DNA of 64,000 nt from Bradyrhizobium sp. B097 (GTDB lineage Bacteria > Pseudomonadota > Alphaproteobacteria > Rhizobiales > Xanthobacteraceae), in assembly GCF_038957035.1 (NCBI RefSeq), contig NZ_CP152412.1, positions 4,894,501 through 4,958,500 of the forward strand. The letters are read 5' to 3'. A program made the position numbers and the translations under genes. Positions 1-64,000 of this stretch are shown here, piece after piece. The notes under the pieces are model-generated. The model saw only the letters and a program-made list of their open reading frames with translations, searched no databases and had not been told where the DNA came from. Numbering within the stretch: position 1 is the first letter of the stretch; the number at the start of each line of letters is the position of its first letter.

Positions 1-3000
1 CCACCAATGCGAGCGTCACTGGGGGCATCCGCCTCGAAGGCAACAATTCGGCCAACACCAGCGCGTTCACGGTGAAGCTCAATCAGGACGTTAGTGGCGA
101 CGTCAGCCTATGGAACTACGGCACCGGCACCACGACGGTCCGAACGCGCGGCATCACGGGCGGGACGCTGTCCGTTTACGCCGCCGGGGGCGCCAACAAC
201 AGCCTCGTCGTGGACGGCAATATCGCCAGGGGAAGCGGCCCCGATACGTCCTTCTTCGGCACCCTGGCGTCGGTCAGCTTTTCCGCCGCCGGCGGCACCA
301 ACACCGCGACCATCAATGGCGATCTTTCCGGAACCTTCGACACCAGGGCTTCCACCCTTCCTTCGGCCGGTGGCACCGTCGCCGGTCTGTCCGCCGGGCT
401 CGGAAGCACGTCCAGCAACGGCTCGGCGGTGCTGAACGCCAACGGTTCGATCACGGTCACCGGCATGTCACGGTCCGGCTACGTGGCAAACGTGATCGGA
501 GCGTCCCTCGGCGCCAGCGGCGTGGTCCCGGTCGACTTCAACCTGCACGGCGCCGTGACGGCAACCTCGGTCAGCGACATCGCGTCGAAGGTCATCGGCA
601 TCAGCATGGGACAATACAATCTGGCCGCGACGCGGCTGACCACCGACGGTGCCGTGACGGCGACCGCGACCGGCCCCGGCAGCACCGCCACCGGAATCAG
701 CGCCTCAGCCACCAGCTTTTCTCCGACCAACATCAACACCGGCACCATGACCGTTCGCGCCAATGGCGACGTGACCGCCACCTCGGACGGTGCCGCGACC
801 GGTGTCGCGCTGACCCGCGGCGATACCAGGCGCGCTGCCGAGACCGCGGGGCTCGGCGGCATCGATCTCGACACCAAGGGGACCGTGAGCGCCACCTCGA
901 CCAGCGCGGCGGCGATCGGCATCAGCGGCATCATCGCGAACGGCGCCGACAATTCCGCAACGCTGGCGCTGCGCGCCGAAGGCAATGTCATTGCGAACGG
1001 CACGGCCGCCGGAAGCTACGGCATCTTCGCCCAGCGCGACGGCCTCGGCGACATCAGGATCGACGCGCTGGCCGGCGTGCAGAGCTCGGGCATCGGCATA
1101 TCGGCATCGCGCTCGACCCCCGGCAACATCTTCATCACGACCGGCACCTACGTCACCGGCACCACCGGCATCGTGACGTCCGGCGGCACCACCACGCTGA
1201 TCGCCAACGGCACCATCACCGGCACCGGCGGCACCGCCGTTCAATTCGGCGGCACCAACGACGTGCTGCAAGTCCAGTCCGGCGCTGTGTTCAACGGCAA
1301 CATCGTCGGCAGCGGGACCAGTATCGTGCAGTTCGGCGGCACGACCGCGTCGAGTTTCGACCTATCGAAACTCGGCAGCGGCTTCGCCAATTTTGGGATT
1401 CTTGCAGGCTCGAACTGGAGCTTTACCGGCAGCAACTCGAACTTTGCCGGGATGGTCAACGTCGACAGCGTGTTCATCCTCAACGGCACGATGCCGAACG
1501 CCAGCGTCACGGTCGGCCCGACCGGCACGCTCGGCGGCAACGGCACCATCGGTAACGCTGTCATCAGCGGCACGCTGTCGCCCGGCAATTCGCCGGGGAC
1601 GATCACGATGGCGAGCCTGACCATGACCGCGGCGGCGACCTATCTGGTGCAGCTCACCAATACGATCAGCGACAAGACGATCGTGACCGGCACCGCCAAC
1701 CTTGGCGGCAACGTGGTGGTCGATCCGCTCGAGCGGATTACGAAAAAGACCACCTACGCGATCGTCAATGCGGGAACGCTGAGCGGCACGTTCGGCTCGG
1801 CAACCCTGCTGCTCGCCAACAACCTCGCCCGCAATCCGGTACTGAGCTATGTCGGCAACGATGTGCTGCTGTCGGTCGATCCCGGCATGCTCTCCCCGAT
1901 CCTGCCGGCCAATGCCGGCATCAACCACAGGACCGTCGCCGGTGCGATCGACAACGGCCTGCTCGGCGGCGCCAACCTCTCCAATGCGTTCAGCGCGATC
2001 TTCAAGGTCTCGGGCGACAACCTCCTCAACGGCCTGACCCAGCTCTCCGGCGAGACCGCCGCCGGATCGCAACAGACCACCTTCAACGCCATGAACCAGT
2101 TCATGGGCACGATGCTCGATCCCTTCGTCGACGGCCGTGTTCCGACGGCGACGCCGGCCGGCGCCACGGCCTACGTTGACGACAACTCGCTGGCCTATGC
2201 AGCGAAGCGTTCGACCAGCGACGCCGCCGCCGCGATCTATCGCAAGGCGCCGATCGCCGAGAGCTATGACCCACGCTGGAGCGTGTGGGCGGCGGCCTAC
2301 GGCGGCTCCCAGACCACCGACGGCAACGCGGCGCTCGGCTCGAACAACACCACAAGCCAGGCGTTCGGCACCGCCATCGGCGCCGACTACCGCTTCTCGC
2401 CGAACACGATCGCCGGTTTCGCGCTCGCCGGCGGCGGCACCAATTTCAGCGTCGCCAATGGCGGCGGCGGACGCTCCGATCTGTTCCAGGCCGGCGCCTT
2501 CGTCCGGCACACTATCGGCGCGGCGTATCTCGCCGGTGCGCTGGCCTATGGCTGGCAGGACGTCACCACCGACCGCACCGTGACGGTTGGGGGTCTCGAT
2601 CGCCTTCGCGCCGAGTTCAACGCCAACGCCTGGTCGGGCCGCGCTGAAAGCGGCTATCGCCTCGTTGCGCCGTGGATCGGCGGCGTCGGCATCACGCCCT
2701 ATGCCGCCGGCCAGTTCACGACATTCCAGCTGCCGGGCTACGCCGAACAGGCCATCGTCGGCGCCAACACCTTTGCGCTGGCCTACAACGCCAAGAGCGT
2801 CACCGACAGCCGCAGCGAGCTCGGCCTGCGCGCCGACAAATCCTTTGCGCTCTCCAATGCGGTTCTGACGCTGCGCGGCCGTGCCGCCTGGGCGCATGAT
2901 TTCAACCCCGACCGCAGCATCGCCGCGACGTTCCAGACCCTGCCCGGCGCGAGCTTCGTCGTGAGCGGTGCGGCGCAGGCCGCAGACTCCGCCCTCACCA

Positions 3001-3119
3001 CCGCCTCGGCCGAACTGAAATGGGCCAACGGCTGGTCGGCGCTCGCAAGCTTCGAGGGCGAATTCTCCAGCGCGACCCGCTCCTATGCCGGCAAAGGCGC
3101 GGTCCGTTATACCTGGTAG
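1..3119 (+). CDS. Autotransporter, 3' part (passenger end and beta-barrel)
   Basis: The reading frame is open from base 3, so the gene starts before the window and only its last ~1039 codons are visible. The visible passenger is Gly/Thr/Ala/Asn-rich with short beta-strand-like repeats, as in beta-helix passengers. Near bases 1500-1620 is the autotransporter-associated repeat (GNGTIGNAVISGTLSPGNSP). The last ~280 residues (from about base 2270, WSVWAAAYGG) form a typical autotransporter beta-barrel with alternating aromatic strands, ending in RYTW, an aromatic C-terminal residue as expected for BAM recognition. It should be a type Va secreted surface protein whose barrel sits in the outer membrane. 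Passenger function (adhesin or other) cannot be read from the sequence. No catalytic motif is visible in the part present. Confidence 0.88.
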   Translation, partial: TNASVTGGIRLEGNNSANTSAFTVKLNQDVSGDVSLWNYGTGTTTVRTRGITGGTLSVYAAGGANNSLVVDGNIARGSGPDTSFFGTLASVSFSAAGGTNTATINGDLSGTFDTRASTLPSAGGTVAGLSAGLGSTSSNGSAVLNANGSITVTGMSRSGYVANVIGASLGASGVVPVDFNLHGAVTATSVSDIASKVIGISMGQYNLAATRLTTDGAVTATATGPGSTATGISASATSFSPTNINTGTMTVRANGDVTATSDGAATGVALTRGDTRRAAETAGLGGIDLDTKGTVSATSTSAAAIGISGIIANGADNSATLALRAEGNVIANGTAAGSYGIFAQRDGLGDIRIDALAGVQSSGIGISASRSTPGNIFITTGTYVTGTTGIVTSGGTTTLIANGTITGTGGTAVQFGGTNDVLQVQSGAVFNGNIVGSGTSIVQFGGTTASSFDLSKLGSGFANFGILAGSNWSFTGSNSNFAGMVNVDSVFILNGTMPNASVTVGPTGTLGGNGTIGNAVISGTLSPGNSPGTITMASLTMTAAATYLVQLTNTISDKTIVTGTANLGGNVVVDPLERITKKTTYAIVNAGTLSGTFGSATLLLANNLARNPVLSYVGNDVLLSVDPGMLSPILPANAGINHRTVAGAIDNGLLGGANLSNAFSAIFKVSGDNLLNGLTQLSGETAAGSQQTTFNAMNQFMGTMLDPFVDGRVPTATPAGATAYVDDNSLAYAAKRSTSDAAAAIYRKAPIAESYDPRWSVWAAAYGGSQTTDGNAALGSNNTTSQAFGTAIGADYRFSPNTIAGFALAGGGTNFSVANGGGGRSDLFQAGAFVRHTIGAAYLAGALAYGWQDVTTDRTVTVGGLDRLRAEFNANAWSGRAESGYRLVAPWIGGVGITPYAAGQFTTFQLPGYAEQAIVGANTFALAYNAKSVTDSRSELGLRADKSFALSNAVLTLRGRAAWAHDFNPDRSIAATFQTLPGASFVVSGAAQAADSALTTASAELKWANGWSALASFEGEFSSATRSYAGKGAVRYTW

Positions 3120-3301
3120 GGCAGCCCGCGCCGCGGCGGGGCCGGGCGCGGCGGATTTATGGGAAAAGCGGCGCGAACGCCCCTTGCCGAGGCCCGCCGT
3201 CAGATAGCCGGCCAGTGATTCATTTGAACGCCAAATGACGGAAACGACGGTTATTTTGGCGAAAACATTAAGCTTTTTCGGCCATCCGGCTGGTTCCAAG
3301 A

Positions 3302-3329
3302 TTGACTTTACCGCTTGCGCCCCTATGTT
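3302..3329 (+). promoter_or_regulatory. Putative sigma70 promoter of the DEAD-box helicase gene
   Basis: TTGACT at 3302-3307, a 16-bp spacer and TATGTT at 3324-3329 fit a housekeeping promoter. The start point would be near 3336, leaving a leader of about 155 nt before the helicase ATG. The rest of the 371-bp gap 3120-3490 shows no convincing gene. Confidence 0.5.
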
Positions 3330-3490
3330 GCGGGCAACGCGGCCCTCGGATCGAAACGCGATTCGTCAGGTTTGCCGTCCGTCAGCGTTAGTCAGAGCCC
3401 CCGAGCTTTATAGAAAAGCGAGCCGTTTCGGGGCCGAACGCGACAGCCTTTTACCTGCGATGCCGAACGGCGGTTTCGACCAGAGGCTCA

Positions 3491-4981
3491 ATGTCTTTTT
3501 CCAATCTAGGCCTGTCCGATAAGGTCCTCGCCGCAGTTGCGGCTACCGGTTACACCACCCCCACTCCCATCCAGGAACAGGCAATCCCGCACGTCCTCGC
3601 CCGGCGCGACGTGCTCGGCATTGCCCAGACCGGCACCGGCAAGACCGCTGCCTTCGTTCTCCCGATGCTCACCCTGCTCGAGAAGGGCCGCGCGCGGGCA
3701 CGCATGCCGCGCACCCTGATCCTCGAGCCGACCCGCGAGCTAGCCGCGCAGGTGAAGGAGCAGTTCGACAAATACGGCGCCGGTCAGAAATTGAACGTGG
3801 CGCTGCTGATCGGCGGCGTCTCGTTCGGCGACCAGGACTCCAAGCTGATGCGCGGCGTCGACGTCCTGATCGCAACGCCGGGCCGCCTGCTCGACCACAC
3901 CGAACGCGGCGGATTGCTGCTCACCGGCGTCGAGCTGCTGGTGATCGACGAAGCCGACCGCATGCTCGACATGGGGTTCATTCCCGACATCGAACGCATC
4001 TGCAAGCTCGTCCCGTTCACGCGGCAGACCCTGTTCTTCACCGCGACGATGCCCCCGGAGATCAGCCGCATCACCGAGGCCTTCCTGCACAATCCTGCGC
4101 GGATCGAAGTCTCCAAACCCGCCACCACCGCCGTCACCGTGACGCAATTGCAGGTCCCGGCCGGTCGCGAGGCGCATGACAAGCGCGAAATCCTCCGCCG
4201 CCTGCTGCGCGACGCCAAGGATCTCAACAACGCGATTATCTTCTGCAATCGCAAGCGCGAAGTCGCCGTCCTTCACAAATCACTCCAGAAGCACGGCTTC
4301 AGTGTCGGTGCCCTCCACGGCGATATGGATCAGTCCGCCCGCACCGCGGCGCTGGATCAATTCCGCAAGGGCGAGATTCCGCTGCTCGTCGCCTCCGACG
4401 TCGCCGCCCGCGGCCTCGACATTCCCGCGGTGAGCCACGTCTTCAATTTCGACGTGCCGCACCACCCCGATGATTACGTCCACCGCATCGGCCGCACCGG
4501 CCGCGCCGGGCGGACCGGCACTGCGATCTCCATCGTCACCTCGCTCGACAGCAAGTCGATGACGGCGATCGAGAAGCTGATCGGCCAGCCGATCCCGCGC
4601 GCTGAGGGCGACTTCACCGTTCACAGCGAGGCCTCCGACGACACGGCGCCGCGTCGCTCGCGCAGCCGCGAAGGTTCGCGCGACGGCGCCCGTGGCGGCC
4701 GCAAGCCGCGACGTGAGCGCGAGCCGCGTCACGTTGAACGCGAGGCGCGTCACGGTGAGCGTGAGCCGCGTCAGGACCAGGAGCCCCGCCAGGAGCGTGC
4801 AGCCAAGCCGGAGCGCGAACCGCGCCACGGCCGCAACTCTTCGCCGCAGGCCACCCCGGCGCACGTGCCGTCGATCGGGCGCGCCGAGCCACGGCGGCCG
4901 CAGCGCGAGGTGGACCACGAGCCCGCCGATCATTCGCACCTGCCCGCCTTCCTGCTGCGACCTGTGCGCGCACGCGCCTAA
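3491..4981 (+). CDS. DEAD-box ATP-dependent RNA helicase, RhlE-like
   Basis: A cytoplasmic RNA helicase that remodels RNA or ribosome-assembly intermediates using ATP. The motifs are in order: Q motif (TPTPIQEQAIP, residues ~23-33), motif I AQTGTGKT (45-52), PTRELA, TPGRLLDH, DEAD in VIDEADRMLDMGF (~152), TAT (motif III), ASDVAARGLD (motif V) and HRIGRTGRAG (motif VI). From about residue 375 the protein continues into a basic, disordered tail with REPRH/REARH-type repeats, the usual RNA-binding tail of RhlE proteins. The ATG at 3491 has GAGG four bases upstream. It is preceded by a leader of ~155 nt with a good promoter, and is apparently monocistronic. Family certain; the RhlE subtype is inferred from the tail. 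Confidence 0.93.
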   Translation: MSFSNLGLSDKVLAAVAATGYTTPTPIQEQAIPHVLARRDVLGIAQTGTGKTAAFVLPMLTLLEKGRARARMPRTLILEPTRELAAQVKEQFDKYGAGQKLNVALLIGGVSFGDQDSKLMRGVDVLIATPGRLLDHTERGGLLLTGVELLVIDEADRMLDMGFIPDIERICKLVPFTRQTLFFTATMPPEISRITEAFLHNPARIEVSKPATTAVTVTQLQVPAGREAHDKREILRRLLRDAKDLNNAIIFCNRKREVAVLHKSLQKHGFSVGALHGDMDQSARTAALDQFRKGEIPLLVASDVAARGLDIPAVSHVFNFDVPHHPDDYVHRIGRTGRAGRTGTAISIVTSLDSKSMTAIEKLIGQPIPRAEGDFTVHSEASDDTAPRRSRSREGSRDGARGGRKPRREREPRHVEREARHGEREPRQDQEPRQERAAKPEREPRHGRNSSPQATPAHVPSIGRAEPRRPQREVDHEPADHSHLPAFLLRPVRARA

Positions 4982-5296
4982 GACCGGCTCCGATGCCGCC
5001 GCACCAGCGGCGGTATCCTGCGGAGTCTGTGTCGCTGCCGGCGACCGACGCCCACGCTGATCGCTCGCGTTTGAAGCAAATGCGCTCGGTTTCGCGACAT
5101 AATGGCGAGCAAGCGAAAGGCTTGCCAAAGCCGGGCTCGATCCGCGACGGACTCGAGCTCGTACGACATTAGTTGCGGCGAAATCCCCCTAGTTCCACTA
5201 TTTACCTTGCCTTCATTCTCGTCCCGTACCCTCGCGCCAATAATTTAGTCATTGCTGCCGGGCATGACCGGCATTGCGTGCATTGAGGACGTGACA

Positions 5297-6364
5297 GTGG
5301 TCAAGCTGCTGGACGAACACGAACGTACGTTGGCCTTTGCCGAAGTCGCGCTTGGCCAGATCCGCTCGCTTCGCCAGACCGCCGTGCCGCGCAACTACGA
5401 AATCTGGTACGTCTACGCGACCGGATACAACGCACCGCTGAACAAGGTCATCAACGAGACGCTTGCGCGCTGCGGCAAGCTCTCTGAATCCGATCTCGAG
5501 CAGATCTACGAAACCTACCTTTCGCACATCAAGACCTCGGACCGCATCGACAAGGTCGGCGCGCGCGTCATCGGCGAGATCGACGCCGTCATGCGGCTGA
5601 TCACCGATGCGCTCGGCGTGTCCGCGACCTACGACGCGAGCCTCGTCGGCGCCAGCGACCGGCTCTCGACCGCGACCTCCCGCGACCAGATCAAGATCAT
5701 CGTCGAGGGGCTCGCCAAATCGACGCGCGAGATGCGCGAGACCAATCAGGCATTGGAGAACCGGCTTGCGCTGTCGAAGTCGGAGATCAGCGATCTGCAA
5801 CACAGCCTCGAGGCGATCCGCGCCGAGAGCCTGACCGATCCGCTCACCGGCCTCGGCAACCGGAAGTATTTCGACCGTTCGATCGACATGGCGGTGCAGA
5901 CTGCGCTCGCCAGCGGCGAACCGCTGTCGCTGCTGATGTTCGACATCGATCACTTCAAGTCGTTCAACGACTCCTACGGCCACCTCACCGGTGATCAGGT
6001 GCTGCGGCTGGTGGCGCAAACGCTGAAGCAGACCATCAAGGGCCAGGACATCACCGCCCGCTACGGCGGCGAGGAATTCGCGGTGGTGCTGCCGAACACC
6101 GCGCTGCGCCAGGCGCTGACCGTTGCCGACCACATCCGCCGTGCCGTGATGGCCAAGGAACTGAAGAAGAAGTCGACCGGCGAGATCCTCGGCCGTGTCA
6201 CGATCTCGGTCGGCGTCTCCATGCTGAAGCCGGCCGACGACACCGATTCCCTGATCGAGCGCGCCGATGCCTGCCTCTACGGTGCCAAGCGCGCCGGCCG
6301 CAACCGCGTGATCTGCGAAGCCGATCCGGAATACAGCGCCGAGACCCAGACCCGCGTGGCGTGA
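5297..6364 (+). CDS. GGDEF diguanylate cyclase
   Basis: Synthesises cyclic di-GMP from two GTP. About 165 N-terminal residues form a helical domain I cannot name. A predicted coiled coil follows (REMRETNQALENRLALSKSE), then the GGDEF domain starting at TDPLTGLGNR (~residue 179). The active site is intact as RYGGEEF (~residue 255-261). The inhibitory I-site position five residues before it reads KGQD rather than RxxD, so product inhibition may be weak or absent. The frame is open from a TTG at 5252, with an ATG at 5264 and a GTG at 5291. GTG at 5297 is preferred because GAGGA (5285-5289) lies seven bases before it. There is no membrane segment, so it should be cytoplasmic. Monocistronic. Confidence 0.88.
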   Translation: MVKLLDEHERTLAFAEVALGQIRSLRQTAVPRNYEIWYVYATGYNAPLNKVINETLARCGKLSESDLEQIYETYLSHIKTSDRIDKVGARVIGEIDAVMRLITDALGVSATYDASLVGASDRLSTATSRDQIKIIVEGLAKSTREMRETNQALENRLALSKSEISDLQHSLEAIRAESLTDPLTGLGNRKYFDRSIDMAVQTALASGEPLSLLMFDIDHFKSFNDSYGHLTGDQVLRLVAQTLKQTIKGQDITARYGGEEFAVVLPNTALRQALTVADHIRRAVMAKELKKKSTGEILGRVTISVGVSMLKPADDTDSLIERADACLYGAKRAGRNRVICEADPEYSAETQTRVA

Positions 6365-6403
6365 CCTCTGAGCGTGCCTTGAGACGCGCGCAATGCGCGT
6401 CGC

Positions 6404-6880
6404 TCAGGATTCTTTCCGCTTCACGCGCTTCTTCGAAACTGAGGACGGTTTTGCGCTCGGCTTCCGCGCCGCTATCTTCTTTCCCGCCACCTTCTTTGCG
6501 GCAGTCTTCTTTGCTGGCGCCTTCGCCTTTTGCGCGGCCGGTCGTTTCCTCGGCCGCTTGCGCAGCGCGGCGCGCTGGGCGGCGCCGAGCGCCAGGCGCG
6601 CCCAGACCGCAAGCTCCTCGGAATCATCGAACAGCCGCGCCGGCAGCTGCCAGTAGGAGTTCACCGTCACCGTCTTGGCGCGCGTCTGGTACTGGAACGG
6701 TCCGCAGCCTTCGGCCTCGAATTGCGGGATGGTCTCCTCGTCGGCACGGAAGTAAAGCCCGGCGCGTAGCGCGAGCGCGAAATTGGTACCGTCAGCGGAG
6801 ATGCCGTAGCCGGAGAACATCCGGCGCAGCGTGACCGGGCCGAAATCGGCGAACAGGTCGGTCAGGAATTCGCGGTCCAT
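6404..6880 (-). CDS. TfoX N-terminal domain protein with lysine/alanine-rich tail
   Basis: Residues 1 to about 95 match the TfoX/Sxy N-terminal domain family (start MDREFLTDLFADFG, then RRMFSGYGISADG and LYFRAD), a small domain linked with competence regulation in gamma-proteobacteria but of unclear role in alpha-proteobacteria. The last ~50 residues are a histone H1-like basic tail built of AKK/PAKKTAAKK-type units (KKTAAKKVAGKKIAARK), probably disordered and nucleic-acid binding. The frame is open further upstream, but the ATG at 6880 starts the domain cleanly and has GGTGGG upstream. 158 residues. It stands alone, leftward, between the cyclase and the end of the suf operon. Confidence 0.8.
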   Translation of the reverse strand: MDREFLTDLFADFGPVTLRRMFSGYGISADGTNFALALRAGLYFRADEETIPQFEAEGCGPFQYQTRAKTVTVNSYWQLPARLFDDSEELAVWARLALGAAQRAALRKRPRKRPAAQKAKAPAKKTAAKKVAGKKIAARKPSAKPSSVSKKRVKRKES

Positions 6881-6991
6881 GTGCCCACCATTGTTCCAGC
6901 GCGGCCGAACGCGCCAGCCGCAGCCTGTTGGCAACGCAGTATGGTCGACGACGGCGTCAACATGCAACGATGGAGGGTATCGGATCCAAGG

Positions 6992-7015
6992 CGCGAGCGC
7001 GATTGCGCGCTCGCG
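6992..7015 (-). terminator. Possible terminator hairpin after the suf operon
   Basis: Inverted repeat CGCGAGCGC (6992-7000) and GCGCTCGCG (7007-7015) with a 6-nt loop, 16 nt past the sufA-like stop codon. There is no T-tract on the transcribed side, so intrinsic termination is uncertain. Confidence 0.35.
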
Positions 7016-7030
7016 AGGGCGCAGCAGCGA

Positions 7031-7429
7031 TCAGACCGTCGCCGGCTTGAGCTGCACCGATTCGCCACAACCGCAGGCGGAAACCTGGTTCGGGTTGTTG
7101 AACACGAACTGGGCCTGCATCCTGTCGGCCACGTAGTCCATCTCGGTGCCGAGCAGGAACAGCACGGCCTTCGGATCGACCAGGATCTTCACGCCCTTGT
7201 CCTCGACCACTTCGTCGGTCGGGCGGATCTCGTGGGCGTATTCGACGGTGTAGGACTGTCCGGCGCAGCCGCCGTTCTTGATGCCGACGCGCAGGCCGAC
7301 GATCTCGGAATCGGCGCGCTTGGTCAGCTCGGTAATCCGCTCCGCCGCGGCATCGGTCAGTCTCATGACCTGCGGGCGCGGCCGCTTCGGCTTGGCTGGG
7401 GTCGGTGAGGCTTGTGTCATGTCACTCAT
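7031..7429 (-). CDS. sufA: SufA/IscA-type iron-sulfur assembly (HesB) protein
   Basis: A-type carrier that receives an Fe-S cluster from the SufBCD scaffold and passes it to apoproteins. The three conserved cysteines are present: Cys55 in NGGCAG and Cys119/Cys121 in ACGCGE. 132 residues, slightly long for the family because of a Pro/Lys-rich N-terminal stretch (TPAKPKRPRP) before the domain at residue ~21. ATG at 7429, with another in-frame ATG at 7420. It is the last gene of the leftward suf operon, 55 nt after the DUF59 gene. Family certain; the exact paralogue (SufA, IscA or ErpA) is inferred from operon membership. Confidence 0.9.
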   Translation of the reverse strand: MSDMTQASPTPAKPKRPRPQVMRLTDAAAERITELTKRADSEIVGLRVGIKNGGCAGQSYTVEYAHEIRPTDEVVEDKGVKILVDPKAVLFLLGTEMDYVADRMQAQFVFNNPNQVSACGCGESVQLKPATV

Positions 7430-7484
7430 GTGGTCAGTCCCAGCGGCAATTCAATCTCGAGCTTAGGCTCAATCCCCTAACGCA

Positions 7485-7856
7485 TCACCACATATTGAGG
7501 ACGAGGCGCGCCTCGTCCGACATCCGGTCCGGCGTCCAGGCCGGATCCCACACCAGGTTCACGTTGACGACGCCGACGCCGGGGACGCTGGCAACCGCGT
7601 TCTCGACCATCTGCGGCAACTCGCCGGCCGCCGGGCAGTTCGGGGTGGTCAACGTCATCAGGATGTCGACCGAGCGGTCATCCTTGAGATCGACCTTGTA
7701 GATCAGGCCGAGCTCGTAGATGTCGGCCGGGATTTCCGGGTCGAACACCGTCTTCAGCGCCGCGACGATCTCGCCGCTCATGCGCTCGGTCTCCTCCGCC
7801 GGCAGCGCCGAGGTGGTTTCCATGGTGGCCGTCTTGACTTCGGCTGTATCGGTCAT
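7485..7856 (-). CDS. SUF system DUF59/MIP18 protein (SufT-like)
   Basis: A small Fe-S maturation factor of the MIP18/DUF59 family, which helps deliver clusters to target proteins. Family marks are DPEIPADIYELGLIYKVDL and LTTPNCPAAGELP, the latter holding the conserved Cys that can ligate a cluster. 123 residues. Its ATG (7854-7856) overlaps the sufS stop codon in an ATGA arrangement, which suggests translational coupling inside the suf operon. Acts in the cytoplasm. Confidence 0.9.
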   Translation of the reverse strand: MTDTAEVKTATMETTSALPAEETERMSGEIVAALKTVFDPEIPADIYELGLIYKVDLKDDRSVDILMTLTTPNCPAAGELPQMVENAVASVPGVGVVNVNLVWDPAWTPDRMSDEARLVLNMW

Positions 7857-9100
7857 GCGAACAATTCCCGCGCCTTGATCAGCGCCTGCGCCAAATGGTC
7901 GACTTCTTCCTTGGTATTATACATCCCGAAGGATGCCCGGCAGGTGGCCGTGACGTTGAACCGCTCTAAAAGCGGCATCACGCAATGGGTGCCGGCACGC
8001 ACCGCAATGCCCTGCCGGTCGATCACGGTCGCGACATCGTGGGGATGCGCGCCCTTCATCTCGAACGAGATCACCGGCCCCTTGTTGCGGGCGGTTCCGA
8101 TCACGCGCAGCGAGTTGATCTCGCGCAAGCGGTCCTGCGCGTAGGTCAGCAGCTCGTGCTCGTGCGCGGCGATACGCTCCTTGCCGATCGAATTGACGTA
8201 GTCGATCGCGGCACCGAGCCCGATCGCCTCGACGATCGGCGGCGTCCCGGCCTCGAACTTGTGCGGCGGATCGCCATAGGTGACCCAGTCCTTGGCCACT
8301 TCACGGATCATCTCGCCGCCGCCGTTGAACGGCCGCATCGCCACCAGATGCTCGTGCTTGGCGTAGAGCGCGCCGATGCCGGTCGGCCCATACACCTTGT
8401 GGCCGGTGAAGGCGTAGAAATCGCAATCGAGGTCCTGGACGTCAACAGGCAGATGCACCGCGCCCTGCGCGCCATCCACCAGCACCGGAATGCCGCGGGC
8501 GTGGGCGAGGCGGACCACCTCCTTGACCGGAACCAGGGTGCCGAGGGCATTCGACATCTGGGTGATCGCGACGATCTTGGTGCGCGCCGTCAGGAGCTTC
8601 TCGAACTCCTCGATCAGGAAGTTGCCTTCGTCGTCGACCGGCGCCCACTTGATCACGGCACCATGGCGTTCCCTGAGGAAGTGCCACGGCACGATGTTGG
8701 AGTGGTGCTCCATGATCGAGAGGACGATCTCGTCGCCCTCCTTGATGTTCACCCCACCCCAGGACGATGCCACCAGGTTGATCGCCTCGGTGACGTTGCG
8801 GGTGAAGACGATCTCTTCAGCGCGGCGGGCGTTGATGAACTGCGCGACCTTGCCGCGGGCGCCCTCATAGGCCTCCGTCGCGGCATTGGCGAGGTAATGC
8901 AGGCCGCGATGCACGTTGGCGTATTCGCTCTTGTAGGCCTCGGTCATGCGGTCGAGCACCGCATTCGGCTTCTGCGCCGATGCCGCGTTGTCGAGATAGA
9001 CCAGCGGCTTGCCGTAGATCTGCATGGCGAGCGCCGGGAAATCCTGCCGCACCAGGGCGACGTCGTAAGAACCGTTGGCGACCGCCTTGTGCATGCTCAC
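7853..9100 (-). CDS. sufS: Cysteine desulfurase SufS (group II)
   Basis: PLP-dependent enzyme releasing sulfur from L-cysteine as a protein persulfide for Fe-S cluster building. The PLP lysine lies in FTGHKVYGP (~Lys235), and the catalytic cysteine in RAGTHCVMP (~Cys373), the short-loop arrangement of group II desulfurases. 415 residues, normal for SufS. The start codon overlaps the sufD stop by 4 bases (9097-9100), and the stop overlaps the next gene. Group II enzymes usually need a SufE or SufU partner; none is encoded in this window, so one is presumably elsewhere. The operon also has a second desulfurase at its head. Confidence 0.95.
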   Translation of the reverse strand: MSMHKAVANGSYDVALVRQDFPALAMQIYGKPLVYLDNAASAQKPNAVLDRMTEAYKSEYANVHRGLHYLANAATEAYEGARGKVAQFINARRAEEIVFTRNVTEAINLVASSWGGVNIKEGDEIVLSIMEHHSNIVPWHFLRERHGAVIKWAPVDDEGNFLIEEFEKLLTARTKIVAITQMSNALGTLVPVKEVVRLAHARGIPVLVDGAQGAVHLPVDVQDLDCDFYAFTGHKVYGPTGIGALYAKHEHLVAMRPFNGGGEMIREVAKDWVTYGDPPHKFEAGTPPIVEAIGLGAAIDYVNSIGKERIAAHEHELLTYAQDRLREINSLRVIGTARNKGPVISFEMKGAHPHDVATVIDRQGIAVRAGTHCVMPLLERFNVTATCRASFGMYNTKEEVDHLAQALIKARELFA

Positions 9101-10404
9101 GCCCTCGCCTGAAGCCAGCGCTGCGCGGTGGCAATTGCGACCTCGCGCAACGCGTCGCTGGCAATCGTCTCGATCGCCTCGCCGACGAAGGCCTGGATCA
9201 GAAGCGCCTGCGCTTCCTTCTCGGGCAGTCCGCGGGCGCGCATGTAGAACAGCAGGCTCTCGTCAAGCGCACCGGTGGTCGCACCATGACCGCAGGTGAC
9301 GTCGTCGGCGAAGATCTCGAGCTCGGGCTTGTTATCGGCTTCCGCGTCGTCGGACAGCAGCAGCGCGCGGGTCATCATCTTGGCGTCGGTCTTCTGGGCA
9401 TCCGGACGGACGATGATGCGGCCCTGGAACACGGAATGGGCGCGGTCGTCGACGACGGCCCGGAAGATCTCGCGGCTCGCGCAGTGCGGCACCGCGTGAT
9501 CAATGAACAGCGTGGTGTCAGCGTGCTGCTTGCCGTTGATCAGATTGACGCCATTGGTCTCGACCTTCGAGCCTTCGCCGGCGCAGGTGATCGTCAGCTG
9601 GTAGCGGCTGACATGACCGCCCGAGGTCAGCCCGAACGTGTTGAAATGGGCATGCGCGCCGAGCGACACGGTCGCCGACGAAATGTTGAAGGCATCGACG
9701 CTGTCCTCGACCAGACGCACGTGATCGAACCGCGCATTGTCGCCGATCAAGACGACCAGCGCGTCGTGTGCCTGGTAGGTTCCGGCGCCTTCGGCAGCAA
9801 GAAAGCTTTCCACCAGCGTCGCGCTGGCATCGCGACCGAGGCCAAGCAGCGACCGCGTGAACATCGCCGCCGGAGCCGCGCCGGACGCCACGTGCACGAT
9901 GTGTAGCGGCTGGCTCAGCACCGCGCCGTCGGCGATCTTGATGAACACGCCATCAGTCGCCATCGCGCCGTTCAGCGCGATCATGGGGTTGGAATAATCC
10001 GACGAGAGCGCCTCTCCACCGTCCTCCAGCACCTCGCGCAGCGGGCGGATGCTCAGACCCTTATCGAGATGACCGAGGTCGGAGAGGTCAGGCGCGAACA
10101 CGCCATCGACCAGCACCAGGCGGCGCACGTCGTCGATCGCCCGCAGCTTGACCGCAGCAGCAGCACGCCCCAGCGCCGCCGCATCCGGCGCAGGGGCCAG
10201 CGGCAGCACCTCGCGCATCAGCGCGCGCAGGTCGGTGTATTTCCAGTCCTCGATCCGGCGATGCGGCAAGCCAAGGCGCTCATAGGCCTCGAACGCCTCG
10301 CGGCGCTGATCGGCGATCTTGCCCTTGCCCGGCAGACGGTCGCGCGCGACGGCGAAAGCATCGCTCAGCGCGCGCCCGGTCTCGGTCTTTGCAACAACGT
10401 TCAT
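9097..10404 (-). CDS. sufD: Fe-S assembly protein SufD
   Basis: Subunit of the SufB-SufC2-SufD scaffold that assembles Fe-S clusters. The C-terminal half carries the SufBD beta-helix core, including DDVTCGHGATTGALDE (the position equivalent to the essential SufD His) and SLLFYMRARGL. 435 residues, typical. It lies 17 nt after sufC and overlaps sufS by 4 bases. The N-terminal third (LPHRRIEDWKYTDLRAL) is the usual SufD helical region. Cytoplasmic. Confidence 0.94.
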   Translation of the reverse strand: MNVVAKTETGRALSDAFAVARDRLPGKGKIADQRREAFEAYERLGLPHRRIEDWKYTDLRALMREVLPLAPAPDAAALGRAAAAVKLRAIDDVRRLVLVDGVFAPDLSDLGHLDKGLSIRPLREVLEDGGEALSSDYSNPMIALNGAMATDGVFIKIADGAVLSQPLHIVHVASGAAPAAMFTRSLLGLGRDASATLVESFLAAEGAGTYQAHDALVVLIGDNARFDHVRLVEDSVDAFNISSATVSLGAHAHFNTFGLTSGGHVSRYQLTITCAGEGSKVETNGVNLINGKQHADTTLFIDHAVPHCASREIFRAVVDDRAHSVFQGRIIVRPDAQKTDAKMMTRALLLSDDAEADNKPELEIFADDVTCGHGATTGALDESLLFYMRARGLPEKEAQALLIQAFVGEAIETIASDALREVAIATAQRWLQARA

Positions 10405-10421
10405 CTGAGAACCCGCATTTG

Positions 10422-11174
10422 TCAGGCAGCGTCTTCGAACTGCGCGTAGCCGGACTCTTCCAGCTCCAGCGCCAGTTCCTTGCCGCCGCTCTTCACCACC
10501 CGGCCCTTCGACATCACGTGCACGACATCGGGCACGATGTAGTTGAGCAGCCGCTGATAGTGGGTGATGACGACCATCGCGCGCTCCGGCGAGCGCAGCG
10601 CATTGACGCCGTCGGCGGCGATCCGTAGCGCGTCGATGTCGAGGCCGGAATCCATTTCGTCGAGGATGCAGACGGCCGGCTCGAACAGCGCCATCTGCAA
10701 GATCTCATTGCGCTTCTTCTCGCCGCCGGAGAAGCCGACATTGACGCCGCGCTTCAGCATGTCCTGCGGAATATTGAGCGACTTGGCGACTTCGCGGACC
10801 TTCTTGAGGAAGGCCGGCGACGAGAGCTCGTCCTCGCCGCGCGCCTTGCGCTGGGCGTTGAGCGCCGCGTGCAGGAAATTCCAGGTGGTCACGCCGGGGA
10901 TTTCGACCGGATACTGGAACGCCAGGAACACGCCCCTGGCGGCGCGCTCATTGGGCGCCATCTCCAGGAGGTCCTCGCCCTTGTACAGGATTTGGCCGCC
11001 GGTGACTTCGTAGCCCGGCTTGCCCGCGATGACGTGGGAGAGCGTCGATTTGCCGGAGCCGTTCGGCCCCATGATCGCGTGCACCTCGCCCGGGTTCACC
11101 GTGAGCGACAGCCCGTGGAGGATCTCGCGCTCCTCGACACGGACCTGCAGATCTTTCACTTCAAGCAGAGACAT
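10422..11174 (-). CDS. sufC: Fe-S assembly ATPase SufC
   Basis: ABC-type ATPase that drives conformational change in the SufBCD scaffold; cytoplasmic, not a transporter. Walker A GPNGSGKST (36-44), signature FSGGEKKRNEI, Walker B CILDEMDSGLDIDAL and the H-loop in VVITHYQRLL are all present. 250 residues, standard for SufC. It sits 58 nt downstream of sufB. Confidence 0.96.
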   Translation of the reverse strand: MSLLEVKDLQVRVEEREILHGLSLTVNPGEVHAIMGPNGSGKSTLSHVIAGKPGYEVTGGQILYKGEDLLEMAPNERAARGVFLAFQYPVEIPGVTTWNFLHAALNAQRKARGEDELSSPAFLKKVREVAKSLNIPQDMLKRGVNVGFSGGEKKRNEILQMALFEPAVCILDEMDSGLDIDALRIAADGVNALRSPERAMVVITHYQRLLNYIVPDVVHVMSKGRVVKSGGKELALELEESGYAQFEDAA

Positions 11175-11232
11175 CTGATTTTTTCCTGAGCATCACCCCG
11201 GGGCGCGTCGGCCGCGCCGTTAGCGGGATGGA

Positions 11233-12729
<1,497 letters not shown>

Positions 12730-12813
12730 TCAATCCTCCGCTCGCGGTTTCAAGGACCGCGGTGGATCTCAAGTTCCGAAGTCTCTTACGATGCTTTGAA
12801 GACGAAATCACCC

Positions 12814-12831
12814 GCTTAGAACTGTTCAAGC
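12814..12831 (-). promoter_or_regulatory. Candidate Irr-type (ICE-like) box upstream of sufB
   Basis: On the plus strand the site reads TTAGAA-CTG-TTCAAG, which resembles the iron-control element TTAGAA-N3-TTCTAA bound by Irr in rhizobia (10 of 12 symmetric positions). It overlaps the stop codon of the upstream desulfurase and lies ~85-100 nt before the sufB ATG. Assignment is by eye only. Confidence 0.35.
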
Positions 12832-13983
12832 TGTGTTTCGTCGCTCTCCCTTAACTAAGGTATCGGCGAGCTTTCGCCAAGCCTTGAGGGTCAAATCCAC
12901 GTCTGTCTCCGTGGTAGACCAGCCAAGACTAAGCCGCACCGCTCCCTGGGACACCTCTGGACGGTATCCCATTGCCTCCAGGACGTGGGACGGCTGGACC
13001 TTGCCCGACGAGCAGGCGGAACCGGACGACACCGCTACCCCCGCCAGGTCGAATCCGATGACCGCCGTTTCGGCCTTCATGCCGGGCGCTGTGAACAGAA
13101 CGGTATTCGGCAACCGCTTCACGTCATCGGAGAAGACCACCACGTCCGGCGTCTGCCGCAGCCCGTGCTCGAGCCGGTCGCGCAGTCCCCTGACGCGGGC
13201 GGCGTCGGCCTTCAGCGCCACCATCGCGGCCTTCGCGGCCGCACCAAAACCGGCAATCCCTGCGACGTTCTCGGTCCCTGCCCGTCGTCCGAGCTCCTGC
13301 CCGCCGCCGCGCAAGAACGCCTCCAGCCCTTCGACGCCTTCGGCAAGCACCAGTGCGCCTGCGCCCTTCGGTCCACCGATCTTGTGCGCCGACAGCGTCA
13401 CGAGATCGGCCTGGGTCGAGGCGAGATCGAACGGGATCTTTCCGAACGCCTGGATCGCGTCGACGTGCATTAGGCCACCGGCCGCGTGGACGGTCTCGGC
13501 GACGTCAGCCACCGGCTGGATGGCGCCGGTCTCGTTGTTCGCCAGCATCACCGAGACCAGCGCGGGCGCACCGTCGGCCAGCAGCGCACGCAGATGATCG
13601 AGATCGATCACCCCGGCGCGCGTGACATTGATCGCGAGGGTGGCCTCGCGCGCGAACCGTCCGCCCGCGAGGACAGACGCGTGCTCGATCGCGGACACGA
13701 GCAGCCGGCTGACCGGCGCGCCTGCACCGCGGCGCAATCCCGGCGTCAGTGCGAGCGCATTGGCTTCGGTCCCGCCGGAGAGAAACACGACGTCCTGCGC
13801 CCGGCCGCCGACCGCATTCGCCACCGCACTGCGGGCATCCTCGACCAGCCGGCGCGCGCGGCGTCCCTCGCTGTGCACCGAGGACGGGTTGCCGCTCAAT
13901 TCCCATGCCGCAGTCATCGCCGCCTTCGCCTCCTGGCGAAGCGGCGTGGTGGCATTCCAGTCGAGATAGACGCGATCGGCCAT
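12826..13983 (-). CDS. Cysteine desulfurase (group I, NifS/IscS-like), first gene of suf operon
   Basis: PLP-dependent cysteine desulfurase. The PLP lysine is in LSAHKIGGPKGAG (~Lys201), and the catalytic cysteine is in the longer flexible loop SSGSACSSGK (~Cys324) that marks group I enzymes. 385 residues from ATG 13983; an earlier in-frame start at 14001 adds six residues but is less likely, since MADRVYLDWNATTP is the usual N terminus. The gene heads the leftward suf operon, which therefore has two desulfurases of different groups, an arrangement common in rhizobia. It could supply sulfur to SufBCD or to another acceptor. Confidence 0.92.
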   Translation of the reverse strand: MADRVYLDWNATTPLRQEAKAAMTAAWELSGNPSSVHSEGRRARRLVEDARSAVANAVGGRAQDVVFLSGGTEANALALTPGLRRGAGAPVSRLLVSAIEHASVLAGGRFAREATLAINVTRAGVIDLDHLRALLADGAPALVSVMLANNETGAIQPVADVAETVHAAGGLMHVDAIQAFGKIPFDLASTQADLVTLSAHKIGGPKGAGALVLAEGVEGLEAFLRGGGQELGRRAGTENVAGIAGFGAAAKAAMVALKADAARVRGLRDRLEHGLRQTPDVVVFSDDVKRLPNTVLFTAPGMKAETAVIGFDLAGVAVSSGSACSSGKVQPSHVLEAMGYRPEVSQGAVRLSLGWSTTETDVDLTLKAWRKLADTLVKGERRNTA

Positions 13984-14289
13984 CGAGCTTGTCCGCGGCA
14001 ACCACCGTGATTGCGGCCTTCCACTGCGACATAACGACAGTCGGGCAGCGAGACCAGATCAGAGTCACCAATGCCAGCGATTTTTCACACTCGCCGGGAG
14101 TCCCATCGTGTTGCCTGGCAAGACATTCGCAGTTTCCTTGCGCCGCGCCCCGCGCGCGATAGCAATATGACAAAGCAAAACTTCAGGTAGCCAACGAGCA
14201 ATTCGGCGTGTCGATCCGGGTCGCCGCCGACGCGCCGGCTACGCGTGCGTCACGGAGCGGATTAGCACCTGCCAAGCGGCACAATTTCC

Positions 14290-14329
14290 TTGATTTTTGC
14301 CCCTTGCGTCATGCTAGAAGGCCTTCCAG
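14290..14329 (+). promoter_or_regulatory. Putative promoter of the alpha/beta hydrolase gene with a near-palindrome
   Basis: TTGATT (14290-14295), an 18-bp spacer and CTAGAA (14314-14319) suggest a sigma70 promoter. A 16-bp near-palindrome (CTAGAAGGCCTTCCAG, 14314-14329) overlaps the -10 and could be an operator. The 474-bp divergent gap 13984-14457 otherwise shows no gene. Confidence 0.35.
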
Positions 14330-14421
14330 CGTGCCGCCCGGCGGCGCCTGCGCTGATTTCATCATGAGCCGCTCTGCTCGCGCCCGTCGCCGAAGATGGC
14401 TCCAACCGGTTGATTGATCGA

Positions 14422-14454
14422 CGTCAATCAAGGGAACGCGTCAATCAAGGGAAC
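14422..14454 (+). repeat. 16-bp tandem duplication across the ribosome-binding region
   Basis: CGTCAATCAAGGGAAC occurs at 14422-14437 and again at 14439-14454 (period 17), ending three bases before the hydrolase ATG. Each copy carries an AAGGGA Shine-Dalgarno-like core. Confidence 0.8.
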
Positions 14455-14457
14455 ACA

Positions 14458-15105
14458 ATGCCTGAAGTCATTTTCACCGGCCCTGCTGGCCGTCTCGAAG
14501 GCCGCTACCATCCGGCCAAGCAGAAGAACGCGCCGATCGCGATGATCCTGCATCCGCATCCGCAGTTCCACGGCACGATGAACCACCAGATCGTCTACCA
14601 GTGCTATTACGCGTTCGCGCATCGCGGCTTCTCGGTGCTGCGCTTCAACTTCCGTGGCGTCGGCCGCAGCCAGGGCTCGTTCGATCACGGCACCGGCGAA
14701 TTGTCAGACGCCGCGAGCGCGCTCGACTGGGCGCAGGCGATCAATCCGGAGGCGCGCGCCTGCTGGGTTGCGGGCTTCTCGTTCGGCGCATGGATCGGCA
14801 TGCAGCTCTTGATGCGCCGTCCCGAGGTCGAGGGCTTCATCTCGATCGCGCCGCCCGCCAACCTCTACGACTTCTCGTTCCTCGCGCCCTGCCCGTCGTC
14901 GGGCCTGATCGTGCACGGCGACAAGGATGCCGTGGTGCCGCCCAAGGACGTCAACACGCTGGTCGAGAAGCTGAAGACGCAGAAGGGCATCGTGATCGAC
15001 CAGCAGGTCATCCCCGGTGCCAACCATTTCTTCGACGGCAAGCTCGAGCCGCTGATGGAGACGGTGACCGGCTATCTCGACATGCGCCTCGCCAACGTGC
15101 GCTGA
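14458..15105 (+). CDS. Alpha/beta hydrolase (COG2945-like)
   Basis: Serine hydrolase of unknown substrate. The nucleophile elbow is AGFSFGAWIG (G-x-S-x-G), the oxyanion region is near LHPHPQFHGTM, and Asp/His candidates follow in VHGDKDAVVP and GANHFFDGKL. 215 residues, single domain, no signal peptide, so cytoplasmic. ATG at 14458 starts MPEVIFTGPAGRLEG, the usual start in this family, with AAGGGA upstream. An upstream in-frame extension to 14410 runs through the duplicated leader and is not favoured. Divergent from the suf operon. Confidence 0.87.
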   Translation: MPEVIFTGPAGRLEGRYHPAKQKNAPIAMILHPHPQFHGTMNHQIVYQCYYAFAHRGFSVLRFNFRGVGRSQGSFDHGTGELSDAASALDWAQAINPEARACWVAGFSFGAWIGMQLLMRRPEVEGFISIAPPANLYDFSFLAPCPSSGLIVHGDKDAVVPPKDVNTLVEKLKTQKGIVIDQQVIPGANHFFDGKLEPLMETVTGYLDMRLANVR

Positions 15106-15114
15106 GGCGATCTT

Positions 15115-15238
15115 GTAGCCCGGATGGAGCCAACGGGTCGCGCGAACGCGCGCCCGATGACAGGCTCCGCGAAATCCGGGACAGCTCTCACTAGTGGCAC
15201 AACTGATCCCGGATTGCGCTTCGCTCCATCCGGGCTAC
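15115..15238. repeat. Palindromic intergenic repeat (REP/BIME-like)
   Basis: A perfect 16-bp inverted repeat, GTAGCCCGGATGGAGC (15115-15130) and its complement (15223-15238), encloses a second nested inverted repeat (ATCCGGGA near 15174-15181 and TCCCGGAT at 15207-15214). It lies between convergent genes and could form a long hairpin. Elements of this kind are frequent in Bradyrhizobium genomes. Confidence 0.75.
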
Positions 15239-15242
15239 GGAT

Positions 15243-15572
15243 TTATTCCGGCGCGAATTTCAGCGCGGCGATGCCGACCAAGACCAACGCGATCCCGGCG
15301 ACCTTCATCGGATTCAAAGCCTCGTTGAACAGCAGCACGCCCATGGTCAGCGTGCCGACCGCGCCGATGCCGGTCCATACCGTGTAGGCGACGCCGACGC
15401 CGAGCACCTGCAACGCGCGCCCGAGCAGGAACACGAACGCGGCGAGCAGCGCCAGCGAGACCAGCGTCCAGCCAAGGCGCGTATAGCCTTCGGCATATTT
15501 CATCGAGATGGCCCAGCCGACGTCGAGAAGACCGGCGACGACCAGCGCGATCCAGGCAATGGAGTGCGACAT
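15243..15572 (-). CDS. SMR-family small multidrug/guanidinium exporter (SugE/Gdx-like)
   Basis: Four-helix inner-membrane transporter that works as a dimer and exchanges substrate for protons. The layout matches SugE/Gdx: AGLLDVGWAISMKYAEGY in helix 1, AYTVWTGIGAVGTL in helix 3 and NPMKVAGIALVLVGI in helix 4; 109 residues. The membrane-embedded residue that is Glu in essentially all SMR proteins is Asp17 here (GAC codon, checked on the DNA). This should shift the pKa of the coupling site. Substrate cannot be assigned from the sequence; guanidinium is the family expectation for Gdx types. It sits 3 nt after a glutathione S-transferase gene on the same strand, so the two are likely co-transcribed. 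Confidence 0.88.
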   Translation of the reverse strand: MSHSIAWIALVVAGLLDVGWAISMKYAEGYTRLGWTLVSLALLAAFVFLLGRALQVLGVGVAYTVWTGIGAVGTLTMGVLLFNEALNPMKVAGIALVLVGIAALKFAPE

Positions 15573-15575
15573 GGG

Positions 15576-16253
15576 TTACGCGGCAAGCTTCAGCATGTGC
15601 GCGCGGTGGCCGACCAGGAACGCGTGCAGCAGCGCGGGATATTCAGGCGACACGGCGCTGCGCACGCTCGGCCGCTGCGCCAGCGCACTACGCCACGCGC
15701 GAACCTTTGGCGTGTGGGTGAACACGGCTAGATCGGTCAGCTGGTCGAACAGATCGAAATAGCGGAAGACCGGCGCGAACACCGCATCCACCAGACTGAA
15801 CCTGGCGCCCGCGAAGAACGGACCCGCGCCGAGCGCAGCCTCGACGCGCGCGAATTTTGCGGCGACCGCCTGCCGCTTGCCCTCGAAGACCGCGGCATCG
15901 GTCGCAGTCTCGAGCCCCCAGAGGTCGCCGAGAATGGCCGAGCCGAACTCCATCCAGGCGCGATGCTCGGCGCGCGTCAGTGCATCCCCCGGATGCAGCT
16001 TCGCGCCGCCTTGCGTCTCCTCGATGTACTCGCAGATCACGTTGCTCTCGAACAGCGCGACCTCCTTGCCGTCGTCACCGGTCACGACCAGCACCGGCAC
16101 CTTGCCGAGCGGCGAGATCTTCAGGAACCAGTCCGGCTTGTTGGCGAGATCGATGTCGATCCGCTCGAACGGCACGCCCTTCTCGTGCAGCGCGATCACC
16201 GCGCGTTGCACGTAGGGACAGAGCTTGTGGCTGATCAGCTTCAGGGCGGCCAT
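15576..16253 (-). CDS. Glutathione S-transferase family protein
   Basis: An N-terminal thioredoxin-like domain begins KLISHKLCPYVQRAV, with a CPYxQR active-site motif as in omega/DHAR-type GSTs, so catalysis is probably by Cys (thiol transfer or dehydroascorbate-type reactions). It then has the PLGKVPVLVV cis-Pro loop and ESNVICEYIEE, which contact glutathione. The C-terminal helical domain runs from about residue 90. 225 residues from ATG 16253; a further upstream ATG-like start runs into the operator region and is rejected. It has its own strong promoter flanked by two identical-type palindromes and is followed closely by the SMR transporter, suggesting an inducible detoxification pair. Confidence 0.9.
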   Translation of the reverse strand: MAALKLISHKLCPYVQRAVIALHEKGVPFERIDIDLANKPDWFLKISPLGKVPVLVVTGDDGKEVALFESNVICEYIEETQGGAKLHPGDALTRAEHRAWMEFGSAILGDLWGLETATDAAVFEGKRQAVAAKFARVEAALGAGPFFAGARFSLVDAVFAPVFRYFDLFDQLTDLAVFTHTPKVRAWRSALAQRPSVRSAVSPEYPALLHAFLVGHRAHMLKLAA

Positions 16254-16271
16254 GACGAACCTCGCGTTCCA

Positions 16272-16331
16272 ATGCAACTGCATCGAATTAAATGCTGCGG
16301 CATGGAACTGTCAAGGTAGATGCATTTGCAT
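16272..16331 (-). promoter_or_regulatory. GST promoter flanked by two ATGCA-NN-TGCAT palindromes
   Basis: Read on the minus strand: TTGACA (16314-16309), a 17-bp spacer and TTAATT (16291-16286), a near-consensus sigma70 promoter. Palindromes of the form ATGCANNTGCAT flank it at 16320-16331 (within the larger palindrome TAGATGCA-TT-TGCATCTA, 16317-16334) and 16272-16283. Their centres are 48 bp apart. This is what one expects of a repressor binding two operators around the promoter. The regulator is not recognisable nearby. Confidence 0.6.
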
Positions 16332-16336
16332 CTAAA

Positions 16337-17440
16337 TCACGGTCGCGCGATGATGCCCCCGGTCATCGGGATCGGCACCCCCGTGGTGGTGGGGTAGCTC
16401 AGCGGCAGGCCCTTCATGCCGCGCGCGGCGAGGAAGCCGAAGGCCTGCGCCTCGATCGCGTCCGCCGCCCAGCCGAGCGCCTCGGCGGGCTCGACGAGCG
16501 CCGGCGTCAGGCGCTCGCGCAGCATCCGCAGCATGGTGAGGTTGGAGGCGCCGCCGCCGCAGATGATCCAGCTCTTCGGCGCCTTCGGCAGCAGCGGCAC
16601 CACGCGAGCGATCGCGGCCGCCGTGAAAGCGGTCAGCGTCGCAGCGCCATCGGCCGGCGCCACGGCGCCGAGCTTCAGGCTGGCAAAGTCGTTGCGGTCG
16701 AGCGATTTCGGCGGCGGAACCGAGAAGAACGGCAGCCTCAACGCCTGTGCGATCCAGGCTTCGTCTGGTTTGCCCAGCGCGGCAAATTTCCCGGCGGTGT
16801 CGTACGGCTGATGCATCTGGCGGAACATGAAGTCGTCGAGCAGCGCGTTGCCGGGCCCGGTGTCGCAGGCGATCAGCGTGTCGGTTCCGTCGATATAGGT
16901 GATGTTGGAGACGCCGCCGATATTGACCACGACGGTCGGCCCCTCGCGGTTCAGCGATTGCGCCAGCGCGCGGTGGTAGACCGGCACGAGCGGCGCGCCC
17001 TGCCCGCCGGCCTCGACGTCGGCGGCGCGGAAATCATGCATCACCGGAATGTGGATCGCTTTGGCGAGCGCCAGGGCATCGCCGATCTGGACCGTCAACC
17101 TCCGCTCGGGGCGGTGCAGCACGGTCTGGCCATGGAACCCGACGATGTCGATGTCCTGGGCGGAGATCCGGGTCTGCGCCATGAAGCTGGCGACGGCCGC
17201 AGCATGGGCTGACGTGACGGCCTGCTCGGCCTGCCGCAAGATCCCCGGCCGGGCGTCGCGCTGTGTCAGATGGACGGCCTCGGTCAGCGCCTGGCGCAGC
17301 AGGCTGCGCTCGCTGTCGGTATAGGGTCGATAGCCTGTAGGCCCGAAGGCCTTGATCTGGCGGCCGTCGGTCTCGATCAGTGCCACGTCGACCCCGTCGA
17401 GCGAGGTCCCGCTCATCAGACCGAGTGCCGTTAACATCAT
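16337..17440 (-). CDS. anmK: Anhydro-N-acetylmuramic acid kinase
   Basis: Phosphorylates and opens 1,6-anhydro-MurNAc to MurNAc-6-phosphate in peptidoglycan recycling. Family signatures are GLMSGTSLDGVDVALIETDG at the N terminus, VGFHGQTVLHRP, NIGGVSNITYI and DTGPGNALLDDF, and GGGASN near the C terminus. 367 residues, normal for AnmK. ATG at 17440; two adjacent Met codons make the first residue ambiguous. Cytoplasmic. It is divergent from tyrS, the classical neighbour arrangement in many alpha-proteobacteria. Confidence 0.95.
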   Translation of the reverse strand: MMLTALGLMSGTSLDGVDVALIETDGRQIKAFGPTGYRPYTDSERSLLRQALTEAVHLTQRDARPGILRQAEQAVTSAHAAAVASFMAQTRISAQDIDIVGFHGQTVLHRPERRLTVQIGDALALAKAIHIPVMHDFRAADVEAGGQGAPLVPVYHRALAQSLNREGPTVVVNIGGVSNITYIDGTDTLIACDTGPGNALLDDFMFRQMHQPYDTAGKFAALGKPDEAWIAQALRLPFFSVPPPKSLDRNDFASLKLGAVAPADGAATLTAFTAAAIARVVPLLPKAPKSWIICGGGASNLTMLRMLRERLTPALVEPAEALGWAADAIEAQAFGFLAARGMKGLPLSYPTTTGVPIPMTGGIIARP

Positions 17441-17470
17441 TGTGGAAGCGCCCCAGCCGGGAACCCCCGG

Positions 17471-17498
17471 CTTGTCTCAAACAAGTACATCCTATAAT
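17471..17498 (+). promoter_or_regulatory. Putative tyrS promoter
   Basis: CTTGTC (17471-17476), a 16-bp spacer and a perfect TATAAT (17493-17498), about 95 nt before the tyrS ATG. A small inverted repeat (CTTGT-N5-ACAAG, 17471-17485) overlaps the -35. Confidence 0.55.
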
Positions 17499-17592
17499 GC
17501 CACTGCGCGTCCGCCTGCGGCAGCCTCAAGCCTCAAGGTTCCGCAAATAGATGCAAAAACCGTAAAACAAGAATGATCTGGCTCGCCGACAA

Positions 17593-18846
17593 ATGACTGC
17601 ATTTAAATCGGATTTCCTGAACACTCTACAGGAACGCGGCTTCGTCCACCAGTGCTCCGATTTCGAGGGCCTCGACGCGCTTGCCGCGAAGGGCGAGGCG
17701 ACCGCCTATGTCGGCTATGACTGCACCGCGCCGTCGCTGCACATCGGCAACTTCCTCACCATGATGATGCTGTACTGGCTGCAACAGAGCGGCAACAAGC
17801 CGATCACATTGATGGGCGGCGGCACCACGATGGTCGGCGACCCCTCCGGCAAGGACGAGACGCGTGCGATGCGCACGGTCGCGGAGATCGAAGCCAACAA
17901 GGCCTCGATCCGCGGCGTGTTCGCCAAGGTGCTGCGCTATGGCAATGGGCCCTCCGACGCCATCATGCTCGACAACGCCGAGTGGCTGACCAAGCTGAAC
18001 TGGATCGAGATGCTGCGCGACATCGGCCGGCACTTCTCGGTCAACCGCATGCTGACGATGGATTCGGTGCGGCTCCGGCTCGAGCGCGAGCAGGAGATGA
18101 GCTTCATCGAATTCAACTACATGGTCTGCCAGGCCTACGACTTCGTCGAGCTGTCGCGCCGCGCCGGCTGCCGGCTGCAGATGGGCGGCTCCGACCAGTG
18201 GGGCAACATCGTCAACGGCGTCGATCTCGGCCGCCGCATGGGCTCGCCGCAGCTGTTCGCGCTGACCACGCCGTTGCTGACCACCGCCTCCGGCGACAAG
18301 ATGGGCAAGACCGCCAAGGGCGCGGTGTGGCTCAACGCCGACCAGTTCTCGCCGTACGATTTCTGGCAATACTGGCGCAACGTCGAGGACGCCGACGTCG
18401 TCAAATTCCTCAAGCTGTTCACGATCCTGCCGATGAGCGAGATCGGCAAGCTCGCCGCGCTCGGTGGCAGCGAGATCAACGAAGCCAAGAAGGTGCTGGC
18501 AACCGAGGCCACCGCCCTGCTCCATGGCCGCGATGCGGCCAATGAAGCCGCCGAGACCGCGCGCCGCACCTTCGAGGAAGGTGCGCTGGCCGAGACCTTG
18601 CCGACGGTGGAAATTCCGCGCGGCGAATTCGGAGCCGGCGTCGGCGTGCTCGTCGCCTTCGTCAAGGCCGAGCTCGTCGCCTCCAACGGCGAAGCGCGGC
18701 GGCAGATCAAGGGCGGCGGCCTGCGCGTCAACGATGTCGCGGTCACCGACGAGAAGATGCTGCTGACGCCGGCCAATCTGACGCCGGAAGGCGTCGTCAA
18801 ATTGTCGCTCGGCAAGAAGCGGCACGTCCTGCTGAAGCCTGCATAG
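17593..18846 (+). CDS. tyrS: Tyrosyl-tRNA synthetase
   Basis: Class I aminoacyl-tRNA synthetase charging tRNA-Tyr. The Rossmann-fold signature HIGN is at ~50-53 (SLHIGNFLT) and the KMSKS loop is represented by KMGKT (~236-240). Tyrosine-binding landmarks VGYDCTAPS and [12 protein letters not shown] are present. The C-terminal S4-like RNA-binding domain ends with [11 protein letters not shown]. 417 residues, standard bacterial length. It is followed at once by a hairpin terminator. Confidence 0.96.
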
Positions 18847-18869
18847 GCGCATTCGTATTTGTCGGTTGC

Positions 18870-18901
18870 AGGGAGCGCCCAAAGCGCGCTCCCTCCTTTT
18901 C
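18870..18901 (+). terminator. tyrS terminator
   Basis: Stem AGGGAGCGC (18870-18878) with GCGCTCCCT (18886-18894), followed by CCTTTTC. It ends one base before the next gene's ATG. Confidence 0.7.
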
Positions 18902-18902
18902 G

Positions 18903-20150
18903 ATGGACCAGACCACGACTCCGAACGACACGCTTGCAACGCCGGCGAAACAGTCGCGCGTCGCACTGAACGTGCTCGCACTCTGCTTCGTGCTGTCGGT
19001 GCTCGGACGCGGTCTCAGCGACAGCTTCACGGTGTTCCTCAAGCCGATCTCGGAAAATTTCGGCTGGGACCGCGCCTCCGTCGTGTCGGTCTATTCGCTG
19101 ACCTGGCTCGCCAGCGGCCTCACCGCGCCCCTGGTCGGGCGCCTGTTCGATCGCTCGGGTCCGCGCGTGGTCTATGCGCTGGGCCTGTCGCTGCTCGGCT
19201 GCGCATTCCTGATCGCCTCACGCGCGCAAGCGCTCTGGCAGTTCCAGCTCAGCGTCGGCCTCTGCGTCGGCTTCGGCACCGCGCTGATCGGCAACGTCTC
19301 GAACTCGATCCTGCTCGGCCGCTGGTTCGGACCAAAGCTGCCAACCGCGATGGCCGTGATGTATTCGGCGACCGGCGCCGGCCTCTTGGTGCTGCTGCCG
19401 CTGTCGCAGGTGCTGATCGACCGGATCGGCTGGCGCGAGGCCTATCAGGTATTCGGCGTCAGTGCGCTTGGCCTGCTCGTCCCGCTCGTGTTCCTGCCGT
19501 GGCGGCTGCTCGCCGGCGGATCGCCGCACATCATCAGGAAGGCGCAAGCCGGGCTCGCCGAAGAAGGCTGGACGTTGCTGGCTGCGATGCGCCACCACGC
19601 CTTCTGGGCGCTGTTCTCGACTTTCTTCTTCACCGCGATTGCGATGTATGCGCTGACGGCGCAGATCGTCGCCTACCTGATCGATGTCGGCTTCCCGCCG
19701 CTGCAGGCCGCCACCGCCTGGGGCTTCTCCGGCGTCGCGCTGTTCGTCGGCATGCTCGGCGTGTCCACGCTCGACGGCATCATCGGCCGCCGGCCCTCGG
19801 TGCTGTTCAGCTACGGCGTCTCGATCATCGGCATCATCCTGCTCTGGCTGCTACAGTGGTATCCGAACTACTGGCTGCTGACCGGCTTTGTGATCTGCTT
19901 CGGCAGCATGATCGGCTCGCGCGGCCCGCTGATCACCGCGACCGCGCTAAAAATCTTCCGCGGTGAACGTGTCGGCACGATCTACGGCACCATCATGATC
20001 GGCAGCGGCCTCGGCTCCGCGCTCGGCTCCTGGGGCGGCGGCCTGATCCACGACTGGACCCACAGCTACAATCCGCTGATCGCCTTCGCGCTCGTCAACG
20101 TGGTGCTCGGCCTGATCCCGTTCCTGGTGGTGCCGGCGCTGCGGCGCTGA
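18903..20150 (+). CDS. MFS transporter
   Basis: Inner-membrane transporter with twelve predicted helices. Helix 1 is LNVLALCFVLSVLGRGLSDS, and the MFS loop 2-3 motif is represented by APLVGRLFDRSGPR. The second half starts near ALFSTFFFTAIAMYALT. It resembles the oxalate/monocarboxylate-type MFS group in its GWDRASVVSVYSLTWLASG region, but the substrate is unknown. 415 residues. The annotated ATG at 18903 has no visible Shine-Dalgarno and directly follows the tyrS terminator, so expression may depend on read-through or the true start may lie further in. No partner gene. Confidence 0.88.
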   Translation: MDQTTTPNDTLATPAKQSRVALNVLALCFVLSVLGRGLSDSFTVFLKPISENFGWDRASVVSVYSLTWLASGLTAPLVGRLFDRSGPRVVYALGLSLLGCAFLIASRAQALWQFQLSVGLCVGFGTALIGNVSNSILLGRWFGPKLPTAMAVMYSATGAGLLVLLPLSQVLIDRIGWREAYQVFGVSALGLLVPLVFLPWRLLAGGSPHIIRKAQAGLAEEGWTLLAAMRHHAFWALFSTFFFTAIAMYALTAQIVAYLIDVGFPPLQAATAWGFSGVALFVGMLGVSTLDGIIGRRPSVLFSYGVSIIGIILLWLLQWYPNYWLLTGFVICFGSMIGSRGPLITATALKIFRGERVGTIYGTIMIGSGLGSALGSWGGGLIHDWTHSYNPLIAFALVNVVLGLIPFLVVPALRR

Positions 20151-20181
20151 GTCGAGTGCTCATGAACTTGGCTAGTTCGAC

Positions 20182-20213
20182 GGCCTCTCCCCACGGGCAC
20201 ATGGGGAGAGGCC
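20182..20213. terminator. Hairpin between convergent genes
   Basis: A perfect 12-bp inverted repeat GGCCTCTCCCCA (20182-20193) and TGGGGAGAGGCC (20202-20213) with an 8-nt loop, between the convergent MFS and secreted-protein genes. There is no T-tract. Likely a bidirectional hairpin or an intergenic repeat unit. Confidence 0.5.
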
Positions 20214-20234
20214 GAAGGCTACGACGTCTTTCGC

Positions 20235-21989
20235 TCAGTCGATATCGCGGCAATCGTCGCCGCGGTGGTCACGGCCGCAGGAGCCGCGGTCATGGGCTTC
20301 CTCCCGGCCATCGCCGGTGCCCGGCGTGAACGACACGCCACGCAGCGCCTCGCCGGAGTTCGCGGTGCGCAGCGTGACGAAATGCTCGCCGGCCGGCAGC
20401 GTGGTCGCGGAAAGCTTGTCGGTGATCATCACGAGCTTGTTCGGATCGGCACCCTGGTCGCCGCTGCCGCTCACCGTGGAGGTGATCGCCCAGATCGACA
20501 CGCTGCCGTCGCGATTGACGCGGCCGGTGATGTTGCGCAGGCCGTCGGTCGCCGGCGACCACGGCTTGCCGGTCGCGGTGTTGTTGCCGGTCGGATAGCC
20601 CTGCACCGTGTAGGGCACACCGAGGTCAAGTCCCGCCTGCAGGGTGTAGGCCTGCTTCCACGCGCCGGCGGTGCTGTCGAACACCCACTTCTGCAATCCG
20701 GCTGATGTCTGCGCCTTGGCAGCGGTATAGCTGTTCGATGTCGGGTCGAATGTTGCGGTGCCGTTGCCTTCGTCGGCGACGTAGAGCGTGTTCGCGTCGG
20801 CGAACCAGATGCCGAACGGGAACGAGGTTGTGCTCTTGAGCGCAGTCGGGAAACCGCTCAGCACGCACATGTTGTAGGGCGTGACGCCCTGCGTCGCCAA
20901 CTTCGAACCGTCGTAGAAGATCTGCGTCGTCGGCAGCGACGCAGACGGAGCCGGCAGGCCGACGCCGTTCGGGCACGCCTTCGGACTGCCGTTGGCGGCG
21001 TTGCCGGTGGTGTCGATGAAGTAGACGGTGTTGATTCCGTTACCGCCGCTGCCCTTGGTCGTGTAGATCACGTTGTTGAACACGGTGAGGCCGCGAAAAT
21101 TGGTGTCCTTGCCGATCTTGTCGGCTTTCTGGCCGAGTTCGGTGATGTTGAAGCTGCCGAGCGGGAAAGGGCCGCCCGGATCCGCCTGCCGCGCGAGCGG
21201 CGCGTCGGCCTCTCTCGCGATCTGCATGCCGGCCCCCGTGATGACGCCCGCAGGCTGCGGGTTGCCGCCATTGCCCGCATTGCCGGCGGTGTAGAACACA
21301 CCGGCACCATGCCGATCGTTGAAGATCGCAGCGCGACCGTTGTTGCCGCTATAGCCGTTCACCTTGGTGAAGTGGAAGCGACCGTTCTCGTCGACTTCGG
21401 CGACCAGGCGATAATAGGTGCCGGGCACCGGATTAGTCGGATCGATGACGTCAGGCGTATTGGAGTTCGACACGTCGATGGCGCCGATCGGAGCGAGATA
21501 GCCCATGAACGTCACCCTGCGGTGATCGAGCGACAGATTGAGCGCCAGCTCGGATTTTGACGAGAAGCTGGTGACCATCTGGTCCTTGTTTTGGGACACG
21601 CCGCGCTGGGCGCTGTTCGGCACCTCGAGCGACTGCACATGTCTGCCGTCGAGACGCAGTTCGTCGAGCAGGATCTTCGCAGTCAGGCCGAACGAGCCGT
21701 CGACACCGTCGTTGTTGAACACCGTCGGATAGGTGCCGTCCGCCGTTGCGGTCACGCAATTGGGCGACACGCAGTTCGGCGGCAATTGTGTCACGCCGGG
21801 CGTGATGGTGACGGCGTTGTTGACGAACACCGCACGGCTCAACAACAGATGACCCGGCCGGAAATGAACGTCGTCGCCGTCGGCGTGCGCAAGACTGCTG
21901 GCGAGCGCCGTGGAGGCGAGCAGCGTCAACGCAAAAACCGGCCGAGACAGCGGAAGCCCCACAGGCGGGCGCAATCCTTTGGCGATCAT
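20235..21989 (-). CDS. Secreted protein of unknown function, beta-propeller-like
   Basis: Start MIAKGLRPP is chosen because GGGAGAA precedes the ATG at 21989; the open frame continues upstream without a signal. A Sec signal peptide (PVFALTLLASTALASSLAHA) leads to a mature protein of ~550 residues. The C-terminal half has repeated strands with propeller-like phrases: FRGLTVFNNVIYTTKG, FPFGIWFADANTLYVADEG and GLRNITGRVNRDGSVSIWAI. Two cysteine pairs are visible (PPNCVSPNC and KACPNG/NMCVL). I do not recognise a named family; it could be an NHL/SMP30-type periplasmic or secreted propeller. The extreme C terminus is Asp/His/Arg-rich (DGREEAHDRG). Monocistronic. Confidence 0.72.
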   Translation of the reverse strand: MIAKGLRPPVGLPLSRPVFALTLLASTALASSLAHADGDDVHFRPGHLLLSRAVFVNNAVTITPGVTQLPPNCVSPNCVTATADGTYPTVFNNDGVDGSFGLTAKILLDELRLDGRHVQSLEVPNSAQRGVSQNKDQMVTSFSSKSELALNLSLDHRRVTFMGYLAPIGAIDVSNSNTPDVIDPTNPVPGTYYRLVAEVDENGRFHFTKVNGYSGNNGRAAIFNDRHGAGVFYTAGNAGNGGNPQPAGVITGAGMQIAREADAPLARQADPGGPFPLGSFNITELGQKADKIGKDTNFRGLTVFNNVIYTTKGSGGNGINTVYFIDTTGNAANGSPKACPNGVGLPAPSASLPTTQIFYDGSKLATQGVTPYNMCVLSGFPTALKSTTSFPFGIWFADANTLYVADEGNGTATFDPTSNSYTAAKAQTSAGLQKWVFDSTAGAWKQAYTLQAGLDLGVPYTVQGYPTGNNTATGKPWSPATDGLRNITGRVNRDGSVSIWAITSTVSGSGDQGADPNKLVMITDKLSATTLPAGEHFVTLRTANSGEALRGVSFTPGTGDGREEAHDRGSCGRDHRGDDCRDID

Positions 21990-22213
21990 TGCTTTTCTCC
22001 CAATGTAAGATTTTTTCAGAAAACGAGAGGCGCGTAACCGCCCGCCATGGCGGCGGTCGGCGCGCGCAATCTGCGGGCGGACTGTTACGGGCGTGCGACA
22101 ATCCACCGCATGTCCACTGCGGGATCTCACTCGTCGCGATGGATGATCCAGTCGGTCATGCCCGGCAATCTCGTCCGGGCCCTCGGCTACCGCCGAGGGA
22201 ATCTGCTGACGCG

Positions 22214-25200
22214 CTAATTGTTCGTCGTCGGCAGATCGTTCGGGCCGTACTGCTTGAACTCGAAGATCTTGCGCGTCAGGCCGGGCGCCAGCGCCGAGAT
22301 CGGGTTGACGCGCAGCACCGGCGCACTCGGTGTTCCCACCACTTCATAGGTCACACCGATCAGGCCTTCGTTGCTGCCGGCGCCCAGGAAAATCCCGAAG
22401 AACGGGATCTGGCCGAACATGTTGTTCAAGCCGTACATCGGAATGAAGGTGCCGTTCATCCGCACCTGGTTGCCGAGATAGTCGATGCTGCCTTCGATCG
22501 TCGCGCCGATGCTCGGTCCCTTGACCACGCCGTTGCGGATCGAGAGCTGGCCGCTCTGGCGCGTGAACTCGGCGCGCAGCGCGTCGAACCCGATGCCGTT
22601 CTGGGTGCTGACCGGCCCGCCGGCGACGGCGCGGTCGAGCTGGGTTTCGCCCTTCACCGAAAAGCCGGTGATGTTGATGAGACCTTCCCTCGGGCTCGGC
22701 TCGGGGATCGGCGGCTCCATCGCCAGCGTGAGCTGGCCGCCGACCACCTTCGAATAGGTGTCGATGAAGCGCAGGAACGCGCCGGCGTCACCGGTTTGCA
22801 GGTAGATCACCTCGCGGCCCTGCTGGCGGCCGCGCATGTCGACGCTGACGGGGGTATCGCGGCCGACCCTGCCGCTCAGCGTGAACGCCTTGAAGAACCC
22901 GTTGCGCCGCGAAATCTTGGCGTCGACGCCACGCAGCGCTTCGCCGTTGAACCCGGCCACCGCGCCGAGCTTCAGATCGACATCGAAATCGGTGGTCTTG
23001 GTCTTGCTCTTGGGATCGCTGTCGCGGCCGGAGATCGCCGATTTCAGGAAGCCGCGGCCATCGAACACGTCGCCACGCATCGTCACCTTGATCACGCCGT
23101 CGGGACCGCGATCGGCCCGCAGCGATGTCTTGTCGCCGTCCGACGGCGCATAGGTCGGGAAGTTCGCATTCATCAGGTCGCCGTTCTGGTCGACCTCGAG
23201 CGCGCCCTTGATCGAGACGCCGCTGCCATCGATCGAGATATCCTCGAACCGCGTCGACTGCCCCTTCGGCACCACGTTGAAGGTCGCCTTGCCGGCCCTG
23301 CCCTGCGCCTTGACCCAACCCGGCAGGATGTTGTCGAGCTTGAGCTGGGTCAGGTCGGCCTCGACACCCATCTTGGTGGCGGGATTGTCGCCGCTGCCGA
23401 TCTTGCCGCTCAGCTTGATCGGGATCGCGCCTGACACGGCGGGACCGAGATCAAGCCCGAGCCGTGCGCGGCTCGCATCGTCCAGCGTTGCCTGCAGCTT
23501 GACGTCGGCATCGCCGTCGGCCGGCTTGCGGTAGTCGAGCGAGGCCGCCTGCCCGTTGATCTTGACGTCGCCCTTGACCTGGAAGCCGGCGTTGCTCGCA
23601 ATCACCTTCAGCGTGTTGGCCTCGAGCTTCTGGTTCATGACCAGCTTGTCGACGGCAACGGCGGAGATGTCGGCGGTGACGGAATATTGCGTGTCGGCCT
23701 TGGTCAGCCCGCCCGTCACCGGCATGCCGAGATTGATCGTGGCCGTGACGTTGCCCTTGCTGCCGTTGGGATCGATCGGCGGACCGGAGAGATCGCTGAG
23801 CCGGTCGGATGCGAGGATTTCGGCGGCGGCCGGCACCGGACAGTCGACCCGGAACTTGACCTTCGACGGCGACGGCTTCGGCGCCATGTCGGGCACCTCG
23901 AAGCTGAAATCCGACAGCGTGATCTTGCGGCCGGCCGGCGTGTCGGCGATGCCCTGATTGATGGTCACGGTCGCCGTGCGGCCGGTCACCCTGGCCTTCA
24001 GATCCGCATCATGCACCGCGGGCATCTTGTCCACCGGACGCACCGTGACACCCGAAGCGACGATGTTAACCGAGAGGCCGTCATCCGGGATCGGCGGTCC
24101 CTTGCGCGACAGATTATGTACCGGCGAATTGACGCCGACATCGATGCGCTGGAGCGTGCCGCGGTCGATCCGCTCGAGCACCCATTCGCGCACCTCGGGC
24201 ACGATGATGATCGGCCACATCCGCTTCAGCGCGGAGGCCGACATCGGCGTGCCGGCGAAGCCGAGTTGCAACCGCGGCTCGCCGGAGTAGTCGATGCTGC
24301 CGGTGCCGGCGACGCCGATCTCGCCATTGCTGATATCGGCCTGGGTCAGCAGCACCCGCTTCTTCTCGGTGTCGAACCGGAAACCGACGTTGATGCGATT
24401 GAAGATCAGCGGCGGTTCGTCCTTGTCGGCGCCGGCGAGCACGATGGTGCCCCCGGACAGGCCCGCCTGCCAGTCGGTGACGTTGTCGTTCGGCGGCTCG
24501 AGATGGCCGAGCAGCGTGATGCGGTTGGCGCCCGAGACGATCTTGATCGGCGCCAGCAGCACGCGGCGCCCCGAATCCCATTCGACGCTCATCTCGGCCG
24601 AATCGACCGGCATCGGGTAGTCGGGCGTGTCGGTGTCGATGATGTTGCCGGCACCGACATTGATCTTGCCGCGGAAATAGGTCGGCAGGCCGTCGCGGCC
24701 GAGCTCGCCCTTCATCTCGCCCGACAGCGGCAGGTCCGCGGTGTAGGTGAGATCCTTGGTCCGCATCGCGAGCAGGATGTTGCGGGTGGAGACCTTGTCG
24801 GCCTTGATGTCGACCGAGCGCACGCCATTCTGCTGCGGTCCAATCAGGACGCGGACCGACCAGGGCTTTGCGCCGTCCTCGCCGAAGCTGAGCGCAACCC
24901 CGCCGCCACTCGGGCGCCGCAGGCTCAGGCTGATATTCTCAAAGCTCCATTTGTTGCCGCGCTGCTGGTCGTCGACGACGAGATTGCCGTTCTTCAGGCC
25001 GATCTCGTTGAGATTCTGACCATCGAGGCCGGTCATGCTGAGGCTGTCGAGCCAGTCGAGGCCGGCGAGCAGCCCGCTCTGGGCCGAATCGGGTGCGGCA
25101 GCCGAGGGTGCGGAGGCAACTGGAGGCAAGGCAACCGGCGGCGGCGGCGCAGCGGTCGCCGGCCGCGGGAATGTCGGCGGCAGCCCCGCCTCCCGCTTGG

Positions 25201-25837
25201 ATGCAACCCCGGTGGCGAGCGGTTTTGCGGTGTCGCCGGCGGACACGGTGACATTGCCGTCGGGCGTGATGCGCACCGACAGTTCCGCATCGACCAGGTT
25301 GAGGCTCTCCGCCCGCAACTGGCCCATCAGCAATGCCGTTCCGGACAAGCGCACTTCGGCTTTCGGCGCGCTGGCAACGACCGCGTGGTCGCGGTCGCGG
25401 ACGATGATGTCACGGATGCGCACCGCGATCCTGACCCGGCCGGCGCGCTCGATCTGCGTTCCGCCGACCTCGACCGTGTTGCCGTGACCGATATTCTCCT
25501 CGATCGCCGCGGCAAGCCATGGCGTCGCCAGATCGAGATTGATCGGACCGGCGCCGAGCCGCCACCACAACGCGCCGAAGCAGGTCGCGAACATCACGAC
25601 CAGCACCACGAGCACCAGCCCGATGCGGCGGATCCAACGCTCACGATGCAGCCAGCGCTGCATGCCGGAGCAGAAATCGCTGAAACGATGCAGGTTGGTG
25701 TTGGAACGCGCCAGCAATTGCCGCGCACGGTTGCCCGCCGCCTCATCCTGCTCGTCCCACGCGGCGTCGTCTTCCCATTGCGAGAAGTCGGTCCCGGCGC
25801 GCGGATTTGGACCCTGCGGCGACGTGTTCCTTGCCAT
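22214..25837 (-). CDS. Large AsmA/YhdP-like envelope protein (DUF3971-type)
   Basis: 1207 residues: a ~70-residue cytoplasmic N terminus, one membrane segment (IGLVLVVLVVMFATCFGALWW, ~70-91), then a very long periplasmic region of beta-strand repeats typical of the AsmA/TamB/YhdP superfamily, which forms hydrophobic grooves for phospholipid transfer between membranes. Near the C terminus, IEGSIDYLGNQVRMNGTFIP and GLNNMFGQIPFFGIFLG match the AsmA-like C-terminal region. A Pro/Ala linker (PRPATAAPPPPVALPP) lies around residue 220. Start MARNTSPQ at 25837 is chosen for its GAGAGG; the frame extends 27 codons upstream. The lipid-transfer role is inferred from family only. Confidence 0.78.
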   Translation of the reverse strand: MARNTSPQGPNPRAGTDFSQWEDDAAWDEQDEAAGNRARQLLARSNTNLHRFSDFCSGMQRWLHRERWIRRIGLVLVVLVVMFATCFGALWWRLGAGPINLDLATPWLAAAIEENIGHGNTVEVGGTQIERAGRVRIAVRIRDIIVRDRDHAVVASAPKAEVRLSGTALLMGQLRAESLNLVDAELSVRITPDGNVTVSAGDTAKPLATGVASKREAGLPPTFPRPATAAPPPPVALPPVASAPSAAAPDSAQSGLLAGLDWLDSLSMTGLDGQNLNEIGLKNGNLVVDDQQRGNKWSFENISLSLRRPSGGGVALSFGEDGAKPWSVRVLIGPQQNGVRSVDIKADKVSTRNILLAMRTKDLTYTADLPLSGEMKGELGRDGLPTYFRGKINVGAGNIIDTDTPDYPMPVDSAEMSVEWDSGRRVLLAPIKIVSGANRITLLGHLEPPNDNVTDWQAGLSGGTIVLAGADKDEPPLIFNRINVGFRFDTEKKRVLLTQADISNGEIGVAGTGSIDYSGEPRLQLGFAGTPMSASALKRMWPIIIVPEVREWVLERIDRGTLQRIDVGVNSPVHNLSRKGPPIPDDGLSVNIVASGVTVRPVDKMPAVHDADLKARVTGRTATVTINQGIADTPAGRKITLSDFSFEVPDMAPKPSPSKVKFRVDCPVPAAAEILASDRLSDLSGPPIDPNGSKGNVTATINLGMPVTGGLTKADTQYSVTADISAVAVDKLVMNQKLEANTLKVIASNAGFQVKGDVKINGQAASLDYRKPADGDADVKLQATLDDASRARLGLDLGPAVSGAIPIKLSGKIGSGDNPATKMGVEADLTQLKLDNILPGWVKAQGRAGKATFNVVPKGQSTRFEDISIDGSGVSIKGALEVDQNGDLMNANFPTYAPSDGDKTSLRADRGPDGVIKVTMRGDVFDGRGFLKSAISGRDSDPKSKTKTTDFDVDLKLGAVAGFNGEALRGVDAKISRRNGFFKAFTLSGRVGRDTPVSVDMRGRQQGREVIYLQTGDAGAFLRFIDTYSKVVGGQLTLAMEPPIPEPSPREGLINITGFSVKGETQLDRAVAGGPVSTQNGIGFDALRAEFTRQSGQLSIRNGVVKGPSIGATIEGSIDYLGNQVRMNGTFIPMYGLNNMFGQIPFFGIFLGAGSNEGLIGVTYEVVGTPSAPVLRVNPISALAPGLTRKIFEFKQYGPNDLPTTNN

Positions 25838-26145
25838 TGCCTCTCGGTGCTGACGGCGAAGCTGATCGCCGCCATCGGGGCGCCCGTCGACTGTTATCGA
25901 GCGCTCCCTTGCCGGCATCGCCGCCTATCCTCGCCTAATCATGTTACTCGCCGATGGCCCCGGAACGGGCCAAACCAACCAATCAAAAACCAATTCAGCA
26001 AGCGGACGGGTAACGCGTCGAATTCCTTGTCACCATACTCCGTGGCCATCAAACTTGCCCAGCAGCCGATGCGAATCCGGCCGCTGCGAATGAGACCCGC
26101 AATACCCCAATGGTTGAGCTTCGGAAAGCGACGAAAGGAAGGCGT

Positions 26146-26892
26146 ATGTCCAAGAAAACGCGCAAGAAATCCTCCAACACAACCGGAAAGCGGGTCGCAA
26201 CAAAGGTTGCGCGCGCCACAAGCGCAAGCACTGGGAAGTCCGCGATGAAAACCCGCACAACGGTTGCGAAGACGGCCGCGGCCAAGAAAGCAGCCAAGAA
26301 AGCAACGAAGGCGAAGGCCAAGACCACCGCAAAGACCGCAACGGGTGTTCAAGGCAAAGCCTCGCACAAGGCTGCATCGAAACCGTTAAAGGCTGAGCCG
26401 GCCGCAACCGTGACCAAGTTGTCCGCCGTCACACTCACTGAGGGCGCCGCGGCGCCCGGCTTCGACCTGCCGCGCGACGGTGGAGGCAGCGCTTCACTGC
26501 GAGATTTTGCCGGCAAGAAGCTGGTGCTGTTCTTCTATCCCCGCGCCGACACCCCCGGCTGCACCAGGGAGGCGATCGACTTCACCCGGCTCAAGAACGA
26601 GTTCGCGGCTTCAGGTGCCGAGGTGGTCGGCATTTCCGCCGACACGGTTAAGGCGCAGGAGTCATTTCGAAACAAACACCAGCTGTCGGTGCCGCTGGTC
26701 TCGGACCCGGCCCACCAGATGCTGGAGGCGTATGGCGCCTGGGGCGAAAAATCCATGTATGGCAGGACCTTCATGGGAATTATTCGCACCACGGTTCTGG
26801 TCGATTCCAGTGGAAAAGTCGCCCGGATCTGGCGCCATGTGAAGGTCGACGGCCATGCCGAAGCGGTATTGGAGGCCGCCCGATCGCTCTGA
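26146..26892 (+). CDS. Bcp/PrxQ-type peroxiredoxin with histone H1-like N-terminal extension
   Basis: Residues ~100-248 are a thiol peroxidase domain: APGFDLPRDGGG, KKLVLFFYPRADTPGCTREA with peroxidatic Cys139, and GRTFMGIIRTTVLVDSSG. The second Cys that E. coli Bcp has five residues later is absent (TPGCTREAIDF), and Cys139 is the only Cys in the protein, so it should be a 1-Cys enzyme needing an external thiol. Residues 1 to ~90 are a Lys/Ala/Thr-rich tail (KTAAAKKAAKKATKAKAKT) like histone H1 or HU-type extensions, not part of ordinary Bcp. This may place the enzyme on nucleic acid. Start at 26146 is chosen for AAGGAAGG; 248 residues. Monocistronic. Confidence 0.9.
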   Translation: MSKKTRKKSSNTTGKRVATKVARATSASTGKSAMKTRTTVAKTAAAKKAAKKATKAKAKTTAKTATGVQGKASHKAASKPLKAEPAATVTKLSAVTLTEGAAAPGFDLPRDGGGSASLRDFAGKKLVLFFYPRADTPGCTREAIDFTRLKNEFAASGAEVVGISADTVKAQESFRNKHQLSVPLVSDPAHQMLEAYGAWGEKSMYGRTFMGIIRTTVLVDSSGKVARIWRHVKVDGHAEAVLEAARSL

Positions 26893-26991
26893 TCGGAGGG
26901 TTCCGTTTCCTGAAAATTAACCATGGCGAGCTCAAATCGGCCCCACAAATTAGCCGTACGGAACTTGGTCCGACCGGCCGCGGGAGTACCG

Positions 26992-28341
26992 ATGTCGAGC
27001 CGGTCCGGTCATCACCAGAAACACCATCATCCACAGGACCATGGCCGGTCGCCGGCACGCCGTCCGGTAGCACAGCATGCCGCACCGGCGGCGGCCGCCT
27101 CCGGCGAGGGCTATACGCTGGTTCATGCCGGCAAGCAGGTCCGGTTCGGGCCCGTCGTGTTCTGGATCGCGGTCGGCACCGTCGTCCTGCTCGGCATGTG
27201 GTCGGCGGCGACCGCGACCTATTTCGCATTCCGTGACGACGTCCTGACCCGGCTGATCGCGCGCCAGGCCGAGATGCAATACGCCTATGAGGACCGCATC
27301 TCGGAGCTGCGCGCCAAGGTCGACCGCACCACCAGCCGCCAACTGCTCGATCAGGAGCAGTTCGACCAGAAGCTCGACCAGATCATGAAGCGGCAATCGG
27401 CGCTGGAATCGCGCGCCACCGCGCTCGGCGCGATGCCTGATGTTGCGACCACCGGATCGACCAAGCCGCAGGGCCGCGCCGACGCCGCGCCGTCATCCGG
27501 CACGCCAAAGCCCTCCCCGATCAGCGACACCGTGATCTTCGTGGCACCGCCGGATCGCGAGGCGCGGCTGGAATCGCGCGCGCCGCTGATCGCCAAGGCG
27601 CAACCGAACCAGTTCGCCAAAGCGCAGGGCGTCGACAACGTCCTGGTCCGTCTGCAAACCTCGCTCGATCAGGTCGAGCGGCGCCAGGTCGCCGCGCTCT
27701 CCTCGGTCGAGGACGGCATCGAATCGCGGGTGCGCCGGATGCGCGGCGTGATCTCCGATCTCGGCCTCAACATGGCGCAGCTCGAAGCCGCGACGCCGCG
27801 CTCCGGCATGGGCGGACCCTATGTGCCGGTGAAGCTCACGCCCGACGCTGGCGCGTTCGAGCGCCAGCTCTATCGCATCAACATCAACCGCGCGCAGATG
27901 CAGCGCCTGAACCAGACGCTGGCGCTGGTGCCTTACCGCAAGCCCGTTGTCGGCGAGGTCGAATTCACCAGCGGCTTCGGCGTTCGCTCCGATCCCTTCC
28001 TCGGCCGTCCGGCGATGCACACCGGGCTCGACTTCCGCGCCGCGCAAGGCGATCCGGTGCGGGTCACCGCCAACGGCAAGGTGGTGTCGGCAGGCTGGGC
28101 CGGCGGCTACGGCCGCATGGTCGAGGTCGATCACGGCAATGGTCTCTCGACCCGCTACGGCCATCTCTCCGAGATCGGCGTCAAGGTCGGTGAATACGTC
28201 AAGATCGGCCAGGTGATCGGCGCCGTCGGCTCGACCGGCCGCTCCACCGGTCCCCATCTGCACTATGAGACCCGCATCGACGGCGAAGCGGTCGATCCGC
28301 AGAAATTCCTCCGCGCCGGCGTCCGGCTCAGCGCAGGCTAG
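26992..28341 (+). CDS. M23 family metallopeptidase (membrane-anchored, coiled coil)
   Basis: A short, His/basic-rich cytoplasmic N terminus is followed by one membrane helix (VVFWIAVGTVVLLGMWSAA), a long coiled-coil region (DFxxR/Q-rich, ~90-270; DUF5930-like) and a C-terminal LytM/M23 domain. The Zn motifs are intact: HTGLD (H-x3-D) and HLHYE (HxH), plus the GHLSEIGVKVGEYVKIGQ and GSTGRSTGPHLH loops. It probably cleaves peptidoglycan cross-links in the periplasm. Start at 26992 is chosen because GGGAG (26982-26986) lies five bases before it; an in-frame ATG at 26923 has no such signal. 449 residues. Confidence 0.9.
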   Translation: MSSRSGHHQKHHHPQDHGRSPARRPVAQHAAPAAAASGEGYTLVHAGKQVRFGPVVFWIAVGTVVLLGMWSAATATYFAFRDDVLTRLIARQAEMQYAYEDRISELRAKVDRTTSRQLLDQEQFDQKLDQIMKRQSALESRATALGAMPDVATTGSTKPQGRADAAPSSGTPKPSPISDTVIFVAPPDREARLESRAPLIAKAQPNQFAKAQGVDNVLVRLQTSLDQVERRQVAALSSVEDGIESRVRRMRGVISDLGLNMAQLEAATPRSGMGGPYVPVKLTPDAGAFERQLYRININRAQMQRLNQTLALVPYRKPVVGEVEFTSGFGVRSDPFLGRPAMHTGLDFRAAQGDPVRVTANGKVVSAGWAGGYGRMVEVDHGNGLSTRYGHLSEIGVKVGEYVKIGQVIGAVGSTGRSTGPHLHYETRIDGEAVDPQKFLRAGVRLSAG

Positions 28342-28410
28342 CTCAATCTCGCAACGATTGATCTGAACGTCGGCGCAAGCGGCCTCGCTTGCGCCGATCT
28401 CGTTTGTGGT

Positions 28411-28514
28411 TTGGAGCATCAGTTCTGATTGCATCAGCTCCGATGCTCCAGTTTTTTGTCTGGACGCGTTTTCTTCACGCGAACCGGCGTCCACTTCGCT
28501 CGAAAACACTTTAG
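28411..28514. repeat. Composite intergenic repeat, copy A
   Basis: Two modules. First, a hairpin with arms GGAGCATC (28413-28420) and GATGCTCC (28442-28449), followed by TTTTTT. Second, a 52-bp core at 28463-28514 (beginning GACGCGTTTTCTTCACGCG) that matches copy B at 44097-44148 in 48 of 52 positions. The end of the core contains the stop codon (28511-28513) of the leftward DUF5666 gene. The hairpin with T-run may terminate the M23 peptidase transcript. Confidence 0.8.
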
Positions 28515-29752
28515 CGACGGCCGCCACCGGGCGGCCCGCCGCCACCGAATCCGCCGCCGGGCCCGAATGGGCCCCCGCCGCCGGGGCCGAAGGGTCCGCC
28601 GGGCGAGCCGAAGCCGCCCGGACCGGGGCCGGCCGTTCCGCCATTCAGCGGATCGGGCGCAGGACCGCCGCCACCGGGCGGCCCGCCACCGGGCGCACCA
28701 GACGGCCCGCCAGGGCTGCCACCTGGGCCGCTGCCGCCGGGGCCGCCAGCTGGCGCACCGCGCCCGCCCGGTCCGGATCCATGCCCGGGCCCAGAGCCGC
28801 CTCCGCCGGAGCCGCGGCCCGGTGTGCCGGGGCTCCGCACCGACGAGCCCGGGAATCTCGTGACCGATTGCACCGACTCGACGCGCAGCTCGCGTGTCCC
28901 CGACAGCTGCGCGTTGACCACCACGCGCGTATCGGCGGCCGGTGAAAAGCGCGAGTGGTCGCGCGCGACGAAGCCGGAGCCGAGCTGCAGGTCGTTGCCG
29001 ACCCGCCGCACATAGGCCTCGATCAACAGCCGCTTGGCGCCGGCGAGATCGGAGAAGTCATCGGCGCGGCTGCGCGAGACCTGCATCACGCCCTGCGCAA
29101 CATGGCCTTCGGCCTGCACGCGTTGACCGACCAAAGCTGCATCGACGCCGGTCAGCTTGAGCTCGCCGATCCGGAACGCTCCGTCGTGGTCGCGCTCGAG
29201 CGGTCCTGCGACGCGCATCGCAGCGTCATGGCGCTCCTGCACCAGGCTTGCGACGACGACGCCATCGGTGCGGCGCAGGCCGAACACGGCGACATGCGCG
29301 CCGACCTTCAGCCAGCTCTCGCGGCCGCTCCAGGCGACCTTCTGACCGAGCACCATCAGCTCGCCCGATTTCACCTGCTCGACCGGCCCGGTCACTTCGC
29401 TCGCCACGTCGATGCGTTTGGTCGACAGCGTGCCGCCGGCATCGCGCTCTGCCACCACGCGCGCGAGCTGGCCGATCCGCAGCGCTTTGGCGCTCGCCGC
29501 CTCGCCGTCGATCCGGACCGGCACGTCGGCCGCATAGGCGACGCGCTCGCCATTGACGTAGATCGAGCCGAACCGCTGGATCACACCGACAATGCCGGTG
29601 CCACCGATGCCCTGGTCGGAGCCGGTGATCCCGGTGCCGCCGATACCCTGATCGTTGCCGCGCTTCTTGACCTGCGCGCCGGCGAGCGAGGTTCCACCGA
29701 GCCAGAAACCGATCAGCAGCGCGCGGCGGGACATGACCGGCGGGCTTTTCAT
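28511..29752 (-). CDS. Secreted DUF5666 protein with Gly/Pro-rich C terminus
   Basis: The N terminus has a signal-like segment (SRRALLIGFWLGGTSLAGA), possibly with a twin-arginine-type start, then a doubled DQGIGGTGI sequence and a series of DUF5666 beta-barrel repeats (VIQRFGSIYVNGERV, GPVEQVKSGELMVLGQKV, RVAGPLERDHDG). The last ~110 residues are almost only Gly, Pro and Ser, probably disordered. 413 residues. Its ATG overlaps the stop of the upstream DUF6502 gene (29749-29752), so the pair is translationally coupled. Its stop codon lies inside an intergenic repeat. DUF5666 proteins have no established function; export is inferred. Confidence 0.75.
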   Translation of the reverse strand: MKSPPVMSRRALLIGFWLGGTSLAGAQVKKRGNDQGIGGTGITGSDQGIGGTGIVGVIQRFGSIYVNGERVAYAADVPVRIDGEAASAKALRIGQLARVVAERDAGGTLSTKRIDVASEVTGPVEQVKSGELMVLGQKVAWSGRESWLKVGAHVAVFGLRRTDGVVVASLVQERHDAAMRVAGPLERDHDGAFRIGELKLTGVDAALVGQRVQAEGHVAQGVMQVSRSRADDFSDLAGAKRLLIEAYVRRVGNDLQLGSGFVARDHSRFSPAADTRVVVNAQLSGTRELRVESVQSVTRFPGSSVRSPGTPGRGSGGGGSGPGHGSGPGGRGAPAGGPGGSGPGGSPGGPSGAPGGGPPGGGGPAPDPLNGGTAGPGPGGFGSPGGPFGPGGGGPFGPGGGFGGGGPPGGGRR

Positions 29753-30624
29753 GCCGCACCGCCTTCGTCGGCATCTTCATCGACCGGACCGTCGGGGCCC
29801 TCGCGATAGATGTAGATGCCGAAATTCCAGCGGTAGTCGCCGCCCTTGTCCTTGGCCAAGGCGCGGTTGGCCTCGCGGTTGGCGACCTTCAGCGCCTCCA
29901 TCGCGAGCTCGCGCGAGCGCCCCTCGAGCCGTTTTGCCAGCTTGGCCGACAGCCCGTCGTAATGTACCGCGCGTTCGAGGAAGCGCGGCGTCGCCGACGA
30001 CACGTTGAGTTCGGCAGCCGCGACATGGTCGTGCAAATTGCGGCCGAGATAGTGCCATTTGCGATCGTCGTCGCCATGCGGGACGAAGGCCTCCTCGACC
30101 AGCATGATCTCGTCGCGATCATTGATGGTGACGAGCTTGCGGTCGAGCCATTCGTCGAGCACCGCGCGCGGCCGCACATCCTTGGTGATCGATTCGACCA
30201 GCGTCTCGAACGACGGTGCGCCGCCATCGGCGGTGCGCGGCAACGGCAGGGGATCGCCCTTGGCGTCGGTGAATTCCGGCGCGGCCAGCCAGCGCGCGAT
30301 GATCGCGCTGGTGCGCGACAGTGTTGCCGGCACCGCATTGACCGGCGCGCCTGCGCCGCGCAGCCGCGCGACCTCCTTGCGGTGGATGCCGGTCAAGAGG
30401 CTGACGCGGCTGTCGGTCTGCTCCTTACCCTCGAGCGCGAAGTCGTGCTCGGCGACGTTGACATAGAGCTCGCGCAGCAGCTGGGTCAGCGCCGGAAATG
30501 TCATGCCGCCGCGGACGCAAAGCCGCACCAGCGGGCGCAGCATCCGCGCCAGCGGCGCGTGCAGCTTCGCGGCGGCGATCGGCGCAGACGATCCCGGCTT
30601 CGACTTCGGGGGCTTGGCATTCAT
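29749..30624 (-). CDS. DUF6502 family protein (helix-turn-helix-like)
   Basis: The family is recognisable from LARMLRPLVRLCVRGGMTFPAL, QLLRELYVNVAEHDF and the helix-turn-helix-like EQTDSRVSLLTGIHRKEV. It then has an alpha-helical C-terminal part with FGIYIYREG near the end. No enzyme motif. 291 residues from ATG 30624 (a TTG at 30630 is also in frame). It forms a two-gene unit with the DUF5666 gene and is divergent from the small putative regulator at 30800. A 17-bp palindrome ends ~25 bp before its start, so it is probably regulated by, or itself the binder of, that site. DNA binding is inference. Confidence 0.75.
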   Translation of the reverse strand: MNAKPPKSKPGSSAPIAAAKLHAPLARMLRPLVRLCVRGGMTFPALTQLLRELYVNVAEHDFALEGKEQTDSRVSLLTGIHRKEVARLRGAGAPVNAVPATLSRTSAIIARWLAAPEFTDAKGDPLPLPRTADGGAPSFETLVESITKDVRPRAVLDEWLDRKLVTINDRDEIMLVEEAFVPHGDDDRKWHYLGRNLHDHVAAAELNVSSATPRFLERAVHYDGLSAKLAKRLEGRSRELAMEALKVANREANRALAKDKGGDYRWNFGIYIYREGPDGPVDEDADEGGAA

Positions 30625-30648
30625 GCCCAACTTTTAGCCGTCCGCTCC

Positions 30649-30711
30649 GTGGGACACAATCCCACCGCTTTGCCCCCCCCGCTTGACGTGTGACATTTTC
30701 CCACTTATGGG
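30649..30711 (+). promoter_or_regulatory. Regulatory module 1: two 17-bp palindromes 39 bp apart plus promoter
   Basis: The first palindrome is GTGGGACACAATCCCAC at 30649-30665, the second GTGTGACATTTTCCCAC at 30688-30704 (13 of 17 identical). The second fills the spacer of a promoter: -35 TTGACG at 30683-30688, 17-bp spacer, -10 TATGGG at 30706-30711, pointing right to the gene at 30800. The first sits just upstream of the leftward DUF6502 start. The same module recurs at 31339-31401 with identical spacing. Confidence 0.7.
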
Positions 30712-30799
30712 AAATAAAATCACATCCGGACACGACGCGCGCTTGCCGGCGTGAGTGTCAGGGTGCGGAGGCACTGCCGCCATCGCCACGGACCGCTCC

Positions 30800-31234
30800 A
30801 TGACGCCTGCCCGATTCGACCTTGCGATCGCGGAAGCCTGCCGGATCGCCCAGGTTCCCTACGAGGAGTTCGTGTCGACGGTGATGGCAGGCGGCTATCC
30901 CTGCCTGCCGGGCGTGGCGCCCGGCTCGCCGCGCCGCTTCGGCGAAACCGATCTGCTGGCGCTGTACATCTATGGCCGCCTGCTCGCCTTCGGCTTTAGC
31001 GGCCTGCGCGCCGGCGAATATGCCAGCCGCGCGCATGCCGGCCTCACCGCCGAGCCGCGGGCGAACTCGATCTCGATCGCGCTGACATCGGATGGCGGCA
31101 AGCGTGTCGTCATCGAGCAGGATCTGCAGCGGCCCGCAGCCGCGATGCTGCCCGAGCGGATCCATTTCGACATCCCCGCGATCCGCCGCCAGTTGCAGCC
31201 CTCTGCGGCCGGCAGCACGGCCGAGCCGGCCTGA
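30800..31234 (+). CDS. Small putative DNA-binding protein, unknown family
   Basis: 144 residues, cytoplasmic, with no named family recognised. The middle part, FGETDLLALYIYGRLLAFGFSGLRAGEYASRA, has the spacing of a MerR-like winged helix-turn-helix (DL..L...L...G.S...A...A), preceded by AEACRIAQVPYEEFVST. The rest (ISIALTSDGGKRVVIEQDL) may be a small ligand or dimer domain. ATG at 30800; a GTG at 30755 is in frame, and the best Shine-Dalgarno (GGAGG near 30766) is too far from the ATG, so the start is uncertain. It is preceded by regulatory module 1 and lies upstream of module 2, making it the best candidate for the regulator that binds both. That role is inference. Confidence 0.6.
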   Translation: MTPARFDLAIAEACRIAQVPYEEFVSTVMAGGYPCLPGVAPGSPRRFGETDLLALYIYGRLLAFGFSGLRAGEYASRAHAGLTAEPRANSISIALTSDGGKRVVIEQDLQRPAAAMLPERIHFDIPAIRRQLQPSAAGSTAEPA

Positions 31235-31338
31235 CATCTCGCTAGCACTCCCGACCTGCTCGCCTCGCGCCGTCACGGCGCGATCGCGCCGCCATGCGCT
31301 CCGATGCCTCCTGCCAAAAAAATTGTCCACCGCCACAC

Positions 31339-31401
31339 GTGGGACATAATCCCACATTTTAGTCCGACGCCATTGACGTGTGAAATTTTCCCACGTATCC
31401 A
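31339..31401 (+). promoter_or_regulatory. Regulatory module 2: paired palindromes plus promoter of the polysaccharide operon
   Basis: GTGGGACATAATCCCAC (31339-31355) and GTGTGAAATTTTCCCAC (31378-31394), each one base different from its counterpart in module 1, with the same 39-bp centre spacing. The promoter is TTGACG (31373-31378), 17 bp, TATCCA (31396-31401), so the second palindrome occupies the spacer. The start point would be near 31408, giving a ~22-nt leader to the ATG at 31430. Confidence 0.7.
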
Positions 31402-31429
31402 GAATCCATTCAGCAGGGAATCCGACGCA

Positions 31430-31660
31430 ATGTCTCTTCGTTCGGCCCACGAACCCGGTTCGTCTTACGAACTCGGTTCGTCTTGCGAACCCGGTCGGTT
31501 CGCCGCCACCACACTCCGTTTCACGCCGAAGGCGCCCTTCTGCTTCACGCCGCAGGCGCCTTGCGGCCCGATCGAGCCGGTGTTTCCGGCGCTGCTGCGC
31601 TCGCTGGTGTTCGCCGCCGCGCTGGCGCTGCCGTTCGTCGTCGCCCTGTTCGTCGCATGA
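31430..31660 (+). CDS. Small membrane protein at the head of the polysaccharide operon
   Basis: 76 residues, unknown family. The N-terminal half has an 18-bp tandem repeat (31451-31496) encoding EPGSSY/ELGSSC/EPG, followed by two FTP(K/Q)APxC units. The C-terminal end is one hydrophobic helix (SLVFAAALALPFVVALFVA) reaching the stop codon. AGGGA lies ten bases before the ATG. The stop overlaps the next gene's ATG (ATGA, 31657-31660), which supports it as a real, translationally coupled gene. It may be a tail-anchored helper of the export machinery; this is inference. Confidence 0.6.
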   Translation: MSLRSAHEPGSSYELGSSCEPGRFAATTLRFTPKAPFCFTPQAPCGPIEPVFPALLRSLVFAAALALPFVVALFVA

Positions 31661-33618
31661 TCCGGATCGAGCCGCCCATGATTGGTCTCAACGCGCAGGC
31701 CCGGCGTCCGTCGGTGCTCCACATCTTCAAGGTCTACTACCCCGACCTGTTCGGCGGCACGCTGACCGTGATCCGCGACATCTGCGCCTCCCTGAGGGAC
31801 ACGTTCGACGCCGCCGTGTTGGTCTGCTCGCGCTCCGGAGGCGAGCGGCAGATCGTGGTCAATGACGTTGCCGTCGAGCGCGTGCACTCGTTCGGCGACG
31901 TGCTGTCGCTGCCGGCGGCGCCGACCTATCCGTGGCGGCTGTGGCGCCGCATCGCCGAGCACGATCTGCTGGCGCTGCACGCGCCCTTCCCGCTCGCCGA
32001 CCTCGTGTTCGCATTCGGGCTCGGCCGCGCGCGTCCGCTGGTGGTGCACTGGCACGCCGACATCGTCTCGCACGCGGCCTTGCGCTTTCTGGTCGAGCCG
32101 ATGATGCGGCGAACCCTGCGGCGTGCCGCCGCGATCATCGTCTCCGATCCGGTGCTGATCGAAACCACGCCGCTGCTTCAGGAGTTTTCCGACAAGTGCC
32201 ACGCCGTTCCGTTCGGCGTCGATGTCGAGAAATATGACCGGCCCGCCGCGCAACCCGACGACGTCAACGCCCGCGGCCGCCTCGTCCTCGCCTGCGGCCG
32301 GCTGGTGCCCTACAAGGGCTTTGACGTGCTGGTGCGCGCCGCCCACGCCCGCAATTTCGAGGTCTGGATCGTCGGCGAGGGCCGCGAGCGCGGCAATCTC
32401 GAGCAGCTGATCCGCGACTATGGCCTGCAGGACCGCGTCCGCCTGCTCGGCTCGGTGTCCGAGAGCGAACGCGTCAAGCTGATGCGCATCGCCGATGTCT
32501 TCGTGATGCCGTCGGTGACCAATGCCGAGACCTTCGGGCTGGCCCAGCTCGAGGCGATGGCGGCGAGCCGTCCGATCGTCAACACCGCGCTCGACACCGG
32601 CGTTCCGCATGTCGCCCGCGACGGCCTCGAGGCCATCACCGTGCCGCCCGGCGATCCCACCGCGCTCGCCGATGCCATCGAGACGCTGATCAACGATCCC
32701 GAGCGGCGCCGCCGCATGGGGCAGGCCGCGCGGCATCGCGCGATGACGAAATACTCGACATCAGCCTTCAAGGAGGGAGTGGAGACGGTGTACCGCAAGG
32801 TCGTGACCGAAGAGGCCGCCCCAAAGGACGCAGGGTCACTAGCCTCAGCCCCGCGCCCCCGAACGGCCGGTCTCGTCGGCGCGATCCAGATCGCGGCAGC
32901 GCTGGCCTGGTCAGACGTCCGCCATCGCTACGTCCGCTCCCTCCTTGGACCCTTCTGGATGTCGATCCAGATGGCGATCATGGTGGCCGTGCTTGGCTCG
33001 GTCATCGGCCATCTCTCCAACGCCAGCGCGGTGGCGCGGCTGCCGATGCTGGCGGCGAGCCTCACCGCCTGGACCTTCCTCAACAGCGTCGTGCTCGACG
33101 CCACCACCGCGCTGCAGGGCTCGGCCAGCCTGATCAAGGATCGCGCGCTGCCACCGGTGATCTTCCTGCTGCAGTGTACTTTCCGCCAGGCGCTCTTCGC
33201 GGCGCACAACGCGGTCGTGCCGCTGATCCTGTGGCTCGTGCTGACGCCGCGGGATGTGGGCGGCGCCATCGCCGCGCTGCCCGGCCTCGTCCTGTTCGCC
33301 ATCTGCACGCTCGGCGCCAGCCTCGTGCTCGGTGCGTTGGCGACGCGCTACCGTGACATAAAGCCGATCATCGAGTCCTCGCTGACGCTGGCCTTCCTAG
33401 CGTCGCCGATCATCTGGACGCCTGAGATGATCGATCGCGGCTCGACGGTGATGCGGCTCAATCCGCTGACGCATCTGTTCGCGGTCTGGCGCGACCCGCT
33501 GGCATCGGGCCATGTCGCGATGCCGAGCGTGATCTACGTGCTGGCCTGCCTTGCTGCGCTCGCGGTCGCGGCGACCGTGACGGTCGCTCAATTGCGCAAA
33601 GCGGCATTCTGGATCTAG
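31657..33618 (+). CDS. Glycosyltransferase (GT4-like) fused to ABC-2 polysaccharide export permease
   Basis: One uninterrupted 653-residue frame. Residues ~1-395 are a GT-B glycosyltransferase of the GT4 type: KVYYPDLFGGTLTVIRD at the N terminus, LACGRLVPYKGFDVLVRA and the E-x7-E motif in NAETFGLAQLEAMAASRP. After a short Ala/Pro linker, residues ~405-653 are a complete ABC-2 permease of the Wzm/KpsM type: WSDVRHRYVRSLLGPFW, about six membrane helices and the usual C terminus with TRYRDIKPIIE and PIIWTPEMID. Such genes are normally separate. In-frame GTG codons at 32779 and 32788 follow an AAGGAGG (32770-32776), so separate internal translation of the permease is possible. The partner ATPase follows 3 nt later. 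Confidence 0.85.
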   Translation: MIRIEPPMIGLNAQARRPSVLHIFKVYYPDLFGGTLTVIRDICASLRDTFDAAVLVCSRSGGERQIVVNDVAVERVHSFGDVLSLPAAPTYPWRLWRRIAEHDLLALHAPFPLADLVFAFGLGRARPLVVHWHADIVSHAALRFLVEPMMRRTLRRAAAIIVSDPVLIETTPLLQEFSDKCHAVPFGVDVEKYDRPAAQPDDVNARGRLVLACGRLVPYKGFDVLVRAAHARNFEVWIVGEGRERGNLEQLIRDYGLQDRVRLLGSVSESERVKLMRIADVFVMPSVTNAETFGLAQLEAMAASRPIVNTALDTGVPHVARDGLEAITVPPGDPTALADAIETLINDPERRRRMGQAARHRAMTKYSTSAFKEGVETVYRKVVTEEAAPKDAGSLASAPRPRTAGLVGAIQIAAALAWSDVRHRYVRSLLGPFWMSIQMAIMVAVLGSVIGHLSNASAVARLPMLAASLTAWTFLNSVVLDATTALQGSASLIKDRALPPVIFLLQCTFRQALFAAHNAVVPLILWLVLTPRDVGGAIAALPGLVLFAICTLGASLVLGALATRYRDIKPIIESSLTLAFLASPIIWTPEMIDRGSTVMRLNPLTHLFAVWRDPLASGHVAMPSVIYVLACLAALAVAATVTVAQLRKAAFWI

Positions 33619-33621
33619 CAC

Positions 33622-34362
33622 ATGGCAAGCATCCACCTCCGTGACGTCTGCCTCGATTATCCGCTGTACGGCGCCTACGACTTTTCCCTGAAGCGCCGCC
33701 TGCTCGGCCGCCTGTTCCGCCAGACCAGCGAGATGCGCACCATCCGCGCGGTCGACAACATCTCGATCGAGGCGAAGGCCGGCGCCCGCATCGGCCTCGC
33801 CGGGCCGAACGGCTCCGGCAAGTCAACTTTGCTGCGGCTGATCGCCGGCGTGTTTCCGGCAACCAGCGGCGAGGTCGAGATATCAGGCAATATCGTGCCG
33901 CTGCTCGGCCTCGGTGCCGGCGTCAATCTCGATTTCGTCGCCGCCGACAATATCAACCTGCTGCTGCGGATCTCCGGACGCAAGCCGACGCCGGCGATCC
34001 TGGACGAGATCTGGGCGTTCACCGAGCTGGAGGCGCGCATGCAGCGGCTGCCGCTGCGCATGTTCTCCTCGGGTATGCTGATGCGCGTGCTGTTCGCGAC
34101 CGCGACCGCGTTTCCCGCCGACATCCTGCTGCTCGACGAATGGCTCAGCGTGGTCGACGAGAATTTCTCGGCCAAGGCCGAGCAGCGGCTGCGCAAGATG
34201 GTCGAGGCAGCTGCGATCGTGATCATCGCCTCGCACGACCAGGGGCTGCTGCGCCGAACCTGCAACCGCATCATCAATCTCGACCACGGCCGCATCACCA
34301 GCACTGTTGCGCTGGATCCGCCCGTCCTGCATCACCTTGAGCTCAGAGAAATAACCGCATGA
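33622..34362 (+). CDS. Polysaccharide ABC transporter ATPase (KpsT/Wzt-like)
   Basis: Energises export of a lipid-linked polysaccharide through the fused permease. Walker A GPNGSGKST, a degenerate signature MFSSGMLMRV (FSSGM instead of LSGGQ, as usual for KpsT/Wzt), Walker B ILLLDEWLSV and an H-loop ASHD are seen. 246 residues, with no C-terminal carbohydrate-binding domain, so it is the short KpsT/TagH-like form rather than an O9a-type Wzt. It starts 3 nt after the fusion gene and overlaps the next gene by four bases. Confidence 0.93.
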   Translation: MASIHLRDVCLDYPLYGAYDFSLKRRLLGRLFRQTSEMRTIRAVDNISIEAKAGARIGLAGPNGSGKSTLLRLIAGVFPATSGEVEISGNIVPLLGLGAGVNLDFVAADNINLLLRISGRKPTPAILDEIWAFTELEARMQRLPLRMFSSGMLMRVLFATATAFPADILLLDEWLSVVDENFSAKAEQRLRKMVEAAAIVIIASHDQGLLRRTCNRIINLDHGRITSTVALDPPVLHHLELREITA

Positions 34363-35774
34363 CAAAGATCCTGGTCGTCAGCGAGGCGCTCGGCGAACCC
34401 AACCACAAGCGCGGCATCTTCCATTTCACGCGTGAATTGATCCGCTCGCTGGCCGACGACGGCCACGAGCTGACGCTGCTGGTCGAGACCACCCGCCGCT
34501 ATCGCAAGCTGCGCCAGCGCCAGCAGCGCACAAGGCTGCTGCCCGACGGCTCGCGGCTGATCGAGCTGCTCGCGCTCTATCGCTTCCTCGACGAAGCCGA
34601 CATGAATGCGCCTGTCATGCGCAGCAGCGGCGGCTTGCGCCGCACCGTCGACTGGTTCCGCGGCAAGCTCCGCGCCGCGACCTCGCTGGAATTCGCCGTC
34701 AGCTTCCTGCGCGCGCTCCATTTGCTGCCGGCCGGCGTCAGCCTGATCGAGAACCACGCCGACGGCCTCGAATACATCCCGACCGATTTGCGCCATCTCA
34801 AGCTGTTCGGCGATTTCCTGCTCGAACCCGGCTTCTACAGCTATCAGGACACCTCAGCGCTGCTGCGGCTGCCGCCGCCGCGGGTCGATGCGCGCGGCTA
34901 CGACGTCATTCTCGTCGACACGCCGACGCGGGTCGCGATCCAGCGCAAGCGCGGCGCCAAGGTGATCTGCGTCGTGCATGACCTGTTGCCGCTCACCGAT
35001 CTCAAGCTCAGCGACGTCGCAACGCGGCTGTTCCTGTCGCGCCTGTTCACCAGCCTGCAGCAGGCCGACGAGCTCGCCTTCGTCTCGCATTACAGCCTGG
35101 GCCGGTTCCGCGCCTTGCTTCCGCAGTTCGCGCATCTGCCGGCGCGGGTGGTCTATCCCCGCACCAGGTTCGATGCACCGGCGCTGCCGGCAGCCGGTGC
35201 CCCGAGCGGACGGCCGTACTTCGTCGTGATCGTCTCCGCCGAGCCGCGCAAGAACCTCGCCGCGGTCATCCGCGCCTTCCGCAAATTGCCCCAGGCCGAC
35301 CTCGTCGTGATCGGCTACACCGGCGCGCCGAGCCTGACCCGCAATGCGCCGCCCAACGTCCGCTTCTCCGGCTATGTCGAGGAGCACGAGAAGGCCGCGC
35401 TGATTGCCGATTCCCATGGCCTGATCATGCCGAGCCTCGCCGAAGGCTTCGGCGTGCCGATCATCGAGGCGCTGGCCGCGAACACGCCGGTGCTGTGCTC
35501 CGACATCGCCGTGTTCCGCGAGGTCGCGGGCGAGCTCGCCGACTATTTCGACCCGTTCTCGATTGATGCGATTAGCGCCTCGGTCACCCGGGTGCTGGCT
35601 GAGCAGGAGCAATGGCGGAACAAGATCCGCGCGCGCCGGACCGAGCTCGCCGACCGCTTCGGCCACCATACCCAGGCGCGCGACCTGCTGTCCCATCGGG
35701 TCGTCGCGGAAGCCGCGGCCGCCGTGCCAGCGCCGCCTGCCGCGATCGCCGCATTCAACGGCGCCACCGTGTAG
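34359..35774 (+). CDS. Glycosyltransferase, GT4-like
   Basis: GT-B fold transferase adding a sugar to the growing polysaccharide. It starts MTKILVVSEALGEPNHKRG; the donor-binding half has VIVSAEPRKNLAAVIRAF and the E-x7-E motif in PSLAEGFGVPIIEALAANTP, followed by SDIAVFREVAG. 471 residues, somewhat long because of an insertion around 75-170. Donor and acceptor cannot be read from the sequence. ATGA overlap with the ATPase gene. Cytoplasmic or membrane-associated. Confidence 0.88.
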   Translation: MTKILVVSEALGEPNHKRGIFHFTRELIRSLADDGHELTLLVETTRRYRKLRQRQQRTRLLPDGSRLIELLALYRFLDEADMNAPVMRSSGGLRRTVDWFRGKLRAATSLEFAVSFLRALHLLPAGVSLIENHADGLEYIPTDLRHLKLFGDFLLEPGFYSYQDTSALLRLPPPRVDARGYDVILVDTPTRVAIQRKRGAKVICVVHDLLPLTDLKLSDVATRLFLSRLFTSLQQADELAFVSHYSLGRFRALLPQFAHLPARVVYPRTRFDAPALPAAGAPSGRPYFVVIVSAEPRKNLAAVIRAFRKLPQADLVVIGYTGAPSLTRNAPPNVRFSGYVEEHEKAALIADSHGLIMPSLAEGFGVPIIEALAANTPVLCSDIAVFREVAGELADYFDPFSIDAISASVTRVLAEQEQWRNKIRARRTELADRFGHHTQARDLLSHRVVAEAAAAVPAPPAAIAAFNGATV

Positions 35775-35781
35775 GCCGGTC

Positions 35782-37068
35782 ATGACCACGGAATCCCACG
35801 CGTTCGGCGGCGCCGAGCCCGCACTGCGCTGGCGCGACCGCGTCCGTGCCTGGTCCGGCTCAATCGCCTATGTCCGCACGACCGATATCCTGATCGTGCT
35901 CGCCGCGGCCTCGCTGCCATGGTCGACGACGGCGCTTGCCGTCTTCATGCTGCTGTGGCTCGTCGCCGTGATCCCGACCATCGACTGGGAGCAGTTCATT
36001 CTCGACCTCGCGCAACCGGCCTTTGCATTGCCGGTGGCGCTGGTCGCGCTCGCGGTGTTCGGCGTGGCGTGGTCGGAGACCGGCTGGACCGAACGGCTGC
36101 AAGGCATCAAGCCGCTCGGCAAGCTGCTGCTGCTGCCGTTCCTGCTCGGCTACTTCCAGCGCTCGCAGCGCGGACTCTGGGTGTTCTCAGCTTTCCTGGT
36201 GTCCTGCACCTTGATGATGATCCTGTCCTGGATCGTGCTGGCGCTGCCGCAGCTCAAGCTTGCGCACACCGCCTCCGACGGCGTGCCGGTCAAGAACTAC
36301 CTCGACCAGAGCCAGGAATTCGTGCTGTGCGTCTTCGCGCTGATGCTGCCGGCGTTGACGGCGCTGCGGGCCCGGCAATGGCGCATCGCAGCCGGCGCCC
36401 TCGCGCTGATCCTGCTGTTCGTCGCCAACATGTTCTATGTCGTCTCGGCGCGGACGGCGCTGGTCACCATGCCGGTCTTGCTGATCCTGTTCGCCGCGCT
36501 GCATCTGTCCCGCCGCGCCACGCGGCTGCTGTTCACCGCTGTCGCGCTGGCGAGCCTGCTGGTGTGGACGACGTCGCCCTATCTGCGTCACCGCATCGCC
36601 GACATCGGCCTCGAGTATCGCGCCCACGATACGTCCGGGATCGCCTCGACCGCACAGCGCCTGACCTATTGGCGGAAGTCGGTGAAGTTCATCACCGAGG
36701 CGCCGCTGCTCGGGCACGGCACCGGCGCGATCAAGCACATGTTCAGGCAGGATGCCGCCGGACAAACCGGCCTAAACGCCGAGGTGATCAACAACCCGCA
36801 CAACCAGACCTTCAATGTCGCGATCCAGTGGGGGCTGATCGGCACCGTGCTGCTGTACGCGATGTGGACCACCCACGTCAGGCTGTTCGCCGGCCGCGAT
36901 CTCGTGACCTGGGTCGGGCTTGCCGTCGTCGTGCAGAACATCACGAGCTCGCTGCTCAACTCGCATCTGTCCGATTTTCACGAGGGCTGGATGTACGTGA
37001 TCGGCGTCGGCGTCGCCGGCGGCATGACGCTGCGCGCCCGCCGACCCGGAGAAGGTCCTGGCGGATAG
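35782..37068 (+). CDS. O-antigen ligase/polymerase family membrane protein (WaaL/Wzy-like)
   Basis: About ten to twelve predicted membrane helices with a large periplasmic loop before the last ones. The loop has APLLGHGTGAI and NNPHNQTFNVAIQWGLIG, the P-H-N-x2-x motif region of WaaL and Wzy ligases/polymerases. 428 residues. It presumably joins or ligates exported glycan on the periplasmic face. Start MTTESHAFGG at 35782 follows the previous stop by seven bases; the frame extends upstream through the other gene and that extension is rejected. Last gene of the operon. Confidence 0.87.
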   Translation: MTTESHAFGGAEPALRWRDRVRAWSGSIAYVRTTDILIVLAAASLPWSTTALAVFMLLWLVAVIPTIDWEQFILDLAQPAFALPVALVALAVFGVAWSETGWTERLQGIKPLGKLLLLPFLLGYFQRSQRGLWVFSAFLVSCTLMMILSWIVLALPQLKLAHTASDGVPVKNYLDQSQEFVLCVFALMLPALTALRARQWRIAAGALALILLFVANMFYVVSARTALVTMPVLLILFAALHLSRRATRLLFTAVALASLLVWTTSPYLRHRIADIGLEYRAHDTSGIASTAQRLTYWRKSVKFITEAPLLGHGTGAIKHMFRQDAAGQTGLNAEVINNPHNQTFNVAIQWGLIGTVLLYAMWTTHVRLFAGRDLVTWVGLAVVVQNITSSLLNSHLSDFHEGWMYVIGVGVAGGMTLRARRPGEGPGG

Positions 37069-37118
37069 TGCAGCACGCCGTGGATGCCTGGCTCACAAGT
37101 AGTGCAACAAACTCAGTT

Positions 37119-37359
37119 GTCGTCCCGGCGCAGGCCGGGACCCATAACCACCGAAGGTAATTGTTGAACGACGCTGGAGCCACAGCCCTCTTCAACGACA
37201 CGACCCTGGTGGTTATCGGTCCCTGCTTTCGCAGGGACGACGATCGGGATGTAGTCCGCGCCACACATTCGATGTCGTCCTGGCGAAAGCCAGGACCCAT
37301 TACCCCAAATGGTCATTGCAGCACGACGCTGCGGGCCCCCTGGCTTTCGCCAGGACGAC
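37119..37359. repeat. Palindromic repeat mosaic downstream of the polysaccharide operon
   Basis: Four related palindromic units. 37119-37152 (GTCGTCCCGGC...GGGACCC then ATAACCACC) is complementary to 37208-37232. 37274-37299 (GTCGTCCTGGCGAAAGCCAG) is complementary to 37339-37359. The units could form large cruciforms or hairpins and probably end the operon transcript. Such REP-like units are common in Bradyrhizobium. The rest of the 336-bp gap 37069-37404 shows nothing else. Confidence 0.75.
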
Positions 37360-37404
37360 AGCAGTGTTTGCTGCGTCAGCAGCGCCTCAACGACCTCCAA
37401 CCGC

Positions 37405-38640
37405 CTACCGCGTCGCGTCGTGCCCGACCTCACCCGTGATGACGTCGCCGAACAGCTCCCACGCTTCGCCGTTGAACCGCATCAATTGCATCTGCTCGAT
37501 CGGGTAGTAGTCGTCGGGCGAGGTGTTGACCATGATGCCCGGCAGCATCAGGTCGGAGTGGAAGTTCTTCAGGCTGGCCGCCTGCTTCATGACGTTCTCG
37601 CGCGTGAGATTGTCGCCGCATTGCTTCAGCACCTGCACCATGGCCTCCGACTGCACATAGCCGTAGACGTTGTTGAAATTGGCCTTGTCCCCTTCAGGAT
37701 AGTATTTGTCCATAAAGCCGCGCCACTTCACGACCGCGGGGTCCTTGTCCCAGGTTGGGTCGGTCGGATCCTTCAGGTATTGGGTCGAGATGATGCCCTT
37801 GGCGTATTCGAGCCCCGCCGGCTTCAGCACCGAGGCGACCGTGGTCGCGGTGTTGGCGAGGAAGAACTTCGGCTTCCAGCCGAGCTCGCCCACTTTCCGG
37901 ATCGCCTGCGCCGATCCCTTCGGCGCCGCCCAGGAGAAGAAGATGTCGGCGCCGGAATCGTGCAGCGCGACGATCTGCGAATCGATCGAGGGATCGGAGA
38001 CTTCGTATGACTTGTCGGCGATGATCATGCCCGCCTTGTCGCCAAGCCCGTCCTTCAGGCCCTTGAACTGATCCTTGCCGGCGTCGTCATTCTGCCAGAA
38101 CACCGCGATCTTGCTGTCGGGGAATTTGTCACGAATGTATTTCGCATAGATGCGCCCCTCGCTCTGGTAGTTGGGCTGAAAGCCCATCGTCCAGGGAAAA
38201 TTCTTGGGGTCGCCGAATTTGGTGCCACCGGAGGCGACGAACAATTGCGGCACCTTCTTGGCATTCATGTATTTCATGATTGCCGAATTCGACGGCGTGC
38301 CGAGCGCCTGGAAGATCAGCAGCACCTCGTCGCTCTCGACCAGCTTGCGCGCCTGCTCGATCGCCTTCGGCGGCGAATAGGCATCGTCGTAGCTGATGAA
38401 GGTGATCTTGCGGCCATTGATGCCGCCCTGCTCGTTGATCATCTTGAAGAACGCGACCTCGGTCTTGCCGATCACGCCGTAGGACGACGCCGGGCCGCTA
38501 TACGGCATGATGTTGCCGATCTTGATTTCGCCATCACTTGCGCCGGGATCGTATTTCTTCTGCGCGGTGGCCGAGGTCGTGATCAATGCGGCACTTGCGA
38601 AGGCCACGATCGCGCCAATATATCCAGAACGAGCCGGCAT
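37405..38640 (-). CDS. Branched-chain amino acid (LivK-type) ABC transporter substrate-binding protein
   Basis: Periplasmic binding protein. A signal peptide (GYIGAIVAFASAALITTSATAQ) leads to GEIKIGNIMPYSGPASSYGVIGK, a type I periplasmic fold with typical INGRKITFISYDDAYSP and an LVESDEVLLIFQALG region. 411 residues from ATG 38640, preceded by GGGGAGAA; the frame continues upstream without a good start. No permease or ATPase genes are adjacent, so it is an orphan binding protein, common in rhizobia. The ligand may be a branched-chain amino acid or an aromatic or other compound. Confidence 0.9.
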   Translation of the reverse strand: MPARSGYIGAIVAFASAALITTSATAQKKYDPGASDGEIKIGNIMPYSGPASSYGVIGKTEVAFFKMINEQGGINGRKITFISYDDAYSPPKAIEQARKLVESDEVLLIFQALGTPSNSAIMKYMNAKKVPQLFVASGGTKFGDPKNFPWTMGFQPNYQSEGRIYAKYIRDKFPDSKIAVFWQNDDAGKDQFKGLKDGLGDKAGMIIADKSYEVSDPSIDSQIVALHDSGADIFFSWAAPKGSAQAIRKVGELGWKPKFFLANTATTVASVLKPAGLEYAKGIISTQYLKDPTDPTWDKDPAVVKWRGFMDKYYPEGDKANFNNVYGYVQSEAMVQVLKQCGDNLTRENVMKQAASLKNFHSDLMLPGIMVNTSPDDYYPIEQMQLMRFNGEAWELFGDVITGEVGHDATR

Positions 38641-38799
38641 CGTTTTCTCCCCGATTTTTGTCGTGGTTTTGACGGCAAGTCTCGCAAGAGACGCATGTGC
38701 TGGCAAGCGCTAGGTTTTTCCGTTGGGCGAAACGGCATTGTTGCCTGGCGCTAGTTATGATTGAAGTCGACCTGGGGATCACGAGTCGAGGCGTTCTGA

Positions 38800-40953
38800 T
38801 TGCGTAAACCGGACATTCGTACCGGTCCGCGGCATCCGCGTATTGCGGCCGCGGGCTATGAGATCACGCGCCGCCTCAGTGAACGTGCGTTGGCGAAGCG
38901 TGGCCTGCACAAGGCCAATGGCGAGTTCGCGCAGCGCACGATCGCTTCGATCCGCGAAAAGCTGCAGCGCGGCGAGACCGTCTACATCGCCGGCCTTGCC
39001 TGCCCCGGCACCCACAACACCGGCGTCGCGCTGGTCGAGGTCACCCAAAAGGACGGGCCGCGCCTGATCGTCAACAACGAGGAAGAGCGCTTTTCCGGAA
39101 ACAAACACACCAACGAGTTTCCGCAACACGCGCTCGACGACATGCGCAAGGTGTTGCAGCGGATGGGCCGCGACGTCGGCGACATCGCGGCTTTCGTCAC
39201 CACGTGGGACTATCCGGCGCTGCTGGCGATGCTGATCCGCACCTCGCTCGAGGAAGCGCCGGCCAGCATTAAATTGCTGAGCGCGCCGATCGCGCCGGCG
39301 ATCAACCTGCGCCAGATGGACCAGGTGCGGCGCATCGCACGCAGGCTCGGCAGGATGTACGGGCTTGGCGAACAGCTGCCGCTGATCTGCATGCCGCATC
39401 ATGACAATCACGCCTGGTACTCGTTCACCGCATCGCCGTTCGCCGATGTGCGCGAGCGTGTCGCGATCGCGGTGCTCGACGGCACCGGCGACGTCGGCTC
39501 GATTTCGCTCTATGTCGCCGAGAACGGCGAGATGAAGCAGCTCTATTGCAACGAGAGCCTGTTCGATTCGCTCGGCGCCTTCTACACCGTGATCTCGTCG
39601 AGCCAGGGCGGCTGGACCTGGCTCTCCAGCGAGGGCCGCTACATGGGCGCCGCCGCCTGGGGCGACATGAACCGCGCCACCAATCCCTATTATCAGCGCC
39701 TGAAGGCGGTGCTGCAGCTCGGGCCCAATGGCAGCGTGCGGCTCAACCGCGCGATGGCCAATTGGTACGCCGACCCCGCCGACAATCCCTATCATCAACC
39801 GCTGATCGATATTCTCGGGCCGCCGCTGCGGCCCGACCAGCTCTGGAATCCCGACGCCGTGCTGCGCGTCGAGGACATCAATCACCGCCCCGACACCAGG
39901 GACCGCGTCGACAAGGCCGCCGCCACCCAGTTGGTGTTCGAGGACGCGATGATCCATGTCATCGATCATCTCCTGCGCATCACCGGCACCGACCGCCTGG
40001 TGCTGACCGGCGGCGTGGCGCTGAACGCGCTCGGCAACATGCGGCTGCTCGAGCACTTTGACGAGGCGTGGTTCGAACGCGCGCAGCAGCGCAAGACGCG
40101 GCTGCATATGTGGGTGCCGCCAGTGCCCGGCGATCCCGGCGTGCCGATCGGCGCGGCCTGGCTGTTCGCGCATATGGCGGGCGCGGCGCGCGGCGCGCCG
40201 CTGTCGCATGCCTTCTATTGTGGCCTGCCGCCCTCGAACGCCGACATCACCGCGGCACTGCGTGCCGACGACGTCGCCTCCACGGAGATCGGCAATGTCG
40301 CGACATCGGAAGGACGCGATGCGGTCGCCGATCTGATGGCCAGCATGGTGGCGCAAGGCGGCGTGATCGCGATCTATCAGGGCGCGGCCGAAACCGGCCC
40401 GCGCGCGCTCGGCCATCGCTCGATCCTCGCCAACCCCTGCGACCCCGAGGTGCGCAGGCGGCTCAACGAGCGCGTCAAGTATCGCGAGGCGATCCGGCCG
40501 CTGGCGCCGATGGCGACGCTGCAGGCCGCGCGCGACTATTTCGAGCTCGAAGACGGCGCGTCCGACGACGACTACAACGCCTACAATTACATGGTGCTCA
40601 CGGCGCATTCGAAGCCGGAGGCCCGCGCCAAGATTCCCGCCGTGGTGCATGCCGACGGCACCGGCCGCATCCAGATCGTGCGCGAGGCCGACGATCCCCT
40701 CACCTACGCTTATCTGAAGGCGCTCGGCCGCCATATCGGCGTCGAGATGTCGGTCAACACGTCGTTCAATGTGGCGGGCCCGATTGCGCAGACGCCGGCT
40801 CAGGCGATGGACACGCTGCGTCGTTCCAGGGGGCTCGATGCCGTGGTGCTGGTCGCCGACGACGGCACCGCCTACGCCGCCTGGCACGGCGGCGAGCGTG
40901 ACAGCGGCCGCTTCACCGGCTGGTATGCGGCGTGGAAGCAGGCGCGCGGCTGA
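38800..40953 (+). CDS. NodU/CmcH-type carbamoyltransferase
   Basis: Transfers a carbamoyl group from carbamoyl phosphate (via carbamoyl-adenylate) to a hydroxyl acceptor, as NodU does on Nod factors. The N-terminal Kae1/TsaD-like domain has VNNEEERFSGNKHTNEFP, the metal-binding HHDNHAWYSF and LDGTGDVGSISLY, and LTGGVALNALGN. The C-terminal domain has ETGPRALGHRSILANP and MSVNTSFNVAGPIAQTPAQA. 717 residues, a bit longer than NodU because of an N-terminal helical extension of ~60 residues. Start is TTG at 38800 with GAGG nine bases upstream; no better start is visible. Its 3' end overlaps the convergent EamA gene by 41 bp. Its acceptor is unknown, and the nearby polysaccharide operon is a candidate source. 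Confidence 0.9.
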   Translation: MRKPDIRTGPRHPRIAAAGYEITRRLSERALAKRGLHKANGEFAQRTIASIREKLQRGETVYIAGLACPGTHNTGVALVEVTQKDGPRLIVNNEEERFSGNKHTNEFPQHALDDMRKVLQRMGRDVGDIAAFVTTWDYPALLAMLIRTSLEEAPASIKLLSAPIAPAINLRQMDQVRRIARRLGRMYGLGEQLPLICMPHHDNHAWYSFTASPFADVRERVAIAVLDGTGDVGSISLYVAENGEMKQLYCNESLFDSLGAFYTVISSSQGGWTWLSSEGRYMGAAAWGDMNRATNPYYQRLKAVLQLGPNGSVRLNRAMANWYADPADNPYHQPLIDILGPPLRPDQLWNPDAVLRVEDINHRPDTRDRVDKAAATQLVFEDAMIHVIDHLLRITGTDRLVLTGGVALNALGNMRLLEHFDEAWFERAQQRKTRLHMWVPPVPGDPGVPIGAAWLFAHMAGAARGAPLSHAFYCGLPPSNADITAALRADDVASTEIGNVATSEGRDAVADLMASMVAQGGVIAIYQGAAETGPRALGHRSILANPCDPEVRRRLNERVKYREAIRPLAPMATLQAARDYFELEDGASDDDYNAYNYMVLTAHSKPEARAKIPAVVHADGTGRIQIVREADDPLTYAYLKALGRHIGVEMSVNTSFNVAGPIAQTPAQAMDTLRRSRGLDAVVLVADDGTAYAAWHGGERDSGRFTGWYAAWKQARG

Positions 40954-41857
40954 ACCAGGTCAGGACGCGCCCGTCGATCAGGAGCAGCGCGCTGGCGATC
41001 ACGAGCGCACCGATCACCTCGCGCGGCGCGACCGGCTCGCCGAGGACGAAGAATCCGAGCAGCATCGCGGTGACCGGGAGCAGCAGCGTCACCAGCATCA
41101 CATTGGTCGCGCCGGAGCGCTGCAGGATCTGAAAGAACACGATATAGGCCAGCGCCGTCGACAGCGCCGCGAGCCCGAGCACGGCGAGCCACGTGGTCGG
41201 ATGCGGCATCGGCAGCAGCCAGGGTCGTTCGGCCACACCGACAACGACCGCCATCATCACGCTGGAGGCCATCATCTGGAACGTCGCCGTGCCCAGCGGC
41301 GGCACGCGCTGTGGCAGCCGCCGCCCGACCAGCGCCGCGATGCCGTAGCTGAAGGCGCCGGCGAGGCACAGCAGGATGCCGATGCCCTGCCTGCTCTCGA
41401 AGCCGAGCGCATCACCATGCAGGATCGCGACCCCGATCAGCCCGACCACCACGCCGGCCACGCGGCGCGCCTGCAGCCGCTCCTCGCCGGCCACCGCCAT
41501 CACGACCACCGCAAACAGCGGCGTCGTCGCATTGAGGATCGAGGCCAGCCCGCTCGGAATATAGGTCTGGCCGAATACGATCAGCGAGAACGGCAACGCG
41601 TTGTTGAACAGTCCCATCGCGGCGAACGGCGCCCAGCCGGACAGGCCACGCGGGAATTCGATCTTCCGGGCCCGCAGCAGCGGCAACAGAATGAGCGCGC
41701 CGAGCACGACGCGCAACAGCACCAGCGTCAGCGGCGGCAATTCGCGCAGGATCACGCCGTTGAAGAAGAACGAGCCGCCCCACAGCACCGACAGAAAGAG
41801 AAGCAGCCCCCAGTCGCGGCGATCGATCCTGTTGTCGGCGGAAGACATGGCGGGCAC
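40913..41857 (-). CDS. EamA/DMT family transporter
   Basis: Ten-helix inner-membrane protein with two EamA repeats: LLFLSVLWGGSFFFNGVI opening the first, AGAFSYGIAALVGRRLPQ opening the second. 314 residues. Substrate unknown; the family exports metabolites and amino acids. The start is GTG at 41857 or ATG at 41848 (MSSADNRIDRRD). The 3' end runs 41 bp into the convergent carbamoyltransferase gene. Confidence 0.87.
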   Translation of the reverse strand: MPAMSSADNRIDRRDWGLLLFLSVLWGGSFFFNGVILRELPPLTLVLLRVVLGALILLPLLRARKIEFPRGLSGWAPFAAMGLFNNALPFSLIVFGQTYIPSGLASILNATTPLFAVVVMAVAGEERLQARRVAGVVVGLIGVAILHGDALGFESRQGIGILLCLAGAFSYGIAALVGRRLPQRVPPLGTATFQMMASSVMMAVVVGVAERPWLLPMPHPTTWLAVLGLAALSTALAYIVFFQILQRSGATNVMLVTLLLPVTAMLLGFFVLGEPVAPREVIGALVIASALLLIDGRVLTWFSRAPASTPHTSR

Positions 41858-41932
41858 TCATCTGCGCAGGCGCAGGTACCTAGCCGGGCGCGGCGGCGAT
41901 GGCCACCCGATTTCCGTGAATGGCGGCTCTGC

Positions 41933-42802
41933 CTATTTCGGCCGCGACACGATCTCGATCATCTGACCTTCGTCGCCATCGGGCGCGTGGGCCTTGGCCT
42001 TGTCGTAGGCGGTGAGCGCGGCACGGCTCACGGGCACGCCGGGCAACAGCGTCTCGGCGAGCCGCACGGCGTAGTCGGCATCCTTGTGGCGCAGCGCCGC
42101 CGTGAAGGATGCGCCGGTGAAGTTGCGGTCGATCATTCGCTTGCTGTGGCGGATGATCTGCGGGCTCGCGATCGCGCCGGTCGCCAGCGCCTCGGCGACC
42201 AATTGCATGTCGAGGCCGGCCTGCTCGGCGATCGCAACGCCCTCGGCGAGGCTTGCGATCTGCACCGCGCCGATCAGATTGTTGATCAGCTTGAACACGG
42301 TGCCGGTGCCGACCGCACCGAAATGGCGGATCGTGCTGCCGATCGGCGCGAGGAACGGCCGTGCCTTGTCGAGGTCAGCGGCATCGGCGCCCACCAGCAG
42401 CGTCAGCTTGCCCGCGGCCGCCGCCTCGGGGAGCCCGATGACCGGGCAATCGATGTAGATCAGGCCGCGGCTGTTGAGCTCGCGCGCCATGTCCAGTGTG
42501 TGCTGATACGAAACCGTGGAGCATTCGATCGCGAGGGTGCCGGCCTTCATGGTGGCGGCGGCGCCGTCCCGGGTCAGCCAGACCGCGCGCGATGCCTCGT
42601 CGTCGGCGACCATGGTCACGACGGCATCGGCATCGATCGCGGCGTCCTCCGGCGAAGTCGCCCACAGCGCGCCGCGCGCGATCAGATCCTCGGCCTTGGC
42701 CTTGCTCCGGTTCCACACCGCAACGGTGAAACCGGCATCGAGATAACGGCCGGCCATGCCGTGGCCCATGCGTCCCAATCCGATGAAAGCGACGCGCGGC
42801 AT
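41933..42802 (-). CDS. NAD(P)-dependent oxidoreductase, 3-hydroxyisobutyrate dehydrogenase family
   Basis: Beta-hydroxyacid dehydrogenase. Rossmann motif FIGLGRMGHGMAGRYL with VAVWNRSKAKA after beta-2 (an Arg/Ser that favours NADP). The substrate motif is CPVIGLPEAAAAGKLTLLVG, the family's DAPVSGG-type loop but divergent. The catalytic lysine region is FKLINNLIGAVQIASLAEG. 289 residues. The unusual substrate loop means the true substrate may not be 3-hydroxyisobutyrate. It starts just after prfB ends (3-nt gap) and may be co-transcribed with it. Confidence 0.88.
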   Translation of the reverse strand: MPRVAFIGLGRMGHGMAGRYLDAGFTVAVWNRSKAKAEDLIARGALWATSPEDAAIDADAVVTMVADDEASRAVWLTRDGAAATMKAGTLAIECSTVSYQHTLDMARELNSRGLIYIDCPVIGLPEAAAAGKLTLLVGADAADLDKARPFLAPIGSTIRHFGAVGTGTVFKLINNLIGAVQIASLAEGVAIAEQAGLDMQLVAEALATGAIASPQIIRHSKRMIDRNFTGASFTAALRHKDADYAVRLAETLLPGVPVSRAALTAYDKAKAHAPDGDEGQMIEIVSRPK

Positions 42803-42805
42803 GGG

Positions 42806-43937
42806 CTAATCCACATCCTCGACGGAGCCGGGCCCGGTGCCGAAGGCACGCTGCGCCAAGGTCGCCGCCATGAATTCATCGAGATCGCCGTCGAGCACAC
42901 CCGAGGTGTCGGAGGTCTGCACGCCGGTGCGCAAATCCTTCACCATCTGGTAGGGCTGCAGCACATAGGAGCGGATCTGGTGACCCCAGCCGATCTCGGT
43001 CTTGGCGGCCTGATCGGCAGCCGCCTGCTCCTCGCGCTTCTTCAGCTCCATCTCGTAAAGCCGCGCGCGCAGCATGTCCCAGGCCTGCGCCCGGTTCTTG
43101 TGCTGGGAGCGGCCGGCCTGACAGACCACCGCGATGCCGGTCGGGATATGCGTCAGGCGCACCGCCGACTCGGTCTTGTTGACGTGCTGACCGCCGGCGC
43201 CGCCCGACCGCATCGTGTCGGTGCGAACGTCGGACTCCTTGATCTCGATCTTGATGCTGTCGTCGATCACCGGGAAAATCTGCACCGACGAAAACGACGT
43301 ATGCCGCCGCGCGTTGGAATCGAATGGCGAGATGCGCACCAGGCGGTGCACGCCGGCCTCGGTCTTCAGCCAGCCATAGGCATTGTGGCCGGAAATCTGG
43401 ATGGTGGCGGACTTGATGCCGGCCTCTTCGCCCTGGGACTCCTCGAGGAACTCGATCTTGAAGCCGTGCTTCTCCGCCCAGCGCGTGTACATGCGCAGCA
43501 GCATCTGCGCCCAGTCCTGGCTCTCGGTGCCGCCGGCGCCGGCATGGACTTCGAGATAGGAATCGAACGTGTCGGCCTCGCCTGAGAGCAGCGCTTCCAG
43601 CTCGCGCCGGGCGACTTCCTTCTTGAGGTCCTTGAGCGCCTTCTCGGCCTCGGCGACCACGGCCGCATCGTTCTCGGCCTCGCCGAGCTCGATCATGCCG
43701 ATGTTGTCCTCGAGCTCGCGCTCGACCTTGCCGATGCCCGACAGCGCGTCCTCCAGCGAGGTGCGCTCCTGCATCAGCCGCTGGGCCTTCTGGGGATCGT
43801 TCCAGAGATTGGGATCTTCAGCGAGCTTGTTCAGCTCAGCGAGGCGTGCCGTCGATTGTTCGACGTCAAAGATGCCTCCTCAGCAGCCCGACTGACTGCT
43901 TGATCTCTTCAACAAGGCGTTCGATTTCCGCGCGCAT
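42806..43937 (-). CDS. prfB: Peptide chain release factor 2, with programmed +1 frameshift
   Basis: Recognises UGA and UAA stop codons and triggers peptide release. The SPF tripeptide is in [12 protein letters not shown] and the GGQ motif is in [12 protein letters not shown]. The gene is in two frames. Frame 0 starts at ATG 43937 and encodes [14 protein letters not shown] up to CTT followed by UGA at 43868-43866. Ribosomes must slip +1 to read GAC GTC GAA CAA from there. The slip site is classical: an internal AGGAGG (43880-43875), three bases, then CTT TGA C. The product is ~376 residues. Translation from the later ATG at 43774 would lose the N terminus. This is the autoregulated RF2 arrangement, not a broken gene. 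Confidence 0.96.
43866..43880 (-). promoter_or_regulatory. prfB programmed frameshift site
   Basis: Minus strand: AGGAGG-CAT-CTT-TGA-C. The internal Shine-Dalgarno and spacing equal the E. coli prfB site, so low RF2 lets the ribosome slip and make more RF2. Confidence 0.95.
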
Positions 43938-44043
43938 GGTCTTTCAGGTGTTGGTGAAAAAGCTTGCCGGGGATGTAGCGACCGGCGCGGCAAAGCGCAA
44001 TCGGCTTGGCCGCGCTATCCCGGCGATTTGGATCGGCCAACCG

Positions 44044-44148
44044 CTAGAGCCATTTCCGTTCCGATTGGATCGGAACGGGCTCTAGGTTTTTGTTTTGACG
44101 CGTTTTCTTCACGCGAACCGGCATCCACTTCGCTTGAAAACGCTCTAG
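44044..44148. repeat. Composite intergenic repeat, copy B
   Basis: Module 1 is a hairpin, CTAGAGCC...CCGTTCCGAT-TGG-ATCGGAACGG...GGCTCTAG (44044-44085). Module 2 is the 52-bp core at 44097-44148, 48/52 identical to copy A at 28463-28514. GCTCTAG occurs at both 44079-44085 and 44142-44148. The stop codon of the PBP1A gene (44145-44147) lies inside the core end. Confidence 0.82.
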
Positions 44149-46646
44149 TACAGCCCCCCGGTTCCCGGCCGCATGAAGAAGCCGCCATCCGGCTGTCCGC
44201 CGCTCTGCGACGGCTGTGGACCGGGTGCAGGGCCGCGGCCATCGGCATCGGCGACACCGATCACCGAATAGTTGTCCGGCGGCGCGGTGCCCGGCTTGAA
44301 GGCTTCGAGGATGGTGTTGCCGCTATCGCCTGGGCCGGCACGCATGCCGGTCTTGGCGTCGACGCGGATCAGCTTGATGCCGGCCGGGACCTTGAACGGG
44401 GTCGGCGGCTTGTCGGCGAGCGCAAGCTTGAGGAAGTCGCGCGCGATCGGCGCGGCCACGTGACCGCCGGTGGCGGTGCGGCCGAGATTGCGCGGCTTGT
44501 CGTAACCCATGTAGACGCCGACCGCGAGGTCCGGCGAGAAGCCGACGAACCAGACGTCCTTCTCGTCGTTGGTGGTGCCGGTCTTGCCGGCGATCGGCTT
44601 GCCGACCTCCTTGACGACGGTCGCGGTGCCGCGCTGGACCACGCCTTCCATCATCTCGGTGATCTGGTAGGCGGTCATCGGATCGAGCACTTGCTCGCGG
44701 CGGTCGACGAGCTGCGGCTCCGGCTGGCTCTTCCAGCCCCCTGGCGCGTCGCAGCCGCGGCATTCGCGGGTGTCGTGCTTGAAGATGGTGTGGCCGTAGC
44801 GGTCCTGGATGCGATCGATCAGCGTCGGCTTCACCCGGCGGCCGCCATTGGCGAACATCGAATACGCCGTGACCATCCGCATGACGGTCGTCTCACCAGC
44901 ACCCAGCGCATACGACAGATAGTTCGGCAACTCGTCATAGACGCCGAAGCGTTTGGCATACTCGCCGACCAGCGGCATGCCGATGTCCTGCGCAAGCCGC
45001 ACCGTCACGGTGTTGAGCGATCGCTGCAACGCGTTGCGCAGCGTGGTCGGACCGTAATACTTGCCGGTCGAATAGTTCTCCGGACGCCACACGCCGGCGC
45101 CCTGCCCCTGATCGATCTCGATCGGCGCGTCGATCACCGTGGTCGACGGCGTATAGCCGTTGTCCAGCGCCGACGAATACACGATCGGCTTGAACGACGA
45201 GCCGGGCTGCCGGTAGGCCTGCGTCGCCCGGTTGAACTGGCTCTGGTCGAACGAGAAGCCGCCGACCATCGCGAGCACGCGGCCGGTCCACGGATCCATC
45301 GCCACCATGGCGCCGGAGACTTCGGGCAATTGCCGGAGGCGATACTGGCCCTCGACCGCAGTGCCTTCCTTGGTCACCAGCGGGTCGGCATAGATCACAT
45401 CGCCGGGCTGCAGCACCTGCGAGACCGCCGTCGGCGCCTTGCCCTTGGTCTTGGCCCAGCGCACGCCGTCCATCGTGATGATGCCGGTCTGCCGCTCCTT
45501 GCTGACCGCGCCGCCGAGCTCGCGGCCCGGCTGGAAGCCGATCCGTGCTGACTGATCGCCGGTCTCCAGCACCACCGCCATCCGCCACGGCGAGATGTCG
45601 GAGAGCGATTTGACGTCGGCAAGCTTGACGCCCCAGTCGCCGGAGACGTCGAGCTTGTGCACCGCCCCGCGCCAGCCCTGCGCCTCATCGTAGTTGACGA
45701 GGCCCGTGACCATGGTCTTGCGCGCCATCACCTGGATCTTGGGATCCAGCGTGGTGCGGACCGACAAGCCGCCCTCATAGAGCTTCTTCTCGCCGTAGCG
45801 CTCGAAGATGTCGCGGCGGACTTCCTCGGCGAAATATTCGCCGGCGAAGATGTGCGCGCCGTTCGAGCGGCTGGTCACGTTGAGCGGGTCCTTGCGCGCC
45901 TTGTCGGCGTCGGCCTGCTTGATCCAGCCGTTCTCCAGCAGGCGGTCGATCACATAGTTGCGGCGCTCGATCGCGCGATCACGGTTGCGGACCGGATGCA
46001 GCGCGGCCGGCGCCTTCGGCAGCGAGGCGAGATAGGACGCTTCGGCGATCGTCAGCTCGTTGACCGACTTGTCGAAATAAACCAGCGACGCGGCCGCGAT
46101 GCCGTAGGCGCCGAGCCCGAGATAGATCTCGTTCAGATAGAGCTCGAGGATGCGGTCCTTCGAATAGGCGCGCTCGATGCGCATCGCCAGCAAGGCTTCC
46201 TTGATCTTGCGCGCGAACGAGACCTCGTTCGTCAGCAGGAAGTTCTTGGCGACCTGCTGGGTAATGGTAGAGGCACCCTGCGGGCGGCGGTTGGAGCCGT
46301 AGTTCTGCGCGTAGAGGATCGCAGCGCGCGCCATGCCCTGATAGTCGATGCCGCCGTGCTCGTAGAAATTCTTGTCTTCGGCGGCGAGGAACGCGTTGAT
46401 CACGAGCTTCGGCACCGCCTGGATCGGCAGGTAGAGCCGGCGCTCCTTGGAGTATTCGCCGAGCAGCGCGCCGTCGACGGCGTGCACGCGGGTCATCACC
46501 GGCGGCTCGTAATCCTGGAGCTGCGAGTAGTCGGGCAGATCCTTCGAGAAATGCCAGATGGCGCCAGCGACGGCGGCGACACCGACCAGGAACATGACGG
46601 TTCCGGCGGCGAACAAGAAACCCATGAACCGCACGAGCAGGCGCAT
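44145..46646 (-). CDS. mrcA: Penicillin-binding protein 1A
   Basis: Bifunctional inner-membrane enzyme polymerising glycan strands and cross-linking peptides. Membrane anchor LFAAGTVMFLVGVAAVAGAIW; transglycosylase (GT51) domain with AAEDKNFYEHGGIDYQGM and GASTITQQVAKNF; an OB-like insert; and the transpeptidase domain with SxxK in GSSFKP (~residue 485), SxN in RSLNTV and KTG in AGKTGTTND (~684). 833 residues, normal. The C-terminal tail is Pro/Gly-rich and the stop codon lies in a repeat element. Leftward; divergent relationships are absent since amiC upstream is also leftward. Confidence 0.95.
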   Translation of the reverse strand: MRLLVRFMGFLFAAGTVMFLVGVAAVAGAIWHFSKDLPDYSQLQDYEPPVMTRVHAVDGALLGEYSKERRLYLPIQAVPKLVINAFLAAEDKNFYEHGGIDYQGMARAAILYAQNYGSNRRPQGASTITQQVAKNFLLTNEVSFARKIKEALLAMRIERAYSKDRILELYLNEIYLGLGAYGIAAASLVYFDKSVNELTIAEASYLASLPKAPAALHPVRNRDRAIERRNYVIDRLLENGWIKQADADKARKDPLNVTSRSNGAHIFAGEYFAEEVRRDIFERYGEKKLYEGGLSVRTTLDPKIQVMARKTMVTGLVNYDEAQGWRGAVHKLDVSGDWGVKLADVKSLSDISPWRMAVVLETGDQSARIGFQPGRELGGAVSKERQTGIITMDGVRWAKTKGKAPTAVSQVLQPGDVIYADPLVTKEGTAVEGQYRLRQLPEVSGAMVAMDPWTGRVLAMVGGFSFDQSQFNRATQAYRQPGSSFKPIVYSSALDNGYTPSTTVIDAPIEIDQGQGAGVWRPENYSTGKYYGPTTLRNALQRSLNTVTVRLAQDIGMPLVGEYAKRFGVYDELPNYLSYALGAGETTVMRMVTAYSMFANGGRRVKPTLIDRIQDRYGHTIFKHDTRECRGCDAPGGWKSQPEPQLVDRREQVLDPMTAYQITEMMEGVVQRGTATVVKEVGKPIAGKTGTTNDEKDVWFVGFSPDLAVGVYMGYDKPRNLGRTATGGHVAAPIARDFLKLALADKPPTPFKVPAGIKLIRVDAKTGMRAGPGDSGNTILEAFKPGTAPPDNYSVIGVADADGRGPAPGPQPSQSGGQPDGGFFMRPGTGGLY

Positions 46647-46939
46647 TATCGACGTTCCGTTCCTACCCTCCGGCGCTCAATCGTCAGAAGCGCCTGTCCA
46701 AAAGTGCGGAGCCTCACACAACGGAGGCTCACATAGCGAGGCCTTCACGTTGAGGCCTTTACTTCAAAGCCTTGACATCGAAGCCTTGGCCCAGCGAGCC
46801 GCCTTGCGCACGCGAATAAACAAAAGCCGCCGGACAATATGGTCGATTCTGCGGACCTGCGGTCCTTTGTCTATAACGTCGCCGCTGTGGCCAAACTAGG
46901 GCTTCCGGGCAACGGCCCCGGCTTTTCAGGCGGCCAATT

Positions 46940-48265
46940 TCACTTTGCCGGTCCGGCGGTTGCCAGCCGTTTGGAGAAGAACGTGTCGATCGCCTGGACC
47001 ATCGATCCGACGGCCTTGCTGCGCCAGTTCTCGGAGACCAGATGCTCGAGGTCACCCTTGTTGGAGACATAGCCGATCTCCACCAGAACGGACGGCACGT
47101 CGGGCGCCTTCAGCACCCGGAAGCCGGCCGATTTCAGCGGATGCTTGTGCATCCGCACCGTGGACTTCATCTCGTCCATCAGCAGACGAGCGAAGCGGTT
47201 CGAGAAGGTCTTGGTCTCGCGCTGCGCGAGGTCGATCAGGATGTCGGCGACCTCGGTCGGCTCGTCGGTCAGGTTCACGCCCGCGATCGCGTCGGCCTTG
47301 TTCTCCGCTTCCGCCAGCCGCTCGGCCTCGGCGTCGGACGCCTTGTCCGACACGGTGTAGATCGTGGCGCCCTGGGCGTCGCCCTCGCGGCGCGGCAAGG
47401 CATCGGCGTGGATCGAGACGAACAGCGCCGCGGATTGCGAGCGCGCGATCTTCACCCGGTCGTTGAGCGGGATGAAGGTGTCGTCGGACCGGGTCATGAC
47501 CACCCGGTATTTGCCCGACTTCTCGATCCGGTCGCGCAAAGCGAGGCCAAAGCCCAGCACCAGGTTCTTCTCGGTCTGGTCGCCGGACTGGGTGCCGTTG
47601 TCGATGCCGCCATGCCCCGGATCGATCACGATCAGCGGGCGCGAGTCGGTGGTCGCAACCGGCGGCAGCGCCGCCGTGGTGACGGCCGGAATGGTCGCCG
47701 TGGTGGCTTCGGAAATCGACGGCTTCAATTCGGGCCGGCTCTCCGGCGCGAGCGACTGCACGAAGCTGGTGCGATCGACCTGCTCGAAATCCAGCACCAG
47801 CCGCGGCGGCTGGCCGTTGGCGGCATCGAGCACATAGGAATTGGCGATCTTCACCGGGCCGGTCATGTCGAACACGATGCGGGAGCCGCCGGGCATCACG
47901 AGGCCATAGCGAAACGCCTTCACCAATCCCCGCGCCGCCGAGCCGGTGCCGGCAGCGAGCTGGAAATTGACCTGCGGGATATCGACCACGACACGGTAGG
48001 GGTCGGCCAATGGAAAGGCGCGAAACTCGATCTTCCGGTCGAGATCGAGGATGAAACGGGTCTGCTTGTCGTCGCCGGCAAGCCTGGCGCCGGATGCGAC
48101 CGGGAAATTCGGCGCACTGGCGGCTGGGGCACTAGCGGCCGGCGCCGGCTGGCCGTCCGGTGGTCCCTCGGCCGCGCTCGGGGCGCTGGCCATGCCAAGC
48201 GCCAATGCTGCAGCGCACAACAGCCCGCATCCCAAGAAAACAAGGTGTTTTGCGCGGTTCTCCAC
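46940..48265 (-). CDS. amiC: N-acetylmuramoyl-L-alanine amidase (AmiC type)
   Basis: Periplasmic Zn amidase that splits septal peptidoglycan during cell division. Signal peptide (LVFLGCGLLCAAALALGMASA), an AMIN domain (~60-180, targeting septal peptidoglycan), then the Amidase_3 domain with Zn ligands in IDPGHGGIDNG, EKNLVLGFGLALRD and SIHADALP, and the catalytic Glu in VLVEIGYVSN. 441 residues. The 293-bp gap to the PBP1A start (46647-46939) probably holds the PBP1A promoter; no clear motif was assigned. The AmiC symbol is by domain layout. Confidence 0.93.
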   Translation of the reverse strand: MENRAKHLVFLGCGLLCAAALALGMASAPSAAEGPPDGQPAPAASAPAASAPNFPVASGARLAGDDKQTRFILDLDRKIEFRAFPLADPYRVVVDIPQVNFQLAAGTGSAARGLVKAFRYGLVMPGGSRIVFDMTGPVKIANSYVLDAANGQPPRLVLDFEQVDRTSFVQSLAPESRPELKPSISEATTATIPAVTTAALPPVATTDSRPLIVIDPGHGGIDNGTQSGDQTEKNLVLGFGLALRDRIEKSGKYRVVMTRSDDTFIPLNDRVKIARSQSAALFVSIHADALPRREGDAQGATIYTVSDKASDAEAERLAEAENKADAIAGVNLTDEPTEVADILIDLAQRETKTFSNRFARLLMDEMKSTVRMHKHPLKSAGFRVLKAPDVPSVLVEIGYVSNKGDLEHLVSENWRSKAVGSMVQAIDTFFSKRLATAGPAK

Positions 48266-48377
48266 CCGATTCGGAGCCTCCCAGCTGCTTCTTACCGCAT
48301 TAGAACCACACGGTTAATCGCACCCTAATGACGCGCGGGCGAAAAGAGCCGAGTGTTGCGGCGGCGTGACGCTTCCC

Positions 48378-48406
48378 TTGCACGCGGCGGGCAATCCACG
48401 TATGTA
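48378..48406 (+). promoter_or_regulatory. Putative rne promoter and long leader
   Basis: TTGCAC (48378-48383), 17 bp, TATGTA (48401-48406). If used, the rne mRNA has a ~555-nt leader. E. coli rne also has a long, autoregulatory leader. The whole 703-bp gap 48266-48968 contains no credible gene. Confidence 0.45.
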
Positions 48407-48968
48407 CGGAGTGCTGACGGCTAGTACTCCCGGTTGTGTCGCGTTCAGCCTCTCGGTGCAACGGTGGAACCTTCCAAGTCGAAGATCCCGCCGTGTTTTT
48501 CCGGTCCCTCCCCAGCCAGCGCCGCGCGCGGCTGACACGGAGAGGCGGATTCAAGCCCGAGCGGCGTCCGGTCCCAGACACACTCCCTCGCCAGAGGGAC
48601 GGTTTGAGACACGGCGTAACCGATTATCCGGCCCCTCGGGGCCTCGATATGCGATGGCCGGCAGGCGCTTCGGCGCCAGGCGGGGCCTTCAGCAAAAGAT
48701 ACGGCGGTAATTTTCGCCGCCAACATTTAGACGGGCCGACGCTTAATGCGCCAGACTGCATTGCCGACCAGGATCTCCCGAATGATCGCGCTGACGCGAG
48801 GTGAAAACTTCGCCCGTCGCATCATCCCGGTGGGTTCCCGTCCGGCGCTGCGCCGCGAGACGCGTTTTGGCCTTCCCCTCACCCCCGAATCAGGTGGACC
48901 GTCGCGTCACCGGGCGGCGCAATTTGCGCCTGCCATGATCCGCGCCCGCCGCCGTCAAGAGCTCCAAA

Positions 48969-51900
48969 ATGCCCAACAAGATGTTGATCGATGCCACCCA
49001 CCCGGAAGAAACCCGGGTCGTCGTGGTCCGTGGCAATCGCGTCGAAGAGTTTGATTTCGAGACCGCCCAGCGCAAGCAACTGCGCGGCAACATTTACCTC
49101 GCTAAGGTCACGCGCGTAGAGCCGTCGCTGCAGGCCGCCTTCATCGAGTATGGCGGCAACCGCCACGGCTTCCTGGCCTTCAGCGAAATCCATCCCGACT
49201 ACTACCAGATCCCGGTCGCCGACCGTCAGGCGCTGATCGAAGCCGACGAGCGCGCCCATCGCGAGGCCGAGGAAGAGCACGAGAACCGCGGCCATCGCCG
49301 CCGGTCGCGCCATCGCAATGCCCGCCGCCGCGGTCATGGCGACCGCGTCCAGAGCGAGGTGATCGAGGGTGCAGCCGACGCGCAGGCGCTGCCGGCAGCC
49401 GAGGCTCACGAACATCCCGCCGATGCCGGGCATCATGAACACGATGCCGGGCATCACGAGCACGGCGTGGCCGCCTATGAGGGTCACGAGCATGAGGCGC
49501 ATGATCATGCGCATCACGACGACCACGAGCATCACCACGATCATGAGCATGAGCATGAGCATGAGCATCACCATGACCATGGTCACGACGATCATGGCCA
49601 CGATGATCACGATCATGACCACCATGACCATGATCATGCGCACGTCCACGTAACGAGCGAGGCGCCGGCGGCCGACGCTCCGTCCGACCCCGTCGTCGCG
49701 GTGGTCGAAGCCTCCGTTGCGTCAGCTGCGCCGGAATTCGTCGAGACCGCCGAGGTCAATCATGAGCCCGAGCGGGCCCATGAGGAACAGGTCGCGGAAA
49801 ACGCCGCGCATGCCGACGACGCGCCGCATGGGGCAGCCGACGAAGTCCACGCCGCGGCCGATGAGCACGGCGTCGCCGAATACGCAACGCTTGCAGACGG
49901 AGCCGCGCCCGAGGCTCGGCATGGCGACGATGCCGGCGAAGACGATGACGAGGATGACGGCGAGGAAGGCGAGGAAGAGGATGTCGTCGAGTCCGTCGGC
50001 GGCGACGACGTGCTCGAGGAGGTTCCGGAGCGCGCGTTCCGCCCCCGTCGCCAGTACAAGATCCAGGAAGTGATCAAGCGCCGGCAGGTGATGCTGGTGC
50101 AGGTCGTCAAGGAAGAGCGCGGCAACAAGGGCGCCGCGCTGACCACCTATCTGTCGCTCGCCGGCCGTTATGCCGTGCTGATGCCCAACACCGCGCGTGG
50201 CGGCGGCATCAGCCGCAAGATCACCTCCGCCCAGGACCGCTCGCGGCTGAAGGAAGTGGTGCAGGACCTCGACGTGCCCGAGGGCATGGGGATCATCCTG
50301 CGCACCGCCGGCGCCTCCCGCAGCAAGCCGGAGATCAAGCGCGACTTCGAGTACCTGATCCGGATGTGGGAGACGGTGCGCGACCTGACCCTGAAGTCGC
50401 AGGCGCCGACCCTGGTCTACGAGGAAGGCTCGCTGATCAAGCGTTCGCTGCGCGACCTCTACAACAAGGAGATCGACGAGATTCAGGTGGCGGGCGAAGC
50501 CGGCTACCGCGAAGCGCGCGACTTCATGAAGATGCTGATGCCGGCCAATGTGCGCGCGGTGAAGCAATATCGCGACGGCCAGCCGCTGTTCTCGCGCATG
50601 GGCGTCGAAAGCCAGCTTGACGCGATGTTCTCGCCGACGGTGCAGTTGCGCTCCGGCGGCTACATCGTGATCAACCAAACCGAGGCGCTGGTCTCGATCG
50701 ACGTCAACTCCGGCCGCGCCACGCGCGAGCACCATATCGAGGACACCGCGCTCAAGACCAATCTGGAAGCCGCGGAAGAAGTTGCGCGTCAATTGCGTTT
50801 GCGCGACCTCGCGGGCCTGATCGTCATTGACTTCATCGACATGGACGAGAAGCGCAACAACCGCGCGGTCGAGCGCAAGCTGTCGGATTGCCTGCGCCAG
50901 GACCGTGCCCGGATCCAGGTCGGCCGCATCTCGCATTTCGGCCTGTTGGAAATGTCGCGCCAGCGCATCCGCGCTAGCGTGCTGGAGAGCTCGACCGAGC
51001 CCTGCCCGCAATGCGGCGGCAGCGGTCACGTCCGTTCGGTCTCGTCGGTGGCGCTGCAGCTCCTGCGCGGCATCGAGGAAATCCTGATGAAGGGCGCCAC
51101 CCACAATCTGGTGGTCCGCACCCGCACCGACGTCGCGCTCTACGTGCTCAACCACAAGCGCGGCCATCTGCGCGACCTCGAGGACTCCTTCCGCGTCTCG
51201 CTGTCGATCGTCGCCGACGCCACGGTGCACGGCCAGCAATCCTACATCATCGATCGCGGCGAGCAGGTGCATACGCTCGAAGCCGCCAAGGCGCTGCTTG
51301 CCGCGCAAGCTGCCGCTGCGCCGGCGCAGGTCGACGAGCCGGATGACGAGGAAGAACTGTTCGAATACGAGGCCGAGATCGAGACTGACGAGACCGAAGG
51401 GCTCGTCGACGACCGGGCGGCCGGCGAGGAAGCAGGCGCCGCTGAGGGCGAAGGCGACGGCCAGCGCCGCAAGCGCCGCCGTCGGCGCCGCGGCCGTGGT
51501 GGCAGCGAAGCGCGCGAAGGTGCTCCGCCGCCGCGCGAGGACGGCGATCTGATGCATGTCCTGCCCGATGGCACCGAGGTGGTTGCCGCGGGCGAAGCCG
51601 AAGGCGATGAGGACGAAGGCGACGAAGCCCAGGGCGCTGCCCGCGACGACCAGGCCGGCAACGGCGATCGCCGCCCGCGGCGCCGCGGACGCCGTGGCGG
51701 CCGCCGGCGGCGCGGCACTGGCGGACCGGATGACGGTCTCGCTGGATCGATCTCCGATGAGCTGAGCCCGGTGGCAGCGCCTGAAGCCACGGACGCAGTT
51801 GCCGATTTCGATAGCCACGACGTGGAGCCGGCCCCCTCGCTCGCGCAGCCCGAGCTATTTGCCCAGCCGGCGGAATGGCAGCCGATCGAGGCCGCGCCGG

Positions 51901-52193
51901 TTGAGGCGATCGCGGCACCCGAGCCCGAACCCGTTGCAGCACCTGCCGCTGAGGACACGGCCGAAAGCGACCGCGCGCAGCGGCGCCGCTCGACGGTGCG
52001 CGAAAAGGTCAGCTTCGCATCGAGCCCGCAACCCGAGACAACACCGGCGCTGGCTCAGAGCCCGGCGGAGCAACCTGCCCCCGCCCCTGAACCCGCAGCC
52101 TCTGCCCCGCAGTCCGCAGCGGACGCCGCCACGGCCGAGGCTCCGGCCCGCAAGGGCTGGTGGTCGCGCCGCTTCGGCGGCGGCGGCAACTAG
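48969..52193 (+). CDS. rne: Ribonuclease E with His-rich insertion in the S1 domain
   Basis: Endoribonuclease at the core of the RNA degradosome. N-terminal MPNKMLIDATHPEETRVVVV and the first half of the S1 domain (NIYLAKVTRVEPSLQAAFIEYG, ~40-82) are followed by a ~270-residue insertion (~85-357). The second S1 half follows (IQEVIKRRQVMLVQVVKEERG). The catalytic metal-binding Asp residues are in SIDVNSGR (~576) and IDFIDM (~620), and the Zn-link is CPQCGGSGH (~679). Residues ~140-226 of the insertion are extremely His/Asp/Glu-rich. The C-terminal part is disordered with Arg clusters (RRKRRRRRRGRGG) for RNA/partner binding, ending WWSRRFGGGGN. 1074 residues. Confidence 0.95.
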   Translation: MPNKMLIDATHPEETRVVVVRGNRVEEFDFETAQRKQLRGNIYLAKVTRVEPSLQAAFIEYGGNRHGFLAFSEIHPDYYQIPVADRQALIEADERAHREAEEEHENRGHRRRSRHRNARRRGHGDRVQSEVIEGAADAQALPAAEAHEHPADAGHHEHDAGHHEHGVAAYEGHEHEAHDHAHHDDHEHHHDHEHEHEHEHHHDHGHDDHGHDDHDHDHHDHDHAHVHVTSEAPAADAPSDPVVAVVEASVASAAPEFVETAEVNHEPERAHEEQVAENAAHADDAPHGAADEVHAAADEHGVAEYATLADGAAPEARHGDDAGEDDDEDDGEEGEEEDVVESVGGDDVLEEVPERAFRPRRQYKIQEVIKRRQVMLVQVVKEERGNKGAALTTYLSLAGRYAVLMPNTARGGGISRKITSAQDRSRLKEVVQDLDVPEGMGIILRTAGASRSKPEIKRDFEYLIRMWETVRDLTLKSQAPTLVYEEGSLIKRSLRDLYNKEIDEIQVAGEAGYREARDFMKMLMPANVRAVKQYRDGQPLFSRMGVESQLDAMFSPTVQLRSGGYIVINQTEALVSIDVNSGRATREHHIEDTALKTNLEAAEEVARQLRLRDLAGLIVIDFIDMDEKRNNRAVERKLSDCLRQDRARIQVGRISHFGLLEMSRQRIRASVLESSTEPCPQCGGSGHVRSVSSVALQLLRGIEEILMKGATHNLVVRTRTDVALYVLNHKRGHLRDLEDSFRVSLSIVADATVHGQQSYIIDRGEQVHTLEAAKALLAAQAAAAPAQVDEPDDEEELFEYEAEIETDETEGLVDDRAAGEEAGAAEGEGDGQRRKRRRRRRGRGGSEAREGAPPPREDGDLMHVLPDGTEVVAAGEAEGDEDEGDEAQGAARDDQAGNGDRRPRRRGRRGGRRRRGTGGPDDGLAGSISDELSPVAAPEATDAVADFDSHDVEPAPSLAQPELFAQPAEWQPIEAAPVEAIAAPEPEPVAAPAAEDTAESDRAQRRRSTVREKVSFASSPQPETTPALAQSPAEQPAPAPEPAASAPQSAADAATAEAPARKGWWSRRFGGGGN

Positions 52194-52210
52194 CGCCACC
52201 TGGAAGTCAA

Positions 52211-52238
52211 AACGCCCGGTTCACCCCGGGCGTTTTTA
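52211..52238 (+). terminator. rne terminator
   Basis: Perfect stem AACGCCCGG (52211-52219) and CCGGGCGTT (52226-52234), then TTTTT. A strong intrinsic terminator 18 nt after the rne stop. Confidence 0.9.
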
Positions 52239-52299
52239 TTGAACAGGCCATCCGTTCGTCAGACGCCGGCGTGACGGAGCCTGACGGAGACGGATCCCA

Positions 52300-53532
52300 A
52301 TGCAAAGCGCGATCGTTCTTGGCGGCGGCATGGTGGGCGTCAGCACGGCGCTGCACCTGCAACGCCGCGGCTGGTCGGTGACGCTCGTCGACCGCAAGGA
52401 ACCGGGCCGCGAAACCAGCTACGGCAATGCCGGTATCATTCAGAGCGAGGCGGTGCGGCCCTATCCGATGCCGCGCGATCCCGCCACGCTCGCCAGGATC
52501 GCGATGGGACGCACCAACGACGTGCGCTATCGCCTGGCCTCGTTGCCGCAGCACGCCGGTCCGCTGCTGCGCTATTGGTGGAACTCAACGCCCGAACGGC
52601 ACCGCGAAGCCACCATCGCCTGGGCACGCCTGATCGCCTACGCCACGGCGGAGCACGACACGCTGATCCGCGATGCGCATGCCGACAATCTGATCCGCCG
52701 CGCCGGCTATCGCCTGCTGCATCGCGACCCGGCGGCACTGGAGCAGGCGATTGCAGTCGCCGAAGGGAACCAGCGCGACTTCGGCGTGCAGTTTCGCGTG
52801 CTTGACGGCAGCGAGCTCGCCAAGGCGGAGCCGTTGCTGCGCGACGACCTGCCCGGCGCCATTCACTGGCTCGGACCGTGGACCGTGTCGGACCCCGGCG
52901 GTCTGGTCTCGGCCTATGCCGGATTGTTCGAGCGTCTCGGCGGCACGCTGCTGCGCGGCGACGCGCAGACGTTGACGGAGACCGCAACCGGCTGGTCGGT
53001 CGGCACGACCGGAGGCCGGATCGATGCCGCCCATGTCGTCGTCACGCTCGGGCCGTGGTCACCGCAATTGCTGCGCAAGTTCGGCTACCGCATCCCGCTG
53101 GTGCGCAAGCGCGGCTACCATATGCACTATCAGGGCGGCCGCTCGCTCGACCTGCCGCTGGTCGACACCGCGAATGGGTATGCGATGGCGCCGATGGCCA
53201 AGGGGATCCGCATCACGACCGGCGCGGAGCTGACCAGCCCCGATGCGCCGGCGACGCCGATCCAGCTTGGCCATGCCGAAGCGGCCGCACGCGAGCTGAT
53301 CGAGATCGGCAGCCGCGTCGAGCCCGAGCCGTGGTTCGGCACCCGCCCCTGCACCACCGACATGCTGCCGGTGCTCGGGCCTGCGCCGCGGCATCGCGGG
53401 CTGTGGGTGAACTTCGGTCACGGCCATCAGGGCTTTACGCTCGGCCCGGCGACGGCGCGGGTGCTGGCCGAAGCGATGAACGGCGAGGCATCCTCGGTGG
53501 ACACCTCGCCGTATCGGATGGACCGGTTCTGA
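52300..53532 (+). CDS. FAD-dependent oxidoreductase, D-amino-acid dehydrogenase (DadA)-like
   Basis: DAO superfamily. FAD-binding AIVLGGGMVGVSTALHL (GxGxxG with a downstream acidic residue), RETSYGNAGIIQSEAV (typical DadA loop) and a C-terminal WFGTRPCTTDMLPVLG with VNFGHGHQGFTLGP closing the flavin site. 410 residues. It probably oxidises D-amino acids to 2-oxo acids and passes electrons to the respiratory chain; the substrate is inferred from family. It converges with dctA with only two bases between stop codons. Confidence 0.88.
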   Translation: MQSAIVLGGGMVGVSTALHLQRRGWSVTLVDRKEPGRETSYGNAGIIQSEAVRPYPMPRDPATLARIAMGRTNDVRYRLASLPQHAGPLLRYWWNSTPERHREATIAWARLIAYATAEHDTLIRDAHADNLIRRAGYRLLHRDPAALEQAIAVAEGNQRDFGVQFRVLDGSELAKAEPLLRDDLPGAIHWLGPWTVSDPGGLVSAYAGLFERLGGTLLRGDAQTLTETATGWSVGTTGGRIDAAHVVVTLGPWSPQLLRKFGYRIPLVRKRGYHMHYQGGRSLDLPLVDTANGYAMAPMAKGIRITTGAELTSPDAPATPIQLGHAEAAARELIEIGSRVEPEPWFGTRPCTTDMLPVLGPAPRHRGLWVNFGHGHQGFTLGPATARVLAEAMNGEASSVDTSPYRMDRF

Positions 53533-53534
53533 CG

Positions 53535-54869
53535 TCAATCCGTCGTCAGCGCGGTCTCCATGTCGGTCGGGTCGATCTGCCGGGCGAGATTGGCATTGAG
53601 CTTGTCGCGATCGAGCTCGCCCTCCCACCAGGCGACGATCACGCAGGCGACACCGTTGCCGCACAGATTGGTCAGCGCGCGGCATTCGCTCATGAACTTG
53701 TCGATGCCGAGCACGATCGCCATGCCCGGCACCAGCCGAGGATCGACCACCGCAAGCGTCGCCGCCAGCGTGATGAAGCCCGCGCCGGTGATGCCGGAGG
53801 CGCCCTTCGAGGTCAGCATCGCCACGACCAGGATCGTGAGCTGCTGGCTGAACGAGAGGTCGTAGCCCAGCGCCTGCGCGATGAACAACGTCGCCAGCGT
53901 CATGTAGATGTTGGTGCCGTCGAGGTTGAACGAATAGCCCGTGGGCACCACGAGGCCGACCACCGACTTCGAGCAGCCGAGACGTTCGAGCTTCTCCATC
54001 AATGACGGCAGCGCGCTCTCGGAGGATGAGGTGCCGAGCACGATCAGGAGCTCGTCCTTGATGTAGGCCAGGAACCTGAAGATCGAGAACCCGGCGATCC
54101 GCGCGATGATGCCGAGCACCACGAGGACGAACAGCGCGGCGGTCAGATAGAACGTCGCAATCAGCCCCATCAGATTGAGGATCGCGCCGGTGCCGAACTT
54201 GCCGATGGTGAAGGCCATCGCGCCGAACGCACCGATCGGCGCTGCCCGCATCACGATCGAGATCACGCCGAATACCGCATGCGCGGCGTCGTCGATGAAC
54301 GAGCGGATGGTGTGGCCGCGCTCGCCGAGGCCCATGATCGCAAAGCCGAACAGCACCGAGAACAGCAGCACCTGCAGGATCTCGCCCTGCGCGAAGGCGC
54401 CGACGACGGTATCCGGAATGATGTGCAGCACGAAGTCGACGCTCTTCTGCGCCTCCGCCTGCTTGGCGTAGCCGGCAACCGCCTGCGCGTTCGCCGCCGC
54501 ATTGCCGAAGCCCGCGCCTGGCTTGACGATATTGCCTATCAGCAATCCGAGCACCAGCGCGAAGGTCGAGACGATCTCGAAATAGACCAGCGCCTTGACG
54601 CCGATGCGGCCGACCTTCTTGGCATCCTGGATATGGGCGATGCCGGACACCACGGTGCAGAAGATGATCGGCGCGATCACCATCTTGATCAGCTTGATGA
54701 AGCCGTCGCCGAGCGCCTTGATCCACTCGTTGGTGGCAAGCGACGGCCAGAACGCGCCAACCAGCGCGCCGAGCACGATCGCGATCAGAACCTGAACATA
54801 GAGAATCTTGTACCACGGCTTGCCACCGGCAGACGCCGGTGAAGCCGTGGCAACGGTTGCCGTTGCCAT
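53535..54869 (-). CDS. dctA: C4-dicarboxylate transporter DctA
   Basis: Inner-membrane proton (or sodium)-coupled symporter for succinate, malate and fumarate, vital for rhizobial symbiosis. Family landmarks are [17 protein letters not shown], the SSSES serine-rich re-entrant loop ([17 protein letters not shown]), [20 protein letters not shown] and the [16 protein letters not shown] and [11 protein letters not shown] regions. 444 residues. ATG at 54869 is preceded by GGGGGAG. No sigma54 promoter (TGGCAC-N5-TTGC) was found upstream, although DctB/DctD-controlled dctA genes usually have one. Confidence 0.95.
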
Positions 54870-54900
54870 GTGTCACTCCCCCTCAGAAATGGCGGAAATA

Positions 54901-54917
54901 GCCAAGATCAACTTGGC
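54901..54917. promoter_or_regulatory. Palindrome upstream of dctA
   Basis: GCCAAG-ATCAA-CTTGGC, a perfect 6-bp inverted repeat 32 bp before the dctA ATG, inside a possible leftward promoter (TTGAAC, 17 bp, CTATTT). A candidate operator; regulator unknown. Confidence 0.35.
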
Positions 54918-55054
54918 CGTTCAAGTCAAATGGAACTGTGTGGCCCCTGCCGTTTATCCGCGGCGATCTGTCGCGTGCTGCTCCGCCGAAACCGAGGCCA
55001 GCGCCTGCGAAACCGATCTAACCGACAAGACCGAGGGCTCTTGAAGACTGCGGG

Positions 55055-56242
55055 CTATTTAAGCCAATGCGCGATCCGCGCAACTGCTTCCTGCATCTCC
55101 GCCGCGGAACGCGCATAGGAAAATCGGATGAAGGCGCGGCCGTGGATCGGATCGAAATCGACGCCCGGGGTCGCTGCGACATGCGCCTTCTCGAGCATCT
55201 CGCTGGCGAAGGCGAAGCTGTCGGAGGTGAAGTCGGAGACGTCGGCATAGAGATAGAACGCGCCGTCGGCCGGCAGGAACTTGGTCAGCCCGGCCTTGGG
55301 CAGGCCTTCGATCAGGATGCGGCGGTTCTCCTGATAGCCGCGCTTGATCGCCTCCATCTCCTCGCGGCCCTCGAAGGCCGCCTCGGCGGCGATCTGCGAC
55401 AAGGTCGGCACCGAGATCGACAGGTTCTGCTGCAGCCGCTCGATCGGACGCACCAGCACGTCGGGCACCACCATCCAGCCGACTCGCCAGCCGGTCATGC
55501 AGAAGTACTTCGAGAACGAGTTGATCACGAGCGCGTTCGGCGACAGCTCCGCCGCCGTCACCGCAGGAAATGCGTAGTCGAGGCCGTGATAGATCTCGTC
55601 GGAGATGAAGCGGATGCCCACGCTGTCGGCGGCGGCCATCAGGCTCGACAGCGCCTCGCGCGACATCATCGTGCCGGTCGGATTGGCAGGGCTGCCGACC
55701 AGCACGCCCTTCAGCGGCGCCTTGCGATGGGCGGCCAGCAGCGCCTCCCCGGTCAGCGCATGACGGGTGTCGCCGGAGGTCTCGATCAGCACCGGCTCGC
55801 AGCCGAGCGCGGTCAGGATGTGCCGGTAAGGCGGATAGCCCGGCACGGTGACGGCGACCCGGTCGCCCGGCTCGAACATCGCAAGGAACGCCAGGATGAA
55901 CCCGCCCGACGAGCCCGTGGTGACGATGATGCGCTCGGCATCGACCGCGCAGCCATACGTGTCGCGGTAATGCCGGGCGATGCGCGCGCGCAGACTGGGA
56001 ATGCCGAGCGCCGAGGTGTAGTCGATCCGTCCGCCGGCAAGCGCGGCCTGTGCGGCCGCGATCGCCGGCTTCGGCGCACCCTCGGCGGGCTGCCCCACCT
56101 CCATGTGGATGACATGGCCGCCCGCGGCCTCGATTCGCGCCGCGGCCGCCATCACGTCCATCACCATGAACGGCGGAACATCGCTCCGGCCGGACGCTGT
56201 CAAAAGGCTGCTCACACGGTCTCTCGCTGTCGCTTCACGCAT
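55055..56242 (-). CDS. Class I/II PLP aminotransferase
   Basis: Fold-type I aminotransferase of the aspartate aminotransferase family. TTGSSGGFILAFLAMFEPGDRVAV, the GSPANPTGTM hairpin, DEIYHGLDYAFPA and the PLP lysine in NSFSKYFCMTGWRVGW are present; RFSYARSAAEM has the C-terminal substrate Arg. 395 residues. Substrate unknown. The start ATG at 56242 has a weak ribosome site; ATG codons a little downstream (VMDVMAA) are alternatives. Confidence 0.9.
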   Translation of the reverse strand: MREATARDRVSSLLTASGRSDVPPFMVMDVMAAAARIEAAGGHVIHMEVGQPAEGAPKPAIAAAQAALAGGRIDYTSALGIPSLRARIARHYRDTYGCAVDAERIIVTTGSSGGFILAFLAMFEPGDRVAVTVPGYPPYRHILTALGCEPVLIETSGDTRHALTGEALLAAHRKAPLKGVLVGSPANPTGTMMSREALSSLMAAADSVGIRFISDEIYHGLDYAFPAVTAAELSPNALVINSFSKYFCMTGWRVGWMVVPDVLVRPIERLQQNLSISVPTLSQIAAEAAFEGREEMEAIKRGYQENRRILIEGLPKAGLTKFLPADGAFYLYADVSDFTSDSFAFASEMLEKAHVAATPGVDFDPIHGRAFIRFSYARSAAEMQEAVARIAHWLK

Positions 56243-56326
56243 GGATTTCTGCTATTGCACGGCCGCTGCCGAATTCGGGTTCCGATACCGGCGACCGCCC
56301 CAGACTGGCCGCATTCGGTGGCTCCT

Positions 56327-56428
56327 TATAACGCTTTCAGGCCAAGTGCATACCCGGTTCGCGTGAAGAAGAACTGCAAAAACAACAGACTGTGCCACGC
56401 GCCTGATCCGGTCGGATCGGGAACCGGA
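56327..56428. repeat. Composite intergenic repeat, degenerate copy C
   Basis: In reverse orientation to copies A and B: ACGCTTTCAGGCCAAGTGC followed by CCGGTTCGCGTGAAGAA (56354-56370, 17 bp identical to the core complement). A weak hairpin (CCTGATCCGG...GGGAACCGG) follows. Divergent from the consensus by several changes and one indel. It lies between divergent genes. Confidence 0.5.
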
Positions 56429-56468
56429 CCTTGCCGCCGCGCGGCCAGAAATCGCCGATAGATCGCCC

Positions 56469-57890
56469 ATGCTGCTCCGCCTCGCTCTTCGCACCAGGCC
56501 CCTCAAGCCGACTGCGTTCAAGCTGACCGCACTATTGACCGCGGTTGCACTCGCCGTTGGTCCCGTCGTCCCTGCGCGAGCCCAGCAGAAGGGCCCGCCA
56601 GTGCTGCGCGACACCGAGTCCGAGCAGCTGCTGCGCGAATATACCAGGCCGATCCTGCGCGCCGCCGGTCTCGAGAAGCAGAACATCCAGATCGTGATCA
56701 TCAACGACGGCTCGTTCAACGCCTTCGTCGCCGACGGCCGCCGCATCTTCGTCAATTACGGCGCGCTGCTGCAATCGGAGACGCCGAACCAGATCATCGG
56801 CGTGCTGGCGCATGAGACCGGCCATCTGGCCGGCGGTCATCTTGCCAAGATGCGCGAGCAGCTGGCGCAGGCGCAGACCCAGATGATCATCGCGATGCTG
56901 CTCGGCGTCGGTGCGCTGGCCGCAGGCGCTGCGGGCGGCGGCGTTGGAAACGGCCTCTCCAGCGCCGGTGCCGCCGCGATCTCGGCGCCGCAGTCGGTCA
57001 TTCAGCGCACGCTGCTCTCCTACCAGCGCCAGCAGGAGGAAAACGCCGACCGCGCCGGCGTCAAGTTCCTGAACGCGACCGGCCAGTCCGCCAAGGGCAT
57101 GTACGAGACGTTCAAGCGCTTCACCGACGAGAGCCTGTTCGCCGCGCGCGGCGCCGACCCCTATCTGCAATCGCATCCGATGCCGGTCGACCGCGTCTCC
57201 GCGCTGGAGGAGCTGGCGCGCTCGAGCCCCTATTGGGACAAGAAGGACGATCCGGCGCTGCAGATGCGCCACGACATGATGCGCGCCAAGATCTCGGGCT
57301 TCATGGAACGGCAGGACACGGTCTACCGCCGCTATCCGCTGTCCAACACCAGCCTGCCGGCGCGCTATGCCCGCGCGATCACCACCTATCTGCACGGCGA
57401 TCTGCGTTCGGCGATCGCTCAGATCGACGGCTTGATCCAGGTCCAGCCGAACAATCCCTATTTCTACGAGTTGCGCGGCCAGGCGCTGCTCGAAGGCGGC
57501 CGGCCGTCGGAGGCCATCGCGCCGCTGCGCCGCGCGGTGCAGCTTTCCGGCAGCTCGCCGCTGATCGAGATGCTGCTCGGCCAGGCCCTGGTCGCCTCCG
57601 ACAACAAGGCCTACACCGACGATGCGATCAGCATGCTGCGCGCCGCCGTGGCGCGCGAGCCCGAGGCGCCGCTCGGCTATACCCAGCTCGCGATGGCCTA
57701 TGGCCGCAAGGGCGACTATGCCCAGGCCGACCTTGCCTCGGCGCAGGCCGCCTATCTCCGCGGCGACAACAAGACCGCCCGCGAACTGGCGTCGCGCGCC
57801 AAGACGCGGTTTGCGATCGGCACGCCCGGTTGGGTCAAAGCTGACGACATTGTGAGCGCCAAGCCGATGCCAGGTCAGAAAAACAACTAG
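56469..57890 (+). CDS. M48 family metalloprotease with TPR repeats (BepA-like)
   Basis: Periplasmic protease/chaperone. Signal peptide (LTALLTAVALAVGPVVPARA), HETGH Zn motif at 115-119 (VLAHETGHLAGGH) with downstream ENADRAGVKFL supplying the third ligand, and at least three TPR-like repeats from ~285 (PNNPYFYELRGQALLEGGRP, PEAPLGYTQLAMAYGRKGDY). E. coli BepA has the same layout and controls LptD assembly and outer-membrane quality. 473 residues. It is followed by a DsbA-like gene on the same strand 86 nt away. Confidence 0.92.
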   Translation: MLLRLALRTRPLKPTAFKLTALLTAVALAVGPVVPARAQQKGPPVLRDTESEQLLREYTRPILRAAGLEKQNIQIVIINDGSFNAFVADGRRIFVNYGALLQSETPNQIIGVLAHETGHLAGGHLAKMREQLAQAQTQMIIAMLLGVGALAAGAAGGGVGNGLSSAGAAAISAPQSVIQRTLLSYQRQQEENADRAGVKFLNATGQSAKGMYETFKRFTDESLFAARGADPYLQSHPMPVDRVSALEELARSSPYWDKKDDPALQMRHDMMRAKISGFMERQDTVYRRYPLSNTSLPARYARAITTYLHGDLRSAIAQIDGLIQVQPNNPYFYELRGQALLEGGRPSEAIAPLRRAVQLSGSSPLIEMLLGQALVASDNKAYTDDAISMLRAAVAREPEAPLGYTQLAMAYGRKGDYAQADLASAQAAYLRGDNKTARELASRAKTRFAIGTPGWVKADDIVSAKPMPGQKNN

Positions 57891-57976
57891 AAATAAACCG
57901 TAGTTCCATACAACGATCACCGAAACCGGCCCACGGCGGTGCCGTATTTCGGGCCACCTCGAACAAGGATTTTGCC

Positions 57977-58744
57977 ATGCCAGCGCTTCGTTTTCTCGCC
58001 CCTGCCCTGCTCGCGCTCGGCATTTGCGCCGCGCCGCTGACTGCGTCCGCGCAGAGCTTCAACGACACCCAGCGCGGCGACATCGAGACCATCGTGCGCA
58101 ACTACCTGATCGCGCATCCCGAGGTGCTCGAGGAGGCGATGAACGAGCTCAGCAAGCGGCAGGCTGCCGCCGAAGCCGAGAAGCATGAGCAGAACGTCGC
58201 CAAGAACGCCGACACGATCTTCAACTCGCCGCGCGGCGTCATGCTCGGCAACAAGGACGGCGACGTCACCTTCGTCGAGTTCTTCGATTACAATTGCGGC
58301 TACTGCAAGCGCGCGATGTCCGACATGCTCGACCTGATGAAGTCGGATCCGAAGCTGAAGGTCGTGCTAAAGGAATTCCCGGTGCTGAGCCAGGGCTCGG
58401 TCGAGGCCGCGCAGGTCGCGGTCGCCGTGCGGATGCAGGATCCGACCGGCAAGAAGTATCTCGAGTTTCACCAGAAGCTCTTGGGCGGCCGCGGCGCCGC
58501 CGACAAGGCGCGCGCGCTGGCGGTCGCCAAGGAGGTCGGTCTCGACATGACCAAGCTCGAGAAGGACATGGCAAGCCCCGAGGTGAAGGCCACCATCGAG
58601 GAGAACTTCCGCCTTGCCGAATCCATGGGCATGAACGGCACGCCGAGCTACGTGATCGGCAAGCAGGTCGTGATCGGCGCGGTCGGCGTCGAGGGTCTCA
58701 AGGAGAAGATCGGCCTTGCCCGCTGCGGCAAGGCGACCTGCTGA
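57977..58744 (+). CDS. DsbA-family thiol:disulfide protein
   Basis: Periplasmic thioredoxin-fold protein. Signal peptide (LRFLAPALLALGICAAPLTA), a helical N-terminal part, then the active site CGYC (Cys107/Cys110) in EFFDYNCGYCKRA and the cis-Pro loop in MNGTPSYVIG. 255 residues. It resembles the DsbA/ScsC-type family (Com1/BdbD-like) with an extended N terminus that can oligomerise. It may oxidise or isomerise disulfides of envelope proteins. The preceding M48 gene may share its transcript. Followed by a strong terminator. Confidence 0.92.
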   Translation: MPALRFLAPALLALGICAAPLTASAQSFNDTQRGDIETIVRNYLIAHPEVLEEAMNELSKRQAAAEAEKHEQNVAKNADTIFNSPRGVMLGNKDGDVTFVEFFDYNCGYCKRAMSDMLDLMKSDPKLKVVLKEFPVLSQGSVEAAQVAVAVRMQDPTGKKYLEFHQKLLGGRGAADKARALAVAKEVGLDMTKLEKDMASPEVKATIEENFRLAESMGMNGTPSYVIGKQVVIGAVGVEGLKEKIGLARCGKATC

Positions 58745-58777
58745 TCGTCGCTTCGACAGCGCTCATCCATCCAGAAA

Positions 58778-58807
58778 AATCCGGCTGCCTGGCAGCCGGA
58801 TTTTTTA
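58778..58807 (+). terminator. Terminator after the DsbA-like gene
   Basis: AATCCGGCTGCC (58778-58789) and GGCAGCCGGATT (58791-58802) followed by TTTT. Strong intrinsic terminator. Confidence 0.9.
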
Positions 58808-58877
58808 TTTGCGGCGCCGAACCACTTCCGCGCTGGCCGCAACCAAGGGGCATCACCAACAACGGAAGCCGCGCGCC

Positions 58878-59837
58878 ATGCCCCTGGCTCCGCCAGCCCT
58901 TGCTCCACCAACACTTGCTCCACCAACACTTGGCTACGATCTCACGCTGCTGAAGACCGCGCCACAGCGTGGCACCGACCACGATCACGGCTGGTGCTAC
59001 GGCCTGCCGCCGGGCATTCGCACCGAGCAATGGCCGCTCAGTCCCCATGACGGCTTTCCGATGCAGCACTGCTTCACGCTGCGCGTACCGGCGCAGTATC
59101 GCGCCAAGGGCGACGCCTATGTCGCGCTCGCCATGTTCGCCGATCAGCAATATGACGAACCCGTCGAGATCGACGCGGTCGCGCAATATCTCGCGGCAGA
59201 GACCATCGCGCGTCCATCAGATCCCCATCTGCTGCCCTACTTCGCCTATCGGCAGAACCGTCATCCGATGGAGTTTCGGATGAAGGACATCATCGACCAT
59301 AATTTTGTGGCGATCTGGCTCACGGAGACCGAGTTCGCAGGACCGCTCTGCCGGCCGCCGGAGCTTGCCGGCAATCCGTTGCTGGAAACCAATTCGCCGC
59401 CGCGCTGGATCGTGAAGGGCGCGGCGCGCACGGCGTTCGACGTCAACGTCGGCCGCACCCGCATCGACGCGCTGGAGAAGACATACTGGTACCGCCTGTT
59501 CGGCGGCATCCCCGAGGCCGGGCACCACGCCTACGGCATCGGCCTTGCGCTGCGCGACGACGATCCCAATGTCGGCAAGCCGCCGCGCGATCATCTGCTG
59601 CACAAGGGCGAGCTCGGCGACTACATCGCGCCTTACGGCGAGCAAGGCTGTGCGCGCGGTCTCGAGCGGTTGCACGGCCGCAATCATCTCGGCGGCACGA
59701 TGTTTCCGAACCAGTGGACGCCGAGATACAGCGCGACCTATCTCGAGATCGAAGAGCATTTCGGCGGATTCAATTTCGGCGGCGGCAACGGCCAGCTCGA
59801 CCTTGCGAGCATGGAGTTCGACTGGGCCTGCGGTTGA
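58878..59837 (+). CDS. Conserved hypothetical protein
   Basis: 319 residues, no signal peptide or membrane helix, family not recognised. The first ~20 residues (MPLAPPALAPPTLAPPTLG) come from a 15-bp tandem duplication (near 58908-58937). The rest is rich in Trp, His and aromatic residues: HDHGWCYGLPPGIRTEQWPL, RHPMEFRMKDIID and a C-terminal GGFNFGGGNGQLDLASM ending in DWACG. The GGGN...LD region may be a small fold core. ATG at 58878 is the first in-frame Met inside the conserved part; the open frame extends upstream over the DsbA stop and terminator, which is rejected. Confidence 0.6.
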   Translation: MPLAPPALAPPTLAPPTLGYDLTLLKTAPQRGTDHDHGWCYGLPPGIRTEQWPLSPHDGFPMQHCFTLRVPAQYRAKGDAYVALAMFADQQYDEPVEIDAVAQYLAAETIARPSDPHLLPYFAYRQNRHPMEFRMKDIIDHNFVAIWLTETEFAGPLCRPPELAGNPLLETNSPPRWIVKGAARTAFDVNVGRTRIDALEKTYWYRLFGGIPEAGHHAYGIGLALRDDDPNVGKPPRDHLLHKGELGDYIAPYGEQGCARGLERLHGRNHLGGTMFPNQWTPRYSATYLEIEEHFGGFNFGGGNGQLDLASMEFDWACG

Positions 59838-59899
59838 ATCGCAAATCGTTCATCGCGCATTCACACAAGAAACAAACTGCGGGGAACCGCTAATCAATA

Positions 59900-59924
59900 G
59901 GAACATCGCACATCCTCTCCCGTT
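59900..59924 (+). promoter_or_regulatory. EcfG-type general stress promoter
   Basis: GGAAC (59900-59904), 16-bp spacer, CGTT (59921-59924), an exact match to the alpha-proteobacterial EcfG consensus, 38 bp before the DUF1236 gene start. Confidence 0.75.
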
Positions 59925-59961
59925 GTCGGCGCGGGCAATGCTGAATAACGAGGAGAATATG

Positions 59962-60774
59962 ATGTCTAACCGCTTTCTGATTTCGGTCGCTGCGGCGGCT
60001 TTGATCGCTGGTACTGGATTTGCGAATGCACAGGGCGCCGGCGGCGCCAACAAGGAATCCGGGGCCGGCGGTGGCGCGACCGTGCAGCACAGCGCACCGT
60101 CCGGTGGCGCATCGTCGGGCACCATGCAGCGCGATACGGGCGGCATGAAGGATGACTCGCCAGGCATGAAGGGCGCCGAGTCCGAAAAGTCCGGCCCCGC
60201 CACCAAGGGTGCACAGGAGAACACGCAGAAGTCGAAGAGCATGAGCTCGGAGAACGATGCGACCAAGGGCGCCAAGGAAGGTTCGAAGGAAGGCCCGAAG
60301 GACATGAAGGCCGAAGGCCGCGACAAGAGCGGCAACATGAAGGCCGAGGAGCATGACAAGAGCGGCAAGATGAACAACGCCGCTGAGAGCCGCGAGAAGA
60401 GCGGCGCTACCACCAACCAGAACGCTCAGACCAAGAGCCCGACCGACACCAACCGCGCGCAGACCAACGACACCAGCCGCACCCAGACCACGACCGGTAA
60501 CGCGGCGACGTCGGCCACCGCGGCTCCGCCGGCCGAGAAGCGCACCCAGATCTCGACGGCGATCAGGTCGGAGCACGTCACCGAAGTCACCAATGTGAAC
60601 TTCAACGTGTCGGTCGGCACCCGTATCCCGGCTGACGTGCACTTCTACCCGGTGCCGGAGCGCGTCGTGACGATCTATCCGCAGTGGCGCGGTTACGAGT
60701 TCATCCTGGTCCACGGCCGCTACATCATCGTGCAGCCGGAGACCCACGAGATCGTCTACATCATCGAGGGCTGA
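59962..60774 (+). CDS. Secreted DUF1236-type protein, likely stress-induced
   Basis: Signal peptide (FLISVAAAALIAGTGFANA), then ~150 residues of hydrophilic low-complexity sequence rich in Lys, Gly, Ser and Glu (KSGNMKAE/KSGKMNNA-type repeats). A compact C-terminal DUF1236-like domain follows (VTNVNFNVSVGTRIPADVHFYP, ending YIIVQPETHEIVYIIEG). 270 residues. AGGAG (59951-59955) lies six bases from the ATG at 59962; the ATG at 59959 is less well spaced. The EcfG promoter just upstream predicts induction by general stress. Periplasmic; function unknown. Confidence 0.82.
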   Translation: MSNRFLISVAAAALIAGTGFANAQGAGGANKESGAGGGATVQHSAPSGGASSGTMQRDTGGMKDDSPGMKGAESEKSGPATKGAQENTQKSKSMSSENDATKGAKEGSKEGPKDMKAEGRDKSGNMKAEEHDKSGKMNNAAESREKSGATTNQNAQTKSPTDTNRAQTNDTSRTQTTTGNAATSATAAPPAEKRTQISTAIRSEHVTEVTNVNFNVSVGTRIPADVHFYPVPERVVTIYPQWRGYEFILVHGRYIIVQPETHEIVYIIEG

Positions 60775-60822
60775 CCTTGGCCTCGGCGCGAGGGTGCCTT
60801 GACGGGCCCTCGCCTCGATCTC

Positions 60823-60850
60823 AACCCCGCCCCCTCAGGGGCGGGGTTTT
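60823..60850 (+). terminator. Terminator after the DUF1236 gene
   Basis: Stem AACCCCGCCCC (60823-60833) with GGGGCGGGGTT (60838-60848), then TTTT. Strong intrinsic terminator. The remaining gap to 61066 shows no gene. Confidence 0.88.
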
Positions 60851-61066
60851 GCATGCGGCTGCACCCGCAGTCGCCAGTGGATGGCTGGCTGGAGCACACC
60901 CGCGGGCGCGCCTTCCGCCAGATTTGGTTAATCAGCAATTTCCGTAGGTTACGGCAGCTATCTAACAGGGCGGAGGAAGCTGTTGAAGAGGTTCCGATTT
61001 CACCTAAAGACTTCCCCTGCGGCCGGTTGTTACCTATAACCCGGCCCACTTTCCCCTTCGGAACCC

Positions 61067-61534
61067 ATGGAAATGGCTGCTGCCGGAACGATCTATGTGC
61101 TGAACGGCCCGAACCTCAACCTGTTGGGGACGCGCGAGCCGGAGACGTACGGCCATGCCACCCTCGCCGACGTCGAGAAGCTGTGCGCGGACACCGCGCG
61201 GCAGTTCGGGTTGACCGCCGATTGCCGGCAGTCCAACCGCGAGGGCGAACTGATCGACTTCATCCATGAGGCCCACGCCAAGAAGGCGGTCGGCATCATC
61301 ATCAATGCCGGCGGCTACTCCCATACCTCGATCGCGCTGCATGACGCGCTGGTTGCGGTCAAGATCCCCGCCGTCGAAGTCCATGTCAGCAACATCCACG
61401 CCCGCGAGAGCTTCCGGGATCACTCGTTCACTGCTAAAGCCGCCTTCGCGTCACTTTGCGGCTTCGGCATCGACGGCTACCGGCTTGCGATCATCGGCCT
61501 CGCCACCAGGATCGGTGCGAAGGCAAAGACTTAA
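61067..61534 (+). CDS. aroQ: 3-dehydroquinate dehydratase, type II
   Basis: Shikimate-pathway enzyme dehydrating 3-dehydroquinate. [17 protein letters not shown] holds the lid Arg and Tyr residues; [30 protein letters not shown] and [14 protein letters not shown] with the catalytic His are all present. 155 residues, standard. Start at ATG 61067, with another ATG at 61073. Probably co-transcribed with accB and accC, a common alpha-proteobacterial order. Confidence 0.95.
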
Positions 61535-61585
61535 TCGTCAATCCTGACGTTCCCCGTCACCAGACAGAGATTTCGGATCAACAAC

Positions 61586-62080
61586 ATGGCGCGCCAGCCA
61601 GACGACAAATCAGACGCAAAGTCCAAGAACGACTCCAAGAACGACGACAGCGTCCTCATTCGCGAGCTCGCGCTGCTGCTTGCTGAAACCAACCTCACCG
61701 AGATCGAGATCGAGCGCGCCGGCCTGCGCGTTCGGGTCGCGCGCAATATCAGCATCGCCGCCTCCGTGCCGTCAGCCGTGCATGCGGTTGCCGCCCCGGT
61801 GGCAGTGCCGGCTGCCGCCGCTGCTGCCACCGACATGGCGAAGCACCCGGGTGCCGTGCCCTCGCCGATGGTCGGCACCGCCTATTGGGCTCCGGAACCT
61901 GGCGCCAAGCCGTTCATTGAAGTCGGCAGCAAGGTCACCGCCGGCCAGACGCTTCTGATCATCGAGGCGATGAAGACGATGAACCAGATCCCGTCGCCGC
62001 GCGCGGGCACCGTGACCCAGATCCTCGTCGAGGACGGCCAGCCGGTCGAGTTCGGCGAGCCGCTCGTCATCATTGAATAG
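61586..62080 (+). CDS. accB: Biotin carboxyl carrier protein of acetyl-CoA carboxylase
   Basis: Carries carboxybiotin between biotin carboxylase and carboxyltransferase in fatty-acid synthesis. The biotin lysine is Lys130 in [11 protein letters not shown] (AMKT rather than AMKM, common in rhizobia). The N-terminal ~40 residues have the usual helical [20 protein letters not shown], then an Ala/Pro linker. 164 residues. Follows aroQ by 51 nt. Confidence 0.96.
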
Positions 62081-62104
62081 CTTCCGTCAACGTCAGGCGC
62101 TGCG

Positions 62105-63463
62105 ATGTTCGACAAGATCCTCATAGCCAATCGCGGCGAGATCGCGCTTCGCGTGCTCCGGGCCTGCAAGGAGCTCGGCATCTCCACCGTCGCGGTGCAT
62201 TCGACGGCCGACGCCGACGCCATGCATGTGCGGCTCGCCGACGAGAGCGTCTGCATCGGGCCGCCGCCGTCGAAGGATTCCTATCTCAACATCCCGGCGC
62301 TGCTGGCCGCCTGCGAGATCACCGGTGCCGACGCCGTGCATCCCGGCTACGGCTTCCTGTCCGAGAATGCGCGCTTCGCCGAGATCCTCGCCGACCACAA
62401 TCTGGGTTTCATCGGACCGAAGGCCGAGCACATCCGCCTGATGGGCGACAAGATCGAAGCCAAGAAGACCGCCAAGCGCCTCGGCATTCCCGTGGTGCCC
62501 GGCTCGGACGGCGCAGTAACGCCAGACGACGATGCCATGGCGATCGCCAAGGAGATCGGCTTCCCGGTGCTGGTGAAGGCGGCGGCCGGCGGCGGCGGCC
62601 GCGGCATGAAGGTCGCCCACACCGAGGCCGACCTCGCGCTGGCGCTCACGACCGCGGCCAACGAAGCCAAGTCGGCGTTCGGCGACGCCTCGGTCTATCT
62701 GGAGAAATACCTGCAGAAGCCGCGCCACATCGAGATCCAGATTCTCGGCGACGGCCGCGGCGGCGCTATCCATCTCGGCGAGCGCGACTGCTCGCTGCAG
62801 CGCCGTCACCAGAAGGTCTGGGAGGAAGGCCCCTCGCCCGTGCTTGGGGCGGCTGCGCGCGCCAGGATCGGCGAGACCTGCGCCAAGGCGATGCGGGACA
62901 TGAAGTATCTCGGCGTCGGCACCATCGAATTCCTCTACGAGGACGGCGAGTTCTATTTCATCGAAATGAACACGCGCATCCAGGTCGAGCATCCCGTCAC
63001 CGAAAGCATCACGGATATCGATCTGGTGCTCGAGCAGATCCGGATTGCCGCCGGCGGCGAGCTTCCGGCCAAGCAAGGCGACATCGCGATCATCGGCCAC
63101 GCCATCGAGTGCCGCATCAATGCGGAGAACCCGCAGACCTTCCGTCCCTCGCCCGGACGGATCACGCAATTCCATGCGCCTGGCGGTCTCGGCGTGCGGA
63201 TCGATTCCGCCGTCTATCAGGGTTACGTGATTCCGCCCTATTACGACTCGCTGGTCGGCAAGCTGATCGTGCACGGCAAGACCCGCGGCGAATGCCTGAT
63301 GCGGCTGCGCCGGGCGCTGGACGAGATGGTGGTCGACGGCATCGAGACGACGCTGCCGCTGTTCCGCGCACTGGTGCGCGAGCCCGACATCATCGAGGGC
63401 GACTATCACATCCATTGGCTGGAGCAGTACCTCGCCGGCCAGCCATCCGACGCCCCGAAATAG
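62105..63463 (+). CDS. accC: Biotin carboxylase subunit of acetyl-CoA carboxylase
   Basis: ATP-grasp enzyme carboxylating biotin on Acc[21 protein letters not shown] terminus, glycine loop [45 protein letters not shown] (catalytic Glu/Arg) and the C-terminal domain. 452 residues, standard. Follows accB by 24 nt. No terminator is seen before the next gene. Confidence 0.96.
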
Positions 63464-63476
63464 TTTGGAACTTTGT

Positions 63477-63502
63477 GGAACCCAGCGCCCCGCTCAAACG
63501 TA
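63477..63502 (+). promoter_or_regulatory. Possible EcfG-like promoter of the CHASE3 gene
   Basis: GGAAC (63477-63481), 17-bp spacer, CGTA (63499-63502): one mismatch to the EcfG -10 CGTT. It lies 62 bp before the gene start. Weak candidate. Confidence 0.3.
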
Positions 63503-63563
63503 CTAAAGGGTTGTTGGCTTTCCACGGGGACGCATTGAATCCCACTCTCGCGAAGAGACCGTC

Positions 63564-64000
63564 GTGACCCCAGTTTCACGACGCCGGTCCACGTTACAGA
63601 TCCTGCTGCTCTCGGCGGGATTTTTCGTGCTGGTCGCGGTCAGCGTGGCGTCCGTCCTGCTGGTCAACAAGGCGCGTGAGGACAACGCCTTGGTCGTCCA
63701 TACGGTCGAGGTGGAGGGCCAGGTTGCCAGCCTGCTGCTTGACGTCAGGCGCGCCGAAAGCGCGACCAGGGCGTATCTGCTGACATCAGCACCACAATAC
63801 CTGTCCGAGTACCAGTCGGCCGCGGCAGCGCTCCCGGCCGCGCTCGGCCATCTCCAGATGATGACCGTCGATAATCCGGCGCAGGTCGCCAATGCCGCGA
63901 AGCTCAAGACCGCCGTCGAGCAACGGCTGGCCGAGTTCGCCCTCAGCATCGAGCGCGTCAACAACAACGATGCCGCGACCAGCGTCGACATCCTGCGCAA
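63564..64000 (+). CDS. CHASE3-domain sensor protein (probable histidine kinase), 5' part
   Basis: Only the first ~145 residues are in the window; the gene continues beyond 64000. GTG start, basic N terminus, a membrane helix (LQILLLSAGFFVLVAVSVAS), then a periplasmic CHASE3 domain (HTVEVEGQVASLLLDVRRAE, SATRAYLLTSAPQYLSEY). In rhizobia such N termini usually belong to histidine kinases, often of the HWE/HisKA2 type, but the kinase part is not visible. The start is inferred; no ideal ribosome-binding site (GAAGAG nearby) is seen. Confidence 0.75.
   Translation, partial: MTPVSRRRSTLQILLLSAGFFVLVAVSVASVLLVNKAREDNALVVHTVEVEGQVASLLLDVRRAESATRAYLLTSAPQYLSEYQSAAAALPAALGHLQMMTVDNPAQVANAAKLKTAVEQRLAEFALSIERVNNNDAATSVDILR

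Follow-up and report, generated by a model that had tools for sequence, protein, structure and literature searches.

DUF6502 proteins as putative autorepressors acting at a conserved palindromic operator ahead of a polysaccharide operon in Bradyrhizobium

The palindromes present in two intergenic regions of a Bradyrhizobium genome are, with high probability as judged from sequence comparison, bound by the product of the neighbouring DUF6502 gene, and DUF6502 is very probably a family of DNA-binding regulators not described before as such. Autorepression by DUF6502 together with repression of a Wzm/Wzt-type polysaccharide operon appears to be the best reading of the locus. The computed basis includes the sites, their conservation, their co-occurrence with DUF6502, their covariation with its recognition helix, and their overlap with predicted promoter elements. 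An earlier note on the 64-kb window (the whole stretch of DNA analysed) had described a local autoregulated switch for surface polysaccharide; the site within the promoter and the tie to the operon have been retained, and the binder now appears to be DUF6502 and not the product of the gene at 30800.

Results

The window contains two modules. Module A (30649-30711) is located between the leftward DUF6502-DUF5666 pair and a rightward gene for a 144-aa protein (30800-31234), and module B (31339-31401) lies ahead of a gene for a 79-aa protein and the polysaccharide operon. Palindrome 1, read directly from the sequence, is represented by GTGGGACACAATCCCAC in module A (30649-30665) and by GTGGGACATAATCCCAC in module B (31339-31355), and palindrome 2 by GTGTGACATTTTCCCAC (30688-30704) and GTGTGAAATTTTCCCAC (31378-31394), respectively; each couple differs by one base, and the two palindromes are 39 bp apart in both modules, as the earlier note had it. 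The modules are 79% identical over a 61-nt alignment, with 690 bp from start to start. In agreement with the previous description, palindrome 2 sits within a TTGACG-N17-TAT promoter in both modules. Indeed, it fills the spacer of predicted rightward promoter A (plus strand, 30683-30711; TTGACG at 30683-30688, 17 nt, TATGGG at 30706-30711) and of predicted rightward promoter B (plus strand, 31373-31401; TTGACG at 31373-31378, 17 nt, TATCCA at 31396-31401), which precedes the polysaccharide operon and is conserved among Bradyrhizobium relatives. The role of palindrome 1 had been missed. In particular, its centre in module A, TTGTGT (30659-30654, minus strand), is the predicted -35 of a DUF6502 promoter (minus strand, 30631-30659) with a 17-nt spacer and the -10 TAAAAG (30636-30631), the DUF6502 ATG at 30624 being 6 nt past this -10. 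The operator would thus overlap core elements of predicted promoters on both sides. A further inverted repeat, TTTCCCA-CTTA-TGGGAAA (30697-30714), overlaps the -10 of promoter A, where TATGGG is found in 11 of the 70 distinct modules described below.

When scanned with up to three mismatches, the motif gives seven matches in the window as compared to a mean of 1.0 in shuffled sequence, and none of 100 shuffles reached seven. Across the whole genome, GTGNGANNNNNTCCCAC occurs without mismatch at the four window sites and at 4588903, the last being set aside as it comes without a promoter-operator. With up to one mismatch, there are 37 forward and 36 reverse matches, and 46 and 43 for the reversed pattern used as a control; because the latter yields as many, the loose matches are regarded as background, and some of them, such as GTGGGTTCGAATCCCAC, presumably resemble tRNA T-arms. 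The promoter-operator TTGACGYGNNANNWTTTCCCAC is present in the 9.25-Mb genome only as the two window copies, no third copy being found, and the five other matches all have three mismatches (six for the reversed control). Thus, the strong motif is not spread widely and at random over the genome, an outcome that the earlier note had considered as evidence against its claim.

Conservation was also evaluated with no site pattern imposed in 71 loci of the genus, which comprise 58 distinct upstream sequences and include loci with a deleted operon; the DUF6502 start was the only anchor. Palindrome 1 is exact in 58/58, and the promoter-operator has at most one mismatch in 53, two in 2, three in 2, and five in 1. 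A -10-like hexamer with four to five of six matches to TATAAT lies 17 nt from the palindrome 1 centre in 55/58 distinct sequences. A start-codon-filtered set (n=55) demanded an ATG 4-9 nt past the -10, so its figure of 53/55 favours tidy cases; here the mean TATAAT match is 4.55 against 1.2-2.5 when the position is slid by 1-3 nt, and the distance from the -10 to the ATG is 6 nt in 51/55. The DUF6502-side promoter pattern in the genus can be written as TTGTNT, 17 nt, a TANAAT-like hexamer, and ATG about 6 nt further on, while Methylobacterium, like other genera, has a displaced or weaker -10 hexamer. A dimeric binder should have no need to keep the 5-bp centre of palindrome 1, whose conservation is probably due to its belonging to the -35.

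The palindrome and the promoter-operator are present in all 18 genus loci that were read around DUF6502 (L031-L048), so that the module is conserved in relatives keeping these genes and not missing from them, as the earlier note had allowed for. The usual gene order is DUF5666-DUF6502, module, small protein, GT4-Wzm, Wzt, GT4, and Wzy_C. In 17/18 loci, a single module separates DUF6502 from the operon or what is left of it, and L031 alone has two. Of the 78 promoter-bearing Bradyrhizobium genomes, 17 have two adjacent modules, and the 30800 gene is flanked by modules in all 11 two-module loci read (the window, L031, L174-L179, and L183-L185). Since relatives mostly have one module, the duplication, although real in the window, seems to have arisen later, within one subclade, and thus to be a derived detail. 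The spacing also varies. The pattern used to collect a set of 70 distinct modules required TGAC and the fixed positions of the two palindromes, which partly builds in site conservation and the presence of TTGACG (68/70); the spacing is 39 bp in 46 of these modules, 38-42 bp in 58, 26-29 bp in 12, and 30-37 bp in none. The exact 39-bp distance highlighted before thus holds for both window modules and was rejected as a defining feature, as 24/70 differ. The linker between the palindromes varies in sequence and length and is poorly conserved in its middle. The gap between short (26-29) and long (38-42) spacings would be in line with one turn of the helix, which is only a hint because most short-spaced modules represent one clade.

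The proposed regulator is encoded on the minus strand at 29749-30624 and matches PF20112 (E 5.5e-29; 101.3 bits, with a gathering cut-off of 27). The open reading frame as called (29749-30630) begins at TTG, and the conserved DUF6502 start is the ATG at 30624. A putative helix-turn-helix is located around residues 73-94 (TGIHRKEV), with a winged-helix-like region at about 98-189. In the predicted structure, residues 43-97 and about 98-189 align with helix-turn-helix and winged-helix DNA-binding domains, and the protein seems to hold two DNA-binding-like parts. Foldseek returned nothing for the model at E <= 0.001, and the profile has no relative among PDB sequences at E <= 1. Neither Pfam, when its cut-off is applied, nor NCBIfam gave a match to a named regulator family; in particular, membership of the TetR, MarR, IclR, and DeoR profiles is not supported (Pfam gives DUF6502 only, NCBIfam none), and the Pfam scan gave no match to the Ros/MucR zinc-finger profile. 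PADLOC reported nothing for DUF6502 or the 30800 product, and PHROGs nothing for these two or for DUF5666.

The link between DUF6502 and the operator is evident at the genus level. PF20112 is found in 80 of 195 Bradyrhizobium genomes, a draw from a larger group, and the promoter-operator (at most one mismatch) in 78, all among those 80; it occurs in 0/115 genomes that have no DUF6502, and the reversed pattern in none (p 5e-53, relatedness being ignored in this as in all E-values and Fisher tests given here). This co-occurrence is partly linkage, and a search run with no positive control found no operon gene at E <= 1e-100 in 20 DUF6502-less genomes. The two genomes with DUF6502 and no promoter (G065 and G072) have lost the operon, have DUF6502 split in two frames, possibly by an assembly error, and keep palindrome 1. 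Most of the operon is also missing from two further genomes (G172 and G197), which keep DUF6502 and have CTGACG in place of TTGACG, a changed -35; DUF5666 was not detected in any of these four operon-deletion cases (loci L172, L173, L180, and L181).

The stronger evidence for DUF6502 as the binder comes from outside Bradyrhizobium. The site extends beyond the local switch to which it had been assigned, as similar palindromes precede many DUF6502 genes across Pseudomonadota. The family itself is sporadic, being present in 15/385 genomes drawn from the class (own genome included), 21/398 drawn from the phylum, and 16/212 sampled genera of Pseudomonadota. Examples of the distant palindromes are GTGGGAAAAAATCCCAC (L050 and L058), ATGGGAAAATTTCCCAT (L078), and GTGGGATAGCATCCCAT (L085), and three copies lie upstream of DUF6502 in each of L052 and L055. 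When up to one mismatch to TGGGA-N5-TCCCA is allowed and the 250 nt ahead of the DUF6502 match are scanned, the site is present at 122/135 loci and, upon clustering, in 56/68 (90%), 22/32 (70%), and 12/21 (50%) clusters, compared to 0.31% of 3254, 0.31% of 1286 (90%), 0/331 (70%), and 0/167 (50%) same-locus control windows. Some strains are represented twice among the loci, duplicates that clustering removes; the count omits L029 (contig ending inside the gene), L053 (the same as L010), and L064/L065 (one gene with two matches), and in L082 and L083 the match begins inside the gene, so that less than 250 nt of real upstream DNA was covered.

By comparing sequences, the site was found to covary with the recognition helix. 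Indeed, among 70% clusters with the helix G-x-H-R-[KR] the site occurs in 22/25, and in 0/7 of those with T, N, P, or Q instead of H (p 3.6e-5, relatedness again ignored). L066 and L067 (with L068; helix TGLTRK) have TGGGA-N6-TCCCA instead, and a TGTG..CACA palindrome precedes the gene in L081 and L082 (with L083), as spotted by eye post hoc. No convincing upstream palindrome was seen in L079, L080, and L086, whose helix has no histidine, and no close site was found upstream in the histidine-type clusters L061, L062, and L076. One genome (G816; L066, L085, L086, and L087) has four DUF6502 matches with differing helices and upstream palindromes. A record titled Frankia sp. RB7 (L118) is suspected of mislabelling or contamination, as its DUF6502 gene is 79% identical to that of Bradyrhizobium.

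The proposed target operon starts, on the plus strand, with the 79-aa protein (31421-31660), which has no family in Pfam or NCBIfam. This is followed, as assigned by Pfam/NCBIfam, by a glycosyltransferase family 4 fused to an ABC-2 (Wzm-like) permease (31657-33618), a Wzt-like ABC ATPase (33622-34362), and a second GT4 (Glycos_transf_1; 34359-35774), and then by an O-antigen ligase-like protein (Pfam Wzy_C, PF04932; 35635-37068). The presence of both ABC2_membrane and ABC_tran domains identifies a Wzm/Wzt ABC exporter, and the NCBIfam galactan Wzm and Wzt models give only below-cut-off matches in the operon. The GT4-Wzm gene is nearly whole in 16/18 genus loci, present in part in L041, and reduced to remnants in L032; a GT4-ABC2 fusion divergent from DUF6502 is also found in Methylocapsa sp. 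S129 (L122). On the other side, downstream of DUF6502, its partner gene (28511-29752, minus strand) encodes a DUF5666 protein (Pfam E 1.4e-07). DUF5666 was detected in 16/18 genus loci, though not in L033 and L037, and in 30/34 selected frames downstream of DUF6502, a favourable figure because the 34 were chosen after inspection from the 52 listed for 74 distant loci. DUF5666 proteins of the window and of L122-L165 contain RD-GIGGTG stretches, and the N-termini of those downstream of DUF6502 (SRRALL and RRRFLGLL), which we take to be Tat-like, would make DUF5666 perhaps an exported partner or sensor. In the literature, DUF5666 occurs in a table row of PMC12455991.

Promoter-operators away from the locus are rare. 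With at most one mismatch, only two were found in the 195 genus genomes (G191 and G195), both ahead of a large membrane-protein gene whose products are 55% identical to each other. This gene is present in 3/195 genomes (E <= 1e-60), all with DUF6502, and in the third (G025) it has a TTGACGCGGG..CCCACATAT promoter with two mismatches. The protein is about 530 aa long (L168:3048-4813, L170:1365-3025, and L187) and has no Pfam family, and in all three genomes the 500 nt ahead of its gene contain no further TGGGA-N5-TCCCA palindrome. In other genera (G545, G232, and G720), exact off-locus sites precede repeat-rich or secreted-looking frames. The one in G545 (L214:2937) is followed by an RTX-like repeat frame. 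In G232 (L212:2202), the frame is repeat-rich and about 2 kb away from DUF6502, and a TTGACG promoter-operator is located about 35 bp upstream. The regulon comparison used 18 chosen DUF6502 genomes outside the genus, mostly of the GTGGGA type, which contain 23 exact sites, 15 at DUF6502 and 8 elsewhere (reversed pattern, 13), and 18 genomes without DUF6502, which contain 2 (reversed pattern, 8). As a group, the off-locus sites are not enriched in the 18 chosen genomes, and a wider regulon is therefore not claimed.

The 144-aa product of the plus-strand gene at 30800-31234 has no Pfam or NCBIfam family. Foldseek with its predicted structure lists the MerR-type CvkR (7xn2; E 7.5e-3, probability 1.00) and CueR at the head and nothing at E <= 0.001, and the Pfam MerR profile matches 0/31 members of its homologue set at E <= 1. 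The gene is found in 4/18 genus loci and is absent from 14/18 that keep the module and DUF6502. In L032, L033, and L035 it has no module of its own and follows the small-protein gene within the operon or what is left of it, and in L035 it is in two pieces. All 13 listed homologues with a named organism are from Bradyrhizobium, the remainder carrying no organism. Its description as a putative DNA-binding protein would fit its MerR-looking model, while its distribution makes it an accessory and, as a binder of the palindromes, less supported than DUF6502.

Discussion

Binding, dimerisation, repression, and promoter use by DUF6502 are what we infer from these data. DUF6502, probably as a dimer, would bind GTGGGA-N5-TCCCAC and slightly degenerate versions of it. 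Upon binding to palindrome 1, it would cover the -35 of its own leftward promoter and, upon binding to palindrome 2, it would occupy the spacer of the rightward promoter. As the palindromes overlap both divergent promoters, bound DUF6502 should block RNA polymerase at both, and this coverage of both promoters is the reason why autorepression and operon repression are proposed together. The operon under repression would include the small protein, the GT4-Wzm fusion, Wzt, GT4, and Wzy_C, and in the subclade of the window, with its second module and its MerR-like gene (30800-31234), one repressor would act on two parallel promoters.

The direction of control is deduced from the layout of the sites, and activation of the operon by bound DUF6502, or a dual role in switching, would be a sub-case of the proposed binding that we regard as unlikely. 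Indeed, an activator could be placed at palindrome 1, which precedes the rightward promoter; however, this palindrome also falls on the predicted leftward -35, palindrome 2 occupies the spacer between -35 and -10, a site in L055 abuts a likely start codon, and the three copies in trans have the promoter-embedded site only in the 500 nt before the gene. A MerR-like 30800 product that autoregulates module A and drives module B would fit with its place between the modules in every two-module locus read, with the MerR-type proteins heading its Foldseek list, and with the fact that MerR proteins act inside promoter spacers. MerR-type promoters have a long spacer, whereas the one here is an ordinary 17; moreover, the gene is lacking in most relatives with module and DUF6502, stands behind the small protein in three of them, and has named homologues only in Bradyrhizobium, while the site accompanies DUF6502 throughout the phylum, which makes this binder very improbable.

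The site precedes DUF6502 itself in every genus locus, as it would if an unlinked regulator bound the palindromes and DUF6502 were just one of its targets. This reading is nevertheless quite improbable, as the promoter-operator is missing from all 115 sampled genus genomes that have no DUF6502, and the presence of the site tracks DUF6502's own recognition helix. Two near-identical copies starting 690 bp apart might also suggest a mobile or repetitive element or an RNA stem-loop; the lack of further promoter-operator copies in 9.25 Mb, the conserved position inside predicted core promoters, and a linker variable in sequence and length render this extremely improbable.

More broadly, and with somewhat less than an even chance, DUF6502 may represent sporadic, phylum-wide autorepressors with a readable protein-DNA code that control displayed or secreted products. 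The helix histidine would correspond to TGGGA-N5-TCCCA and other residues to other half-sites or spacers; the targets would be polysaccharide in Bradyrhizobium and other surface or secreted proteins elsewhere; and the exported-looking DUF5666 might work as an envelope sensor that feeds back on DUF6502. These results would provide a testable function and a DNA target for a domain of unknown function present in 16/212 sampled genera, and point to a switch devoted to one polysaccharide exporter of Bradyrhizobium. Because the operator is short, symmetric, and tracks the recognition helix, binding, specificity, and regulon are directly testable, while the two-module subclade, the trans copies, and operon loss with regulator decay offer natural experiments on how such a switch grows and fades.

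Comparison with known systems

The switch had been noted as not known to be described, and no paper naming DUF6502, PF20112, or the motif was found among the open-licence papers searched. In the same literature, a search for Bradyrhizobium exopolysaccharide repressors gave work on Ros/MucR, RosR, and PhaR, and, by title, nothing on Bradyrhizobium Wzm/Wzt concerns the control of the present operon. The rhizobial exopolysaccharide regulators Ros/MucR/RosR resemble the proposed system in the control of surface polysaccharide in alphaproteobacteria; they are, however, zinc-finger proteins, whereas DUF6502 matches no zinc-finger family and is encoded beside its proposed target.

Likeness to the MerR-type CvkR (7xn2) concerns only the predicted fold of the 30800 product, whose 31 homologues include no Pfam MerR match. 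MraZ sites are direct repeats of TGGGN; the TGGGA-type half-site is common to both systems, but the half-sites linked to DUF6502 are inverted, so that the palindromes do not qualify as MraZ operators. Divergent autorepressor modules of TetR/MarR/IclR type are known, from which DUF6502 differs in having no named-family match, no relative among PDB sequences, and two DNA-binding-like parts. Collectively, the architecture would be of an ordinary kind, a divergent autorepressor, from a family that is new as a regulator and whose operator recurs across the phylum.
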